DNA from: Psococerastis gibbosa
Lineage: Eukaryota; Arthropoda; Insecta; Psocodea; Psocidae
DNA: 64,000 nt
NCBI GenBank assembly: GCA_963971405.1
Contig: OZ020492.1
Coordinates: 19,932,204 to 19,996,203 of the forward strand
Direction of reading: 5' to 3'
The translations under genes and the position numbers were made by a program. Below, one piece after another: positions 1 through 64,000 of the stretch. The notes under the pieces are model-generated. The model saw only the letters and a program-made list of their open reading frames with translations, did no database searches and was not told where the DNA came from. The first letter of the stretch is position 1. The number at the start of each line of letters is the position of its first letter.

Positions 1-213
1 AAGTATTTCAGTCACGTCAGTTCTCTATTAGTACACACAATAATTCACACTGGGGAAAAGCCTTTCGTCTGTACAATCTGCCCGAGGTCTTTTTGTCGTA
101 ATGACTATTTAATGGTTCACATGAGAACTCACGAATGTGAAACGACTAAAGCAAAACCTTCAGCATGGACGTACGAGATGTTAGAAACTCAAGAAAAAAA
201 AGCCAAAGACTAA
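1..213 (+). CDS. C2H2 zinc-finger terminal exon, unit A, 5' end outside window
   Basis: Frame 1 is open from the first base to TAA at 211-213 (70 residues). It holds the end of one finger (KYFSHVSSLLVHTIIH), a TGEKP linker, and one complete finger with C-x2-C and H-x3-H (FVCTICPRSF ... MVHMRTH). C2H2 fingers of this type usually bind DNA in the nucleus. In units B and C the exon stops right after the last finger (ACT CAC GAA TGA). Here two extra bases (GAATGTGA) abolish that stop and add about 24 lysine-rich residues. It could be a functional paralogue with a new tail or a decayed copy. The start lies outside the window. Confidence 0.85.
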   Translation, partial: KYFSHVSSLLVHTIIHTGEKPFVCTICPRSFCRNDYLMVHMRTHECETTKAKPSAWTYEMLETQEKKAKD

Positions 214-500
214 CTCATTGATTGCATGGTAATGAACTGAAGACCTATCGACAAAAGAAGTTTCACCCTTCCCTGCGGTCGCATCAGCGCTATCCAGCAG
301 CCCATACGTCGATAACTTGACCATATAGATTTCTAGAAATTCAGCATACTCTTATTTCTCATTATCTTTCAACTTATGTACCTTTTGTATTTTTCGTATA
401 TTTTATGCAAGTATTTTATGTATTTCCTATTCCCATTCTCTCCATTCCTGATTGAGGTACTAGTCAATATTGGCTACCAATGACAATTAAAAGAAAGGAT
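214..500 (+). other. 3' UTR of unit A zinc-finger exon
   Basis: It matches the sequence downstream of units B (9272-9790) and C (19011-19380), including the shared stretch around 256-320. It ends near an ATTAAA poly(A)-signal variant at 486-491, which unit B also has at 9763-9768. Assignment as 3' UTR is inferred from position and paralogue conservation. Confidence 0.5.
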
Positions 501-1175
501 TGGAAGATCTTGGTGTAGAAAATATATTACAATACATTTTGTGTTGACTAGGATAGGTAGCCTAAAATTAACGACTTCTTTTAATTTTTTCAAGTAACTG
601 CAGTTATAATGGGCTTATTGACCCTATACAGCATATCTTAACCAAAAAGTTATGTAATTTGTATCTTATCAAACTTATATTGGAAGCGTTATAATATTGT
701 TATTTTACCGTATACTAATTTCAGTGAGTATATGCTTACTTCCCTTATCGTGTGCATTTTAGCAATATGATTCATAACATTTAGTGTAATTTAATTTTCT
801 ACATTTATATCTAACTAAACTGTAATGGATATTAAAAATTAGTCGAGACAGTGATGTGGCATTTTCATTATTATTTTTCTTTGATGATAGTAGCCTACGT
901 CTGTGGGGGCCCAAATGAAATTAAGGCTAATTACGGTCCTACAATGTGGATTTCCTATTTTTGTCGATCCTCGCACCTACAGGTGAGAAATATTGGAAAG
1001 TTTTCACTGGGTCCAGGTCAACCGAGGCTAGGTTTCGGGCCAAGGCACCCGAGCCTGATTTCCTTGACTTTTGAGTATTTTCCCAGACTATGCACTGTGG
1101 TGTAACGGTCAATCATCATATGTAATTGAGGAAAAATTGGTGTAACTTTTCGCAACTAAATGAATTCAGTTCTGT
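501..1175. other. Noncoding spacer; 890-1175 duplicated near unit C
   Basis: I see no gene. The block 890-1175 (starting near GTGGGGGCCCAAATGA) recurs at 17952-18250, upstream of the unit C finger exon. This is part of the evidence that the locus grew by segmental duplication. Confidence 0.6.
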
Positions 1176-1265
1176 ATGGCCCGGGGCCGCCTGCTTTCAA
1201 TGCCCTCCGAAGCATGGCCAGAAAATGTAGCAAAAGTGTAAGTAGAATCAACAGCCTTGCGGTTT
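1176..1265 (-). mobile_element. tRNA-derived SINE fragment
   Basis: The reverse complement carries the SINE body motif TGGCCATGCTTCGGAGGGCA followed by GCAGGCGGCCCCGGGCC. Other copies lie at 22045, 43457 and 59172. The head is truncated. Confidence 0.6.
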
Positions 1266-1271
1266 TATCAA

Positions 1272-1448
1272 AATGTCTGTCTGTCTATCTGTTCGTCGAT
1301 TTGTCGGAAAGCAGCGCATTGTATGTGAAATGAAATTTATCTAGTAAGTTAGGTTTAAAAAATCATGCCTTAGGAAAAAATGGTTTTAACTTTGGCTAAC
1401 TCAATTTTGTGGGGCTTATTCTCAAGAAACTAAAAAATATATTTCTAA
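1272..1448 (-). repeat. Fragment of 0.9-kb repeat family F1, inverted
   Basis: This is the reverse-oriented middle of the F1 repeat (GTCTGTCTGTC tract, TCAATTTTGTGGGG segment). It directly abuts the forward F1 copy at 1451. Confidence 0.65.
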
Positions 1449-1450
1449 AA

Positions 1451-2765
1451 GAACCGGTCCGAGTTTACTCGAACATGCTTTCCAATTTATCAATTAGTAG
1501 ATAGAGAAAATTAGTAATTTCATGGTAAATAATTTTCCAGTGGTTAAATTTCCGATGTCTCGGGGGGAGGGGGGGGGGGGGTTGTCCACCTGACGTCACT
1601 GGAAGTGAGGTAACACCACAGTCATAATGGCAGGGCGCGCAATGCATTTGAGCGTGAATTTTCTATCATTTTTTCAAAAAAAAAGTTTTTCCACAAAATT
1701 AAATAGTTTTTTGGGAAAGCAACCTGCCCGGTTTCGTTACTCAACTTAACACCTAAAACATGCCTGAAGGTAGAAATCATCGATAGAAAGAAATTATTTT
1801 TTAGTCATTTTTCATTAAAATATAGTTATTTTTATTTTTTTGCCCCCAGAAGCAAACTACCACGAGGCAAGCGACCCCCCGCATTTTATTAACATTAATA
1901 ACGACTACTATAGGGGTCTTCACAGTGTTCGTGTTATCGAGTTATACCTAGTTAAGTGTGTTATATCAAGTTAAGTTAACACACCGATAACCCGATAACC
2001 AACTAACCAGCGTGCTATCCTAAACCCACTTCAAAGTTGGTTAACGTGTTATTTACCTTGCTATAGCTCAGGTTTGACCGCCGCCATATTTGTTTTTATC
2101 GATTGATTTGAAACACGCGTTTAAAATTTTGTAGTATTTAAATTTATTTGTATAATCTATTATCACAAGCAATTACCGCAAATACTTAAAATTATAATAA
2201 CCAAAATTGAACAAAAAATATAAACAAATGTGGCACTAGAATAGAGTTCTGCCACTTTCTTTAAACCCGTGCCACGAACGTCTGACTACTACCACGTTGT
2301 TTACTCTGTCGATATAGCATGATAACTCACTCCCGAGGTCCACTCACGATTGTGTGTTAACTTGAATAGCACATCTAACTCGATAACACGAACACTGTGA
2401 AGACCCCTTATATGTGTGAATTTAAAAGAAATCGTTGGAGCCGATTTTGAGAAATAATTTTTTTAGACGTTTTTTTGGAGTTGTTTGAGAATAAAACCCC
2501 CCAAATTGAGTTAGCCCAAAATATAAAAAATGGTCCAGAGGTATGATTTTTGTGAACCTACAAGATAGATTTCATCAAAATAGACAGAGTAGTTTGCCTG
2601 AAAATCGATGAACAGACAGAGTGACAGACATACAGACATTTCGTAAAAACCACTTTTTTGGGTTCCTGGTACCTGAAAACGTTTAAATCCGTTGAAATCT
2701 CGGAATCAACAATTTCGACTATCACAAAACTTTTCTTATACTACGTATAAATTGGAAAGCAAAAA
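1451..2765 (+). repeat. F1 repeat copy 1, interrupted by a MITE
   Basis: The F1 family starts with GAACCGGTCCGAGTTTACTC and ends near ACGTATAAATTGGAAAGC. Inside are a poly-G run, GTCCACCTGACGTCA, GGGAAAGCAACCTG and a GACAGACAGA tract. Related copies lie near 11.3, 13.9, 14.8, 52.9 and 62 kb. The full-length copy (52935-53825) has inverted termini and no long ORF, so F1 is probably a non-autonomous DNA transposon. This copy is split by the MITE at 1912-2408. Confidence 0.8.
1912..2408. mobile_element. 497-bp MITE with perfect 33-bp inverted repeats
   Basis: Both ends read AGGGGTCTTCACAGTGTTCG inward, and the match extends to 33 bp without mismatch. The flanks carry a 3-bp duplication TAT (1909-1911 and 2409-2411). 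It lies inside F1; uninterrupted F1 copies (for example 11600-11620) show the empty site. There is no ORF of note. The 3-bp duplication suggests a PIF/Harbinger-like mover, which is inference. Confidence 0.9.
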
Positions 2766-3920
2766 CTGCAACAAACTATTGCTTTTAAATGCATAAACCA
2801 CCTGTTCTAGCGGGAAGACACGACATGCTCTATATACTAGTGATGTCGTATAGCACTGTATCTTTGTCTTGGGACGTTTGACTTCGTCCTTCAGTCTCGG
2901 CTCCACTGCGGGGCCATGGGGTATTGTCCCGTACGGCGGATTCCTCTTCGCCGGGGGCTAGTCCACGTGTTCGCCGTGCACTGCATGTCCACTATGACCG
3001 CTACCGATCTAAATTAAATTGGCTTGGAAATCTTTTATTCACCAATCCATTGACATCACCGTCCCTTAGCGCATTGCTACATCTTCTAGTCTGCTCACAA
3101 GTCCCAATGCTTACTATTGTTGATTGAATAGTATAAACAAGAATGCGTTATAGGGGACGGAGATTTAACTGATCGGTAAACAATTTGTTTTAAGCCTTCT
3201 TTGACTCAACCTGAGAGTGTTCATGCTACCTACTGTAACATCAAAATTGCTGCCATGTGATTATTCCGCAGTGTGATAGTATAGTGTGTTCTATATTGTG
3301 ATAAGTGCATGTTTTTGTCACTGGGGAGTTGCAGTAAAGACTTTTCCATAGCGTTGCAGTATACTTATGCTTTATTGGTGCTTTACGTATATGTATGCAT
3401 ACGTCACACGCTCTTTTCTATAAGGATATGCATTAATAATATCGGGTTCAACTATGGGACTCTGCCTGTTTTTAAGAGGGTGGATGGGTGGTCTACTCAT
3501 CTTCTTATAAGAAGATGTAAATTTACAGGTTGTAGCCTTTTTGCGAATATCCTATCATGAGGCCATTCCCATATACATATATGCGGGAATGGAACGCGGA
3601 ATCGCTTAATTTCAAACCATCGTTTGTGTACAAAATTCTTGAAATACCAATCTAACTTAACCGAAGATCTTTTGAAAGCTTTGGATGGGAAAACATGATA
3701 AGTATAGTATATTTCTACAGCAAATTAGTAATATGTTTGGCCTGCCTAATTCTTTTAGAAGTTGTCAAACTTCGAAAAATTCATTAGTACATAAGTTATA
3801 GCCTATTATTTTATATTTAAATGTAGCATATTTAGGCAATTAAAAAGTAAATTATAACCGTATAATTAATAATACAAGCTAAAATTTAAATTTCAAAAGT
3901 GATTTTCGAAAAATTAAAAT
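2766..3920. other. Upstream flank of unit B, no gene recognised
   Basis: A GC-rich patch near 2870-3005 has a short open frame I do not recognise. The stretch 3205-3290 (GAGAGTGTTCATGCTA, GATTATTCCGCAGTGTGATA) recurs at 59397-59470 upstream of the second exon 1. It is therefore shared 5' flank of the gene family and may hold regulatory sequence. Confidence 0.5.
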
Positions 3921-3923
3921 TAT

Positions 3924-3990
3924 GGGGGAGGGGGTGGGCGGGGCCTTGGTCCGGGCCTATAAAACGGGCTGATTTTGGGACCTGCTTACC
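3924..3990 (+). promoter_or_regulatory. Candidate core promoter of unit B: GC box plus TATA box
   Basis: A GC box (GGGTGGGCGGGGCC, about 3932-3945) is followed by TATAAAA at 3958-3964. That lies about 85 bp upstream of the ATG at 4049 and leaves room for a start site near 3990. The corresponding region before the second exon 1 (about 59766) has an AATAAAA remnant in an AT-rich setting, so only unit B keeps a good TATA box. Confidence 0.5.
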
Positions 3991-4048
3991 AGTGTTCCAC
4001 TAATTTTCTGTGAGTGTTCTTGTGCTGATTAGTACCTACTTGATTCTA

Positions 4049-4099
4049 ATGGAGTTCAGCTCTTTGGACGTGATGGACGTCACCGATTTCCCATATTTG
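4049..4099 (+). CDS. Zinc-finger gene unit B, exon 1
   Basis: It encodes 17 residues (MEFSSLDVMDVTDFPYL) and ends TTG|GTATGT, a good 5' splice site, in phase 0. The ATG at 4049 is preferred because the paralogous exon at 59858-59908 has an ATG at the same distance from the same donor (17 codons). An upstream in-frame ATG at 4010 is possible. The peptide is acidic and hydrophobic, with no domain I recognise. A TATA box lies about 90 bp upstream. Joining to exon 2 (starting GCA CCC) keeps the frame. Confidence 0.65.
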
Positions 4100-4787
4100 G
4101 TATGTACAACTCTTTTATTTTCCAAATTCCAAAAACTAAGGGAGGCACATACACATAGTGCAAATGATGTCCATACATTTGACCTAATTTAGGGCTATTG
4201 CTTTGTAATTTAGAAAGAATAAATATATACTGAAAAAGAAATCTAAATTTATAAGTAATCAATAAATAACAACTAAGTTAAAACTCAGCCATGTTTAACC
4301 CAAGTTAACTGTCATTGTCAGTAGTCCCAGTATAGCCTAGGCTTCGTCAATGCAAATAATAAGCTTTATAAAAGGTTATAGACCTAAAAGTAATTTAATA
4401 ATAACTTCTACGGTACAATCAAAGTTTCTTGTTGTCATTGTAACATATTTTCGTAATTTGGTTTTCCTTAAATTATTTTTGCAGTCTACGGTTTGACATG
4501 TAATTCGTAATAGTGGGCCGAATTTCATTTTTTTCTTTCTTTCTTACCTTCTTTATTTTATGATAGTCTTCTATTGTCGCCTGTTCTATACCTGCCTACA
4601 GCAGTATAACAGATGTTGTTAGGGGTTTTCGAAAACTAAATCTCCAGTCCTCGTTCAGCAATGGTGTATTAGGCTTATAGTCAACAGTGAGATAATTTCA
4701 ATGAAGAATTTTAGAAGCGAAGTTGAACAGTATTAGAAATAATACAATAACATCAATATGTAGTCAAGGCCCATTAAAAAATTACGT
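4100..4787 (+). other. Intron 1 of unit B, first part
   Basis: Unique AT-rich sequence. Around 4260-4370 (TGTCATTGTCAGTAGTCCCAG, CTTCGTCAAT) it is paralogous to 60240-60330, so the duplication covers promoter, exon 1 and the start of intron 1. Confidence 0.5.
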
Positions 4788-5085
4788 CTTATAAACCAAA
4801 CTGTAAAGTATTTATCATAAGTCAGGAAATGTAGGGGTAGAAACTCCGACTTTAACTCGAAAGGTTGTTGGTTTGAGTCCCACACCAATATACCAAACCA
4901 ACAACCAAACTGTAAAGTGTTTATCATAAGTCAGGAAATGTAGGGGTAAAAACTCCGACTTTAACTCGAAAGGTTGTTGGTTTGAGTCCCACACAAGCTA
5001 CATTTTATGGCTTTGCTTCGGATGGCGTGTGAAGCAAGCGGTCCCGAGCCTTCCTAGTTGAGTTAGGATTGAAGTAATGGAATTC
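4788..5085 (+). mobile_element. tRNA-derived SINE with tandemly duplicated head
   Basis: Two head copies (about 4792-4886 and 4908-5000) each carry the Pol III B-box-like GGTTTGAGTCCCACAC. Only the second is followed by the SINE body (GCTTCGGATGGCGTGTGAAG, GGTCCCGAGCCTTCC). It sits in intron 1 of unit B. Confidence 0.75.
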
Positions 5086-5360
5086 TATAATTTCAGATCT
5101 AGCAGTTGGCTGTACTGATTGGACGGTCTGCACGTTGCTGCAAGTCAAGGGTAGGATAACAACAAAAATTACATGTGTTATATTTTTTTATAATTCTGTT
5201 AGAAAAGTTTTAACGCATTAGTCTTCTAATTCAGACAATTTGACGATTTTCCCTTCAACCAGTTATGTATATGTACTCCCTCCCATTCTAGTATCACGAA
5301 CAACCTAATCGCACAGTGTTTTATTATTTGTTAATTAACTTTTTTCTCTAATTATTTCAG

Positions 5361-5476
5361 GCACCCAGAGCTTCCACTCCGATAGACGACCTACTAGATG
5401 TCCTTGAAGATCCCCAAGACCCCAGATACAGCTATGGGTTGGAGAGTTTCTGTGCCCACACACATGGACTGCGTCG
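5361..5476 (+). CDS. Zinc-finger gene unit B, exon 2
   Basis: The acceptor AATTATTTCAG ends at 5360 and the donor CGTCG|GTAAGT follows 5476. In the phase set by exon 1 the 116 bases are fully open and encode 38 residues (APRASTPIDDLLDVLEDPQD ... AHTHGLR) plus two bases. They end in phase 2, which exon 3 completes (CG+G = Arg). The N-terminal half is acidic (DDLLDVLED). I do not recognise a named domain such as ZAD, BTB or SCAN. No second copy of this exon is visible in the window. Confidence 0.65.
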
Positions 5477-5520
5477 GTAAGTAAGCCACGCGCAATTGAG
5501 TCTTTTTTTTAAATTATTTT

Positions 5521-5850
5521 GTCTCCAATACCAAACTAGGAAGGGGCAAGCGACCTATTGCGTTTTGCATATATTTATTTATTTATTTATATTTATAATA
5601 ATAATTAATAATGTGAATTTAAAGAAAAGTTTGAGGCGTTACTTAGATTTTTTTTAAATCTCTTTGAGGGTAATTTTAACCCTAATTTACAGAAATGGTC
5701 TCGAAAATCAAACATAACAAAGTCCACATAGTATTTTGCCCACAAACTAACAACCAGACGAAGAAATTGTAAGACATTTTGCAAAAAATAGTTTTTCAAA
5801 GCTCGGAATAGAAACTTTCGACCATCGCCAAAGCTTTCCTTATAGGTACG
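5521..5850 (+). repeat. Diverged F1 repeat fragment, forward
   Basis: It contains the F1 landmarks GGGGCAAGCGACC, a degenerate middle, and TTCGACCATCGCCAAAGCTTTCCTTATA. It faces an inverted F1 fragment across the assembly gap, so the gap sits inside an inverted repeat. Confidence 0.6.
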
Positions 5851-5874
5851 TATGAATAGAAAAGAAGAAAACAG

Positions 5875-6074
5875 NNNNNNNNNNNNNNNNNNNNNNNNNN
5901 NNNNNNNNNNNNNNNNNNNNNNNNNNNNNNNNNNNNNNNNNNNNNNNNNNNNNNNNNNNNNNNNNNNNNNNNNNNNNNNNNNNNNNNNNNNNNNNNNNNN
6001 NNNNNNNNNNNNNNNNNNNNNNNNNNNNNNNNNNNNNNNNNNNNNNNNNNNNNNNNNNNNNNNNNNNNNNNNNN
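5875..6074. other. Assembly gap, exactly 200 N
   Basis: A round-number run of N separates forward and reverse F1 fragments within intron 2 of unit B. The true length is unknown. Open frames called across it are artefacts. Confidence 0.95.
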
Positions 6075-6300
6075 GCCCCTTGATAGGTTAATTCTGGGGG
6101 TAAAAAAATAAAAATATCCCAATTTTCATGAAAAATTACTAAAAAATAATTTTTCTGCGGAACCTTTCTATCGACGATTTTTACCTTCAGGTATGTTTTA
6201 GGTGTTCAATAGGGTAACAAAACCGGACAGGTTGCATTCCCGAAAAAACATTAAGTTTTGTGCAAAAAATTATTTTTTGAAGAAATTATGGAAAATTATA
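6075..6300 (-). repeat. F1 repeat fragment, reverse
   Basis: In reverse orientation it has the F1 landmarks CCCCCAGAA, TATCGACGATTTTTACCTTC and AAACCGGACAGGTTGC. It is the partner of the forward fragment at 5521-5850. Confidence 0.7.
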
Positions 6301-6309
6301 AATATATTC

Positions 6310-6660
6310 CCGCCAAACTTATTACAGGCCAGAACATAAACTGTGCATGTGCAAACTGTATAGGTATTCTTCAAGTACACTAATCATTATGTAGTTGACC
6401 TTTGGTATCTAAAACAGCAGGTATGTAAATCGCAGTAGTAATGTGGTGTGGGGGGGGGGGGGCTTCAGGCAAATGGCATTATGTCAGGATATGCAGACTA
6501 GTTGTTCAAACGCTGACAGTCACCCGAATAGCCGTCGGTTCAAGTTCCACACTGGCTACATTTCCTGGTTGTGCTATAACTGCTTAGAAAGGCTTGTGAA
6601 GTAGGTAGTGCTGAGGCTTTTAGGTTGATTTTGAGCTAAAAATGTATGGTCCTTCTTCTC
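6310..6660 (+). mobile_element. Intron block with SINE head, triplicated in the window
   Basis: 6475-6660 holds a tRNA-like SINE head (B-box-like GGTTCAAGTTCC) and a body remnant. The whole block from CTGTGCATGTGCAAACTGT recurs at 12240-12620 and, more diverged, at 41060-41240. It always lies just upstream of an exon 3 copy. Confidence 0.6.
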
Positions 6661-6907
6661 GTCCTTCTTTTTCTTCTTCAAAACAAAACCATTGTAGTAG
6701 TTAGAAGAATATCACATTGAACATCACGCAGAAAACCAACATTGATATGGATACGGAGTGGGGTTGACGCAACGGAGACGCCGTTTTTGATAAACTATTC
6801 ATTCATTTAAATTAATCCAGTTTTATGAAGAAACCTGTACTGTATGAGCCCCATTATCTCCGTGACTTGTTATAAATAGTCTGACCTAATATATTGTGTC
6901 GTTTTAG

Positions 6908-7034
6908 GACAACTAAGGAAATGAGTGTAGATGTTAACCAACAGGAGACCCCAGCAGGGCATATATCTCCGCTGGATTTAACCACAAACCGTGTAACATG
7001 TGCTGACATAGATGCAGTGGGAACTTCTAAGCAG
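6908..7034 (+). CDS. Zinc-finger gene unit B, exon 3
   Basis: The acceptor GTCGTTTTAG ends at 6907 and the donor AAGCAG|GTATAC follows 7034. Taking two bases from exon 2, it reads Arg, then TTKE, then MSVDVNQQETPAGHIS ... DIDAVGTSKQ, and ends in phase 0. The finger exon at 8846 begins in phase 0 with Cys-Gly-Glu-Lys. The peptide is polar with no recognised domain. Full paralogues lie at 13150-13281 and 42421-42550, and a broken one at 12956-13003. Conservation of both splice sites and of the reading frame outside repeats supports a real coding exon. Confidence 0.7.
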
Positions 7035-8845
7035 GTATACTGTAATTTAATGACACTCTTGAGAACTCCTATTTGCAGATGGAAAAGATTTATGAGACTT
7101 TGATAAAAGTGTTCCGTTAAAATCGGACACTAAAGCAGCTATAATATTAATATTAAAGCCAAATGTAATAATCGTGCTATTAAGCATTATTGAAGGCCCC
7201 AGATAGGCGTAGATCGTCGATTTGAGTGCCACCAAGTCAAGTTTCTTCTAAATTTTTCAATTTTAGCTAAAGTTCAATAGAATGCAATTTCTCCACTTAC
7301 ACCTCCTAATATCAGAGTCAATCTGCTTTAATACGTTATTCGAGGAATTCGCTATAGTACTGAAATTAAAAGTAAGCATTTATTTTCTTAATATCGTACC
7401 ATTGTACTCCTCACCTGCAGAAAAATGTTGTAATGGGAGTTATGGGACACACTATTCTGCTGTAATAAGGTTTATCATTGGAGGGCGCTTATCCCCTCCC
7501 CTAGTATGGAGGGTGGAGAGGGGGGTGTTGAATTCCGCACCCAACACAAATGGTCTTGGGGGTAGGCCGCTCCCGTTTAACGAAACCAATTTGTTCCACA
7601 CAGATAAATATTAGGCTACATCCATGTAATCCAGTACCTATTTTTTTGTTACATGACGATTATGTTGTTTACATTTTGTCCCGTTCGGCGCCCCAAGGCG
7701 ATGATGCGCCCCCCCCCCTTTTACGACCCTGCTGGGTTCCTTTACCTTCATTTATTATTTATTTACTTACTTACCCGTGAGGACCTCTCGCCTGTCGCAC
7801 CAAGCCCCCCCAAAGCGCGCGATTCCCCGCTAACTCCCTCCATGTGTCGAAATGGATTTATTAGTTATTATTCACCTCCAATAACGTCTTTTGTTTAGAA
7901 GAATGATCAATCTTTTAAAAATATCTCCAGATAGCTTACAGTATTATAGAATTTCCATGTAGACTCACTACAAAGGATGCGAGCAAAATATGTCCGCTAA
8001 TTTGTTATTAATGTTCCACTATACACCTAAAAAGAGTTCATACAACAATAAATTTCTTATTTGGCCGGTCGGTTACTGGATATAGTGTATGCAGTATAGT
8101 TTAGCTGTTAAAATAAGTGCACTCCCATCAAGGCTATAGCCAGGATTTTTTTTTGGGGGGGGGGGCGGTTTCAGCAATTTCATTGGATAACACACAGTAG
8201 TTTTTATTTTTCCTCTCAAAACTCCCACAGTATTTTCAGCATATCACAGAATGATATTATCCATTATGGAAAACAGTCCAGAAATTAATATTCAAGCAGC
8301 AGAACTGAGAAATACAGCCTATTGCTTATTGCTATCGAAAATAAAGACAGAAAATATTTTAGAATGTATCAGGTATTTTACATTTTGAAAATTAAATTTA
8401 TAGCACTGACCCCTGATACATGCATATTAAGCAAAGATGGCCCCACCGTCAGCGCTATCGAGGGGTAAAAACGTTGCAATGTCATATTCGCTATGGGTTA
8501 AGTAAGTCTCCAATCGTTGATAAGAGGATAGGCGATGTCAATGCAATTAATTAATTAATCCGTTACATTGCTTGAATATAGAATAAATGACATAATGTAC
8601 GTTGTAGTTCCAGAAAAATTCAATAATAATAATTTCAAGGATAATGTATGAGAGTCTGGTATAATGCCACACCCGATAATGCCGTAATATGTAAGTCATC
8701 AGTATTATAAATGCCTTTATTTAAGAATGCAGTTACTACCACACCATACAAATTATCTTAGCATTTCAAATTTCACTGTGAAATATTTGACAATAATGTA
8801 TCATATAGTTAACTACAATACATTAATTCTCAGATTTCTTCATAG
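7035..8845 (+). other. Intron 3 of unit B
   Basis: 1.8 kb. A tRNA-like box (GTCGATTTGAGTGCC, about 7216-7232) recurs at the same intron position in unit D (42735-42765). Poly-C runs lie near 7709. One end of a hAT-like MITE (CAAGGCTATAGCCAGG plus poly-G) starts at 8129. The 3' part (8640-8845) is shared with units C and D. I see no exon. Confidence 0.5.
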
Positions 8846-9271
8846 TGTGGAGAAAAACCTTTCAAGTGTACAATCTGTACGAAGTGTTTCAGTCAAAGAA
8901 TTGATCGAGATAGGCACATGAGAATCCACACTGGAGAAAAACCTTTCACCTGCACAATCTGCACGAAGTGTTTCAGTCGAAGTTATGATCGAGATAGGCA
9001 CATGAGAATCCACACTGGAGAAAAACCTTTCAAGTGTACAATCTGCACGAAGTGTTTCAGACACGCCAGTTCTCTATTAGTACACACAAGAATCCATTCT
9101 GGAGAAAAACCTTTCACCTGCACAATCTGCTCGAAGAGTTTCCGTCAAAGTGCTGGTCTGATAATGCACACCAGAACCCATACTGGGGAAAAGTCTTTCG
9201 TCTGCGCGACCTGCTCTTGGTCTATTAATAAAAAAAGCAATTTAAAGGCTCACATGAGAACTCACGAATGA
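8846..9271 (+). CDS. Zinc-finger gene unit B, terminal exon with five C2H2 fingers
   Basis: The acceptor TTTCTTCATAG ends at 8845. The exon reads from TGT GGA GAA AAA to TGA at 9269-9271 (141 codons), in phase with exon 3. Five fingers follow C-x2-C-x12-H-x3-H with (T/S)GEKP linkers; the first three are CTICTKCF..., the fourth is CTICSKSF. In fingers 1 and 2 the usual helix leucine is replaced (DRDRH). Finger 5 has Ile in place of the core Phe (CSWSINKK) and may be weak. Contact positions differ between fingers and from units C and D, as expected for a diverging DNA-binding family. The product is probably a nuclear DNA-binding protein of about 240 residues with exons 1-3. An ATG-initiated version (8918) would lose finger 1, so I prefer the spliced model. 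Confidence 0.85.
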   Translation, partial: CGEKPFKCTICTKCFSQRIDRDRHMRIHTGEKPFTCTICTKCFSRSYDRDRHMRIHTGEKPFKCTICTKCFRHASSLLVHTRIHSGEKPFTCTICSKSFRQSAGLIMHTRTHTGEKSFVCATCSWSINKKSNLKAHMRTHE

Positions 9272-9790
9272 GCAAAGACTGGAACAAAACAGCAGCATGT
9301 ACGTAAGATCTGTTTGAAGCTTATTAGCAGAAGAAAAAAATCTAAAGAATGACTTATTGATTGCCTGATAAACTTAATAGATCACTTAAGAATTTATTAA
9401 CTCGTCTTTGCCAAGAAAAAACATGTAACGTGTGCGGAAACGGCAGAAGAAAGCAAACCCGTTACGTACGTCAATTTCACTGCGACGCCACTGATGGGGC
9501 AGCCCAGTGGACAACAGAAGTTTCACCCTTCCCTGTGGTCGCATCAGCGCTATCCAGCAGCCCATACGTCGATAACTTGATTTACAGTTTTCTGGCAATT
9601 CAGCATACTCTTATTCATATTGTATATACATTATCTTTTAAATTATGTACTTATTGTTTTTTTTGGAAGATTTATGCATGTATTTTATGTATTTCCTACT
9701 CCCATTCTCTTCGTTCCTGATTGAGGTATTAGTCAATATTGGCTACCAAAGTACCAATGACAATTAAAAGAAATCAGTGGAACGTCTTAT
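9272..9790 (+). other. 3' UTR of unit B
   Basis: It is conserved with unit A (214-500) and unit C (19011-19380), including GTTTCACCCTTCCCTG and CATCAGCGCTATCCAGCAGC. ATTAAA at 9763-9768 is the likely poly(A) signal. Small open frames here are not conserved in frame, so I treat the region as untranslated. Confidence 0.55.
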
Positions 9791-10916
9791 GGTAGAAAGT
9801 AGGCTATATAACAATAAATTATGTATTGACAGCGGCCTAGGATAGGCAACCTAAAAATTATTTATTATTAATTATTAAATTATTATAAAAAACTTCTCTT
9901 AATTTTTCCACTAATTGCAGTCAGAATGGGCTGATTTTCCCTATACAGCATATCTTAACCATAAAGTTAAGTAATTTGTGCCATAAATTTTGGTCACATT
10001 TAATTTCCTACATTTGTATCTTATTAAACTATATTGGATGCGGTATAATATTGTTATTTTAAACTAATTTTAGTCAGAATATGCATATTTTCTGTACACT
10101 GTATATCTGAACCAGCATTTTAGTGATATGTTTCATAACTTTTAGTCTCATTCCTTTCCTACATTTATGTGTTATTAAACTATAATGGATATTATATATT
10201 AATCCCGACAGTGATGTTGTATTTTCATTGTTCACTTTTACCCTGAACGCCTCAACGTCATTACTGTAGTAGGTGATTTTCCCCTTATCAATGGATTTAT
10301 GAAAATTCGGGAGTGATAGCTATTAGTCAGTATAGCCTACAAGTTTCGTCTGATCATGAAAAAGTTTGAGTTATATTGATAATAGGTGCAAGTAGCTGCG
10401 ATTAGGCCTAGACAAGTAGTGATACCTATCAAGGGCTATGGAAATTTGTAGAACCGTTCGAAATCAGCATTAGTGACTAGAGCATTCATCTAAGTACGGG
10501 AAGGCACAGGCTGTGGTGGATTTGGTGCAGGGGTGAGCACACCACCTTTGCAAGATGTGGACTGAAGTTCGATTCCCAGGTTTTTCATGTCTTCCTGTCT
10601 CTAATATAGAGGTTATATACAATGTCTAATAGGTACTTGATAATCGATCAATCATAGGAAATCATTTTCTTGGTCAAAACTATAGGTAAACATGTATTCA
10701 ATGACAGCTTTATGGTCTAAAACGACGCTTATTTGGATGTGCTGCATTAATAAAATAAAGGATATAATAAGTATAAAAAAAATAGTTATAATAACTTAAA
10801 ATCATTTTACTCTGCTTATACTAGTGCTTCGGGTACGGTATAGGAGCAAACCAATTTGAAAGCACCACTTTCTGTCCATCTGAATATATTTAAAATTCCT
10901 TAAAACTCCATTCAAT
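9791..10916. other. Spacer between units B and C
   Basis: No gene. 9840-10240 continues the downstream homology with unit A (541-850) and unit C (19450-19810). 10305-10650 is partly repeated at 15690-15880. Confidence 0.5.
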
Positions 10917-11205
10917 GGAGGTCCGGATGTCAGGTGCTCCAGGCACCTGCCTGTGGGCACCATATATTACGGTTTAGTTGTTGGCACATTCTGTATCTAT
11001 CTCATATATTGTAACACCCTGTAGCTGTCAATGAATGGCTTTCTACGGTCTGTGCTAGAAGAGTGCAGAATTAGCAGTACAGTTTGTGAAAGCCTGTTCA
11101 TGTGACGTAGCTAGGCGAGGTTATACATATGAGTAGGGACCAACAGCTAAACCTTAATATATGGTGCCCATAGGCAGGTGCCTGGGACACCTGACACGGA
11201 CCTCC
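10917..11205. mobile_element. 289-bp MITE with about 65-bp imperfect inverted repeats
   Basis: The left end (GGAGGTCCGGATGTCAGGTG, then CCAGGCACCTGCC) and the right end read inward (GGAGGTCCGTGTCAGGTGTC, then CCAGGCACCTGCC) match over about 65 bp. There is no coding capacity. Confidence 0.75.
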
Positions 11206-11269
11206 TGGACCCCTCTCTGGCAACGGCCTAGGATATCCCCTATCCCAAAGCTCTAAATTAATCGACGGT

Positions 11270-11985
11270 ATTACATATTCTAGATCGGGCAGACCAATAC
11301 ATTACCACACAGTAGTAATAATGGTACGCAATGCATTTGAGCGTAAATTTTGAATCATTTTTTCAAAGAATAATTTTTTGCACAAAACCAAATATTTTTT
11401 TGGGATAGCAACCTGTCCGGTTTTGTTACTCAATTTTACACTTAAAACATGCCTGATGGTGGAAATCATCGATAAAAAGGTACCGCAGAAAATATTTTTA
11501 ATCATTTTTCATGAACATTTAGTTATTTTAATTTTTTTACCCCCAGAAGCTAACTATCAAGGGGCAAGCGACCCCCTCGAATTTTATTAGCATTAATAAC
11601 AACTACAATATGTGTGAATTTAATAGAAATTGTTGGAGCCGTTTTTGAGAAATATTTTTTTTAGAGTTTTTTTTTGGAGGTTTTTGAGAATAAAACCCCC
11701 CAAAATTGAGTTAGCCCAATTTAAATTTGGTTCAGAGATATGATTTTTTTGAACCTACATGCCAAATTTCATCCAAATCCACTGAGTGGTTTGCCCGCAA
11801 ATAGATGAACAGACAGACAGAGCGACAGACAGACACTTCGTAAAAACATTTTTTTTCGGTTTCTGGGACCTCACAACGTCTAAATCCGTTGAAATCTCGG
11901 AGTCGAAAATTTTGACCATCACAAAGCTATCCTAATAGGCTAATACGTATAAACTCGATGGAAAGCAATAAATAAAAGTGGAAAA
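11270..11985 (+). repeat. F1 repeat copy lacking the left end
   Basis: Runs from CGCAATGCATTTGAGCGT through the GACAGACAGA tract to the TATAAACTCGATGGAAAGC end. The outer left terminus and the poly-G segment are missing. Confidence 0.7.
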
Positions 11986-12955
11986 TAGCTTCAGGACAAG
12001 TCTAGTGGCACTGTCAATTCATTGGCTATAGCAATGTGGCTATAGAAAACTGTAAAGGAATACAATTTTAATAGGCTATATGCCGATTCTTGTATCAAGT
12101 AGGCTGTAGCCGCTCCCATTGGGGAATTAAATGGCTAATCGTATGCATGTTACCGTACATTGAAAGTCTAATAGTTCTTCCTCTCTATTAATGGTTTGAA
12201 ATTGCGGTTTAATTTATTAAGTATCTTCCAAATAATTTACAAGATAATTCATGTTGTTGTAAATTGCCGCCAGACTTATTACTGGCCTGAACATAAACGG
12301 TGCATGTGCAAACTGTGAAGTTATTTTTCAAGTACACTTATCATTATGTAGTTGACTTTTTTTTAAAAAATGTAAAACAGGTATGTAAAATCGCAATTAT
12401 AAATGATGATGTTGGGGGGGGGGGGGAGGGGGGCTTCAGGCAAGTGACAATATGTCAGGAAATGCAGACTAGTGATGCAAACGCAGACAGTCACCCAAAT
12501 AGTTGTTAGTTCGAGTTCCAAACTGGTTATATTTCCTGGTTGTGCTAACTGCTAAGAATGGCATTTAAGCAGGTAATGCTGAGCCATATAAGTTGATTTT
12601 TAGCTAAAAATGTATGAGCCTTCTCCTCCTTATTCTTTTTAAAAAAAAATCGTAGTAGTGAGTAAGAAGCGTACCTCATTTTAGGAGAGAATAGTGTAAA
12701 ATTAAATTAAATATCGCCATAGTTCACCATTGACCATCACGAACATAACCGACAGTGATATGACTTATCATTACGCGTAGTTTGACGAGGACGAGGATTG
12801 GGCATGAAGAGGGATTGACGAAACGGGGACGTTTTGGATAAGCTATTCATTCATTTAAATTAATCCAGTTTTATGAAGAAACCTGTACTGTTTGAGCCCC
12901 ATTATCTCCGTGACTTGTTATAAATAGTCTTACCTAATATATTGCGTCGTTTTAG
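11986..12955 (+). other. Duplicated intron block of unit C with SINE remnant
   Basis: From about 12240 this repeats 6310-6907 of unit B: GGTGCATGTGCAAACTGTG, a poly-G run, a SINE head with GTTAGTTCGAGTTCC near 12510, and the 150 bases before exon 3. 11986-12239 holds nothing recognised. Confidence 0.6.
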
Positions 12956-13003
12956 GACAACTAAGAAAATGAGTGTAGATGTTAACCAACAGGAGACTCC
13001 AGC
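12956..13003 (+). pseudogene. Truncated copy of zinc-finger exon 3
   Basis: The acceptor GTCGTTTTAG ends at 12955. The exon reads GACAACTAAG ... MSVDVNQQETPA and then breaks off at 13003 into unrelated sequence, with no donor site. It resembles unit B exon 3 more than the neighbouring copy at 13150 does, so a partial unit B-like duplication lies directly beside an older exon 3. Confidence 0.75.
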
Positions 13004-13149
13004 CCTATTTTTCATTCATGTCAACCGGGGATAGCCCCCTTGTTCGTAACTAATTTTCTGAAAAATAGCGTTTAAATTGTTTCTGAATTAAAAAATCTGT
13101 CTTTTACTTAGTAACATAACTTACAATCCAATATATTGCATCGTTTTAG

Positions 13150-13281
13150 GGCAACGCAACTTAGAAAATGAGTGAAGATGGTAACCAGCAGGAGACTCCA
13201 GCAGGGCGAATATCTACGCTGGATTTAACCACAAACCGTGCAACATGTGCTGACATAGATGCAGTGGGAACTTCTAACGAG
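13150..13281 (+). pseudogene. Zinc-finger exon 3, unit C, with a frame-breaking 5-bp insertion
   Basis: Acceptor CATCGTTTTAG before 13150, donor AACGAG|GTATAC after 13281. From ATG 13168 it encodes MSEDGNQQETPAG ... DIDAVGTSNE in phase 0, as in units B and D. Between acceptor and ATG it has 18 bases instead of 13. An exon 2 junction would therefore read into TGA overlapping that ATG. Either the exon is dead in that splice pattern, or translation starts at 13168. The downstream finger exon (18573) would still be in frame. Confidence 0.6.
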
Positions 13282-13877
13282 GTATACTGTAATTTAATGA
13301 CACTCTTGAGAACTCCTATTTGCCGATGGAAAAGATTTATGAGACTTTGATAAAACTGCTCCATTAAAATCGGACACTAAAGCAGCCATAATCTTACAAT
13401 TAAAGTCAAATATAATAAATGTGCTAATATGCATTATTGGCATATGCATTACGCATTTAGCGTTAGGCACAAATGATGGTGAGGCTTAAGCCCCCCCCCC
13501 CCCCCGCCAACAATCTTAAAAACAAAAATATTAAAGCCCTCATGGGTTGTGGTCATTCCAAGAGACCGACACAGAAGAAATCTGACAATAGGCTTGTCGT
13601 CGTGCTCTTGAGGCTTCGGAATACGACGCTTCGCGACGCGCGAGGACTTCGTTCGTTGCCAGGCAACGGCCAGTCAAGGTCACACTTCACACCGCTTGTC
13701 GGTTTAGAAATCACAAAAAACCAAATGTGTGCTTAAAACCGCACGGTAGAAGTGAAACTTCATTGGCAATCCCAATCAATTAATAACTTATGTAAATAGT
13801 AAGTAATACAATATTATGTATTATGTAGTATTAATTTCTGACTTGTTTCTCATTCAATCTACGAACACAATCCCTAA
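13282..13877 (+). other. Start of unit C intron, with a palindromic X-box-like motif
   Basis: No exon. It has a poly-C run at 13492-13505 and a CpG-rich patch 13620-13690 holding GTTGCCAGGCAAC (13655-13667), a perfect palindrome of the type bound by RFX factors. Its function here is unknown. Confidence 0.4.
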
Positions 13878-14749
13878 GAACCGGTCCGAGTTTACACGAA
13901 CATGCTTTCCAATTTATCAAAATTAGTAGATAGAGAAAATGAGTAATTTCATGGTAAATAATTTTCCTATGGTTAAATTTCCGATATCTCGGGGGGGGGG
14001 GGGGGGGGTGTCCACCTGACTTCACTCGTCACTGGTGGTGAGGTAAATTCTAGATAGGTCAGACCAACACATCACCACACAATAATACTGGCAGGGCACG
14101 CAATGCATTTGAGCGTGAATTTTCTATCATTTTTTCAAAAACATTTTTTTGTACAAAACCAAATACTTTTTGGGAAAGCAACCTGTCCGGTTTCGTTACT
14201 CAATTTAACACCTAAAACATACCTGAAGGTAGAAATCATCGATAGAAAGGTGTCGCAGAAAAATTATTTTTTAGTGATTTTTCATTAAAATTTAGTCATT
14301 TTTATTTTTTTACCCCCAGAAGCAAACTATCAAGGGGCAAGCGACCCCCGCATTTTATCAAAATTAATAACAACTACAATATATGTGAGTTTAAAAGAAA
14401 TTGTTGGAGCCGTTTTTGAGCAATAATTTTTCTAGACGTTTTTTTGGAGTTTTTTGAGAATGAAACCCCCCAAAATTGAGTTAGCCCAAATAAAAAAAAT
14501 GCTTCGAGGTATGATTTTTGTGAACCTACATGCTAAATTTCATCAAAATCGACCGAGTAGTTTGCCCGGAAATCGATGAACAGACAGACAGACAGACAGA
14601 CAGAGCGACAGACAGACAGAGCTACAGACAGACATTTCGTAAAAACCACTTTTTTGGGTTCCTGGGACCTCAAAACGTGTAAATCCGTTGAAATCTCGGA
14701 ATCGAAAATTTCGACCATCACAAAGCTTTCCTACATATAAATTGGAAAG
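13878..14749 (+). repeat. F1 repeat, near-complete forward copy
   Basis: From GAACCGGTCCGAGTTTAC through an 18-base poly-G run (from about 13990), GACAGACAGACAGA and GGGTTCCTGGGACC to ATAAATTGGAAAG. With the inverted copy at 14831-15674 it forms a palindrome with arms of about 850 bp and an 81-bp spacer. Confidence 0.85.
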
Positions 14750-14830
14750 TACAAGAGTCTGCTATAAAGCCATAGACGATAACACCGTAACATGTAAGTC
14801 ATCAAATTTGCAATAATAGTATTATAAATG
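14750..14830 (+). other. Intron remnant between inverted F1 copies
   Basis: AGAGTCTGCTATAAAGCC ... AGTCATCAAATTTGCAATAA matches the intron upstream of the finger exons in units B (8650-8710) and D (43435-43660). Both F1 copies therefore flank host intron sequence. Confidence 0.6.
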
Positions 14831-15674
14831 CTTTGTGATGGTCGAAATTTTCGATTCCGAGATTTCAACGGATTTACACGTTTTGAGGTCCCAGGAACCC
14901 AAAAAAGTGGTTTTTACCAAATGTCTGTCTGTCGTTCTGTCGCTCTGTCGCTCTGTCGCTCTGTCTGTCTGTGCGTCGATTTCCGGGCAAACTACTCGGT
15001 CGATTATGATGAATTTCGGCACGTAGGTTTACAAAAATCATGCCTCGGGACAATTTTTTTTATTTTGGGCTAACTCAATTTGGGGGGGGGGGGGGTTATT
15101 ATCAAAAACCTCATAAAAAACGTCTAAAAAAATTATTTTTCCAAAACGGCTCCAACGATTTCTTTTAAATTCACATATATTGTAGTCGTTATTAATTTTG
15201 ACATATTGCGTGGGGTCGCTTGCCCCTTGATAGTTTGCTTCTGGGGATAAAAAAATAAAAAAAACTAAATTTTAATGAAAAATGACTAAAAAATAATTTT
15301 TCTGTGAAACCTTTCCATCGATGATTTCAAGCTTCAGGCATGTTTTTGGTGTTAAATTGAGTAACGAAACCGGGCAGGTTGCTTTCCCAAAAATCTATTT
15401 GGTTTTGTGCAAAATTTTTTTTTTTGAAAAAATGATAGAAAATTCACGGTCAAATGCATTGCGTGCCCTGCCATTATTGCTGTGTGGTAGTTTGTAGGTC
15501 TGACCTATCTAGAATTTACCTCACCTCCAGTGACGTCAGGTGGACAACCCCCCCCCCCCCCCCGAGATGCCCGAAATTTAACTATAGGAAAATTATTTAC
15601 CACAAAATACTCATTTTCTCTAGCTACTACTTGATAAATTGGAAAGCATGTTCGAGTAAACTCGGACCGGTTCT
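14831..15674 (-). repeat. F1 repeat, near-complete reverse copy
   Basis: Mirror image of 13878-14749, ending CTCGGACCGGTTCTT. Host intron resumes on the right (TAAGAATGCAATG), matching unit B around 8723-8732 and marking the insertion boundary. Confidence 0.85.
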
Positions 15675-15904
15675 TTAAGAATGCAATGTAAATTCGGGAG
15701 GGATATTCTTTAGTCAGTACCAGTTTCGTCTGACCATGACAAGACACAGGCCGTGGCGGACCAGCTCGCCACCCCCGCATGATGTCGACTCAAGTACTCA
15801 AGTTCGATTCCCATTACTTTCATGCCTTCCTGTCTCTAATATAGAGGTTATAATCAATGTTTAATAGGTACTCTCTTATTACAATAATTATTAATTTTGT
15901 TTTT
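15675..15904. other. Mosaic spacer
   Basis: Resembles 10305-10650 (GTTTCGTCTGACCATGA, TCCTGTCTCTAATATAGAGG). No gene. Confidence 0.45.
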
Positions 15905-15976
15905 TGTATAAAAAAACTATAATGAATAATTCAAGTTCCCAATTTTTCATTTATTAAAGCAAAACGTTCGCGATAA

Positions 15977-16681
15977 CTAAGTATCTAGTAATGTCAGCGT
16001 TAGAAAGGAGACGGAGAAGTGACAACCTGACTGTACAAGGAATGGCTTTCGAGAATGTAAAGAGCTTCATCTACCTTGGTGCAGAAGTAAACAACCAAAA
16101 CAAAACTAGCGCAGAGATAGACAGAAGAATAACAGCAGCCAATAGAGCATATTTTGCCAACCTAAAATTGCTCAAGTCAAGACTTATCTCTAGAGCCACA
16201 AAACTACGAATATACAAAACCCTTATAAGACCAGTTGCAACATACGGATCGGAAACCTGGAATCTCACTGTAAACGATGCCAACAAACTACGTGTACTCG
16301 AAAGAAAGATAATAAGGAGGATATATGGACCCCTTTACGAGTACGGAGAATGGCGTATAAGACACAACGCTGAAATCGACGCCGCTCTCAACGGAGAAGA
16401 CATAGTAAGGTTCATTAAAGCACAACGATTAAGGTGGCTGGGACACGTTGTAAGGATGTCTGAAGAACGCATGCCACGAAAAATGTACAAAGCAAGCATG
16501 ACGGGAAGACGACTGCCAGGACGGCCAAGAAACCGCTGGAAGGACGAGTTAGAGAATGACCTTCGCGAGTTGGGAGTCTCCAGATGGTGGAGCGTTGTGC
16601 AAAACCGAGAAGAATGGAGGAGTGTTGCCGAGCAGGCCAAAGCCCACCAAGGGCTGTAGAGCCGGAAGAAGAAGAAGAGAA
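15977..16681 (+). mobile_element. 5'-truncated RTE-like LINE with 11-bp target duplication
   Basis: GTTCGCGATAA is present at 15966-15976 and again at 16682-16692; the intact LTR has it once (GTTAGCGATAA). The insert ends in a GAAGAAGAAGAAG microsatellite-like tail, as is usual for RTE-clade elements, with almost no 3' UTR. Confidence 0.88.
15991..16659 (+). pseudogene. C-terminal part of a LINE reverse transcriptase
   Basis: 222 open codons. Recognisable features: FIYLGAEVN near residue 27, the conserved thumb segment ATKLRIYKTLIRPVATYGSE (about 69-88), LRWLGHVVRM (about 148-157), and the terminal GRPRNRW...ENDLRELG segment typical of RTE/CR1-type polymerases. The FADD-containing catalytic core is missing because of 5' truncation, so it cannot be an active enzyme. 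Intactness of the remnant suggests a fairly recent insertion. Assignment to RTE rests on the C-terminal motifs and the microsatellite tail. Confidence 0.85.
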
Positions 16682-16804
16682 GTTCGCGATAATTTCAAAA
16701 CATTAAGGTTGGCTGCTTTTCTTTTTTTCTTCTTTTTTCAAACGTATACAAAACCTAGTAGCGCAACGACATCCTCTCACCAAAGAAGGTATCTTCTTTC
16801 CGCT

Positions 16805-16910
16805 TTAACGTAGTCGGCCAGCAGGCAAAACACGTGTCAGGTCAGGCATAACTTCATCCTTCTGAGTAAATTCATCCACCGGTTGTAGTATGTTTTCTGT
16901 CATCTTCTTC

Positions 16911-16945
<35 letters not shown>

Positions 16946-17596
16946 GTAATGAAAATCATCATCATCGTCATGAAAATCATCATCCTCCTCATCAAGATCA
17001 TCATTATCATCAAGGTCACCATCGTCGTCATCAAGATCAATATCATCATCTTTATCAAGGTCATCATCGTCGTCGTCAAGATCAATATCATCGGCATCAA
17101 GATCAATATCATCATCATAATCATCATCATTATCAATATCAAGATCAATATCATCATCGTCATTGAGATCAATATCATCATCATTATCATCATCATGATC
17201 AATATCATCATCATTATCTTCGTCAAGATCAATGCCATCATCTATCTGTCGCCCTCGTCCAGAGCACATAATGGTCCCATGTCTTCCAGAACATCCCCTG
17301 CAAGACACTTGGGCCACACAATCGTTGGCTTTGTGATTAAGTTCTGTGCAAAATAAAGAGGCCCGCTTTCTCATCAAAATCAATTTCTCATCGAATTTTA
17401 TTAGTTCTATTTTGGGCAGTTTTAGATTGCATTTCCCGTCGCTTAATTGCCCACTTGGATTACCCTTACACAATCCAGTAAGGTTAACTTCTCTTGAGCA
17501 ACAACTCATTATCGTCTCTTGCCAATCATTGGCACTTTCATTCTCGCTACATATATCGTCTTCCCTCACTAACTCATCAGAAGCAAGCAAATTCAC
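16805..17596 (-). CDS. Gag-like protein with zinc knuckle and long Asp-rich tract
   Basis: 263 residues. KLPKIELIKFDE (about 59-70) resembles the start of the BEL/Pao gag core. Residues 83-111 (SLFCTELNHKANDCVAQVSC, then RGCSGRHGTIMC) are a Cys/His zinc-knuckle pair as in BEL/Pao gag. About 118-233 is almost all Asp with Ile/Leu, encoded by GAT/GAC repeats. This is a microsatellite that grew in frame inside the gene. The short end PDLTRVLPAGRLR follows. It is the only ORF of the LTR element. It probably coats RNA in virus-like particles supplied by a complete relative; that role is inferred. Confidence 0.65.
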
Positions 17597-17766
17597 AATA
17601 TTCTCGTCTAATTAAATGAGTTCTTCGCCTTTCATCGCAATTTTATTCGAAATTCTTCCCATTTCTCATCGTCATAGGCTTAATCTAAATGGCTTTGGTT
17701 ATCATCATTCGTAAGGCCCCTCTTTTTTTCTCAAACAATTAAGACTTGCCGTTCCGTCCATGGATG

Positions 17767-17783
17767 TCCTGTCACGGTCGCCA
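17767..17783 (-). other. Primer-binding site complementary to tRNA-Arg 3' end
   Basis: The plus strand reads TCCTGTCACGGTCGCCA, the 3' terminus of insect tRNA-Arg including CCA. The minus strand therefore has TGGCGACCGTGACAGGA two bases after the 5' LTR end. The 17-base match fixes the orientation of the element. Confidence 0.8.
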
Positions 17784-17785
17784 CT

Positions 17786-17951
17786 TGTTTAAAAAACTAT
17801 AATTAATAATTCAAGTTCACAATTTTTCATTAATTAAAGCAAAACGTTAGCGATAATTTCAAAACATTAAAAACATTAAGGTTGGCTGCTTTTTGTTTTT
17901 TTTTTCTTCTTCTTTTTTCGACCGTATACAAAACCCAGTAGCGCAACGACA
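17786..17951 (-). repeat. 5' LTR, 166 bp
   Basis: Plus-strand ends TGTTTAAAAAACTATAATT and GTAGCGCAACGACA. It carries a local duplication (AAAACATTAAAAACATTAAG) absent from the other LTR. The right flank resumes with ATGATACTACC, which matches 884-895 of the unit A flank. Confidence 0.8.
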
Positions 17952-18572
17952 ATGATACTACCTCTATGGGGCCCCAAATGATATTAAGGCAAATTATGGG
18001 CTTACAATGTGGATTTCCTACCACGTTGTCGATCCTCGCACCTACAGGTCTCTAATGGAAAGTTTTCACTGGGTCAACCGATTATGGGTCTCGGACCAGG
18101 AGTCCAGAGTCAGCCTGATTGCATTGACTTAGGAATATTCCCCGATTATGCACTCTGGTGTAACGGTCAATCATCATTTAACATGTGTTATAGGAAAAAT
18201 TGGTGTAACTTAAACAGTTTCGTAACTGAATGGATTCAGTTCTTCAACTTTAAGACCCAGGGCCGCCTGCTATCAATGCCCACCGAAGCAGGGCCAGAAA
18301 ATTTAGCATATGTGTGACTAGAACCAACAACCTTGCGGATGAAAGTCTGAGTCCTTATACCACTAATCTACATGTCCTGACGGATAACGTAATAAACGAT
18401 AATACAGTAATATGTATGTCATCAAATTTGCAATAACAGTATTACAAATGCGGTAAATGCGGTAACTGCCACGCCTACAACTTTTCTTATCGTTTCAAAT
18501 GTCTCCATGCAATATTTGAGAATAATGTACCATAGTTAATTACAATACAATAATTCTCATATTTCTTCTTAG
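17952..18572 (+). other. Unit C upstream segment with SINE
   Basis: 17952-18250 duplicates 890-1175. 18250-18383 is a SINE on the minus strand (B-box-like GGTTCTAGTCAC). 18384-18572 matches the intron end of unit B (8640-8845) up to the acceptor TTTCTTCTTAG. Confidence 0.65.
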
Positions 18573-19010
18573 AGTGATGAGAGGAGCGGTACAAAACGAT
18601 TCGTCTGTACGGACTGCTCGAAGTGTTTCAGTAACAAAGGTAATCTGACAAAACACAGAATAATCCACTCTGGAGAAAAGCCTTACGTCTGTACAATGTG
18701 CTCGAAGAGTTTCAGTCAACGTAGTAGTGCAGAAAGGCACATGAGAATCCACACTGGTGAAAAGCCTTTCGTCTGTACGGACTGCTCGATGTGTTTCAAT
18801 AACAAAGGTAATCTAACAAATCACAGAATAATCCACACTGGAGAAAAGCCTTTCGCCTGTACAATCTGCTCGAAGAGTTTCATTCGAGGTGCTACTCTAA
18901 ATAGGCACATGGGAATCCACCTTAGGGAAAATCCGTTCGTTTGTGCGAACTGCTCGAGGTCTTTTGTGCATAAAAGCACATTAAAGGCTCACATGAGAAC
19001 TCACGAATGA
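18573..19010 (+). CDS. Zinc-finger unit C, terminal exon with five C2H2 fingers
   Basis: The acceptor TTTCTTCTTAG ends at 18572. The exon opens in phase 0 with SDERSGTKR and ends TGA at 19008-19010 (145 residues). Five fingers: CTDCSKCFSNKGNL, CTMCSKSFSQRSSA, CTDCSMCFNNKGNL, CTICSKSFIRGATL and CANCSRSFVHKSTL. Fingers 1 and 3 are near-duplicates. The linker before finger 5 is LRENP rather than TGEKP, a weak linker. Contact residues differ from units B and D, so binding specificity would differ. Its exon 3 partner at 13150 carries a frame defect towards exon 2. The frame of this exon itself is intact, so it may still be translated. Confidence 0.85.
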   Translation, partial: SDERSGTKRFVCTDCSKCFSNKGNLTKHRIIHSGEKPYVCTMCSKSFSQRSSAERHMRIHTGEKPFVCTDCSMCFNNKGNLTNHRIIHTGEKPFACTICSKSFIRGATLNRHMGIHLRENPFVCANCSRSFVHKSTLKAHMRTHE

Positions 19011-20070
19011 GGAAAGACGGGAACAAAACCCGCAGCATGTACGTATAAGATCTATTGAAAGCTTAATAGCCGAAGAAAAAAAACTAAAGAATAACTCCTT
19101 GATTGCCTGATAAACTTAATCGATCACTTAAGAACTTGTTATCTCGTCTTTGCCAAGAAACAAAGTATGCGGGAACGGCAGAAGAAAGCAAACCAATGAC
19201 ATGTGTCAATTTCATAGCGACGCCACTGATGGGGCACCCAGTGGAGGTTATTTGCCATGGGTGAGCCTAAATGACCTGAAGACCAATCGACAAAAGAAGT
19301 TTCACCCTTCCCTGCGGTCGCATCAGCGCTATCGAGCAGCCCATACATCGATAACTTGACTATATAGATTTCTAAAAATTCAGCATACTCTTTTTCTCAT
19401 AATCTTTTATCATTTAACTTCTGCACTTGTTGTATTTTTCGTATGTGGCCTAGGATAGGTAGCCTAAAAATAATGGCTTCTTTTAATTTTTTCTAGGAAT
19501 TGTAGTTAGAATGGGCTTATTGTCCCTATACAGCATATCTTAATTATTAATAAGTAATTTGTTCCATAAATTTTGGTCACATTTAATATCCTACATTTTT
19601 ATCTTATTCATCTATATCGGACGGTATAATATTGTTATTTTGAACTAATTTCTGTGAGAATATGTTTATTTTCCTTATATTTTATATCGTAACCAGTATT
19701 TTAGTTATATGTTTCATAACTTTTAGTCTCATTGAATTTCCTACATTTATGTCTAATTAAACTGTAGTCGATATTATATATTACTCCAGACAGTGGCTAT
19801 TTTCCGTTGTTCTCTTTAACCCTGAACTCCTCGATGTCATTACTGTAGTAGGTGACCCCCCCCCCCCCCCGAAAACTTTTTTTGAAACCGTCCCAGTATC
19901 AGAGTCTCAGCTACATTGATAATACCTAGTCTCGCCTTATGTTCTGTTACGAAGTTTGTAACACTAATAAATTAATCAAGTAGACACTTTTGTTGTAAAT
20001 AAATTAATGATTCACAAAGCTTATCATTTTATGCACACAATATTAAAATTTCACCGAAATACAACTTTAA
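19011..20070 (+). other. 3' UTR of unit C and spacer
   Basis: 19011-19380 matches the 3' UTRs of units A and B (AGTTTCACCCTTCCCTGCGG, CATCAGCGCTATCGAGCAGC). 19450-19830 continues the shared downstream sequence. A poly-C run lies at 19855-19870. No gene. Confidence 0.5.
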
Positions 20071-21071
20071 ATGGCTGACTTACGAGGGAGCAAAGAGGGC
20101 CGGGTGGTAGTAATTGCGCTGTTCAAATGTGGCCCACACTCCTAGCCAAATTTTCAAGATGCTCACTCCTCGGCTCTCCTCAAAAAAGTTTGTATATCGT
20201 ACCATCAAACGATACAATGAAACCCAAAGCATCCAAGACAGGAGAAAAACTGGACGCCCCCGGACAGTACGGACTCCAGCAGCCATCAAAGTGATCAGGG
20301 AGCGCACACGGCGAAAACCCACGGGTAATAAGAATGTGATGAGCCGGGAGACGAAGATATTGGCAAGAAACATTTGCCGTATCATCAGGAATGGCTTAGG
20401 CATGAAGACCTATCGTCGGTCAGTGGGCCATCTCCGTATGGCCCATTTGGAAGCAATGCGGCTGCGAAGAGCTAAGGCATTACTTTCATGGCACGCTCAA
20501 AATGGCCATGAAAACATCCTCTTCACAGACGAAAAAATTTTCCCTGTGGAAGAATATTTATATTTAATATTTGTGGTGATCCCAACGCGCCTTTTTGGCT
20601 TTGTGGCACCGGTTCAGTAAAATTTGTTTTGTTTTTTTGAGAAATACACGCATTATTATTAATTTTCTTTTGTCCCAAATAAGCGCTAGCTTGGGGATGC
20701 GGGATGGTATTATTGTGTATTGTATTTTTGTAATATATGCTCCTTGTCCAGGGAATACTGGACAGGGAAAAGAAAAAAAGAAAGATTTATTAAACGAAAA
20801 TAATGACAAGGTGTACGCAAGGACATCTCAAGAAGTGAAAAATGTTGTTCCGAGGATTATGCGAGGCCACCACCCAGCGTCAGTGATGGTTTGGTGGGGT
20901 GTGTTCTGCAAAGGCGTGACCGCGCTTCATTTCTGTGAAAAAGGCGTCAAAGCTTGCCAAAAAACTATACTTGAGCCAGTTGTGAAACCCCTTAGCGCTA
21001 CCTTATTTGACGACAAGCCCTGGGTCTTCCAGCAAGATTCTGGGCCAGCACACAGGGCAAAGAGTTCTTAA
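20071..21071 (+). pseudogene. Tc1/mariner-type transposase, frameshifted and interrupted
   Basis: Starts ATGGCTGACTTACGAGG (20071), shifts frame near 20114, then reads a helix-turn-helix region (SSKKFVYRTIKRYNET), the linker RRKTGRPRTVRT, and FTDEKIFPVEE (about 20526-20551, first catalytic Asp). After a foreign 245-bp stretch it resumes NDKVYARTSQEV, MVWWGVFCKGVTALHF and WVFQQDSGPAHRAKSS (second catalytic Asp). It then stops before the third acidic residue. It would cut and paste DNA if intact, but it has at least a frameshift, an insertion and a 3' truncation. Confidence 0.85.
20552..20796. mobile_element. Unidentified 245-bp insertion inside the transposase gene
   Basis: It separates VEE from NDKVYA, which are adjacent in related transposases. 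The sequence has AT-rich ends and no ORF or repeat partner I can see here. Boundaries are accurate to about 10 bp. It may be an intron-like or MITE insertion. Confidence 0.5.
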
Positions 21072-22044
21072 GAGTGACTGGCTCGGATAATACCAACATT
21101 TATAAATAGGGCCCCCCTTGTGCTCGATTGTATTAATTACCTATAAAATAGAACCCTTGTTGTTCTGAAAATCCCCTAATATTTCAGCCCTATTTTTCAA
21201 AAAATTCTCGTATTTAATCTTAGCCCCCTCCTTGGTCTCATTCTAGATCCGCGCCTGTATATGAACTACATAAATTGATTAAAACACTATTCTTTGTTTG
21301 AGAGATCTATTACCTACTTACATGCTTACTTACTGGCCAAATGGCTTTTTGTAATTTTTAATTAAATCAAATGTAGACATTTTTCACTATAAATTTAACC
21401 AATTCAAGGGTGAAAGTTCCCGTGTGGGCTATATACCCAAGGGGGGATGCCCCCCAATTAGATTAAAAATAAATAAATAATGTAAGAGTTTTAGCTAAAA
21501 CTACTATAATTACTACAGAGGTATCATTTATTAAAAAAATATTGTTCTTGCCCCCCCCCAAAAAAAAAAAAAAAATCCTGGGTACGGGCATGGATTAAAC
21601 CACAATTCTTTGTTTCACCTTTCACCTATTACATATTTACGTACTTACTTACCAGCTAAATAGGCTGTACTTGGTTAAGTCATGCTTCCACCTATCACAC
21701 ACACTGCGCCATTGGTAAGCTTGTTACAACCTGTCCATTATTGCTTGTAGCCGGTGTAGGTTGACATCGAGGTCGTATAACGGTTTGCGAATGGCCAAAA
21801 ATTCGTATGGAAGCAATATAAATAATGTCCGAAATCCATGGAGTCGTTGGCATAGTAAAAATGGGCCTAGGTTAATAAAAACGTCCTCCAGGACATTACT
21901 AGCTAAATAACATATTGGAATTTTAAATTAAAATAAATGCAGACATTTATTTTTCACTATAAATTAAAAAATCTAAAAAATAACAATTCAATCGTGAAAG
22001 TTCCCGGAAGGGCTTTCATAAATTGATTAAACCATTAAATTGAC
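21072..22044. other. Repeat-rich spacer
   Basis: No gene. CCCCCC-flanked segments near 21440 and 21550 (CTGGGTACGGGCATGG) recur at 29920-30055. 21900-22040 echoes 21340-21420. Confidence 0.45.
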
Positions 22045-22195
22045 ACTGGCTATTTTTTCTGGCCATGCTTCGGAGGGCATGTAAAGCAGGCGGTCCCGGG
22101 TCATCCTAGTTTAGTGTAAGAGAGGGCTTCATACCCCTAACTCCGCTAGGTTGGCTTAGTAATAGAACATCAAAAAGTCAAGATATATTCTTTGT
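22045..22195 (+). mobile_element. tRNA-derived SINE, 5'-truncated
   Basis: Body CTGGCCATGCTTCGGAGGGCA ... GTCCCGGGTC ... CCCTAACTCCGCTAGGTTGG ending AATAGAACATC. The tail runs into a perfect hairpin. Confidence 0.75.
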
Positions 22196-22274
22196 TTCAC
22201 AGACCTATTACCTACATACATAGGCAATTGGTCTGTGAAACAAAGAATATATCTTGACTTTTTGATGTTCTATT
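22161..22274. repeat. Perfect 45-bp inverted repeat at SINE tail
   Basis: Left arm 22161-22205 and right arm 22230-22274 are exact reverse complements (AATAGAACATCAAAAAGTCA ... TTTCACAGACC), with a 24-bp loop. The left arm begins at the SINE 3' end, so a tail was copied in inverted orientation. Confidence 0.85.
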
Positions 22275-22299
22275 ACTTACATACACAGGCAGCCGGCCG

Positions 22300-22540
22300 C
22301 CTTACCAAGTTGAATCCAGCGGACTAGAGCAGGTTCAAAGATGCAGATAACTTGGTAGGTAGTGTGCACAGTGCCGGTAGGGAAACATGGTAGGACTTGT
22401 CCTGGTCACCTCCGAACTAATCATGTGACTTCACTGTGTTTCCCAAGTGGTTCGGAATCCACTATAATCAGGAGGTCCCCTGTCCTATGGGCCCACACCG
22501 TGGCCTGGGACTATGTCCAACCATACTACTACTACTACTA
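22300..22540 (+). mobile_element. Retroposon family F2, (TAC)n-tailed subfamily
   Basis: GTGCACAGTGCCGGTAGGGA ... CACTATAATCAGGAGGTCCC ... GTCCAACCATACTACTACTA. Other copies at 37500 and 50281; a related subfamily at 54140, 61085 and 62203. No tRNA-like head is visible, so it may be a SINE or a LINE 3' UTR. Confidence 0.65.
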
Positions 22541-23014
22541 CATACATAGGCCTACATACTTATACTACCAAAATAACTCATTGACATATTTTACTTATAT
22601 TTTATATTTTGGACTTGTAGTTTTGCCGGAAATCAAGATATAACGTATTTTAACCTTAAAAACCCACCCCCTACTACTTCCCAGCCTCAGACCGCCCGTA
22701 ATTTATTTATTCATATTATTATTTTACTCCAATTTTCTTTGGTTTCAAAAATTATCTGCCCTCGACTATTTAGCCGCAATTAATGTTATTTTGCATAACA
22801 CTCTAGCTACTATAATTTTTAAAACGAAAGAAAATTATAGTAAAATGAAACCCATTAGAAGCGGAAAATAATATGAAAAAATGAAATGATACATAAATTA
22901 CTGGCGATCTGAGGCCGGGAATTAGGAGGGGTTGGGCTTTTAAGGATGATATACGGTATACCTTGATTTCTGGCGAAACTACTAGTCCTATGGACTATGG
23001 ATTATGGATCAAAT
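22541..23014. other. Noncoding spacer
   Basis: Contains an imperfect inverted pair: AACCCACCCCCTACTACTTCC ... near 22660 and AATTAGGAGGGGTTGGGCTTT near 22920. This is likely a MITE of about 270 bp. No gene. Confidence 0.4.
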
Positions 23015-23179
23015 TTAATTAAAATGGTCACTTCCAGCCTCTGGGTGCAATATTTCAGGCTTAGACATTATTTCTTCGCCTTTTTTAGACTTGAGCCATT
23101 TTATAAGTATACCATATGCCATAGAGCGATATGGAACAGCTCTTTTGTATTCAGCTGCATGAAGGCAGCATAACAAATT
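23015..23179 (-). CDS. Possible terminal exon, unknown product
   Basis: On the minus strand, after a possible acceptor ATATCTAG (23181-23184), there is an open frame of about 54 codons ending TAA at 23015 (FVMLPSCS or, in the open frame, RNLLCCLHAAEYKRAVPYRS ... LKSKKGEEIMSKPEILHPEA). Its even amino-acid composition, unlike the flanking AT-rich DNA, suggests coding sequence. It lies just 3' of the ataxin-7-like frame on the same strand, with a SINE between them. It might be that gene's original last exon. I recognise no domain, and the acceptor is weak. Confidence 0.3.
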   Translation of the reverse strand, partial: NLLCCLHAAEYKRAVPYRSMAYGILIKWLKSKKGEEIMSKPEILHPEAGSDHFN

Positions 23180-23188
23180 CCTAGATAT

Positions 23189-23261
23189 AGCCCTAACTCC
23201 GCTAGGTTGGCTTAGTAATAGAAACGACAAAAAGTCCTTATTGATTTATTTATTTATTTTA
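23189..23261 (+). mobile_element. SINE 3' end inserted at the end of the ataxin-7-like ORF
   Basis: AGCCCTAACTCCGCTAGGTT ... AAAAAGTCCTTATTGATTTATTTATTTATT is the SINE tail seen at 43540-43615. It abuts the last repeat block of the minus-strand ORF and supplies its stop codon. Confidence 0.75.
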
Positions 23262-26200
23262 GACCATGGGAAACAATGTTGGAGGACTACTAGGTATTTC
23301 AACCAAGAAAGAAATAGGTGAAATCGGCTTTAACACTGGCATTATAGGAGATGTAGGCCTGTAAGCAATTTGGATCTTTTTGCTGTTATTGGGTTCAACC
23401 TTCTTTGACCTGTTGGCCGTTTTTCTCTTCACAGCCCGTTTTCTACCATCAATTTTCTTAACTTTTTTCTCCGGCAACACGGGATCCAATGTTGGAGGAC
23501 TACTAGGTATATCAACCATGAAAGATATTGGTGAAATCGGCCGTAACACTGGCATTATAGGAGATGTAGGCTTGTAAGCAATTTGGTTCTTTTTCTTGTT
23601 ATTGGGTTCAACCTTCTTTGACGTGTTGGCCCTTTTTCTCTTCACAGCCCGTTTTCTACCATCAATTTTCTTAACGTCTTTCTCCGGCAACACGGGAACC
23701 AATGCTGGAGGACGACTAGGTATTTTAACCATGAAAGAAATAGGTGAAATCGGCTGTAACACTGGCATTATAGGAGATGTAGGCTTGTAAGTAATTTGGA
23801 TCTTTTTCTTGTTATTGGGTTCAACCTTCTTTGACCTGTTGGCTGTTTTTCTCTTCACAGCCCGTTTTCTACCATCAATTTTCTTAACTTTTTTCTCCGG
23901 CAGCACGGGAACCAATGTTGGAGGACTACTAGGTATTTCAACCATGGAAGAAATAGGTGAAGTCTGCTGTAACACTGGCATTATAGGAGATGTAGGCTTG
24001 TAAGTAATTTGGATCTTTTTCTTGTTATTGGGTTCAACCTTCTTTGACCTGTTGACCGTTTTTCTCTTCACAGCCCGTTTTGTACCATCAATTTTCTTAA
24101 TGTTTACAGCCCGTTTTCTGCCATCAATTTTCTTAATGTTTACAGCCCGTTTTCTACCATCAATTTTCTTAACTTTTTTCTCCGGCAGCACGGGAACCAA
24201 TGTTGGAGGACTACTAGGTATTTCAACCATGGAAGAAATAGGTGAAGGCGGCTGTAACACTGGCATTATAGGAGATGTAGGCTTGTAAGTAACTTGGATC
24301 TTTTTCTTGTTATTGGGTTCAACCTTCTTTGAACTGTTGGCCGTTTTTCTCTTCACAGCCCGTTTTGTACCATCAATTTTCTTAATGTTTACAGCCCGGT
24401 TTCTACCATCAATTTTCTTAATGTTTACAGCCCGTTTTCTGCCATCAATTTTCTTAATGCTTACAGCCCGTTTTCTACCATCAATTTTCTTAACTGTTTT
24501 CTCCGGCAGCACGGGAACCAATGTTGGAGGACTACTAGGTATTTCAACCATGGAAGAAATAGGTGTAGTCGGCTGTAACACTGGCATTACAGGAGATGTA
24601 GTCTTGTAAGTAATTTGAATCTTTTTCTTGTCATTGGGTCCAACCTTCTTTGACCTGTTGGCCGTTTTTCTCTTCACAGCCCGTTTTGAACCATCAATTT
24701 TCTTAATGTTTACAGCCTGTTTTCTACCATCAATTTTCTTAATGTTTACAGCCCGTTTTCTGCCATCAATTTTCTTAATGCTTACAGCTCGTTTTCTACC
24801 ATCAATTTTCTTAACTGTTTTCTCCGGCAGCACGGGAACCAATGTTGGAGGACTACTAGGTATTTCAACCATGGAAGAAATAGGTGTAGTCGGCTGTAAC
24901 ACTGGCATTACAGGAGATGTAGGCTTGTAAGTAATTTGGATCTTTTTCTTGTCATTGGGTCCAACCTTCTTTGACCTGTTGGCCGTTTTTCTCTTCACAG
25001 CCCGTTTTGAACCATCAATTTTCTTAATGTTTACAGCCCGTTTTCTACCATCAATTTTCTTAATGTTTACAGCCCGTTTTCTGCCATCAATTTTCTTAAT
25101 GTTTACAGCCCGTTTTCTACCATCAATTTTCTTAACTTTTTTCTCCGGCAGCACGGGAACCAATGTTGGAGGACTACTAGGTATTTCAACCATGGAAGAA
25201 ATAGGTGAAGTCGGCTGTAACACTGGCATTATAGGAGATGTAGGCTTGTAAGTAATTTGGATCTTTTTCTTGTTATTGGGTTCAACCTTCTTTGAACTGT
25301 TGGCCGTTTTTCTCTTCACAGCCCGTTTTGTACCATCAATTTTCTTAATGTTTACAGCCCGTTTTCTGCCATCAATTTTCTTAATGTTTACAGCCCGTTT
25401 TCTACCATCAATTTTCTTAACTTTTTTCTCCGGCAGCACGGGAACCAATGTTGGAGGACTACTAGGTATTTCAACCATGGAAGAAATAGGTGAAGTCGGC
25501 TGTAACACTGGCATTATAGGAGATGTAGGCTTGTAAGTAATTTGGATCTTTTTCTTGTTATTGGGTTCAACCTTCTTTGAACTGTTGGCCGTTTTTCTCT
25601 TCACAGCCCGTTTTGTACCATCAATTTTCTTAATGTTTACAGCCCGTTTTGTACCATCAATTTTCATAATGTTTACAGCCCGTTTTGTACCATCAATTTT
25701 CTTAATGTTTACAGCCCGTTTTGTACCATCAATTTTCTTAATGTTTACAGCCCGTTTTCTACCATCAATTTTTTTAACTTTTTTCTCCGGCAGCACGGGA
25801 ACCAATGTTGGAGGACTACTAGGTATTTCAACCATGGAAGAAATAGGTGAAGTCGGCTGTAACACTGGCATTATAGGAGATGTAGGCTTGTAAGTAATTT
25901 GGATCTTTTTCTTGTTATCGGGTTCAACCTTCTTTGACCTGTTTGCCGTTTTTCCCTTCAAAGCCCGTTTTGTACCATCAATTTTCTTAATGTTTGCAGC
26001 CCGTTTTCTACCATCAATTTTCTTAATGTTTACAGCCCGTTTTCTGCCATCAATTTTCTTAATGTTTTTCTCCGGCAAATTCTTTATGCCGTTACATTTT
26101 TTGGCAGCATTTATGCTTAGTTCGGCAACAGGCCGTGTATTTTCGCTTTCAGGGCCATGTTTCTCGCGTAAATGCCTATGAAGGGCATGCGGCATTATTG

Positions 26201-26447
26201 GACTGCTGCAAATGTGACAGACGACAAGAATGAATGGATCAGTTTCAGGGCACCTCCCGAAGATGAACATGTCCTTGCGAGGTAAACGTTTGGCGTGGCT
26301 GGGTCTGGGAGGCGAGACGATCTTTGAAATAAAGGGGCCAAAGGGCGCAGTGTCTGAATCATCCCTACTACCCTCCTCGTCGAATAAGGTCTCCCACGAC
26401 TGCCCAATCATGGGGTTCCGTTTCTCCCCGTTATTATCATTCGCCAT
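23259..26447 (-). CDS. Ataxin-7-like protein with nested 12-residue and 59-residue tandem repeats
   Basis: 1062 codons from ATG 26447. The N-terminus has the ataxin-7 signature: MIGQSWETLFDEE (about 13-25), then RKDMFIFGRCPETDPFILVVC and a zinc-finger-like Cys77-x2-Cys80-x11-His92-x4-His97. Ataxin-7/Sgf73 proteins anchor the deubiquitinase module to the SAGA coactivator in the nucleus. From residue 129 the protein is repeats: ten 59-residue blocks (KTANRSKKVEPNNKKKIQ, then Ser/Pro-rich TSPIMPVLQPTSPISS) preceded by 3,5,3,4,4,4,3,1,1,1 copies of KKIDGRKRAVNI. The repeats are very basic. The SCA7 box expected further along is absent. The frame ends FPMV* in a SINE tail. This may be the large first coding exon of a longer gene, or a truncated paralogue. 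Confidence 0.75.
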   Translation of the reverse strand: MANDNNGEKRNPMIGQSWETLFDEEGSRDDSDTAPFGPFISKIVSPPRPSHAKRLPRKDMFIFGRCPETDPFILVVCHICSSPIMPHALHRHLREKHGPESENTRPVAELSINAAKKCNGIKNLPEKNIKKIDGRKRAVNIKKIDGRKRAANIKKIDGTKRALKGKTANRSKKVEPDNKKKIQITYKPTSPIMPVLQPTSPISSMVEIPSSPPTLVPVLPEKKVKKIDGRKRAVNIKKIDGTKRAVNIKKIDGTKRAVNIMKIDGTKRAVNIKKIDGTKRAVKRKTANSSKKVEPNNKKKIQITYKPTSPIMPVLQPTSPISSMVEIPSSPPTLVPVLPEKKVKKIDGRKRAVNIKKIDGRKRAVNIKKIDGTKRAVKRKTANSSKKVEPNNKKKIQITYKPTSPIMPVLQPTSPISSMVEIPSSPPTLVPVLPEKKVKKIDGRKRAVNIKKIDGRKRAVNIKKIDGRKRAVNIKKIDGSKRAVKRKTANRSKKVGPNDKKKIQITYKPTSPVMPVLQPTTPISSMVEIPSSPPTLVPVLPEKTVKKIDGRKRAVSIKKIDGRKRAVNIKKIDGRKQAVNIKKIDGSKRAVKRKTANRSKKVGPNDKKKIQITYKTTSPVMPVLQPTTPISSMVEIPSSPPTLVPVLPEKTVKKIDGRKRAVSIKKIDGRKRAVNIKKIDGRNRAVNIKKIDGTKRAVKRKTANSSKKVEPNNKKKIQVTYKPTSPIMPVLQPPSPISSMVEIPSSPPTLVPVLPEKKVKKIDGRKRAVNIKKIDGRKRAVNIKKIDGTKRAVKRKTVNRSKKVEPNNKKKIQITYKPTSPIMPVLQQTSPISSMVEIPSSPPTLVPVLPEKKVKKIDGRKRAVKRKTANRSKKVEPNNKKKIQITYKPTSPIMPVLQPISPISFMVKIPSRPPALVPVLPEKDVKKIDGRKRAVKRKRANTSKKVEPNNKKKNQIAYKPTSPIMPVLRPISPISFMVDIPSSPPTLDPVLPEKKVKKIDGRKRAVKRKTANRSKKVEPNNSKKIQIAYRPTSPIMPVLKPISPISFLVEIPSSPPTLFPMV

Positions 26448-26451
26448 GTCG

Positions 26452-26485
26452 CTAAGGTCTTACCTGCAGAAAAAAAAAAAAAAAA
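26452..26485 (-). promoter_or_regulatory. Juxtaposed 3' and 5' splice signals upstream of the ataxin-7-like ATG
   Basis: The minus strand reads a run of T, then CTGCAG|GTAAGA, then CCTTAG, then CGAC-ATG. T(n)CAG|GTAAG is the motif of recursive (ratchet) splice sites. The following CCTTAG could be the final acceptor. Alternatively CTGCAG is a plain acceptor for the coding exon. Confidence 0.4.
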
Positions 26486-26526
26486 CATAAGTATAGGGCA
26501 CAGACACAAAAAGCAAAGCAGTTTCA

Positions 26527-26970
26527 TATATACAGGGTGTGTCCGGAAAGTAATAGGACTGATTCGATTTAAAAAAAAAATGTATTGAGCCAATCGTTCC
26601 AATTCTTTAAAAACTTTAAAAGTAGACTCCTTCTGCGTCGATGCAGCGCTGCCAGCACGATTTCCAAGCATTAGAGGTGTCACGGAAGGAATTCTCCGGA
26701 ATTTCCTTTAGAGCCGCGGTGCGGTTTCAGGCGAGAAAACAAAAAGAAGTCCGGGGGACCACATCTGGGCTGTAGGCCGGCTGCTGAAGCGTTGGGGTGC
26801 CCTTGGTCAGGTAGCTGATCACATGAAAGGCGGTGTGAGCCGGGGCGTTGTCGTGGTGAACGTCCAGTCGGCTGCGATGTCTCGTCGGACCCGATTGACC
26901 CTTCGTTTGAGTCCCTTGAGCACTTCCACGTAAAATGTGCAATGAATAACTGACCCCATTTTATCTTTTG
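26527..26970 (-). pseudogene. Mariner remnant: transposase C-terminus and one terminal repeat
   Basis: The plus-strand left end is the mariner terminus CAGGGTGTGTCCGGAAAGTA (26534). Reading minus, pieces of the transposase lie in shifting frames: FYVEVLKGLKRRVNRVR, DNAPAHTAFHVISYL with PAYSPDVVP (catalytic region), and SNAWKSCWQRCIDAEGVYF with stop. At least two frameshifts and loss of the 5' half make it inactive. It lies just upstream of the ataxin-7-like gene on the same strand. Confidence 0.85.
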
Positions 26971-27807
26971 AAATCGTCCACCCAGTCAAGTCAGGTTCAG
27001 GAGGAATGAATAATATATCTTGATAAGAAGATGGATTGGCAGGAAACCAAAGATAAGAATTTAGATGAGACAAATTTTTAATAACTTGCTGAGTTAATTA
27101 AATAAAAAATGAAAAGTGTATAATTTTTAATGGGTTAATTGTAAGAGTGTAAAAGATAGTAAAAGGCCCAAATTTCGCCCATATGGAAAATAATGACAAT
27201 TTCCGTTCTTCTTCTAATTTTGGGGTGCAAATTTTCTACGTAGCATAATATCCTCTTAATAAGACGCTACATTCACTAGCCTATTAGTGTGTTCAACAAG
27301 AGCGTGTTATGTATATTTCTCACACATTTAATATTTTAACGGCAAACTTTATATTTGTCTGGTTCTCCGTACGCAAACCGATGGAATATTCCTAAAAAAT
27401 TGAAGTTTTCTCCAAAAACCGTCTGTTTTCCCTCATGATTTACTACAATAATTTTCCATAAAAAAAATTAAATCGGATCAAAACCACAGTATTGCCCTAC
27501 ACATTAACATACAACGCCCCAAAGGGCGGAGCGTTATGATTATTATATATATAAAAAGATACGCAATTCGATTTTATGAAAAAGTATTAAATCATTAGGG
27601 GAAATAGACAACTTTTGGAGACAGCTTGAATTTTGTATGCACTTTTCATCCATCCACTTTTAAAAGTATTTGTCTTGAAAATGGGAAATTAATTAATTTC
27701 TTACAAAACTCATGACTATTTCTTTTTTACAAAACAAATGGAAATCGAAGGCTTAATTCTGTATCTTGCTATTATGCCTTCACTCAGCTGTGTTTGGCTA
27801 CTTAGGT
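26971..27807. other. AT-rich spacer upstream of the ataxin-7-like gene
   Basis: No gene. A short palindrome (CAACGCCCCAAAGGGCGG, 27510) is echoed near 57970. Promoter elements for the minus-strand gene could lie here, but none is clear. Confidence 0.4.
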
Positions 27808-27967
27808 GCCCATTCCACATACGTACAACGTCAACGAAAAATTGAAGAATGACGTCAAAATGACGTAAATTGACGTGGTAGCAGAATTTTTAGTATGTCT
27901 TTAATGTCTGCTAAAACGTCATTTTTCAATTTTTCGTTGACGATTGAAGTATATGGAATACCCCCCT
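27808..27967. mobile_element. 160-bp palindromic MITE, Harbinger-like
   Basis: Ends GGTGCCCATTCCACATACGT and (inward) GGGGGTATTCCATATAC, with inner arms CAACGAAAAATTGA ... TCAATTTTTCGTTG. The centre has TGACGTGGTAGCAGA, shared with 35894-36032 and 63855-64000. Confidence 0.65.
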
Positions 27968-27984
27968 AAAGCAGCTGTCTAGGA

Positions 27985-28199
27985 GTCTAGCTACCAAGAA
28001 CCGTGTTACGCCCTAGGCTTAACAGAAGAGAATACTCTCCTCTTGGCCTAGGCTCATGGCTGAGGACTGACAACAAACCTCTGTTTTGGAAATATTATAT
28101 TGTCCAGCACTAAGTCCTCAGCTATAATGTATAAAACACGATTCTTGGTTTCGAAGAATGACTGAATGAGAGAGCTGGTTCAACATGTGAGCTGATTAC
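27985..28199. repeat. Dispersed repeat shared with 32620-32810
   Basis: GTTACGCCCTAGGCTTAACA ... CTCATGGCTGAGGACTGAC ... TATAAAACACGA matches 32617-32755 throughout. It ends in a 59-bp segment (28151-28209) repeated at 28674-28732. Confidence 0.6.
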
Positions 28200-28210
28200 A
28201 CCGTGCAAGT

Positions 28211-28458
28211 AGTCAGAATGGCGTAGAGGTAACGACTCGGACTATCATCCAGAAGGTGACTGGTTCGAGTCCCACCCGAATGCCAAAATTTTCTAGTGGT
28301 ACAATTATTTATCTTCTGACTACCATGCTTCGGAGGGCATGTAAAGCCGGCGGTCCCGGCAGTCTTCCCTGACTGTCGATAGGTTAAACAGGAGGCTGTT
28401 GATGCAACCTGAAAACTCCTGTACCACGGGTAGTACCACCCCGACACGAATTTACTTT
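28211..28458 (+). mobile_element. Full-length tRNA-derived SINE with 11-bp target duplication
   Basis: ACCGTGCAAGT occurs at 28200-28210 and 28459-28469. Between them is a 248-bp SINE. It has an A-box-like TGGCGTAGAGG, an exact B-box GGTTCGAGTCC, the common body (CATGCTTCGGAGGGCATGTA, GGTCCCGGCAGTC) and a 3' part differing from other copies. Best reference copy in the window. Confidence 0.88.
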
Positions 28459-28673
28459 ACCGTGCAAGTGACCCCCCTCTCCCCCCCCCCCCCCCCAGTC
28501 ATTATGGTGGCCCATTTCCCGCAAGTAGTTAAATTTCCCGTATGTTGTTCGTATAGTTAACCGATGTTCATTATAAGTTATTTGTTATTTGTACCATCTT
28601 ACAAGCTTATATATTTCCCTTCACATAAGTCCACTCAGAATACAATAATCCTTGAAATTAGTGATATTCGCTT

Positions 28674-28732
28674 TCGAAGAATGACTGAATGAGAGAGCTG
28701 GTTCAACATGTGAGCTGATTACACCGTGCAAG
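28674..28732 (+). repeat. 59-bp direct repeat of 28151-28209
   Basis: CGAAGAATGACTGAATGAGA ... ACACCGTGCAAGT is an exact or near-exact second copy, 523 bp downstream. It includes the empty SINE target site, so it may preserve the pre-insertion state. Confidence 0.7.
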
Positions 28733-28929
28733 TGAAATTAGTGATATTCGGAGTGAAACAAGTTTTTTTTCTTTTTTCACCCTCCCTCGTGCCCCCTAGC
28801 TTGAGTCCTGTCTGTATCTGTGTATTATTTTAAATAATAACTGCAACTTATATGGGGCTGTCCATTAATCATGCATTGGCGTAAATTCCCAAAATTTCTA
28901 TGGGGGGGGGGGGTGTTTAGGACCCCAAG

Positions 28930-29235
28930 ACTTTGATCCCCAGGAGAAAAGAAATCGATAAATGGGCCCAAATTAGTGAGGTTTTACGCATATTATACCC
29001 TGGAGAACCCTGGAGAAAGGGGAGCCCAAGGGTCTCACCCGGAGAAAAAAAATTGATAAATGGGCCCAAATTAATGAGGTTTTACGAATATTCTTCCCCG
29101 GAGGAAGGGGGCCCGGGGGCTCCCCTGGAGAAAAAAAAATTGATGAATAGGCCCAAATTAGAGAGGTTTTACGCATTTTGCAAGCAGTGCAGTTGGGATT
29201 TTACAGGCGAATAAACTTATCATTGAGGGGGGGGG
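28930..29235 (+). repeat. Minisatellite, about 85-bp unit, 3 copies
   Basis: The unit is roughly GGAGAAAAAAAATTGATAAA, TGGGCCCAAATTAGTGAGG, TTTTACGCATATTATACCC, then a GC-rich GGGGCCCAAGGGTCTC part. The same unit forms the array at 55615-56010. The open frame through it is a repeat artefact. Confidence 0.75.
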
Positions 29236-30089
29236 GGGTCTGAGCTAAGATGTGCTTACTAATATGCGATAACAGTATATATGGATCGGCAAAGCTTAAG
29301 AAATGTCTTGTTTTGTTAGGGACTTGATGGCGTTGTGGATCTCTGATAAAAGCTTCATAATATTTCTCATGCCAAAAAAAACACGGAAAAATTAAAAATT
29401 AATGACAACAAACAAAACCTACCAAGAAAACTAAAACTGAACCGGAAAAAAATAGTTAGTGTTCTTGGAATCATGGTGTACCTTTGTACTATTATTAATA
29501 TTCAAGCGTATATCATCAAATCCTGAGTAGTGATTGCATAACGGGTTAAAATACAATAAGAAAACTCTATATACCCCAAACCTATGTACACACAACAAAA
29601 TATTTCCTATTTTAACGTACCTTACGGTAGAAATGAGATTTTGAGATGAGATTTGAGATCTTGATCCGCCTCAATAACAGCAACCCTGAAACAAGCAATG
29701 TCGTATTTTTAATTTTTATTGTCACCCACGCAATTCAATTTAGAAAATTGGTCAAAAACAGAACATAATAAATTTCGGATCCTTCAGGGGGTTGTTCAGT
29801 CCTTTCCTAGAGCTAGGGATGTCCTCGGTCTCCCTCATATTTTTGTATATTATTTATAGGCTATAAGTTAATGTTAAATTGACTAATTTTACATTACCTC
29901 TGTGCCAGGCCATGGCCCCCCTACATTTAATAAAAAATGAAAAATAATGTAAGAGTTTTAGCTAAATCTCCTAAAATCACTACGGATGTACCTATCATTT
30001 ATAACAATTTTTGTTTTTGCCCCCCCCCCCCAAATTAAATCCTGGGTACGGGCCTGCTCTGTGCATAAGGTACTAAGTAGTAGTACGGC
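29236..30089. other. Noncoding spacer
   Basis: AT-rich; no gene. 29930-30055 (ATAATGTAAGAGTTTTAGCT, CCTGGGTACGGGCCTG) repeats 21475-21590. Confidence 0.45.
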
Positions 30090-30511
30090 GGCTATTCCAT
30101 CTGTCAATTTTACTCCAAATTTGATTTGAGGTTTTTGTTTTGCTCTATGACATTGTCCATTTTAATTTCCTCAAGTAAAAATTGACCAATGATCATCAGA
30201 GTACATTGAGAGTCATCACGTGTTGCAAACAATAACTAACTAAAATTAAACAATGGCGTCGTGTAGGGATGATAAATACTTTAAATTAATTTCTTGAGAA
30301 CGAATGAATTATTTCGTAGTCGAAATTGTAAAATTTCTTGTAGATTATAAAATTAAAAGAAAGACGGCGGCAAACATACAAATTTGGAAAAAATTGAAGA
30401 AAAAAATATCAATAATTGTTGAAAACAAGTGGAATGGGGTGTAAAAATTAATAATGCAACATTGATGATTTTCCGTCAATGACAAAATCAAATTTGACAG
30501 ATGGAATAGCC
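30090..30511. mobile_element. 422-bp MITE
   Basis: Termini GGCTATTCCATCTGTCAATT and (inward) GGCTATTCCATCTGTCAAAT, continuing imperfectly to about 40 bp. No ORF. It shares the ATTCCA end motif with the MITEs at 27808 and 63855. Confidence 0.75.
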
Positions 30512-30989
30512 ACCTACATGCCCCACCTTATATACTAGCCTATGAGCTTCTCATATTTGTAAGTCGAGTGGCCCGTTCGCAGAAGATGCCCCCCACCCCC
30601 TGCGGCACCGCCCATATGAATACTATATATACGTTTAAAAGAATTATGTTAATAGACTATAGTCTATAAGGCTAATTTATGAAATAATAGCGTACTGTAT
30701 ACGTAAATTGTTCATATTGTAGGTTCATGTATAAGCTGTGCTGAAACACATAAAGACACCGCACCTCGTACTCAGACTCATATGTGTTTTAGTTCAACTC
30801 TCCCCACGTCGAGTAGAAAAAGTAGTACCCCCAAGTAATTAATACGGAAGAGGTAGTAAGTGGAAGTAGTATCTTCCTAGTTCCTATGGTAGCTGCAGCT
30901 AAACAGAGGCTTCGCGAACCTGATGTGCATGCAGCTGATAATAAACATATCATTGTAACAGCAAAGGCTTTCACGGCCGGAGTCGAATA
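30512..30989. other. Noncoding spacer
   Basis: No gene recognised. 30970-30989 (TTTCACGGCCGGAGTCGAAT) belongs to the same repeat family as the following foldback. Confidence 0.4.
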
Positions 30990-31252
30990 AAGAACTAGTA
31001 GAATCCAGGCTGATGGGCCGTGGTCGAAATGAAAGCGAACTTCCAAACGTTTCGTCAACATCTGCGGTCGACATCTTCAGTGGAACTGCGTAGACTTCTA
31101 AGATTGTATCTCGCAGGCTCAGCAGTTACTGCTTACAATCTTAGAAGTCTACGTAGTTCCACTGAAGATGCCAACCGCAGATGTTGACGAAACGTGTGGA
31201 AGTTCGCTTTCATTTCGACCAAGGCCCATCAGCCCGGATTCTACTAGTTCTT
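30990..31252. repeat. Foldback with 119-bp arms carrying hammerhead-like cores
   Basis: Arms 30990-31108 and 31134-31252 are near-perfect inverted repeats with a 25-bp loop. On each transcribed arm is CTGAAGATG(T/C)C(G/A)AC, CGCAGAT, GTTGACGAAACG. That is a CUGANGA box, a 6-bp stem (5 of 6 paired in the right arm) and GAAA, as in hammerhead ribozymes of Penelope-like element repeats. Self-cleavage is not shown by sequence alone. Confidence 0.6.
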
Positions 31253-31536
31253 CATTCAAACATATCATTGCTGATACTGCAAAATGCCGTATGTCCAAAA
31301 ATGCGATTAACACTCCATGGCGACCAAAATAAATGAATGCACCTTGCAGCAAACGGTTGCTTGCTAACAGCCAATAGGAAGGAAGCAATAAATAAATAAA
31401 TAATAATAATAAATTACTTATTAACACAAAAGTTAGATACCTTTCTATGTGTCCTGAAATGTAAGCTTTTTCATAAATTATTTTAAACTCTTTGGCAAAG
31501 AGGCCTGTTGCTTGCAAACGCATTTACGTCGTACAT
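31253..31536. other. Spacer ending in LINE target site
   Basis: Short AT-rich stretch with a TAAATAATAATAATAA run. It ends with the target duplication ACGTCGTACAT (31526-31536). Confidence 0.5.
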
Positions 31537-31955
31537 TTTGACCACAGCAACCCGAAACATCAGACATGAGGAAGTTGTCATGGCTCGCCTACGTCTGGGC
31601 CACACACGGCTCACACATGGCTTTCTGATGGCGGGAGAAACCCCGTCATTATGCCATTGTGGTGCAGAAAACACAGTTGCCCACATCCTTGTCGAATGCC
31701 AAAACCTCACCCGCTACAGAACCTGGCCCCCACAAACATCCCTCTCAACCCTACTACGTGACGACGAAACCGCTACCCGAACTATCCTCTCATTTTTGAC
31801 TACTACTAATCTCATCAACCTCCTATAATATCCATTGTTATATTATATTATCACATTAACGAACCTAACCTACCGTACCTAACCATTTAATTTTTCAATA
31901 TACCTGAGCGTGCGCGGCCTAAACGGCATTGCGCAAAAAAAAAAAAAAAAAAAAA
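31537..31955 (+). mobile_element. 5'-truncated LINE with poly(A) tail and 11-bp target duplication
   Basis: ACGTCGTACAT flanks both sides (31526-31536, 31956-31966). The insert ends in about 21 A. Up to TAA at 31828 it encodes a C-terminal segment VVMARLRLGHTRLTHGFLM, then C-x-C (LCHCGAENTVAHILVECQ), typical of the Cys/His end after the RNase H of Jockey/I-type elements. About 100 bases of 3' UTR follow. Confidence 0.88.
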
Positions 31956-31966
31956 ACGTCGTACAT

Positions 31967-32351
31967 CTAGGTTGATCATAAAGCCACACGACCCCTTGCG
32001 CCATTATTTCAAAGGAGTCGCCCCCATGTTGAACACTCGTGCCACAACCAAGTACCTGGCGGTGCTACATAAAATACCAAGCCACCTAAAGCTTTGCCTG
32101 CTGATGAACTTCAGCACCACGCACTCCAGCCCATGTAACCATCACAGCTTGTCAACCCTCCTCAAATCATCCCATTTTCGAGCTGTCTTCACGCCTACAT
32201 CGAGTCGAGTCCCATACAAGGCTACGCATCACTTCTCAGCCATCTCGGGCACACATCTCTTTTTATGTTCTATTTTGCTGTCGCTGTTGTCCCAATTTTA
32301 CAATGTTGTTCTGCCTCTCTATTCTGCTAATATTGTATCCCATTGTGTTAG
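31967..32351 (+). other. Open stretch of unknown nature
   Basis: An open frame 31972-32379 runs through a less AT-rich region and into the next MITE. I recognise nothing in it, and the 3' end is MITE poly-C. It is probably not a gene. Confidence 0.3.
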
Positions 32352-32520
32352 CAGTGGCGGATCCCCCCCCCCCCTCTAAATGAGTAAATTCATATAATAA
32401 TAATAATAATAAAAAAATTTAAATTGAATAAAACTCACGTTTTCAACAAAAAAAAAAAAACCTTTCATTTAAACTTACCAACAACTTTTAACCCCCCCCC
32501 CCCTATATTTTCCGCAATTG
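32352..32520. mobile_element. hAT-like poly-G/C MITE
   Basis: Starts CAGTGGCGGATCCCCC and ends CCCCCTATATTTTCCGCAATTG. Flanks TGTGTTAG / TGTGTTAA form an 8-bp duplication with one mismatch. Confidence 0.75.
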
Positions 32521-33282
32521 TGTGTTAATAACTCACTGTTTTGTGTTGTACCACGGGTCGACCCTGTCTCTATGAAAAACCACCTCATGAGTTTTTTCAA
32601 CTCTGTGAGGGTGTTGGAAGTTACACCCTAGGCCTAATACAAGAGCATACGCTCCTCTTGGTCTAGGCTCATGGTTGAAGACTGACGACAAACCTCTATT
32701 TTGCAAATATTATATCACCCTTAACCATAAGATATAAAACACGAACCCTGGGTTCGTAGAGAGAGACAGATGGAAAGGATCTGGTTCCCCACGTGAGCTG
32801 ATGAGTAGCCGCCTAACAATGAATAAGCAGTTTGATAAAAAGAAATAAGAGAAGATGTAGAGCACTATGTTACTATGTTTATATTTCAGTGTGACAAACA
32901 GGGACGATGGTTACAGGTTACTATGTTTATGTTTCAGTATGACAAACAGGGACGAGTGAACCCCTCATGTGAACTGATATCCTTTCCCGTTCCCACAGAA
33001 GGGCAATGACTCAGCCAACAGCACTGTAGAGCTAGGCAAATAGTGCTGACCAACAAAGAATGCGGGGGACTGAAGATGTGTCTGTTCAGTGAGCAAGTCA
33101 GCAATTCTTGCCATCAGCCAGGCTACCTCACAACAATTTAGCCCATTCAAACGATTCATAATAATTACAATTTATCAACACGGATTCTACTAATTCGTCA
33201 CTTAACTCCGGCCAGTCCAGTCCGAACGTGAAAGCCATTGTAATTATATATTTATATTTATATTTATATTTATATTGTACCA
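32521..33282. other. Repeat-derived spacer
   Basis: 32617-32810 is the dispersed repeat also at 27985-28199. 32880-32950 contains a 40-bp tandem repeat (GTTACTATGTTTATGTTTCAGT GTGACAAACAGGGACG type). A (TTTATA)n run lies at 33247-33275. No gene. Confidence 0.5.
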
Positions 33283-35023
33283 ACTAGTTAGGAGGTGAAC
33301 ATATCAAAAGTTCTCACTCGTAGCCCTTGAGCAGGGGGGAGGGGGGCTTTGAAGGTACCGTTTTTTGGTTTTTTCGCGTATATTTCGGAAATTATGCGCC
33401 CCGGCGATATTTCTGCTCTATACCAAATTAATGCTGATTATATTTGCTACAATTTACAAGAAGTGGGGGGGGGGGGTAGTTGAGGGTCAAACAGAAAAAC
33501 ATATGTACTGTAGTATCAATTACATTAGAGAGTAATACATTTACTTCCAATATATTTACAAAATTTTGGGAAGGGGGGCAGCGACCCCCAGTCAGCCCCC
33601 CCCCCTCGTATCCGTCCATGCCCCTTGTTCTGAAGGAAAATGGCATGTGGATCCTCTTCATCTCAGTCCACGAGAGGAACCCTATTCTGGCAGTTCCCCT
33701 GGCAAATTTTACATAGTGGGGAGTATTTGAGGCTCTAAGGTTTTGGCTATTAAGTACGTTTGAGGCTCTGGCACAGACGTTTTGCACTAGGAGAAAATAT
33801 TTTAGGACAGCGTCCGGTGTAGCTCCTAGCCCAATTTGGACTGGGACCAGGCATGTCTTGTCTATCTTCCACCAATACGTCTGAAGAGGCAAGTTATATT
33901 ATTTCCCAGTCACAGCTGAACTTTTAGAAAAGTTCAGAGGGAATGTTGTTTTGCGGCTCCCTCGGTGGACGGAAGATATGACATGTCAGCCTTGATGGTG
34001 GCCACCGATTTATGGAATGTCTTGTATCTGTAAGCATTCAGGGAGACCTCTTTCGCTGGAGCCCGGAGCCATACCACACCTACAGAACAAGGGGCACGGA
34101 CGGATACGGGGGGGGGGGGGGGGGGTTGGCGCCTTCCCAAAATTTTGTAAATATATTGGAAGTTAATTTATTACTCTCTAATGTAATTGATAATACAGTA
34201 CATATGTACATATGTTTTTCTGTTTGGCCCACAACTAGCCCTCCCCCCCCCCCCAATTGGGGAAATGGGCTGTTTCCGTCCCTCACCAGGGGTCCCATGA
34301 GAAGACATCGGAGAAAATGGCGCCGAAATCAAAATCAAAAGACCTTCCCCGCCCCATGAGAGCAAAGTAATTGACTGAAATGGCACTCTATTGTATTTTT
34401 TTGACTTTTCAATAGGTACCAATCAAAAATAATTCTTTTTTTCTTCTTCTTCTTTTCTTTCTGCCCTTTTGCCACATGCACAAACAATATGTTCATAGCA
34501 ACGGATGCACGTTGTTGGGAACTATTTAGACGTCCGTCCAAAACTCATTATGTGTACATACCGGTAATGCTGTATAATTGGCCAATACGTTTGACGCCTC
34601 TCAACACTAGAATTGGTTTAACTTAGGAAAGAAAGTACATCAAACAGTGAAGTAATATAAATTATTGAAGGGAATTTCATGTTCTACAACTCTATGGCCT
34701 GCATTTATTTTTTGGTTGCATCGTTGAAGAGTTATCCTGTCAAAAAGTTCAAAAAAAAGTTAAGAAAAAGTGGATTTTTCCAAAATTACTGATTTTCCCG
34801 AGCAGATATCTCGAAAACTATGCAAGATATCAAAAAACGTTACTTCTTGTAAATTGTAGTAAATTTAATCAGCATTAATGTGGTATAGAACAGAAATATC
34901 GCTCGGGCGCATAATTTCCGAAATATAAGCGAAAAACCAAAAAACGGTACCTTCAAATCCCCCCTCGCCCCCAGCTCAAGGGCTACGAGTGAGGACTTTT
35001 GATATGTTCACCTCTTAACTAGT
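33283..35023. mobile_element. 1.7-kb foldback element with nested inverted repeats
   Basis: Outer arms of about 175 bp: left starts ACTAGTTAGGAGGTGAACAT (33283), right ends ATGTTCACCTCTTAACTAGT (35023). Both contain the GATATTTCTG ... GCGCATAATTTCCGAAATAT segment. Inner inverted arms (about 33465-33640 and 34075-34255) are copies of the poly-G MITE also seen at 41524, ending CGTATCCGTCCATGCCCC. The centre (33640-34075) has an open minus-strand frame of about 90 codons (QTYWWKIDKTCLVPVQIGLG) that I do not recognise. Confidence 0.65.
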
Positions 35024-35693
35024 CTAAACAAAGTTACGAAATCAAAAATATGAAAACCTTTTATTTGATATGTGACGTCACTATCTGTCACAGTTCACGA
35101 GAATTCTCCACAGATATTAATATTATACTACCTTAACATACACAATAAATAAACAAATCTTGACTTTTTGTTGTTCGACTACTAAGTCAACCTAGCGGAG
35201 TTAGGGCTGTAAAGCCCTCTCTTACACTCAACTAGGATGACCTGGGACCGCCTGCTTTACATGCCCTCCGAAGAAAATGTAGCCAGTGTGGGACTCGTAT
35301 TACCCGTAGTCTACATTGGTACCAACAGCAACATACCAGTTTATATTTATACATAGGGACTAATAACGAATTTCATTAGTAGGTACAAATTTGATGCTAT
35401 AAATAATATACAAAAATATAATATAATGAATGCCCAGTGGAAAATTAAAACAAAACAAATCAAGGATGCGAAATTAAACAAATAAATAACATTTAAAAAT
35501 GGCGTGCGTACTTGATTTTTTACTATCTTCTTGAAAATATGTTTCAAATTTAGGTTTTAGTGACAGTTTCATAATTTGTAAAAAAAAATTTAAATTTAAA
35601 AATAAATTGTATTCCCATGAATATTTAATTTGATATCTAAATATTTACAAAATAAACTAACTTGAGCTCTGTTGTTAAAAGGAAAGTGGACGG
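35024..35693. other. Spacer with SINE on the minus strand
   Basis: 35160-35330 is the tRNA-derived SINE in reverse (GCCCTAACTCCGCTAGG, TGACCTGGGACCGCCTGC). The remainder is AT-rich with no gene. Confidence 0.55.
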
Positions 35694-35893
35694 ATATAAA
35701 ATTTCCGCGGCGCGGCGCTCCTGTCGTCATAGCAAACTGAGCTCCGGCAACAGTGGCAGGTCTATTCATCTATTGTCTAAGGTGTATGCGAATTAACCGC
35801 CATTATGAAACTGTTGGCGCGCGGTAGCCATAGCAACGGGCGGGAGAATAATGGCGGATCTGAATTTTTAAAACGCTCTGCTCCCTTCAATAA
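35694..35893. promoter_or_regulatory. CpG-rich patch with X-box-like site
   Basis: In an AT-rich region this stretch has GCGGCGCGGCGCTCC, GGCGCGCGG and GTAGCCATAGCAAC (35824-35837), an RFX X-box-like half-palindrome. GCCAT/ATGGC motifs lie on both sides. It looks like a CpG-rich promoter, but no gene is attached. A second CpG-rich spot is at 36565-36625. Confidence 0.3.
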
Positions 35894-36032
35894 GGCGCCG
35901 ATGCCACCAACGTCAATAGTGATATTAAATGTTTTTTGACGTGTTAGCAGACATTTCTAGACTGTCTAAAAATGTCTGCTACCACGTCAAACAACATTTA
36001 ATATCACTATTGACGTTGGTGGAATCAGCGCC
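35894..36032. mobile_element. 139-bp hairpin MITE with TAA duplication
   Basis: Ends GGCGCCGATGCCACCAACGT and inward GGCGCTGATTCCACCAACGT; TAA on both sides. Nearly the whole element folds on itself (AATAGTGATATTAAATG ... CATTTAATATCACTATT). TWA duplications are typical of PIF/Harbinger. Confidence 0.85.
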
Positions 36033-37098
36033 TAAGAAAATGCACCAAATCGAGTAATCCAAATCGGCATTAGTATAACAAAATACGCCCATAGACAGAA
36101 ATAGGAACTAATATTATAGGCTACCATTTTTATTTTGCAAGAAATCGGGGCACAAGTTTTTCCAGGCGACCAAAAAAGATATCATTTTAGAAAACAGACG
36201 TTCTATTCTATCATTGAAACATGTAAACCTTCCTCCAGACAGGGTTTTTGGCTTTATTAAATCTTTAATAGTGGCTACTTCATCGAAAAGCGCCGTGTGG
36301 TCAATTTCGATTGAAGTTAGATAGTTAGTTAGTTACAGATTTGATCGATAAATGAAAAAAAAACGGGACATTATCGCGTCCTGACAACAATTTTCCGTGA
36401 CAAGGGACAATAAATAGCCTTAAACTAATACTTATTGAAAATTACTAACCTTCAATCTTCAAGAAAGTACCGTAGAGCTGCGATTAAACTGGATTATTAC
36501 GTTTATAATCAATATAAAATGGTTAACACTCGATAAAACAACACCTTGGTCTACAACAGCGCGTTGCCTAATGACCAACCGATAACGGCGCGGCAACGGG
36601 CAGCGCAGAACCGTTGGTGCTGTATATTCTGCTAGCTGCTTTTTTCTTTGTTTTTCCGATCAAACGCAATTGGAAAATTCTGTCTTTTTTTACCACGGAC
36701 AATCTTGGATAATGGTAACTACTGCGTAATTCGTCATTGGTATATTCCTTGTTGCTTTCTTATTTATACGTTAGTGGAAGGAAATTGGTGGCTATTTTCG
36801 ATTTAGAGATATCAACAAAATTACATACAATTTGAGGTCTACATTTTTTTTGTAAACTCTGTTCATCAATTTGTGTAAAAAGTACTCCTCAGCAAGCAGT
36901 AGATCCACCAGTACCTATACTGATTCTTATTTTAACCTTTAAGGTTAATATTTAATAAAAATATATAGCCTACCCATCATTTGATTGTCAAAATTTAGGT
37001 ACGGATGTACGGTAGGTAAAAATGAGGGGGGGGGGATTAGGTGGCTTTATCTTCTCTTCTTCCACACGAAGTAGGTAATTGAACTAGTTGATGTACTT

Positions 37099-37099
<1 letters not shown>
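36033..37099. other. Noncoding spacer
   Basis: No coding sequence recognised. CpG-rich 36565-36625 (GCGCGTTGCC, AACGGCGCGGCAACGGGC) could be regulatory. Confidence 0.35.
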
Positions 37100-37187
<88 letters not shown>

Positions 37188-37207
37188 GTAGTAGTAGTAG
37201 TAGTAGT
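37100..37207. repeat. (TAG)n microsatellite
   Basis: About 36 copies of AGT/TAG with a single interruption (GTATTAG near 37178). Confidence 0.95.
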
Positions 37208-37499
37208 TTAGTGAAATAAAATTGAAAACTGCATTTCTGGTTTGATTTTGAGCAGTTGTAGACAATTTTAATTTTAATTTAATAGTAACTATGGTCTAAA
37301 AATACCCACTAAGAAATGTATAAATGTACTATATAATTTTCCGTTCTGCCTTCACTTACCGCATTAAATAATATTTTACCAAATCGGTGTCACATAGCCT
37401 AACTGTGAACCTCATACGTAACATACATTAGGCTACATGTGCATATCTTTCTGAAAATTACAATTTTTATATCTAAGTAAGTGACGCCAGTGAGCCGGC

Positions 37500-37710
37500 C
37501 AAAGCCGGCCGGTTCAAAGATGCAGATAACTTGGTAGTGAGCACAGTGCCGGTAGGGAAACATGGTAGGACTTGTCCTGGTTACCTCCGAACTAATCGTG
37601 TGACTTCGCTGTGTTTCCCAAGTGGTTCGGAATCCACTATAATCAGGAGGTCCCTGTCGTATGGGCCCACACCGTGGCCTGGGACTGTGTCCAACCATAC
37701 TACTACTAAG
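37500..37710 (+). mobile_element. Retroposon F2 copy, (TAC)n-tailed
   Basis: GTTCAAAGATGCAGATAACT ... GTGCCGGTAGGGAAACATGG ... AACCATACTACTACTAAG. Short flanking AAGTGACGCCAGT repeats at 37480 and 37713 look like a target duplication (AGTGACGCCAGT). Confidence 0.75.
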
Positions 37711-38385
37711 TTAAGTGACGCCAGTAATAAATATTACTAATAAATAAAATATAAATGTTTTGACGGTTCAGTTTTCTTCTCGAGTTGCAATCTAGGGATT
37801 GATTTGCTGCGAATGTTGTATATTTCTACTCCACTCTTGTCTGTTTTGTGTTCAGTTCTTCCTAGGTGTCGCACCCTAGGTCCTTCATGACATCCTCTAG
37901 GTACTCCTTCCTCTGCCGTCCTCTTGAGTTGGTGCTTTCAACCATACCCTCAATGGTTCAGTAATACTCGTATATATAATATAGGTCTGTTATATCGTAG
38001 TAGGTAGTAGTAAGGCACGAGATAGAACGAAAATAAATTGCAGGTGGTTTGTAACTGCGGCTTCGTTGGCAAGGTGGTAACGTGCTTGTTCTTGTGCGAG
38101 TCTCTATGCATATCATGTGATCGGAGACATGGGCAACCTACAATGGCGACTGAACAGGTCAATCGACACATGCATTAAACTGTTATATGCGATTAGCCTT
38201 TTTTTTTAAACAAATCATTTCTTTTAAATCACGACCGACTTCAATGGATAGATGCGGTACTACTGAACCCTTGCATATGTGATTTTCTATTTACAATTAG
38301 TATAGGTACCGAGATAGTTAATATGAGTAATTCCATAGTAGCCTTAAATACTTTTCGTATGGTTAAATTTCGGTTGCATCGACAT
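37711..38385. other. Noncoding spacer
   Basis: 38050-38175 (CTTGTGCGAGTCTCTA, ATCGGAGACATGGGCAACCT) resembles 43095-43215, another shared intergenic repeat. No gene. Confidence 0.4.
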
Positions 38386-38960
38386 TCTCTACCCCAAAGC
38401 ACTGAATTTAGGGGACAATTGTATAGTCTAGAACGGGCAGACCAAATATTATTACAAGAGAGTAACAATGATATGGTATACAATGTATTAGGGCATGAAT
38501 TATCCATAATTTCTTCAAAAAATACTTTTTTGTACTGTGAAACCAAATCTTTCTTTGACAAAACAGGTTTTGTTACTCTTTTTATCACCTAAAACGTACC
38601 TGAAGTTAGAGAGCATCGATAGAAAGGTTCCACAGAAAAAATATTTTTTAGTCTTTTTTCAAGAACATTGAGTCATCGAGGAAAAAAATTGTATCTGTGT
38701 TTTAGTGTAAAACCCTCCAAAATTGAGTTAGCCAAAAAAAAAAGGTCCCCAAAATATGATTTTTTGAACCAACATGCCAAATTCAATCAAAATTCACAGA
38801 GTAGTTTGCCCATAAATTGACTAAGAAACAGCAGACGAACAGATTGACAGACAGACAGACAGTCAGACAAGAACCACTTTTTTTGTTTCCTGGGACATCA
38901 AATTCACTGGAATCTCGAAATTGAAAGTTTCTGTCATTGCATTACTCACGAATAAATAGG
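38386..38960 (+). repeat. Old, diverged F1 repeat
   Basis: Recognisable landmarks in order: CAAAACAGGTTTTGTTAC, GAGAGCATCGATAGAAAGG, AAAATTGAGTTAGCC, GACAGACAGACAGAC, TCCTGGGACATC. Confidence 0.6.
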
Positions 38961-39789
38961 ATAGCAAAAATGTACAACTTTGACGAGACAACGCTTTACT
39001 TGACTTGAGTTGTCTACGTTTTTTTATCCTTGTCCATAATGGCGTCCCCCTAAAAAACATGTTGACTTAACAGTTTTTGAATCTGACATGGTCAGCGTCT
39101 CAACGGCTCCGTTCTCTTTCTCATGTTAAATAAACATCTTGAGCAGTGCTATACCTACTATAATTTTATATGCTGATTTGGATTTAAAACTTGTTAGGCC
39201 TGCAGTGTGTTTTGCGGTCAGGCGGGGTCATCGTTCTTGGATTCATGGTTTATTAAAGACAAAACGAAAGTCCACGGTATTTATGGACTGATTCTACTAG
39301 ATCTACAGTTAGTGTATATCTCTGTGATTTTTAGATACATGCGAGTAGGCATAAGGACAAGGAGGAGAAATAAAATACGCTTCCATATTTTCTTAGACAT
39401 GTTTATAAAATTACTAATTAATTGGTTAAAATCCATAGCCCTCTTTAAATTCTTCTTCGCAACATGAAAGGCGAGAGTCATTACTGTAATCTATCTTTTT
39501 GTAGGGTACTCGCTACTACTGATAAAAAGAAAGTTCGCGGTACTTTCGGACTGATTATTCCATATGTATCTAAATTTGATATATTGCATCTATGCTATTA
39601 GTAGGTATATGGGACGGCTTAACAGTTAACACTTTCGGGGATGATGGGTCACTTATTAACCCACCCAAAAAAGAATTATTATTTTTTGGTAGCAGTAGCC
39701 CCACGCTAGTTTTTGCTTTGCAATATGGGTAGCTTTTCAAAATAGCAAAGAAACGACAAAGAAAAGAAGAATGTCGACAAATGTAGAAA
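38961..39789. other. Noncoding spacer
   Basis: No gene recognised. Confidence 0.35.
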
Positions 39790-40027
39790 CAAATGAATCA
39801 TAGAATAACTTGACTGACATAGGTAGGCGCATCCAGCCCGGGGGAATTTTGGCCGCTGCCACTACACCACGCCATCTCAGACGAACTTCTGCCGCTAGCT
39901 TCCAGTCTCGGGTGTCGGTGGTGTGCACATCTTCTAGCGCTTGGTCCATCCATCTGAGCCTAGGGTGGTTGAAGGTGTCTTCGAAAACCAGCTTCGGCGT
40001 TCTCGCCGCCTGCATACGATGCATCAT
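39790..40027 (-). pseudogene. LINE C-terminal fragment, minus strand
   Basis: Reads HRMQAARTPKLVFEDTFNHP ... RLRWMDQALEDVHTTDTRDW, the same family as 41262-41755 on the plus strand. This is the polymerase tail after GHV.RM. Truncated at both ends. Confidence 0.75.
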
Positions 40028-40125
40028 ATTATAATAAACAGGAATTATTGTTTGTTAAACGTTTTTGGGGTGGTCTACGAGATATCAGTATTAGATAAAA
40101 CACCTAACTCACTACATACTTAGCA

Positions 40126-40470
40126 ATGTTCAGGGACCTGGTCTCCTACTACCCAAGAGCCTCATGGCTTCACATCTACACTGACGGCGCTAAAATGGAT
40201 AAGGGCGGGGGTGTCGGAGCTGCTTACCGTCTAAATGAAACTATGCATATGTTCCTAATGCTGCAGCACTGCTCAGTTTACACAGCAGAACTCTTTGCTA
40301 TATTTCAGGCCGTTCTCCGTATTATCACGGACAGGTCGCTTCAATCGGTCATTTTCTCTGACAGTCTTAGTGCTTTACAAACCATTGAAAATGCAAGCAC
40401 CACGTGTCCGCCTGCGAATGCCATTTTATCTATATTAATAGTAAAGGAGGTACATTGTTACAGTAGGTAG
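40126..40470 (+). pseudogene. RNase H domain fragment of a Jockey/I-type LINE
   Basis: Residues about 14-28 contain the first catalytic Asp (WLHIYTDGAKMD), YTAELFAIF supplies the Glu and IFSDSLSAL the second Asp. RNase H removes RNA from RNA-DNA hybrids during reverse transcription. The domain breaks after ILSIL, and the reverse transcriptase upstream is missing. Confidence 0.85.
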
Positions 40471-41261
40471 ACCTATTACAATAAGATGTAATGCTTAGTG
40501 TAGTGCTGTGGCATGTCTTGGTGTATTTTGAGTGAATTTGCCACACTACTTATAGCTACTGTTGGAGTCTGTGGCTTGCATAGTATCCACAGGAACCCCA
40601 GCAGGGGCGAGCACAATAAACACTTATACATAACTAAGAACAGAAACTCAAGTAGCCTAACACGACAAAATCAAACAATCACTGCTAATCAAATTAAATT
40701 TAAAATAGGTGTCAAAAAATTTATAAATTTATTTTCCCGCCAAGGGTTATTTATTTTATGTATATTTGAGAAGTTGAATTTTGTTAGGGTAATTAGAATA
40801 TGTTCTTTTGTAGGCCTACATGTACAATACTGAACATGCATTAGCTATAAGTTCGGGCCATGCTGGGCACCGTCTATTAAACCCCTGTAAAAAAGGGCAC
40901 CGCCTCCAAAAAAGTTTGGGAACCACTGCTGTTGAGGAAAAAATTTTTAATTAGGCTAATTTTAAATAGGCTAATTAATATAATAAAGGTGTATGAAGGT
41001 AAATTCTCAGGAAACATTTCCTCACAAGATCAGTCAACAAAATCATCTTACATGCCTCAACTTAAACTGTGCAAGAGTAAACTGTATAGTTATTCTTATA
41101 GTGCACGTTTCACTTGGTAGTTTTGACTTGATGGTTTAGGTTCCGAGTGAAATCGAAGGTATGTAAAATCGCAATTGTAAACGGTGTTGTTGGGTGGGGG
41201 GGTGCTTCAGGCAGATGTCAGGACATGCAGAGATGCCAATATTCCCCCCAATAGTTTCTGG
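40471..41261. other. Spacer with a hAT end and unit D upstream block
   Basis: 40905-40932 is a hAT-type terminus (inward CAGCAGTGGTTCCCAAACTT). Its partner end is not seen. 41060-41240 is the block homologous to 6310-6480 and 12290-12440 (AAACTGTGCAAGAGTAAACT, TAAAATCGCAATTGTAAACG). Confidence 0.5.
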
Positions 41262-41755
41262 CGGTTTCTCAGGTGTAGATGGAAGAACGGCGTCTGGAGA
41301 ATCAGACCCAATGCCGAAATACATGCCTTATTCGCCTCCCCAAGCAGGATATTAGAGCTGAAAGGGCGTCGAAACCAATGGCTGAGTCATGTGCACCGTA
41401 TGCAGTGGCGAAAACGCCAAAACTAGTTTTCGAAGACACTTAGGCGGCTCGGTAGGCCAAGGCTCAGATGGATGGACCAAGTGGTAGAAGATGTGGCCGC
41501 CACCGGCACCCGAGACCGGAAGCCAGGGACGGATCCAGCCCATTTTTTTGGGGGGGGTAGCTGAGGGTCAAAATAGGAAAAACTTATGTAGGATCGACTA
41601 AAATAGAGCGTAATAACTTAATTTACAATAGGTTTACCAAATTTTGGGGGGGGGGGCAGCTACCCCCCTACCCCCCCCCCCCCTGTATCCGTCCTTGCCG
41701 GAAGCTAGCGGCGGAAGATAGTCCGAGGTGGCGTGGTGTAGTGGCAGCGGCCAAA
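41262..41755 (+). pseudogene. LINE C-terminal fragment interrupted by a MITE
   Basis: WKNGVWRIRPNAEIHALFAS, ILELKGRRNQWLSHVHRMQ, then RRLGRPRLRWMDQVVEDVAA in another frame. After the MITE at 41524-41697 it continues LAAEDSPRWRGVVAAA-like sequence, in line with the copy at 39790-40027. Frameshifts make it nonfunctional. Confidence 0.75.
41524..41697. mobile_element. 174-bp hAT-like MITE with exact 8-bp duplication
   Basis: Termini CAGGGACGGATCCAG and inward CAAGGACGGATACAG. CCGGAAGC at 41516-41523 and 41698-41705. Poly-G and poly-C runs lie just inside one end. Confidence 0.9.
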
Positions 41756-42030
41756 AGTCCGCCCAGGCTGGATGCGCGTACCTAAGTCAAGTATATTCCC
41801 ATAATATGTTTCAAAGGATGAGCCACTTGAATCAGGCCCAACCTTTGGTCAAAACAACATCAATTCGTATATCTAATTCGGATTACGAATCGAAAAATCC
41901 ATATTATCGTACCAGTAGCAATTTTTATAGTTTCCTACTTTGCTTGGCTGTCATTTCACAACCTTCCATGTTTAGGGTATGCCTATTGGTTTTATTAGAA
42001 ATCATAATCTTCCAACTTTCACATCTTCAC

Positions 42031-42208
42031 CAAGGCCGTAGCCAGGATTTTTTTTCGGGGGGGGGGGGGGGTTCAGAAATTTCATTGGATATTACATAGT
42101 AGTTTCTATTTTTCCTCTCAAAATTCGATTCTATCTAGTGTCAAGACATTTCATTTCGGGGGGGGGGGGGTTTGAACCCCCATGAACCCCCCATTGGCTA
42201 CGGCCTTG
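42031..42208. mobile_element. 178-bp hAT-like MITE with exact 8-bp duplication
   Basis: Termini CAAGGCCGTAGCCAG and inward CAAGGCCGTAGCCAA. ATCTTCAC at 42023-42030 and 42209-42216. Long G runs inside. Same family as the single end at 8129. Confidence 0.9.
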
Positions 42209-42420
42209 ATCTTCACCAACAAAACCAACACCGATACTTATCAGTAGACGAAGTTGACGAGGACGTGCAGGGCACGATGAGGGGAGGACGCTGCTGAAAC
42301 GCCTATTGGTGCATTTATATAAAACCGGTTTTGTGAAAAAAACATTTACGGTATGAGGCCCATTACCTTCTGGACTTGTTATACGTAGTCTAACCTAATA
42401 ATTATATTGCATCGTTTTAG

Positions 42421-42550
42421 GGCAACCAAGAAAATGAGTGAAGATGGTAACCAGCAGGAGACTGCAGCAGGACAATGGCAGGGCAATCTGTATTTAACCA
42501 TGAAACCTGCAACATTTGCTGACATAGAAGCAGTGGGAACATCTAACCAG
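42421..42550 (+). CDS. Zinc-finger unit D, exon 3
   Basis: Acceptor ATCGTTTTAG ends 42420, donor AACCAG|GTATAC after 42550. Thirteen bases precede ATG 42434, as in unit B, so it would splice in frame with an exon 2 of the unit B type. It encodes MSEDGNQQETAAGQWQG ... DIEAVGTSNQ, one residue longer than unit B, and ends in phase 0 to fit the finger exon at 43905. No exon 1 or 2 is visible for 20 kb upstream. Confidence 0.6.
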
Positions 42551-43904
42551 GTATACCCTAATTTATAGACACACACTTGAGAACTCATATATTTTACAGA
42601 AAGAAAATATTAGTGAGACTGTTGAAACTGCACCTATAAAAGCGGTTACTAAAGCAGCTATAATAGACCAATTTTAATTAAATCCAACTATAATAAACGT
42701 GATATAATACATTATTGGAGGCCCCGGATAGGCGTAGATCGCCGATTCGAATCCCGCCAAGTTCAGTTTTTTCTAAATCCTCTAATTTCAGCATGAGTCA
42801 TTTAATGATTTATTTGTCTCAAAAGTTATTAAAAACAATTTTACCATAAATATTAGACTAGTAACAATTTTTTTTTTTAAATAATATGAATGTTGGCTAT
42901 ATTTTGGTCATGGCAATGTGCTGTCCCCCCCCCTCCCTTGTTACGCTAGTGGGTACCTTTACCCTTTATTAATATTTATTTATTATTATTATTTATTTAT
43001 GTTTACAAAAATAGTCAAAGAACGACCGTTCGTTCGGGTAATAATTTTCATTATTTAAAAGAGTACGATACACATCTTGGAATATCGACTTCAATAGCAA
43101 GGTGGTAGCGTGCTTGTATTGTACTTATGTGAGTCTCTACACGCCATGCGATCGGAGACGTGTCGTAACTCCACACGGGTACTAACCTACATAGGCGACT
43201 GAAGAAGTTAATCGGATACATTCACTAAATTGTTTGCATGCCATTAATCTTTTAAAAAAAAGAAAAAAAACAGTCCAGGACATAATATTCTGGAGTAGGC
43301 TTCGTTGTTATCGCTGCCAATTATTAATTAATTATTTAATCCGTAATGTTGCTAAATATAAAATAAATGACACACTGTATTGTAGTTTGTAGTTCCAACA
43401 AAATTGAGTAATAAATTGCAATAATAATGGATAAGAGTCTGCTATAATCCCATAGACTGGCTACATTTTCTGGCCATGCTTCGGAGGGCATGTAAAGCAG
43501 GCGGTCCCGGGCCTTCCTAGTTGAGTGTGAGAGAGGGCATTATAGCCCTAACTCCGCTAGGTTGGCTTAGTAATAGAAACAATAAAAAGTCCTCATTTAT
43601 TTTATTTATTTATTTATAGACGATAATACCGTATATACGTAATTAGCAATAATATTCTTGAAAATGATGCCCTTAATAAATAATGCAGTTCATACCACAT
43701 CAAAGCACGTTTAACAACGCCCCCAATTTCTTTATGTCATATTTGAGAACAATAAATAAATAAATAATAAATAAATAAGGACTTTTTATTGTTTCTATTA
43801 CTAAGCCAACCTGGCGGAGTTAGGGCTATAAAGCCCTCTCTTACACTCAACTAGGATGGCCCTATAGTCAATTTCAATACCTCACAGCTAATTTTTCTTC
43901 TCAG
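42551..43904 (+). other. Intron of unit D with SINE insertions
   Basis: A tRNA-like box CGATTCGAATCCCGCC lies near 42750. 43457-43615 is a plus-strand SINE flanked by ATAGAC (43451-43456 and 43616-43621). 43755-43860 is a reverse SINE 3' part. The remaining sequence matches the unit B intron up to the acceptor TTTTTCTTCTCAG at 43904. Confidence 0.65.
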
Positions 43905-44426
43905 TGTGGAGAGAAAAGCGGTACACAGCGTTTCGCATGTCCCAACTGCTCGAAGTGTTTCAATAGAAGAAGAGCTCTAGAGACACACATGAGAATCCAC
44001 ACTGGAGAAAAGCCTTACGTCTGTACGACATGCTCAAAGTCTTTTAACCAGCTAGCACATCTAACGACTCACATGAGAATCCATACTGGAGAGAAGCCTT
44101 ACGCCTGTAAACTCTGCTCCAAGTCTTTCAGAGCCAGTTGGGGCCTAACGTGTCACATGAGAACTCATAAGGCGGAAAAACTTTTCGCTTGTACGACATG
44201 CTCAAAGTCTTTTAAACAGCTAGCATATCTAACGACTCACATGAGAATCCATACAGGAGAGAAGCCTTACGCCTGTAAACTCTGCTCCAAGTCTTTCAGA
44301 GCCACTTGGGGCCTAACGTGTCACATGAGAAGTCATAGGGCGGAAAAGCCTTTCGCTTGTACGACATGCTTCAGGTCTTTTAAATATAAATTCAATCTAA
44401 AGGAACACATGAAAATTCACGAATGA
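43905..44426 (+). CDS. Zinc-finger unit D, terminal exon with six C2H2 fingers
   Basis: Acceptor TTCTTCTCAG ends 43904. The exon opens in phase 0 ([10 protein letters not shown]) and ends TGA at 44426 (173 residues). Fingers: [84 protein letters not shown]. Fingers 2-3 and 4-5 are a tandem duplication of a 56-residue two-finger unit. Linkers after fingers 3 and 5 are KAEKL and RAEKP instead of TGEKP. The predicted nuclear DNA-binding role rests on the fingers alone. The reading frame is intact. Confidence 0.88.
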
Positions 44427-44608
44427 GAAAAGACTGGAGCATGAGTGCCATGTACGATCTTCTAAAAACTTATTAGACGAAGAATGAAAACTATAGATTA
44501 ATTATTTGCTTGCCTGGTAAACATAATAGATTATAGAAGAACTCACGTATCGTAACCAGCATTTCACTGTAGTAATATGTTTCATAACTTTTAGTCTCAT
44601 TTAATTTG
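44427..44608 (+). other. 3' flank of unit D
   Basis: Short shared downstream sequence (TGCCTGGTAAACATAATAGA) before a reverse LINE interrupts the homology at about 44609. Confidence 0.5.
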
Positions 44609-45212
44609 AATGAATAAATAAACAACTTTATTGCAATACAAATGGCGAACAATAAGACTATAAAGTCTTTTTTTCATGCTAACCATAACTTTATAATAGT
44701 GTACATATTAAAATATCTAACTTATATCAACTTATATCCAAGGGCGGATTTTGCCTCCAATATAGGGGGGGGGGGGTCAGCGGGCAGATTCAGTGGATTA
44801 TAACATAAAAAATCAATATTATTTTTAATTCCCACTGTAAACCCATACTATCTAGTGTAGGTTTATTTAATTTGGGGGGGGGGGGTCCAGACCCCCTGAC
44901 CTCCCCTAAAATCCGCCCTTGCTTATATCCAACTTATAACTACTTATAAAATATCTAACCTAACTTAAATTATCGTATATGGAATGTAAAAAGGGGGAAG
45001 AGGGTAAAAAAGGAGGGGGTATAGGAGGGGAGAAGGGGGGGGGTCCATTGTTTGTACGGCGACGAGGCCAGGTAACAGGGTCTAGGTGTTATCGAAAATA
45101 TGTGATTTTATTTTATTTTTAAACTGATTGTGTGATCCAGCCGCCCTAATCTCAGTAGGTAGTAGGTTCCACAGTCTTGTCGTGAAAATGAATTTCCTAT
45201 ATTTATGTTTAG
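44609..45212 (-). mobile_element. CR1/Jockey-like LINE 3' end, minus strand
   Basis: The minus strand reads RKFIFTTRLWNLLPTEIR, AAGSHNQFKNKIKSHIF and DNT stop (45095-45210), the typical polymerase end of CR1-type LINEs. The 3' UTR follows and ends AATAAAGTTGTTTATTTATT at 44609. Interrupted by the hAT-like MITE 44741-44921. Confidence 0.8.
44741..44921. mobile_element. 181-bp hAT-like MITE with exact 8-bp duplication
   Basis: Termini CAAGGGCGGATTTTGCC and inward CAAGGGCGGATTTTAGG. CTTATATC at 44733-44740 and 44922-44929. Confidence 0.9.
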
Positions 45213-45514
45213 TTTATATTTAGCTATAATTTTATTATTATTATACCTAATAGTAATCCAGACAGTGATGTGACATTTTCATTGCTCACTTTCACCCTGA
45301 ACGTAATTTATAACTTATGTGTACTAACTCAGCAAATAATGCTAGTGTGGTTGTAAAACTACTGAGTGTTCATTCAAATTATTAATATGAATCACAGTCT
45401 GGTTGACGTGAGTTTGTCACTGTCGAGTGAGAAGTCACCATGACTCACGAGACTAGGATCTAGGCCTTGCTGGATGGGAACGCACTATGAAAGTACGGTA
45501 ATACGTACAGTCCA
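45213..45514. other. Noncoding spacer
   Basis: 45250-45300 (CCAGACAGTGATGTGACATTT) is the shared downstream sequence of the zinc-finger units (compare 841-870, 10205-10235). It marks the end of unit D beyond the LINE. Confidence 0.5.
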
Positions 45515-46110
45515 TATATACGGTGCGTCCAAAATTTGGCAGAAACCGCATCGTGTATGGGGAAACCCGACTGGACGTAGTGAAAGGAAGTGACCAAGTT
45601 GGATTTCCAAATTTTTTGATGTCCACGTCCATGCGTCCATCTGTCCAGTCCGTCCATTTAGTGGTCGTATCGTGTATAGGGAAACCGTAAGTCCAAATGG
45701 GCGCGGCCGCACCGTGTATGTGCATTTCTACGTCCAAACTGCAAACAGGTGCGTGTCAGCTACCGTGGGGTAAACACGTTGCATACTACTATATCAAATA
45801 TGGGAACTAAAGGCCAGTCAGAAGGCTCCAAAGTGAGTTGTTTTATGAAATTCAAGTGACTGATATCCCTCCTTTTTGAAAGCCAACCTTTCTGCCACTT
45901 CTTTTTTTCTCTTTTTTTTAATCTATATACAAACTGCTGCAGCGTACAGTAGCTCCAATTCATCCATAATATTAATGTACACGTATACAAACACAGAACC
46001 AGAAGATAAAAGCTGGTGGACTAAGTTTTTTAGCTCCCGTGTATGGTCTCCCAAATTCCAACGGACGTAGCCACTTGGACGTACGTCCATTTGGACGCAC
46101 CGTGTATGGA
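45515..46110. mobile_element. About 590-bp non-autonomous DNA transposon
   Basis: Termini TATACGGTGCGTCCAAAATT (45520) and inward CCATACACGGTGCGTCCAAA (46108). Subterminal repeats of CGTCCA and GTGTAT(G/A)GGGAAACC lie on both sides. The open minus-strand frames are made of these repeats and are not genes. Confidence 0.65.
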
Positions 46111-46149
46111 GGCTTTAATAATGCATGAATGCATCAAACCTTAATGGGC

Positions 46150-47870
46150 TAGTTTGGTCTTCTACCGTCAATACAAAACTACAAAGGTTCTGTATTAAAT
46201 TAGATGTAGAAATGGCCGATCGTGTCAACGTGGATATGTCAGAAAATCGCAGGGTGTCATAAAGTAAAATAAATTTTCATGTTAGTTTTGATACACAGTA
46301 TGTGGCCAACAAATACCAATTGGCCACAGTTTTTGGAACTCCTCAGTGGCTGATACTGTTCACGATCTGTTCAAGATATGAGCATCATTCATCTGAATAT
46401 CCACATTTCAAAACTTTAACTTGTTTTTGTTGTGCTGACAATTGTCCTTCTTCGTCAAGTCACAGCCGGATGTCTGGTTAGCAGCAACATGTGACTTCGA
46501 TGCCTCGAATTATACATGGTTGCTGGTTCTTGGGATGCCACTTGGGCCTATAATGCGGTGGTTTCCCCTTGTCTTCCGCATCCTAAATGGCATAATACTG
46601 ATTCACTCTGAGCAGCTAGGTCTAAAGGTAATACACGTGTGTACCTATGGCCTACTGTCATCAATGTGCGTCATTATTAGCCAATCAGAGCGCTAGTTAC
46701 ATGTCTTTTAGACTACTGATGGGTAGTACTCCATAGTGATAAAAGACTTGTAACGGCGACTTAGAGGACAATTCTCAGCTACCAGACGAAAGAAGAAAGA
46801 ACTCCTAAAGAAGATAGTAAGAGAGCAACTACAAGAATATGATTAGGGTAAGTGTAAATATATATTGGATATTTAATCTTTGTGTTCTATTTTATGTACA
46901 GCCTCCTACATCGTGAAATAGACCGTAACATTTTGTAGGTACCTATTTCTCGACGTTCCTGTTGGACTCATTTTGTTTATAATTTGCGAGAGTACATCAG
47001 AAGTATTATTGAGCCACAAATATGCCTGGTTCTAGACTATATGATAATATTGCATCCAGGTGGTAGTGAAGGCAGGGTGAGCAACTGTCTTCTTCTACCA
47101 TGAAAAGCGATGAAGGACTGCAATACAGATTATCATGAACTATGAAGGCGTGACAGGCAAACTTTTCGAAGAGTTGGTTGAGCCACAACTGGCACAACTG
47201 GATATAAGATCTGTTGTGGTTATGGATAACGCTCCGTACCATAGTAGAATGTTGCAGGAGGTACCTTCAATGCGAAGCCTAAAAAACGAACGTCCTGGCT
47301 TCTATGGTAGCTGGATAGCCTGGATATACCTACAGGAATCTAGGAAATGCTTGGTAGGTAGCGAATTTCTTGTTCAAACAGAATGGCATTCAATTCCTAA
47401 GAGCCACCGGTCTCTTCCTCAACATTTAACCACCCCCCCCCTCCCCACTACTTACACAAAAGAACGGATAACCCTCTACCACTAAATAATTGGTAAACAT
47501 TCCCAATTTCCTAGCGCAAATTCCCAACAGGGACCCGCGCTTTAAAAAAAGAAAAAAAAAAGAATGGCATTAAAAATAATAATTAACAACGTTGATAGTC
47601 TTTTTTGATGCCTTTTTGTACATTTAATTCAGAATGCAGAAGCTTAGATGTTTGGCGCAAACAGTATCAACCACTGAGGATGAATTCCAAAAAACAGTGG
47701 CCAATTGGTGTTAATCACGGCCTCATACTGTGTATCAAAACTAAGATGAACATTCCGACATAATATCTGCGTTGATGCCCCTTTTAATACGCTTTTATTA
47801 TTACATCTAATATAGAATACAGAAGCTTTGTAGTTTTGCATACAATATTCGAACAAGCAGTCCTAAATGT
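46150..47870. mobile_element. DNA transposon with about 220-bp inverted repeats and DDE transposase remnant
   Basis: The left arm (about 46170-46385, GTTTTGATACACAGTATGTGG ... CAATTGGCCACAGTTTTTGG) mirrors the right arm (about 47650-47850). The interior carries a DDE fragment and, at 46433-46870, sequence repeated in reverse at 52023-52860. Confidence 0.75.
47135..47300 (+). pseudogene. DDE transposase fragment
   Basis: MNYEGVTGKLFEELVEPQLA, then SVVVMDNAPYHSRMLQEVPS. The VVMDNAPYHSR motif is the second catalytic Asp region of DDE_3-type (Tc1-like) endonucleases. Only about 55 residues remain, and the rest of the open frame is unrelated. Confidence 0.75.
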
Positions 47871-49023
47871 TTTCATTATAATCTGCTTAGCGAAATGCTC
47901 GGGGAGGAAGGCGATACAACAGGGAGCTTTGAATTTTTAGTGTCGCACAGTACCAAAACATTCCAAGTTCATTCCCCTTCTCATTTCGCGGGGACTGTCC
48001 TTGGCGCCATTTCTGTTGTTTACGTGAATCAATCAACAGTTAGCATCGGATTCACGGTAAGCCTATCACCGATATTTCAGCTTGTTAAGTAGGAGAATAT
48101 TCCTCAGTGAGGCGAGTATTTATAGTATTTATATTATTTATAGTATTTATATTTGAAATTTAACGTGTTTCGTTCGTTAGTAGGGTATTATGTTATAGTT
48201 TCCCATGGTATAATCCAATGGGAATTGACAAACCAATCAGAGGACTCCTCCTCTTTCGTCACATTGGTTTCTTTTTACATGTCTATAAGACCATTACATT
48301 AACTGATAGAAATTGTCATTGGAAATTAGGCACATAGCTATAGCAAGCCCCCACCCTTTCAATGCAAACAGCCTTGAACGTTTGTTGCGTATTGTGTGGC
48401 CTTCAAAGCAACTTTTAATGTCCATGAAACATAAACATTGATGTTGTTGCATACCTACGCACAATTCCCGTGGGACAACTCGAAAAATTGCAGGAGTGCA
48501 ATAAATGTGAATTAATTAATTAATGAAAATGTGTCAGCATGTTTCTAAGCTTGTATATTGAACGTGGAGGTGCCGTCTTACTGCATAACTGAATTCAGAA
48601 TACTTTATTACAGTGTTTATTGTTTAGCATTGAGGCTGCACCCCATATTATGTTCCATGCACTGCTATTCCATGATTGTTACATGCATACTGTTCCAAGT
48701 TTGTTGTTTTTAAAGCGTGAGCTACGGGAGAATAATCTTTTTTTTGAAGAAATTTATCTCTAACGTTTTACAAATCTTGTTAAAATGCAGTCTCCCCGCT
48801 CTTTTGAGTTGAGAATACCTCTATCCGACTTTTTAACTTTCCTTCCAGATGTCTCTCCCCTGTAGCTATTTGAGAAGCAAAGCTTTGTGGAAAAGTAATT
48901 TTAATTAATTAATTATTATGATTTAATTTATTAATTAAATAAGAATTTCAACTACAATCGAGGTGTGGTTTTGCTCTAGGAACAACCTGGATATTATATC
49001 ACGTTGTAGATTTTCTTCCTTAC
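47871..49023. other. Noncoding spacer
   Basis: No gene recognised. 48110-48160 has TATTTATAGTATTTATA repeats, and short AATTAATTAATTA runs lie near 48515 and 48905. Confidence 0.35.
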
Positions 49024-49147
49024 TAGTGTTCGCTCGGTTCGGTCTCGGTCTCAGTCTCAGTCTCGAAACGAGACTTTTTCCGAGGCCGAGACTACTTCAA
49101 AGTCTCGGTTTCGAGACCGAGAAGTGGCATCGGTTTCGGTTTCGATT
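49024..49147. repeat. Palindromic GTCTCG-rich low-complexity repeat
   Basis: GGTCTCGGTCTCAGTCTCAG, CGAAACGAGAC, CCGAGGCCGAGAC, GTCTCGGTTTCGAGACCGAG. Short units in both orientations make it highly self-complementary. Confidence 0.75.
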
Positions 49148-50280
49148 TGATGAATTGCTAACGATAATCTTGCTTATCTATACCATTCCTTGTGTTTGGT
49201 ACTTGTGTGTGTGAGGTTATGAGTAGATATACTAATAAATAATTAATAAATAAGCGTTTATTTGCGAACATACAAAGTCCAATATTATGCAAATTAATGA
49301 GGTAGTATGAGAAAGCATAGCTATTGTGCTTATTCTCCTTCGTCAGCATTCTACATTTACACCGAATAATAGTAATAAATAACTTAATAAACATTGATTT
49401 TAAGAAAGAACTAATGACTACTTACTAATGGCTACTTGACTAATATGTATACATAAAGTATTGTTCAATCTTAAATTTAATTTTTATTTAAAGAATAGTA
49501 AAATATTGTACATAGCCTACATTATGTACTGGATATACGTAGCCTATAGGTCGAAGGTGGCTAGAGATTATACCAAAGTAAATTTGCTCTCTTCTGGAAG
49601 GTGGGGAACTAGGCGTCTTCAGTTGACTGCCCGTAATACGATAGATGTACTGGCCTGAGCTAAAGAATTATTTATTTATTGTTATATCTACCACGTCAAA
49701 TAAAAAGGACTTAGCTTAGGCATTCTCCACACAATGAACATCGACCATAGCAACTAGTTTGAGGTCTGTAACCTCATTTGGGTCTCTTGGGGGGGGGGGG
49801 GTCGTCATATGAAAAATATGCTCAGTGAAACTTTTTTTTAACCCTTCTTGTCTCCCAAAGCCACCCCTAAGGAAAATCTGAAATGACACCACAGTTTGAG
49901 GTCCACCTACTGGAAGTAGAAGTGCTAGGACAACAGGCTTTTATGGGCTGTTCGGCCTGTTCCACGACCTCTGCTTATTCTGGTCGGAACTTAGGCTAAG
50001 CCAAACGCCATAAGTTAGGCGTGGATAGGGATACCAACTTGAGCTTAGGACTAGGATAAGCCGAGGTCTTGCTGGGACAGTCCCCTACTGGGTTCGTGAT
50101 AGTCGGAATCTGAGAAAGAAAAAAAGTATATCAGTCCAGGCGGTCGGTTGAACTTTTACGTTTTGCAGCAAACTTGGACATACCTGTACAACGTTCTGCA
50201 TAGGTTCAGTCGTTGCCTAATTTGAATTGTTTTACTCTTCACTGGACAATCTACCAAAGTTGGGACGTCTACTACCACAA
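49148..50280. other. Noncoding spacer
   Basis: No gene recognised. A poly-G run lies at 49790-49801. Confidence 0.35.
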
Positions 50281-50520
50281 ACTCTTAGCCGACCGCCTTA
50301 CTAAGTTGAATCCAGTGGACCAGAGCAGGTTCAAAGATGCAGATAACTTGGTAGTGTGCACAGTGCCGGTAGGGAAACATGGTAGGACTTGTCCTGGTCA
50401 CCTCCGAACTAATCGTGTGACTTCACTGTGTTTCCCAAGTTCGGAATCCACTATAATCAGGAGGTCCCCTGTCCTATGGGCCCACACCGTGGCCTGGGAC
50501 TGTGTCCAACCATACTACTA
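50281..50520 (+). mobile_element. Retroposon F2 copy, (TAC)n-tailed
   Basis: GACCGCCTTACTAAGTTGAA ... GTGCACAGTGCCGGTAGGGA ... CCAACCATACTACTACTACC. It is inserted in a LINE: CTACTACCACAAACTCTT occurs on both sides (50268-50285 and 50517-50534). Confidence 0.75.
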
Positions 50521-51250
50521 CTACCACAAACTCTTCATCCCCTCACCTTCACCACTTGCAGACTAATAAAATCAAGTGTCAAGAACGCGACCAGAGATGC
50601 CTGGAAATGAGAGCAGCTGGCAAACGATGGGAACCACTCCTAGCAAAAACCATCCCCAGCAACTTGCGCCAGGACATCGCTGTGTCAGCGTTCCGAATGT
50701 CCACAAAACTCAACTACCTCCATATGATGATGACCTAGTAAGGCAATGCCAGTCTAGACTCCTGGAGCTACAAACCATCTCAGATATCCACCTACAATGG
50801 GTCCTTGGCCATTGTGACACCCGTGCGAACGAGGAGGCTGACAAACAAGCAAAGGCAAACTGCAACCTCTACATTCCCTCACCTTCTCCACTACTTGCAG
50901 GCTAATACATGCAAATGCTAAGCACGCAAACAGAGATGCCTGGAAAGTGAGAGCAGCTGGCAAACGATGGGAACCGCTCCTAGCAAAAACCATCCTCAGC
51001 AACTTGCGCCGGGACATCGCTGAGCCAGCGTTCCGAATGGCCACAGGACATGACTACCTTCAGAGCCACCTCCACAGAAAAGGTGTATCTGATTCATCCG
51101 AATCCAAGGGGAAGGAAACGCCGAACACCTATTCAGATGCAATGTCAACTACGACACAGGATCTCTGCTATGCTCTTGTATGCGACACGGCGTAAAAGGC
51201 CTAACAGCCAAGGACGGACGTTGGCTGAAGGAGATGAAGAAACTCTCACT
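50521..51250 (+). pseudogene. Two overlapping LINE fragments (RNase H tail and C-terminal domain)
   Basis: 50735-50867 reads RLLELQTISDIHLQWVLGHC, DTRANEEADKQAK, the end of an RNase H domain. 50525-50719 and 50870-51170 are two copies of the following region (AAGKRWEPLLAKTI, FRMATGHDYLQSHLHRKGV), matching the minus-strand fragment at 54192-54500. The duplication and frameshifts show it is dead. Confidence 0.75.
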
Positions 51251-51430
51251 GGTAACTGGGAAGACCTGCCCAGAGTTATTACTTGCAGTTCGAACTCCGT
51301 TTTTAAGAAAGAAAGGAAGAAAATTGTCTTTGTTGATTTGTCAGACGTGCGTTCAAGGACCAGATGCAGAAGCGTACCATCTGGCCCACAAGGGTGTGAG
51401 TAGACGCCACAATACCTATGGGATTGGGAT

Positions 51431-51587
51431 TAATGGCGGATCCAGGGGGGGGGCCTAAATAAGTAAATTCAAAGGGTAGAAAAAACAATGTAATTGATTA
51501 AAACTCAACTTTTCAACAAACAAATTACCTTTTAAATTTACTTAAAACTTGTGACCCCCCCTAAATTTTTCGCTGGATCCGCCCTTG
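51431..51587. mobile_element. 157-bp hAT-like MITE
   Basis: Ends TAATGGCGGATCCAG and inward CAAGGGCGGATCCAG. Flanks ATTGGGAT / TTTGGGAT differ by one base. Confidence 0.8.
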
Positions 51588-52022
51588 TTTGGGATGGAGT
51601 TGCAGTGGGACCCAGGTTCATTTTTATGACGTTTTTAATAGCCTCTTTGGATCCTTCCAGCCATAGAACCATGGCAGCTTATTAAGATTAGGCTGAATAC
51701 GTAACTGTAAATAATATGAAAATCTAATATGAAGTCCATAGAAGAATGATGAATGTCTATAAATGTAAGTTTCGAGAAAAATGGATTTTTAGATTTCGAT
51801 TTCACACTCATCGTTTTTCCCAGACCTCAGTTTCTACAAACCACTTCATCTTTGTAGTTGCATTGCTTTTTTTTTAATGCACCATTGGATTCCTCAGGAA
51901 AAGTTTTTGCAAAAGTGGCCTTTTTGGACATTCATCATTTATCAATGTTATGGCCTTACTTTACCATACAGGAGGCTGTACACATTAAATGAACTTAATG
52001 ATCAATTATACAATATATTATA
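51588..52022. other. Noncoding spacer
   Basis: No gene recognised. Confidence 0.35.
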
Positions 52023-52860
52023 CTACACTTACCCTAATCTCATTCATATAGCTGCTCTCTCTTCCTATCTTCTCTTTGGAAGTTGTTTCACCATTGTCTG
52101 GGAACTGCCAATTGCCCTCCAAGCGGCCTTTACAAGTCTTTTATCACTTCAGGGGGGAGCCAGAGGCGGATACAGAGTTTTTTAAAGAGGGGGTCACGGT
52201 CGAAGTTGCCCCCCCCCCCCCCCATAGTATTGTCTATAGTGCTCTTTGATGTGGACAACATGTTGCTTTTTAGGTCGTTACCTACTTCCTACAGACACTA
52301 GAAAACAACTATTAAAAAATTGAAACAGCTGCAGGTTGAATCATTTCTTTACTTCCTTAAGTAGAGTTTCACATCAAAATCATTTAAAGGTTAACCACAA
52401 TGTAATAAATGATAATAATTATTAATCGATTAATTGTAAGCAATACAAAATTATTGTAATTATGAAAGGAAGATTTTATTTTATGTCTATTTCAGCCTAC
52501 AAAACAAAGTCGACCCTTCGATGTTTTCGTTTATTAGCAAAACGTGTTATTATTGAATGTTTTTTTTAAAAATTTAAATGTTAATAAATATTTTTTATCG
52601 TCATTTTGCCGCCCCTTCGGGGCGTAAAGGGAGGGTCAGGGCCCACTGACCTCCCCCCTCTGTATCCGCCACTGCAGAGAGCCTACCCATCAGTAATATA
52701 AGAGACATGTAACTGATTGGCTAATAATGACGCACAATTAATAATGGCAGTAGGCTATAGGTACACTGGTACGTACGTGTATTACCTCCAGAACTAGCTG
52801 CCCAGAGTGAACCATTTGATTATTATGCCATTTAGGACAATTGTCAGCACAACACCCTGT
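52023..52860 (-). mobile_element. Second copy of the DDE-transposon interior, split by a MITE
   Basis: 52023-52152 is the reverse of about 46735-46870 (TTACCCTAATC ... CTTTTATCACT). 52683-52860 is the reverse of about 46433-46735 (TGGCTAATAATGACGCAC, AATTGTCAGCACAAC). The inserted MITE lies between. Confidence 0.75.
52161..52674. mobile_element. 514-bp hAT-like element
   Basis: Ends CAGAGGCGGATACAGAG and inward CAGTGGCGGATACAGAG. Flanks GGGGGAGC / CAGAGAGC agree at 5 of 8 positions; alignment with 46725-46745 confirms the insertion point. Confidence 0.8.
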
Positions 52861-52934
52861 GCTCTTCATATGCGTCCAACCCTCGCTCTTTACCTGTATG
52901 TCTGCTTCAAAGCTTCATTGATTATTAAGAGCAA

Positions 52935-53825
52935 AGAACCGGTCCGAGTTTACTCGAACATGCTTTCCTATTATTGCTTTCCAATTTATACGTAGTATGA
53001 GAAAAGCTTTGTGATGGTCGAAATTTTCGATTCCGAGATTTCAACGGATTTACATGTTTTGAGGTGTTTTGAACCCAAAAAAGTGTTTTTAACGAAATGT
53101 CTGTCTGTCGCTCTGTCGCTCTGTCTGTCTGTCTGTTCGTCGATTTCCGGGCAAACTACTCGGTCGATTTTGATGAAATTTGACATGTAGGTTCACAAAA
53201 ATCATACCTCGAGAAAATGTTTGTTTTTATTTTGGGCTAACTCAATTTGGGGGGTTTTATTATCGAAAAACACCAAAAAAACGTCTAAAATAATTATTTA
53301 TCAAAAACGGCTCCAACGATTTCTTTTAAATTCAGCACATATATTGTAGTCGTTACTAGTGTTAACAAAATGCTGGGGGTCGCTTGCCCCTTGATAGTTT
53401 GCTTCTGGGGGTAAAAAAATAAAAATAACTAAATTTTAATGAAAAATGACTAAAAAATAATATTTCTGCGAATACTTTCTATCGATGATTTCTACCTTCA
53501 GGCATGTTTTAGGTGTTAAATTGATTAACGAAACCGGACAGATTGCTTTCCCAAGAAACTATTTGGTTTTGTGCAAAAAAAATGTTTTTGAAAAAATGAA
53601 AATTTACGCTCAAATGCATTGCGTGCATGGCATTATTGCTGTGTGACCTATCTAGAATTTACTTCACCTCCAGAGACGTCAGGTGGACAACCCCCCCCCC
53701 CCCCCCCCCGGATGTCCGAAATTTAACAATAGGAGAATTATTTACCATAAAATTACTCATTTTCTCTATCTACTATAATTGATAAATTGGAAAGCATGTT
53801 CGAGTGAACTCGGACCGGTTCTTAT
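52935..53825 (-). repeat. F1 repeat, full length with 34-bp inverted termini
   Basis: The only copy with both outer ends: AGAACCGGTCCGAGTTTACT ... on the left and the mirrored GTGAACTCGGACCGGTTCT on the right. Inside are poly-C/G, a GTCTGTCTGTC tract and GGTTTGCTTCTGGGGG. It defines F1 as an inverted-repeat element of about 890 bp. Confidence 0.85.
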
Positions 53826-54139
53826 CAAATTAGTATAGCTAGATAAATACTATGATATTTCTATAGTGCTGTTGTTGTTCCCAACGCCTGCTTTTAGGAT
53901 TTCTGTTTTAATCATCCCTGTCAGCCTGACGAGGGGAGTGAGCCTGTTTGTTACCTTGAAGCACACTAAGGGCAGACTCCTTCACCTTCAGACAGGGGAG
54001 GTGAGTCGATTCCGAACCACTTGGAGAACATACATAATAGTAAAGGCACACGATTAAATCGGAGGTGACCAGGACTGGACACGGACGTAGACTGGCTGGT
54101 ATAGTCTCAGCGGGTTATCATGTCCCACAGTCCCACCTA
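53826..54139. other. Spacer with reversed F2-like debris
   Basis: 53875-54110 carries minus-strand F2 subfamily pieces (CTGTCAGCCTGACGAGGGGA, GGGCAGACTCCTTCACC, AATCGGAGGTGACCAGG). No gene. Confidence 0.5.
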
Positions 54140-54833
54140 TAGAAATATGCATGTTGAATCCACAGAGCCTGTTCCAAACAGCGGCAAACTTTTTTTTTTT
54201 TTTTAATCACGCCATAGCACTAGGCTTCCTCCATCAGCTTTCTTGCAGCCCAATACAACACATAATCTGGTGAACCTCTGCTACTGACAAGAGCCTGGCC
54301 GGTCTTAAGATGATTTCCGTCCATCTCTTCCCGGGTGTCGCATAAAGGGCAGAAAGGCTCCGCTGCTACACCTATACGGTGGAGATGTTTCTGAAGGTAG
54401 TCATGACCCGTAGTTAACCTAAATTCCGCAACTGACTGGTATCTGGGTAGGTTCTTTGGCGGCCTGTCTTTCTTCTGCACTAGTTTTTCCCATGTTTTTC
54501 CAGCGGCAAACTTGGTAGTGTGCACAGCGTTGGCGGAGGAACAAGGTGGGGCATGATAACGTGCTGGGCTATAAAAAAGCCAGTCTAAGCATAAGTGCGT
54601 GTAGAGTCCTGGTTACCTCCGAATTAATCGTGTGACTTTCCTATGTTCCCCAAGTGGTTTGGAATCCACTATAATCAGGAGGTCCACCCTGTCAGCCAAC
54701 TCCCCTTCCCCCGAGGTGGAGGAGTCTGCCCTCAGGGTGCCTCAAGTTAGGGAACAGACTCATTCCCCCCCCCCCCCCCGCCAGGCTGACAGGGTTGCGG
54801 GACAGCAGAAATGCTAACAGCAGGCATTGGAAA
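54140..54833 (+). mobile_element. Retroposon F2 copy interrupted by a LINE
   Basis: 54150-54191 and 54514-54833: TTGAATCCACAGAGCCTG, GCGGCAAACTTGG, ATCAGGAGGTCCACCCTGTC, CGCCAGGCTGACAGGGTTGC, ending GGCATTGG then AAACAAAACAAAC. Confidence 0.75.
54192..54500 (-). pseudogene. 5'-truncated LINE insertion with poly(A) tail
   Basis: CAGCGGCAAACTT is present on both sides (54179-54191, 54501-54513). The poly(A) tail is the T run at 54190-54204. The minus strand encodes GKTWEKLVQKKDRPP, FRLTTGHDYLQKHLHRIGVA, PFCPLCDTREEMDGNHL, YWAARKLMEEA stop. This is the Cys/His C-terminus of a Jockey/R1-type LINE, in one open frame. Confidence 0.88.
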
Positions 54834-54997
54834 TCAAACAAAACAAACTAAGGATATGTAAGCCTACTGTACTGAATACTAGCCGCTCATATGAATTATG
54901 GTGGTGCATACTGTCGGGAGCTAAGCGAATAGGCATACACTTCACGCGTGAATAAGGCGTGACTTGCCGCTGAGGGAAATGTGATATAGATAATGAT
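54834..54997. other. Target-side remnant of a related element
   Basis: TTGCCGCTGAGGGAAATGTG (54963-54982) is continued after the next element by ATATCGCAAGTGGAAACGCT. The host site was therefore itself a relative of the inserted element. Confidence 0.6.
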
Positions 54998-55460
54998 CAG
55001 CGTTTCCACTTGCGATATATCACATTTCCCTCAGTGGCAACTCAAAATTTCCCTTTTTTCCCTCGCTCGCAACAGTGACCATTATTTACAGCGTTTTACA
55101 GGGGAAATTAATCACTGCAGTATTGGAGAATGGAGCACTGGAGTGACTTATAATCAGCGTTTCCACTTGCGATACATCACATTTCCCTCAGCGGCAACTC
55201 AAAATTTCCCTCTTTTCCCTCGCTCATCCAATTCGCTAATATTCCTCTATTTTCGAAATTTCCAAAATTTCGGGGGGGGGGGGGAGTATGCCTAGTAAAT
55301 TATAAGATTTTTTTATTATTTACATTTTATTGTTTTTTAATGAGTATGAAATACGTTATATAGGCCTACATTAAACTATTCAAGTTCAGTAAAACAAAAA
55401 AAAAATAAAAACTTTTACTTTTGTTTCTGGACGCCCAGCGACTTAGTCGTCTCATTCTAC

Positions 55461-55492
<32 letters not shown>

Positions 55493-56910
55493 TGCATGAC
55501 GGCCAAATTGCTGAACCTGTTTTTTTGAATGGTGGTACCAGCCGCGGATTTTGGTATTTTTCTCGGAGGATGCGGGAGAATTTTGCCTAAAATTGGAACC
55601 TATACATTCATCTTTCAAGTACCGGGTATAAGTGACCAATACACATGTTATACCCTGGAGGCAGGGGGGCCCAGGGGTCTCCCCCGGAAAAAAAATTGAT
55701 AATTAGTGAGGTTTTACACATATTATAGACTGGAGGAAAGGTAGCCCGGGAGTCTCCCCGGAGAAAAAAATTGATAAATGGTCCCAAATCATTGAGGTTT
55801 TTGCGCATGTTATACCCTGGAGAAAGGGGGGCCTGGGGGTCACCCCCGGAGGAAAAAAATTAATAAATAGGCCCAAATTCGTGAGGTTGTACGCATTTTG
55901 CAAGCAATACAGTTGAGATTTTACCGGCAAATAAACCTATCACTGCGGGGGGCCCAGGGGTCTCACCGGAGAAAAAGTTTGAAAAAATAGGTCTGAAGTA
56001 TTGGGGTTTTAAGCTTTTTGAGTAATATTTTTTTTTTGTACTTGGTACTTGGTCAATATGTTTATTTTTATTTTTGTTACGTCTTTCATGTGAAATAAGC
56101 ATACCAAGAATTAATTTCCCTTTCGTTATTGTGGATACTACGCCTTTAGCCTCCATTTGTCACCAGAAATCCTGGGAGGACCCCCTATTTACGCCGATGA
56201 TTTTCCCTCGCTCTTTTAACGAGTTTTCCTAAAATTGGTGTAACCTCAAAATAGTAGAATCAGTTTATTAAGACTCCGTCAATATTGAACATTGACCAAC
56301 CGCCTATTATGACGAATTACGAAGAAAGTTTGGTTTTCATTACATATACCTAGGTATATTGTATACTATACGCCTTGTATGACATCCATGTTTGTCAATT
56401 CCCTTCGATGTCATTATAACCGGATTCTACTGTATATTTAAAACTCAATTCTATCTAGTGTACGTTGCAAATATTTCGGGGGGAAGACCCAAAACACGTG
56501 CCTGTGCCTTTACCTCGTGTTGTCGTGTAGTTGTGCTGCTAAAACTAGTCAATTCATCCTATCATAAGCAAAGCACTGATATACTCCTGTTTTTAAAATT
56601 TCCACCAAGCCATCAGTCGTGGCATCAGAATTGAGAGCTCATAACATTCGCGCTAAAATTTGAAACCGTTATTTATTCATATTTATAAAATTTTACGTGT
56701 TTTTATTATATATTGTAACTTTTCCATTTTCAGCTAGTTTATTTCAATCATTGACTTTTCCACCAGTTTTCCCTCATATTTCCCTCAATATCTCTCTTAT
56801 TTCTTCAAATTTCCCTCAAAATTCCCTTTTCCCTCCAATTTCCCTTTAGTGCAGTGAATAAACCCGGATTTTCCCTAAAAAGGGAAATTTCCCTCAAAGT
56901 GGAAACGCTG
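54998..56910. mobile_element. 1.9-kb hAT-like element with exact 8-bp duplication
   Basis: Termini CAGCGTTTCCACTT on both ends; ATAATGAT at 54990-54997 and 56911-56918. It contains a second internal end copy at 55154 (CAGCGTTTCCACTTGCGATA) and repeated TTTCCCTC words. It also holds a poly-G run, an (AT)n tract (55462-55494) and the minisatellite 55615-56010. No transposase ORF is visible. Confidence 0.82.
55615..56010 (-). repeat. Minisatellite, about 85-bp unit, 4 copies
   Basis: Same unit as 28930-29235 (GGAGAAAAAAATTGATAAAT, GGCCCAAATT, GAGGTTTTACGCAT, TATACCCTGGAG). Open frames in it are repeat artefacts. Confidence 0.75.
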
Positions 56911-57179
56911 ATAATGATATATCGCAAGTGGAAACGCTGATAGGGATTCATTTTTATATACAAAATTATAGATAAAGATAAAATAGATAATAGATATACA
57001 AGTACATACAATCATGGACTGGGCAGAACCATGTATTGTATATATGTGAAATTCAACCCTGTATTTTGCGATGTTCTCTTTCCCCCAGTTGATAATAAAT
57101 CAGGAAGGGGTAAAAGGGGTTAACTTGTGCCCTGTGGTTGCAGGCTTGTGCTCAATCTCATTGACACCCGCTCTTGGAC
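56911..57179. other. Noncoding spacer
   Basis: The remaining half of the disrupted host element (GCAAGTGGAAACGCTGATAG), then AT-rich sequence. No gene. Confidence 0.45.
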
Positions 57180-57440
57180 GAATGGACACATCTAATATTT
57201 AATTTTATATACTGGAGAAAAACCATACCAATGTTCAGGTTTCTCACGGCTTGCCTTCCAAGCACTTCCAGCAATTCAAAATCAACGTGGACATGGGGAT
57301 GGATTCTCTCCAGTACATGCACGCCAATATAAAATGTGCCAGCCAACCAGCCTGAATGCAAGACTACGCCACTCAAACCACGTTTTCCCACCGCCCCTGT
57401 TAAATTGGTCAAACTCCAGAACTTACCCATAAATGACTGT
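57180..57440. pseudogene. Possible decayed zinc-finger exon
   Basis: The plus strand reads YTGEKPYQCSGFSRLAFQAL and stays open to TAA near 57433, but the Cys and His pattern is lost. The minus strand also shows a linker-like CTGENPSPC (about 57316-57290). One TGEKPY linker by itself is weak evidence. Confidence 0.3.
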
Positions 57441-58386
57441 AACCGTCACCATTTAAAAATACTCAGTATGAAAATAAGTGTGTACGTGGATAAAATTTAG
57501 TGTATTTATATTAATGGAGTCAATAGCTAGCCAGTTGCCTTTAGAGCAATCTATCGGGTGGTGAATGAACTTAGGCGCTAGGCCCGCTCAAGGGTAGTGC
57601 ATGCAAGAAGGGCATCAAAACCGTCAATAATAGGTGTGGCCCCTGTCAGCCCCGAACCCAGGATATTTTTAAGTATGGGAATCCAATGTTTGCTAGACCT
57701 TTCGTTTGTACATTTTCGCTGTATATTATAAAATAATATAATATACTAATTTTAATTACGTACATTAATATGGGCCTATATTCTTTAGTAATAAGTAATA
57801 ACCCGTCTGTGCGTAGTAAGTTCATTTATCATTGCAGCACCGTCTGTATTTCTGTACCTGCAACTGTATGAGACAATTGTGAATTAATTTGGGAGGGGGT
57901 CCCCCTATTTCTTGACTCCTTGACCTCCTTCCCTGCGCATCATGATTTTTTTTTTAAAATAATCATAACGCAACGCCCTTTGGGGCTTAAGTGTTGAATG
58001 TTTATGTGTTGCAATGCTGTGGTTTTGTGGTATTGTTTTTTCGGTAAACTGCTATATGCGCGCTGGACAACGAGTTGCCCAGGTACCGTCTACAACAGTT
58101 TGCCCTTGTCTATTGTTCGATTTTTTGGTTTAATGGGTTAAGGGTTTTCACATATTTTTTTAAAGATAGTTGACTGGAAATGAAACGGGATTTATCAATC
58201 AAACATTGTAAGTTATTTAAAAAAGCAAATTACTTCCGGCATTTCAGGCTGTATACGACTCAGCCAGCTGCGATAGGTCGATGCAGTTCAGGGCTTACGA
58301 CGGGGGGGGGGGGATTTGGGTTGAACACTCACCGTATTTTTTGCTAGTAAGCATAACCTTTCCTATGTGTTCGTAGTATAGGTCAT
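57441..58386. other. Noncoding spacer
   Basis: No gene recognised. Poly-G at 58301-58312. Confidence 0.35.
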
Positions 58387-58790
58387 CTTTGGAATGGTCA
58401 AAATTTTCGATTACGGGATTTCAGTGGATTTACACGTTTTAGGTCCCAGGAGCCCAAACAGTGTTTTTTTTTTTTTTTTTTTTTTTAAACAAAATGTCTT
58501 GAATTGAATTAAATTAGCATGTAGGTTCACTAAAATCATGCCTCGGAACTTTTTTCTTTGGGCTAACTTAATTTTGGGGGTTTTATTCTCCAAAACCCCC
58601 ACAAGAAAAAATTTCAATAACAATATTTCTCATAAACGGTCACGGCGATTTCCTTTTAATTCACATATAGGTACATTCTAGACGTTATTAATGTCAACCA
58701 ACCACAATAGGTTGATTGCGCTGTCATAGTTTTGTTCTGGGGACAAAAAAATTAAAATCCCGATCAAAATTAAATATTGTTGTTAGACTT
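58387..58790 (-). repeat. Truncated F1 repeat
   Basis: AATGGTCAAAATTTTCGATT ... GGATTTACACGTTTTAGGTC ... TAACTTAATTTTGGGGG ... TCTGGGGACAAAAAAATTA. The far end is missing. Confidence 0.7.
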
Positions 58791-58799
58791 TTATTCACC

Positions 58800-58998
58800 A
58801 GTCCACTTAAATAATGACTATTTGTTCTATTTCTAAGCCAACCTAGTGGAGTTAGGGCTGTAAAGCCCTCCCTTCCACTCAAATAGGAAAGTCCGCGACT
58901 GCCTGCTTTACATTGAAATTGCAACTAGTGTAGGGATCGAACCAACGCCCTTTCGGGTGAAAGTCAGAGTCCGCTCCAATACTCTAATCGTCCTGACA
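58800..58998 (-). mobile_element. tRNA-derived SINE, reverse
   Basis: AAGCCAACCTAGTGGAGTTA ... GTCCGCGACTGCCTGCTTTA ... head with GGGATCGAACCAACGCC (reverse B box) ... ATCGTCCTGACAT. Confidence 0.75.
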
Positions 58999-59171
58999 TA
59001 TTTTACTTTTTAATTTTTACTTACCGTTTTATGGCGCATTCCCATACCTCCTAGTCTTCATAGAAGTCCTAGCGCCTAGAGAAATCAATGGAATGGTATA
59101 TAAGCGAGAATGCGTTTTATACAACGGCGATTCAATTGTTTACTGGTAAATAAATTGATTTCAGCCCTCTT

Positions 59172-59386
59172 TAAGGACATGTAGAGTATTGGTACTGACT
59201 CTGACTTTTACGCAAAAGATTGTTGGTTCCAGTCCCACACTTGCTTCATTTTCTGGCCATGCTTCGGAGGGCATGTAAAGCAGGCGGTCTCGGGCCTTCC
59301 TAGTTGATTGTAGGAGAGGGCTTTATAGCCCTAACTCCGCTGGGTTGGGTTGGTAATAGAACAAGAAATTCAATATTTATTTATTT
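59172..59386 (+). mobile_element. tRNA-derived SINE, forward
   Basis: GGACATGTAGAGTATTGGTA head, B-box-like GGTTCCAGTCCCAC, body TGGCCATGCTTCGGAGGGCA, tail TTATTTATTTAA. It splits the flank shared with 3195-3210. Confidence 0.8.
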
Positions 59387-59857
59387 AACTTGACCTGAGA
59401 GTGTTCATGCTAGACCTGCTGTCACCTCCAAATATTTCCTAAGTGATTATTCCGCAGTGTGATAGTACCTAGGTATAAGTAGTGTCTACTATTTTGTTGA
59501 TTATTGTATATATAATAATATAAGTTTTGTCATACGAGACGCGCAGTAAAGTCTTTTCAACACCCTTGCAGCAGACATGTTATTTTGTTGCATAACATGC
59601 GTATATATGCACAGGGACGGATCCCGCCCATTTGGGCGTAATAAATTAACTTCGAATTGATTTACTAAATTTTGGGGACAGCAGGTCCATGCTTATATAA
59701 TATATGGATATATATATAATATATAATATATGAATATGTATATATAATAAATATATAAATAAAAATAAATAAAACGGAACTATTTTGGGACCTGCCTACG
59801 AATGCATCACTAATTGTACTTACATGTTCTTGTGCAGTTTTGGAAGAGCCTTTCGAA
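59387..59857 (+). other. Upstream flank of the second exon 1
   Basis: Matches 3205-4048 in pieces (GAGAGTGTTCATGCTAG; GGACCTGCCTACGAATGCAT vs GGACCTGCTTACCAGTGTTC). A hAT-like end (CAGGGACGGATCCCG, 59613) and an AT-rich tract (59696-59775) are inserted. The TATA box of unit B is degraded here. Confidence 0.55.
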
Positions 59858-59908
59858 ATGGACAGCAGCAGCGAAGATGAATTTGACCACACTTCTCTTC
59901 CGTTTTTG
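59858..59908 (+). CDS. Zinc-finger gene unit E, exon 1
   Basis: ATG to donor CGTTTTTG|GTATGT is 51 bases and 17 codons (MDSSSEDEFDHTSLPFL), the same length and phase as unit B exon 1, with a different, more acidic sequence. Homology extends through both flanks. No exon 2, 3 or finger exon follows within 4 kb; the rest may lie past the window, or the unit may be partial. Confidence 0.5.
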
Positions 59909-60061
59909 GTATGTATAACTCTTTTTTTCTGAATTCCAAAAATTTAAATAATGTCCCCATTAGATGTGACTTAAACTGGGGATAATGTTTTTTCTTTGCC
60001 AGAATTTATAAAGAATAGCCAATTTAATAATAAATGTAAACATATGTAGGATAATTATAAG
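59909..60061 (+). other. Start of intron 1, unit E
   Basis: GTATGTATAACTCTTTTTTT matches 4100-4115. No exon. Confidence 0.45.
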
Positions 60062-60221
60062 GTTAGCATGAAAACAAGACTTTATATATAGTCTGATTGC
60101 TCGCCTTTTGTTCATTTTCAATAAAGTCGTTTTCATTTCATTTCATTTCATTTCATTTCATTTCATTTCATTTCATATCATTTCATTTCATTTCATATCA
60201 TTTCACTTCATTTCATTTCAT
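60062..60221 (+). repeat. LINE 3' end with expanded (TTTCA)n tail
   Basis: GGTTAGCATGAAAACAAGAC ... CTCGCCTTTTGTTCATTTTC AATAAAGTCG is the LINE 3' end also found reversed at 44609-44690. The pentanucleotide run TTTCA, about 17 copies with two TATCA variants, follows directly at 60132-60220. Confidence 0.8.
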
Positions 60222-60789
60222 AAATCTACGGATAAATGACAACCAAGTTCAAACTCTGACATTTTTAACCTGGGCTAACTTGCATTGTCAGTAGTCGCAG
60301 TCATAGTCTTCGTCAATATAAATAACATGGGACGTATAATGACCACCCATAATTGTATGTAATAGACCTAAAAACAATTTCATAACATCCATGATGCAAT
60401 GCATTGTAAACTTCCAAGTTTCGGTAATTATTTACTTAGGATTTTTTCTCTTCAAATTTGGTATCGGCTCAGTTTTTCACGGTGAACTCGAATCCGAATC
60501 TCGAATATCATAGCCCCTTCACTAACGAACAACAATTAGCGTCACTCCTGCGGCTGGCACTGACTAGCAATGTGCCATCTAATGCAAAATTGTCTGACAA
60601 CATCAATTTTCGGCCGTCTAACCAAAATTAATGTAGCCTTCATAAAGCAAAAAAAGTGTTTATTAGATTTAGATTTTGGTTGCATGCGGCTAAGCATAGT
60701 TGTAATAGCATAATTGAGAAATCATAAAAAAGTTAGTAGTCGGTCCCTTCTCATGAAAATTTCGGGGTGAACAGCGGCAACAATATAAG
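60222..60789 (+). other. Intron-like sequence, unit E
   Basis: 60240-60330 matches 4265-4370 of unit B intron 1; the rest holds nothing recognised. Confidence 0.45.
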
Positions 60790-61084
60790 TGCCTATACCC
60801 CTGCCCTGTTCTATCTTTCTTCTTCTTCTTTCCCCTTAGTGCCGCATGTGCAGCCCATTTCCTGAACTCGCCCCGGTCGGACGTTAACGCCTTGAGCTCG
60901 GCCATTGTTTTCCCTCTTGCTCCGGCTTGCTCCTTTCCTCAAGCGTTGTCTGCCGATGGGTCTTCTTCCTTGCGGCCTTGCATCCTCAAAAATTCCGGTT
61001 GGTCCTGTTCTCGTCCATCCTTTGAACGTGGCCGAACCATTGCAACTGCTTGTTCTCCATTCTTTTCTCTATGGAAATCTATCT
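60790..61084 (-). pseudogene. RTE-like LINE C-terminal fragment
   Basis: The minus strand reads QWFGHVQRMDENRTNRNF, GRRPIGRQRLRKG, then MAELKALTSDRGEFRKWAAH in shifting frames. It ends with a GAAGAAGAAGAA tail. Same type as 15977-16681 but older. Confidence 0.65.
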
Positions 61085-61462
61085 GTCTTACTGCCAACGG
61101 CCTCACCATGCTGAATCCACGGAGCAGAGCATGTTTCAAACTGCGGCAAACTTGATAGTGTGCACAGCGTTGGCAGGGGAACATGATGGGACATGATAAC
61201 GCGCTGAGACTACCAGTCAGTCTACGTGCGTGTCGAGTTCTGGCCACCTCCGATTTAATCGTGTGACTTTACCATGTTCCCCAAGTGGTTCGGAAACCGC
61301 TATAATCAGGAGGTCCACCCTTTCAGTCAACTCCCCTTCCCCCGAGGTTTAAGAGTCTACCCTTAGGGTGCCTCAAGTATACAAACAGACTCACTCCCCC
61401 CGCCAGGCCGACAGGGTTGCTTAAAAGCAGAAATGCTTAAAGCAGGCGTTGGAAACAACAAC
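61085..61462 (+). mobile_element. Retroposon F2 copy with (AAC)n tail
   Basis: CTGCCAACGGCCTCACCATG ... GTGTGCACAGCGTTGGCAGG ... AATCAGGAGGTCCACCC ... CAGGCCGACAGGGTTGC ... AAACAACAACAACAAC. Confidence 0.75.
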
Positions 61463-61556
61463 AACAACATCTTTTTACAATGTTATAATTGAAAGCAGTC
61501 AGCAGCATGACAGTTTTGTTATCAATTTTAATTTGTAGGATTACATCGTATAAGAT

Positions 61557-61597
61557 ATTTCTTCTTCTTCTTCTTCTTCTTCTTCTTCTTCTTCTTC
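61557..61597. repeat. (CTT)n microsatellite
   Basis: About 13 CTT units followed by CGGCCGGTACTTTACTGCGCCG, a pattern like the (GAA)n tails of RTE-like LINEs in reverse. Confidence 0.85.
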
Positions 61598-61947
61598 GGC
61601 CGGTACTTTACTGCGCCGAAGGAATATATTTATAAATATAAACAGTTATACCCTTGTAATACAAATAGCCCCCAAATTAATCAACTCGCACAGTAAACGC
61701 TATTGATGATGCAACACGTTTTCTATTTCACGTCTGGGTTAGTAAAAAACTTAGTTTTAATTTCCAATCAGTTTCATACCATATAAAATTATAAGTTAAT
61801 GTAAAAAGTTATTATAGTAAAGTAAAGTAATTAAAGTAAAAAGTAAAGTAAGTTTTAAATCTCTATGACCGCCTGAAGCCATAGAATTCCCGCATAGAAA
61901 TGGACTTGTATTGCGAATACCCCGACATAACACAGCTTTATATGGTA
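61598..61947. other. Noncoding spacer
   Basis: AT-rich, with a TAAAGTAAAGTAA run near 61818. No gene. Confidence 0.4.
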
Positions 61948-63155
61948 GTTCTTTTTTGCTTTCCAATTTATACGTAGTATAAGGAAAGCTTTGTGATGGT
62001 CCAAATGTTCGATTCCGAGATTTCAACGGATTTACACGCTTTGAGGTCCCAGGAACCCAAAAATGTGGTTTTTACGAAATGTCTGTCTGTCTGTCGCTCT
62101 GCCTGCCTGTCTGTTCATCGATTTCCGGGAAAACTGCTCAGTCGATTTTAATGAAATTTGCCATGTAGGTTCATAAAAATATTTTTTTTTATTTTGGGCT
62201 GTTGTTTCTAACGCCTGCTTTCAGCGTTTATTGCTTTAAGCAACCCTGTCAGCCTGGCGGGGGGAGTGAGTCTGTTTGTTAACTTGAGGCACCCTAAGGG
62301 CAGACTCTTTCACCTCGGGGAACAGAGAGTTGACTGGCAGGGTGGACCTCCTGATTATAGTGGATTCCGAACCAATCGGGGAACATGGTAAAGTCACACG
62401 ATTAAATCGGAGGTGGCCAGGACTCGACACTTACGTAGACTGCCTAAGCGCGATATCATGTCCCATCATGTTCCCCTGCCAACGCTGTGCACACTACCAA
62501 GTTTGCCGCAGTTTGAAACATGCTCTGCTCTAATGGACTCAACATGGTAAGGCCGTTGGCCTAATTTTTTTTTTATTTTGAAAAAACTCCATAAAAACGT
62601 TTAAAAAGAGTTGAAAAGAGAAATCAAAAACGGCTCCAACGATTTCTATTAAATTCACATATATTGTAGTCGTTATTAATATTAACAAAACGCGGTTGGT
62701 CGCTTGCCCCTTGATAGTTCGCTTTTGGGGATAAAAAAATAAAAATAACTCATTTTTCATGAAAGATGACTAAAATGTAATTTTTCTGCGGGTCCTTTCT
62801 ATCGATGATTTCTAACTTAAGGCATGTTTTAGGTGTTAAATAGAGTAACGAAACTGGACAGGTTGCTTTCCCAAAAATTATTTGGTTTTGTGAAAAAAAA
62901 AAAGTTTTATTTTTTAAATGATAGAAAATTCACGCTCAAATGCATTGCGTGCCCTGTCATAATTACTGTGTGGTAATGTGTTGGTCTGACCTATCTATAA
63001 TTTACCTCACCTGCAATAACGTCGTCCGGTGGGCACCCCCCCCCCCAGATATCCGAAATTTAACCAAAGGAAAACTGTTTACCATGAAATTACTCATTTT
63101 CTCCATATACTAATTGATAAATTGGAAAGCATGTTCGAGTAAACTCGGACCGGTT
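61948..63155 (-). repeat. F1 repeat, interrupted by an F2 retroposon
   Basis: 61948-62202 and 62561-63155 join into one F1 copy (TTTGCTTTCCAATTTATACG ... TAAACTCGGACCGGTTCTT). The T-rich target near ATTTTTTTTTTATTTTG appears on both sides of the insert. Confidence 0.8.
62203..62560 (-). mobile_element. Retroposon F2 insertion within F1
   Basis: GTTGTTTCTAACGCCTGCTT ... CTGTCAGCCTGGCGGGGGGA ... CACACTACCAAGTTTGCCGC ... GTAAGGCCGTTGGCC. Both termini are seen, so it is a reference full-length F2 of about 355 bp. Confidence 0.82.
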
Positions 63156-63300
63156 CTTTTATAAATGCCTGCCGCCAGTGGAACTCCCTAGATAAGGAAA
63201 TTAGATCGCAGCCAAAGTCTCATGGGTTCAATAGCCTGTAACTGAAAACATTGCTAGGAAAAAAATATATTTAGCATACGATTACTGTCTAGGCCTATAG
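63156..63300 (+). pseudogene. Possible CR1-like LINE 3' end
   Basis: RQWNSLDKEIRSQPKSHGFN then SL, stop, LKTLLGKK resembles the terminal W-N-S-L ... S-F-K motif of CR1-type polymerases (compare 45095-45210). Short and already interrupted by a stop. Confidence 0.4.
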
Positions 63301-63854
63301 GTATTTGCTGTATGTCTTTTTATAACCACGTTTAGATTTAGAATAAGCTCTTTTTGATGCATGGTTAGAATTACATTGTTCAAGTTAAGCGTACCTATGT
63401 ATTTTGGAAATTGTATTGTTTTTGGACGTGGGTTAGGCAGAAAAAGACTTTCTAGTCTTAAGTCTCGCCCGTAAATATATGACGTTTATTATTAATTTAT
63501 TATTATTATATGTTATACTAAGAGAATTAGGAACCTGCAGGTCTCTCTCTTAAAAACAATTGACAATAATCTATACAGTGAAACAAACAGCAATTTTTTC
63601 TTTAGGAAATATCGTATATTGGCTATAGTTTTATTACACACTCAAGCCATATTATTATTGAATTATTTTAACTCAAAATATAAGACCATAAATCCTTCTA
63701 GGTACAGTCGCAGAGCTGGAACAACCTACAAACATTATAATGAGCTGCCTCGTACTAATATGTATGACTATCATGAGCGTGGGGTAGCAATTCCCCGAGT
63801 ATTTAATTTGATTCCTGTCAGTGTTCTAGAGTTGGATAGCTAAAATGCTGTTAA
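63301..63854 (+). other. Spacer with a possible second LINE tail
   Basis: An open frame 63619-63843 ends YNELPRTNMYDYHERGVAIP, RVFNLIPVSVLELDS stop. The ELPRTN ... RVFN-IP pattern is like the extreme C-terminus of CR1/L2-type polymerases. Nothing else recognised. Confidence 0.35.
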
Positions 63855-64000
63855 GGCGCTCATTCCATTGACCGGCTAGGGCTATTTCCAAAAACAGTGA
63901 CGTGGTAGCAGACATTCAATTTCCTCTTTTGCGAACGATTCACATAAACATATTATATCGGGTTTAATATCATTATTTATTATTTGTAGCTCGGCAAAGT
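63855..64000. mobile_element. Harbinger-like MITE, cut by window end
   Basis: TAA precedes GGCGCTCATTCCATTGACC, the same terminus as 35894-36032. Inside it has GACGTGGTAGCAGACATT, also shared. The second end lies beyond the window. Confidence 0.6.

Follow-up and report, generated by a model that had tools for sequence, protein, structure and literature searches.

We asked what kind of gene lies on the minus strand of a 64,000-nucleotide stretch of the Psococerastis gibbosa genome (contig OZ020492.1; the whole stretch analysed is called the window), in which an N-terminus resembling ataxin-7 runs without interruption into a long, two-level tandem repeat, and whether this open frame represents a working gene, one exon of a larger gene or a decaying fragment. 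The minus-strand open reading frame (ORF) extends from 26447 to 23259 and comprises 1062 codons, with an ataxin-7-like head and a ten-block array in one frame. In the array, approximately 88% of the ORF, each block combines 59 fixed residues with 1-5 copies of the 12-residue unit KKIDGRKRAVNI (29 units in total), laid out as LPEK-x-V, then n KKIDGRKRAVNI-type units, then KRKTANRSKKVEPNNKKKIQITYKPTSPIMPVLQPTSPISSMVEIPSSPPTLVPV, with n = 3, 5, 3, 4, 4, 4, 3, 1, 1 and 1 in blocks 1-10. Block lengths are thus 71, 95, 107 or 119 amino acids (213, 285, 321 or 357 bp), and Tandem Repeats Finder reports these same four periods together with one of 36 bp. Coordinates, strand, protein length, block and unit counts and block lengths had all been given in an initial annotation and were recovered unchanged on recomputation. 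The features of the locus, in the direction of the gene, are as follows:

26464..26485, minus strand: putative 3' splice site, 16 nt before the ATG (T16, CTGCAG), from a reading of the sequence
26064..26447, minus strand: ataxin-7-like head, residues 1-128, from phmmer, shuffles and alignment
25794..26078, minus strand: block 1, 3 units
25437..25793, minus strand: block 2, 5 units
25152..25436, minus strand: block 3, 3 units
24831..25151, minus strand: block 4, 4 units
24510..24830, minus strand: block 5, 4 units
24189..24509, minus strand: block 6, 4 units
23904..24188, minus strand: block 7, 3 units
23691..23903, minus strand: block 8, 1 unit, diverged
23478..23690, minus strand: block 9, 1 unit, diverged
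23262..23477, minus strand: block 10, 1 unit, shortened at the SINE-like junction, C-terminal ...FPMV
23259..23261, minus strand: stop codon TAA, within the SINE-like tail
23186..23262, plus strand: short copy of a SINE-like repeat that also occurs at other places in the window, with (TTTA)n at its end

The frame is open throughout, as had been claimed: its 1062 codons contain no stop, while the other five frames contain 14-128 over the same stretch (45 and 128 in the other two minus frames; 36, 14 and 83 in the plus frames). Coding on the plus strand is ruled out by the 14-83 stops in every plus frame. The chance that 199 independent codons (the head plus one block) would remain open is about 4e-7, a rough figure that uses the single-base composition of the 5' flank; the nine further blocks are copies and so add little independent evidence.

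The head was then compared with known ataxin-7 proteins. Residues 13-104 matched human Ataxin-7 (PDB chain 7ktr_N) with a phmmer E-value of 1.2e-7 (35 bits), and a Smith-Waterman alignment of the head to the human protein scored 121, against a maximum of 52 among 1000 shuffles, none of which attained half of the head's score. The aligned head is 37% identical to the human sequence and shares with it the motifs MxGQSW, DMxIFGxCPxxDxFxLVVCxxC and HxxxxH; GQSW occupies residues 15-18, and the zinc ligands C77, C80, H92 and H97 align with the human CCHH finger at identical spacing. Judged against the human protein, the ataxin-7 trait of an N-terminal deubiquitinase-module segment with a GQSW-type motif plus a CCHH finger is present, and the ataxin-7 N-terminus proposed in the initial annotation is borne out by the phmmer match, the shuffle test and the aligned motifs. 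Yeast Sgf73 was not reached by the head in PDB sequence searches (E = 1 with phmmer, E = 10 with a two-sequence profile), and the only Pfam match was OrsD, at 24.6 bits under a cut-off of 26.6, so that family membership rests on the human protein. These two results also suit an alternative that makes the head a single generic C2H2-type finger instead of ataxin-7, at the front of an unrelated repeat protein; given the similarity to human ataxin-7 across residues 13-104 and the distance between 121 and the best shuffle, we regard this alternative as highly improbable. No relative of the head was found among 55 candidates of a protein collection that is seemingly animal-poor, a negative that says little, and the predicted structure of the head was uninformative (pLDDT 40.8).

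The equivalent of this head in ataxin-7/Sgf73 is the portion that goes into the deubiquitinase module of SAGA, a large complex that activates genes, and the head would be expected to bind zinc and to enter the module likewise. According to the accessible portions of PMC8080568, the minimal deubiquitinase module contains Sgf73 residues 1-104, the SCA7 domain is reported to bind nucleosomes, the module is able to act separately from SAGA, and in Drosophila it is stable without ataxin-7. An extra head therefore need not matter. The accessible portion of PMC8987156 describes the ataxin-7 N-terminus as intertwined with the deubiquitinase module and the C-terminus as tethering the module to SAGA.

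At the 5' end, the minus strand reads T16-CTGCAG|GTAAGACCTTAGCGAC-ATGG. An in-frame TAA at 26460-26462 lies upstream of the ATG at 26447, which makes this ATG the likely start, and a non-coding upstream 5'UTR exon is likely. The same CAG|GTAAGA spot also reads as a donor-like 5' splice site, and its use as a donor would place the ATG in an intron; because of the T tract, we prefer to read 26464-26485 as an acceptor. Just upstream of the gene, positions 26540-26960 have the look of a mariner-type element remnant, judged by eye.

At the 3' end, block 10 ceases to match the other blocks at about 23265. The sequence between that point and 23186 belongs to a repeat family, with 92% identity to 43541-43624, 93% to 43830-43758, and weaker matches near 35211, 22131, 59324 and 58862. 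The two best copies terminate in TTTA/TTA-type runs, which on the strand of the gene appear here as TAAAATAAATAAATAAAT. The first TAA of this SINE-like tail serves as the stop codon, and three overlapping AATAAA motifs follow directly on the minus strand. The element at the junction would be a shortened SINE lying antisense to the gene.

Further repeats occupy the neighbouring sequence. Positions 22158-22277 form a near-perfect inverted repeat (57-nt arms, 96%, 6 nt apart), one arm of which overlaps the SINE-like match at 22131-22179; 22291-22538 is a repeat with 94% copies at 50287-50527 and 37508-37708; and 22611-22988 is an element with 100-nt inverted arms (84%), probably MITE-like. Two ORFs in different frames at 20114-21071 resemble, by eye, a broken Tc1/mariner-type transposase; the first has weak helix-turn-helix Pfam matches under the cut-off, and the second has none. 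Elsewhere in the window there are a C2H2 zinc-finger ORF (43824-44426), two arrays with the 84-bp finger period (8848-9199 and 18600-18964), an open minus-strand frame that encodes a long Asp-rich repeat and matches no Pfam family (16808-17611), and a tRNA-Cys (gca) at 10514-10588, the sole tRNA called by ARAGORN in a window that also has tRNA-like repeats. A gap of exactly 200 N at 5875-6074 looks like a scaffolding default, so the assembly was probably scaffolded. An Rfam scan gave 0 matches, and a scan for bacterial-type promoters and terminators, inapplicable to an animal gene, found about as many sites as in shuffles.

The second zinc-binding domain, SCA7, which we take to be Pfam PF08313, was absent from the ORF by Pfam. 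Two core motif patterns of an SCA7-like stretch had no match in any of the six frames of the 64-kb window, tblastn of the human SCA7 domain against the window gave nothing better than E = 1.5, and a C-terminal piece of human ATXN7 gave a best E of 0.71. Since no SCA7 domain was found within the window, we speak of an ataxin-7-like head rather than of an ataxin-7; this result, together with the stop and AATAAA motifs in the SINE-like tail, makes the gene look truncated at its 3' end, provided that no exons follow at a distance of over 23 kb. Such distant exons are what another gene model supposes. In it, the species' normal ataxin-7 gene begins its coding part with this ORF as one large exon and has its SCA7 exons more than 23 kb downstream, while the array's end is spliced out or belongs to an isoform. 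Long introns would be in keeping with the repeat-rich sequence, and donor-like GCT|GTAAGC sites occur inside blocks 5 and 6, but these donors are weak and arise with a unit change of AAC to AGC (N to S) relative to the other copies, the ORF reaches a stop with AATAAA motifs immediately after it, and 23 kb of downstream sequence carries no SCA7 match; we consider the model unlikely.

How the array evolved was examined by comparing blocks over a 192-nt core. The mean number of differing sites is 7.1 for neighbouring blocks and 10.2 for non-neighbours, and a neighbour mean this low arose in 35 of 10,000 permutations, which backs the earlier proposal of recent unequal exchange or conversion. The companion statement that adjacent blocks are nearly identical holds for pairs 2/3 (0 differences) and 4/5 (2), but not for 5/6 (10), 8/9 (13) or 9/10 (14), and the non-neighbouring blocks 2 and 6 have only 2 differences. 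Average identity is 97% among blocks 1-7 and 93% among blocks 8-10. The pattern, from which single pairs depart, fits an array that unequal exchange or conversion has shaped and whose 3' edge has diverged, and the locus shows the features of a coding minisatellite: a period divisible by three, an open frame, neighbours that are closer on average, and a diverged edge. Because both periods are multiples of three, unequal exchange alters the length of the array and keeps its frame, and the open frame can be explained, on this periodicity, by such exchange.

The initial annotation had further held that selection probably keeps the frame, and this the substitutions do not show. Distinct changes from the block consensus, each counted once and leaving out the block 10 residues past codon 54 of the fixed part, amount to 51 events: 41 replacement (N), 10 silent (S) and 0 stops, each two-hit codon being compared with the consensus one base at a time (AGA vs. 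TCA counting as N via ACA). Neutral expectation is 36-39 N (P = 0.10-0.29 for at least 41) and 1.3-2.2 stops (P = 0.10-0.27 for zero). In this dN/dS-type comparison between blocks, replacements are as common as under neutrality, and the deficit of replacements between copies expected of purifying selection does not appear. The one hint of constraint comes from frameshifts: none was found beside approximately 51 substitution events, with P from 0.11 to 0.0002 at an assumed indel:substitution ratio of 0.05-0.2. Pairwise pN/pS, from pairs that are not independent, was 1.70 in the fixed part, where it takes in a few block 10 codons at the SINE-like junction, and 0.57 in the 12-residue units, where it is weighted by two widespread silent variants, GGT/GGC (6/29) and GTA/GTG (10/29). 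The reading frame may therefore be kept, yet the amino-acid sequence is without clear purifying selection.

Neutral-like divergence of this kind also suits a pseudogene, the main rival to the reading that we favour, in which a copy of ataxin-7 was severed by mobile elements and its young array, grown from an open unit, is open for lack of time to gather stops. Besides the lack of a silent excess and an absence of stops that chance would allow, this account draws on the SINE-like sequence in which the ORF ends, the multi-copy repeats and inverted-repeat elements downstream, and the SCA7 domain not found within the window. Set against it are the missing frameshifts (with the dependence on the assumed indel ratio given above), the GQSW motif and four zinc ligands, all intact, the splice-acceptor-like sequence that precedes the start codon, and the pN/pS of 0.57 in the 12-residue units, again from non-independent pairs; on balance, we find decay a doubtful explanation.

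What the array would contribute to a protein can be judged in part from its composition. Its 933 residues have a pI of 11.1, with 246 K+R, 60 D+E, 29 S/T-P sites and no cysteine, a composition compatible with the chromatin or RNA scaffold suggested previously. A YKPTSPI-type heptad is present in 10/10 blocks (7 exact, 3 as V, T or R variants) and is surrounded by basic KKIDGRKRAV patches. The heptad of the RNA polymerase II CTD is YSPTSPS, which the repeat heptad resembles; the latter may be phosphorylatable, is one ancestral motif copied ten times, and may owe its likeness to chance. A structural model of block 8, from an alignment of eight other blocks without block 10, was weak (pLDDT 64.7, pTM 0.12) and is compatible with disorder; DSSP gave no assignment for it, possibly through program failure.

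Pfam matched the array to ASH (49.7 bits vs. a cut-off of 27) and to CFAP65, Cep192, TMEM131L and Filamin (30.9-41.2 bits), above whole-protein cut-offs. As none of the individual stretches gets past E = 0.1, we take these Ig-like matches to be repeat artefacts, weak scores summed over copies. The idea that the block derives from the linker of ataxin-7 was rejected, as block 8, aligned locally with the human linker, scored 35, a value reached by 435/1000 shuffles; block 8 against the SCA7 region (762/1000 shuffles as high) and block 2 against the linker plus SCA7 (168/1000) were also compared. No relatives of the array were found among the best 7991 candidates of the protein collection or in viral contigs, negatives that say little in collections seemingly poor in animal sequence. 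A search for array- or head-like DNA elsewhere in the window gave at best a 16-base match (blastn E = 0.011; tblastn E = 0.63).

Taken together, we favour, with a probability of roughly 0.45, the reading that the locus is a truncated ataxin-7-family copy, most likely a paralogue, with a basic coding minisatellite as its C-terminal tail. The head would retain what is, in ataxin-7/Sgf73, the segment threaded into the SAGA deubiquitinase module; a 71-residue segment behind it would have been amplified in tandem, and the 36-bp unit amplified again within blocks. The 3' end of the array abuts a SINE-like tail, the source of the stop and the poly(A)-type motifs, at the place where ataxin-7 would continue to SCA7. 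If translated, the product would be approximately 118 kDa, its head could join the deubiquitinase module, and its lysine-rich tail could bind nucleic acid or chromatin loosely and multivalently. Lacking SCA7 and normal SAGA anchoring, such a protein might serve as a free or decoy adaptor of the module. For this reading we infer expression, paralogue status, zinc binding and module entry by the head, and disorder and binding of the tail. A bolder version, which we think improbable, is a neofunctionalised paralogue that kept the docking head and swapped SCA7 and the anchoring parts for an exchange-tuned repeat tail, a multivalent chromatin or RNA tether that would draw the H2B deubiquitinase off SAGA.

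Several known systems resemble parts of this locus. With ataxin-7/Sgf73 it has in common the N-terminal GQSW segment and the CCHH finger at the same spacing, but no SCA7 was found within the window and a basic array of 933 residues lies behind the head. Coding minisatellites of insects, such as those of bumblebees, are likewise in-frame tandem repeats within genes, and the accessible part of PMC6286909 reports the bumblebee repeats as length-variable and mostly in genes of transcriptional regulation; the present array, read in one assembly, differs in having two nested levels, in making up approximately 88% of its ORF and in standing behind an ataxin-7 head. Polyglutamine-expanded human ATXN7 is also a repeat expansion inside an ataxin-7-family protein, although there CAG triplets lie before the finger, whereas here units of 12 and 71 residues lie behind it, and the comparison implies no disease link. 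The open-access literature searched, represented mostly by titles and the openings of abstracts, yielded no ataxin-7 with such a repeat.

Were the locus a pseudogene, it would be a neat yet ordinary case of in-frame array growth. If it is expressed, it would amount to a natural experiment that parts the deubiquitinase docking of ataxin-7 from its chromatin binding and SAGA anchoring, it would provide a repeat-expanded ataxin-7-family protein outside the polyglutamine setting, and it would show how a conserved nuclear subunit can acquire a new tail from a coding minisatellite and a mobile-element stop.
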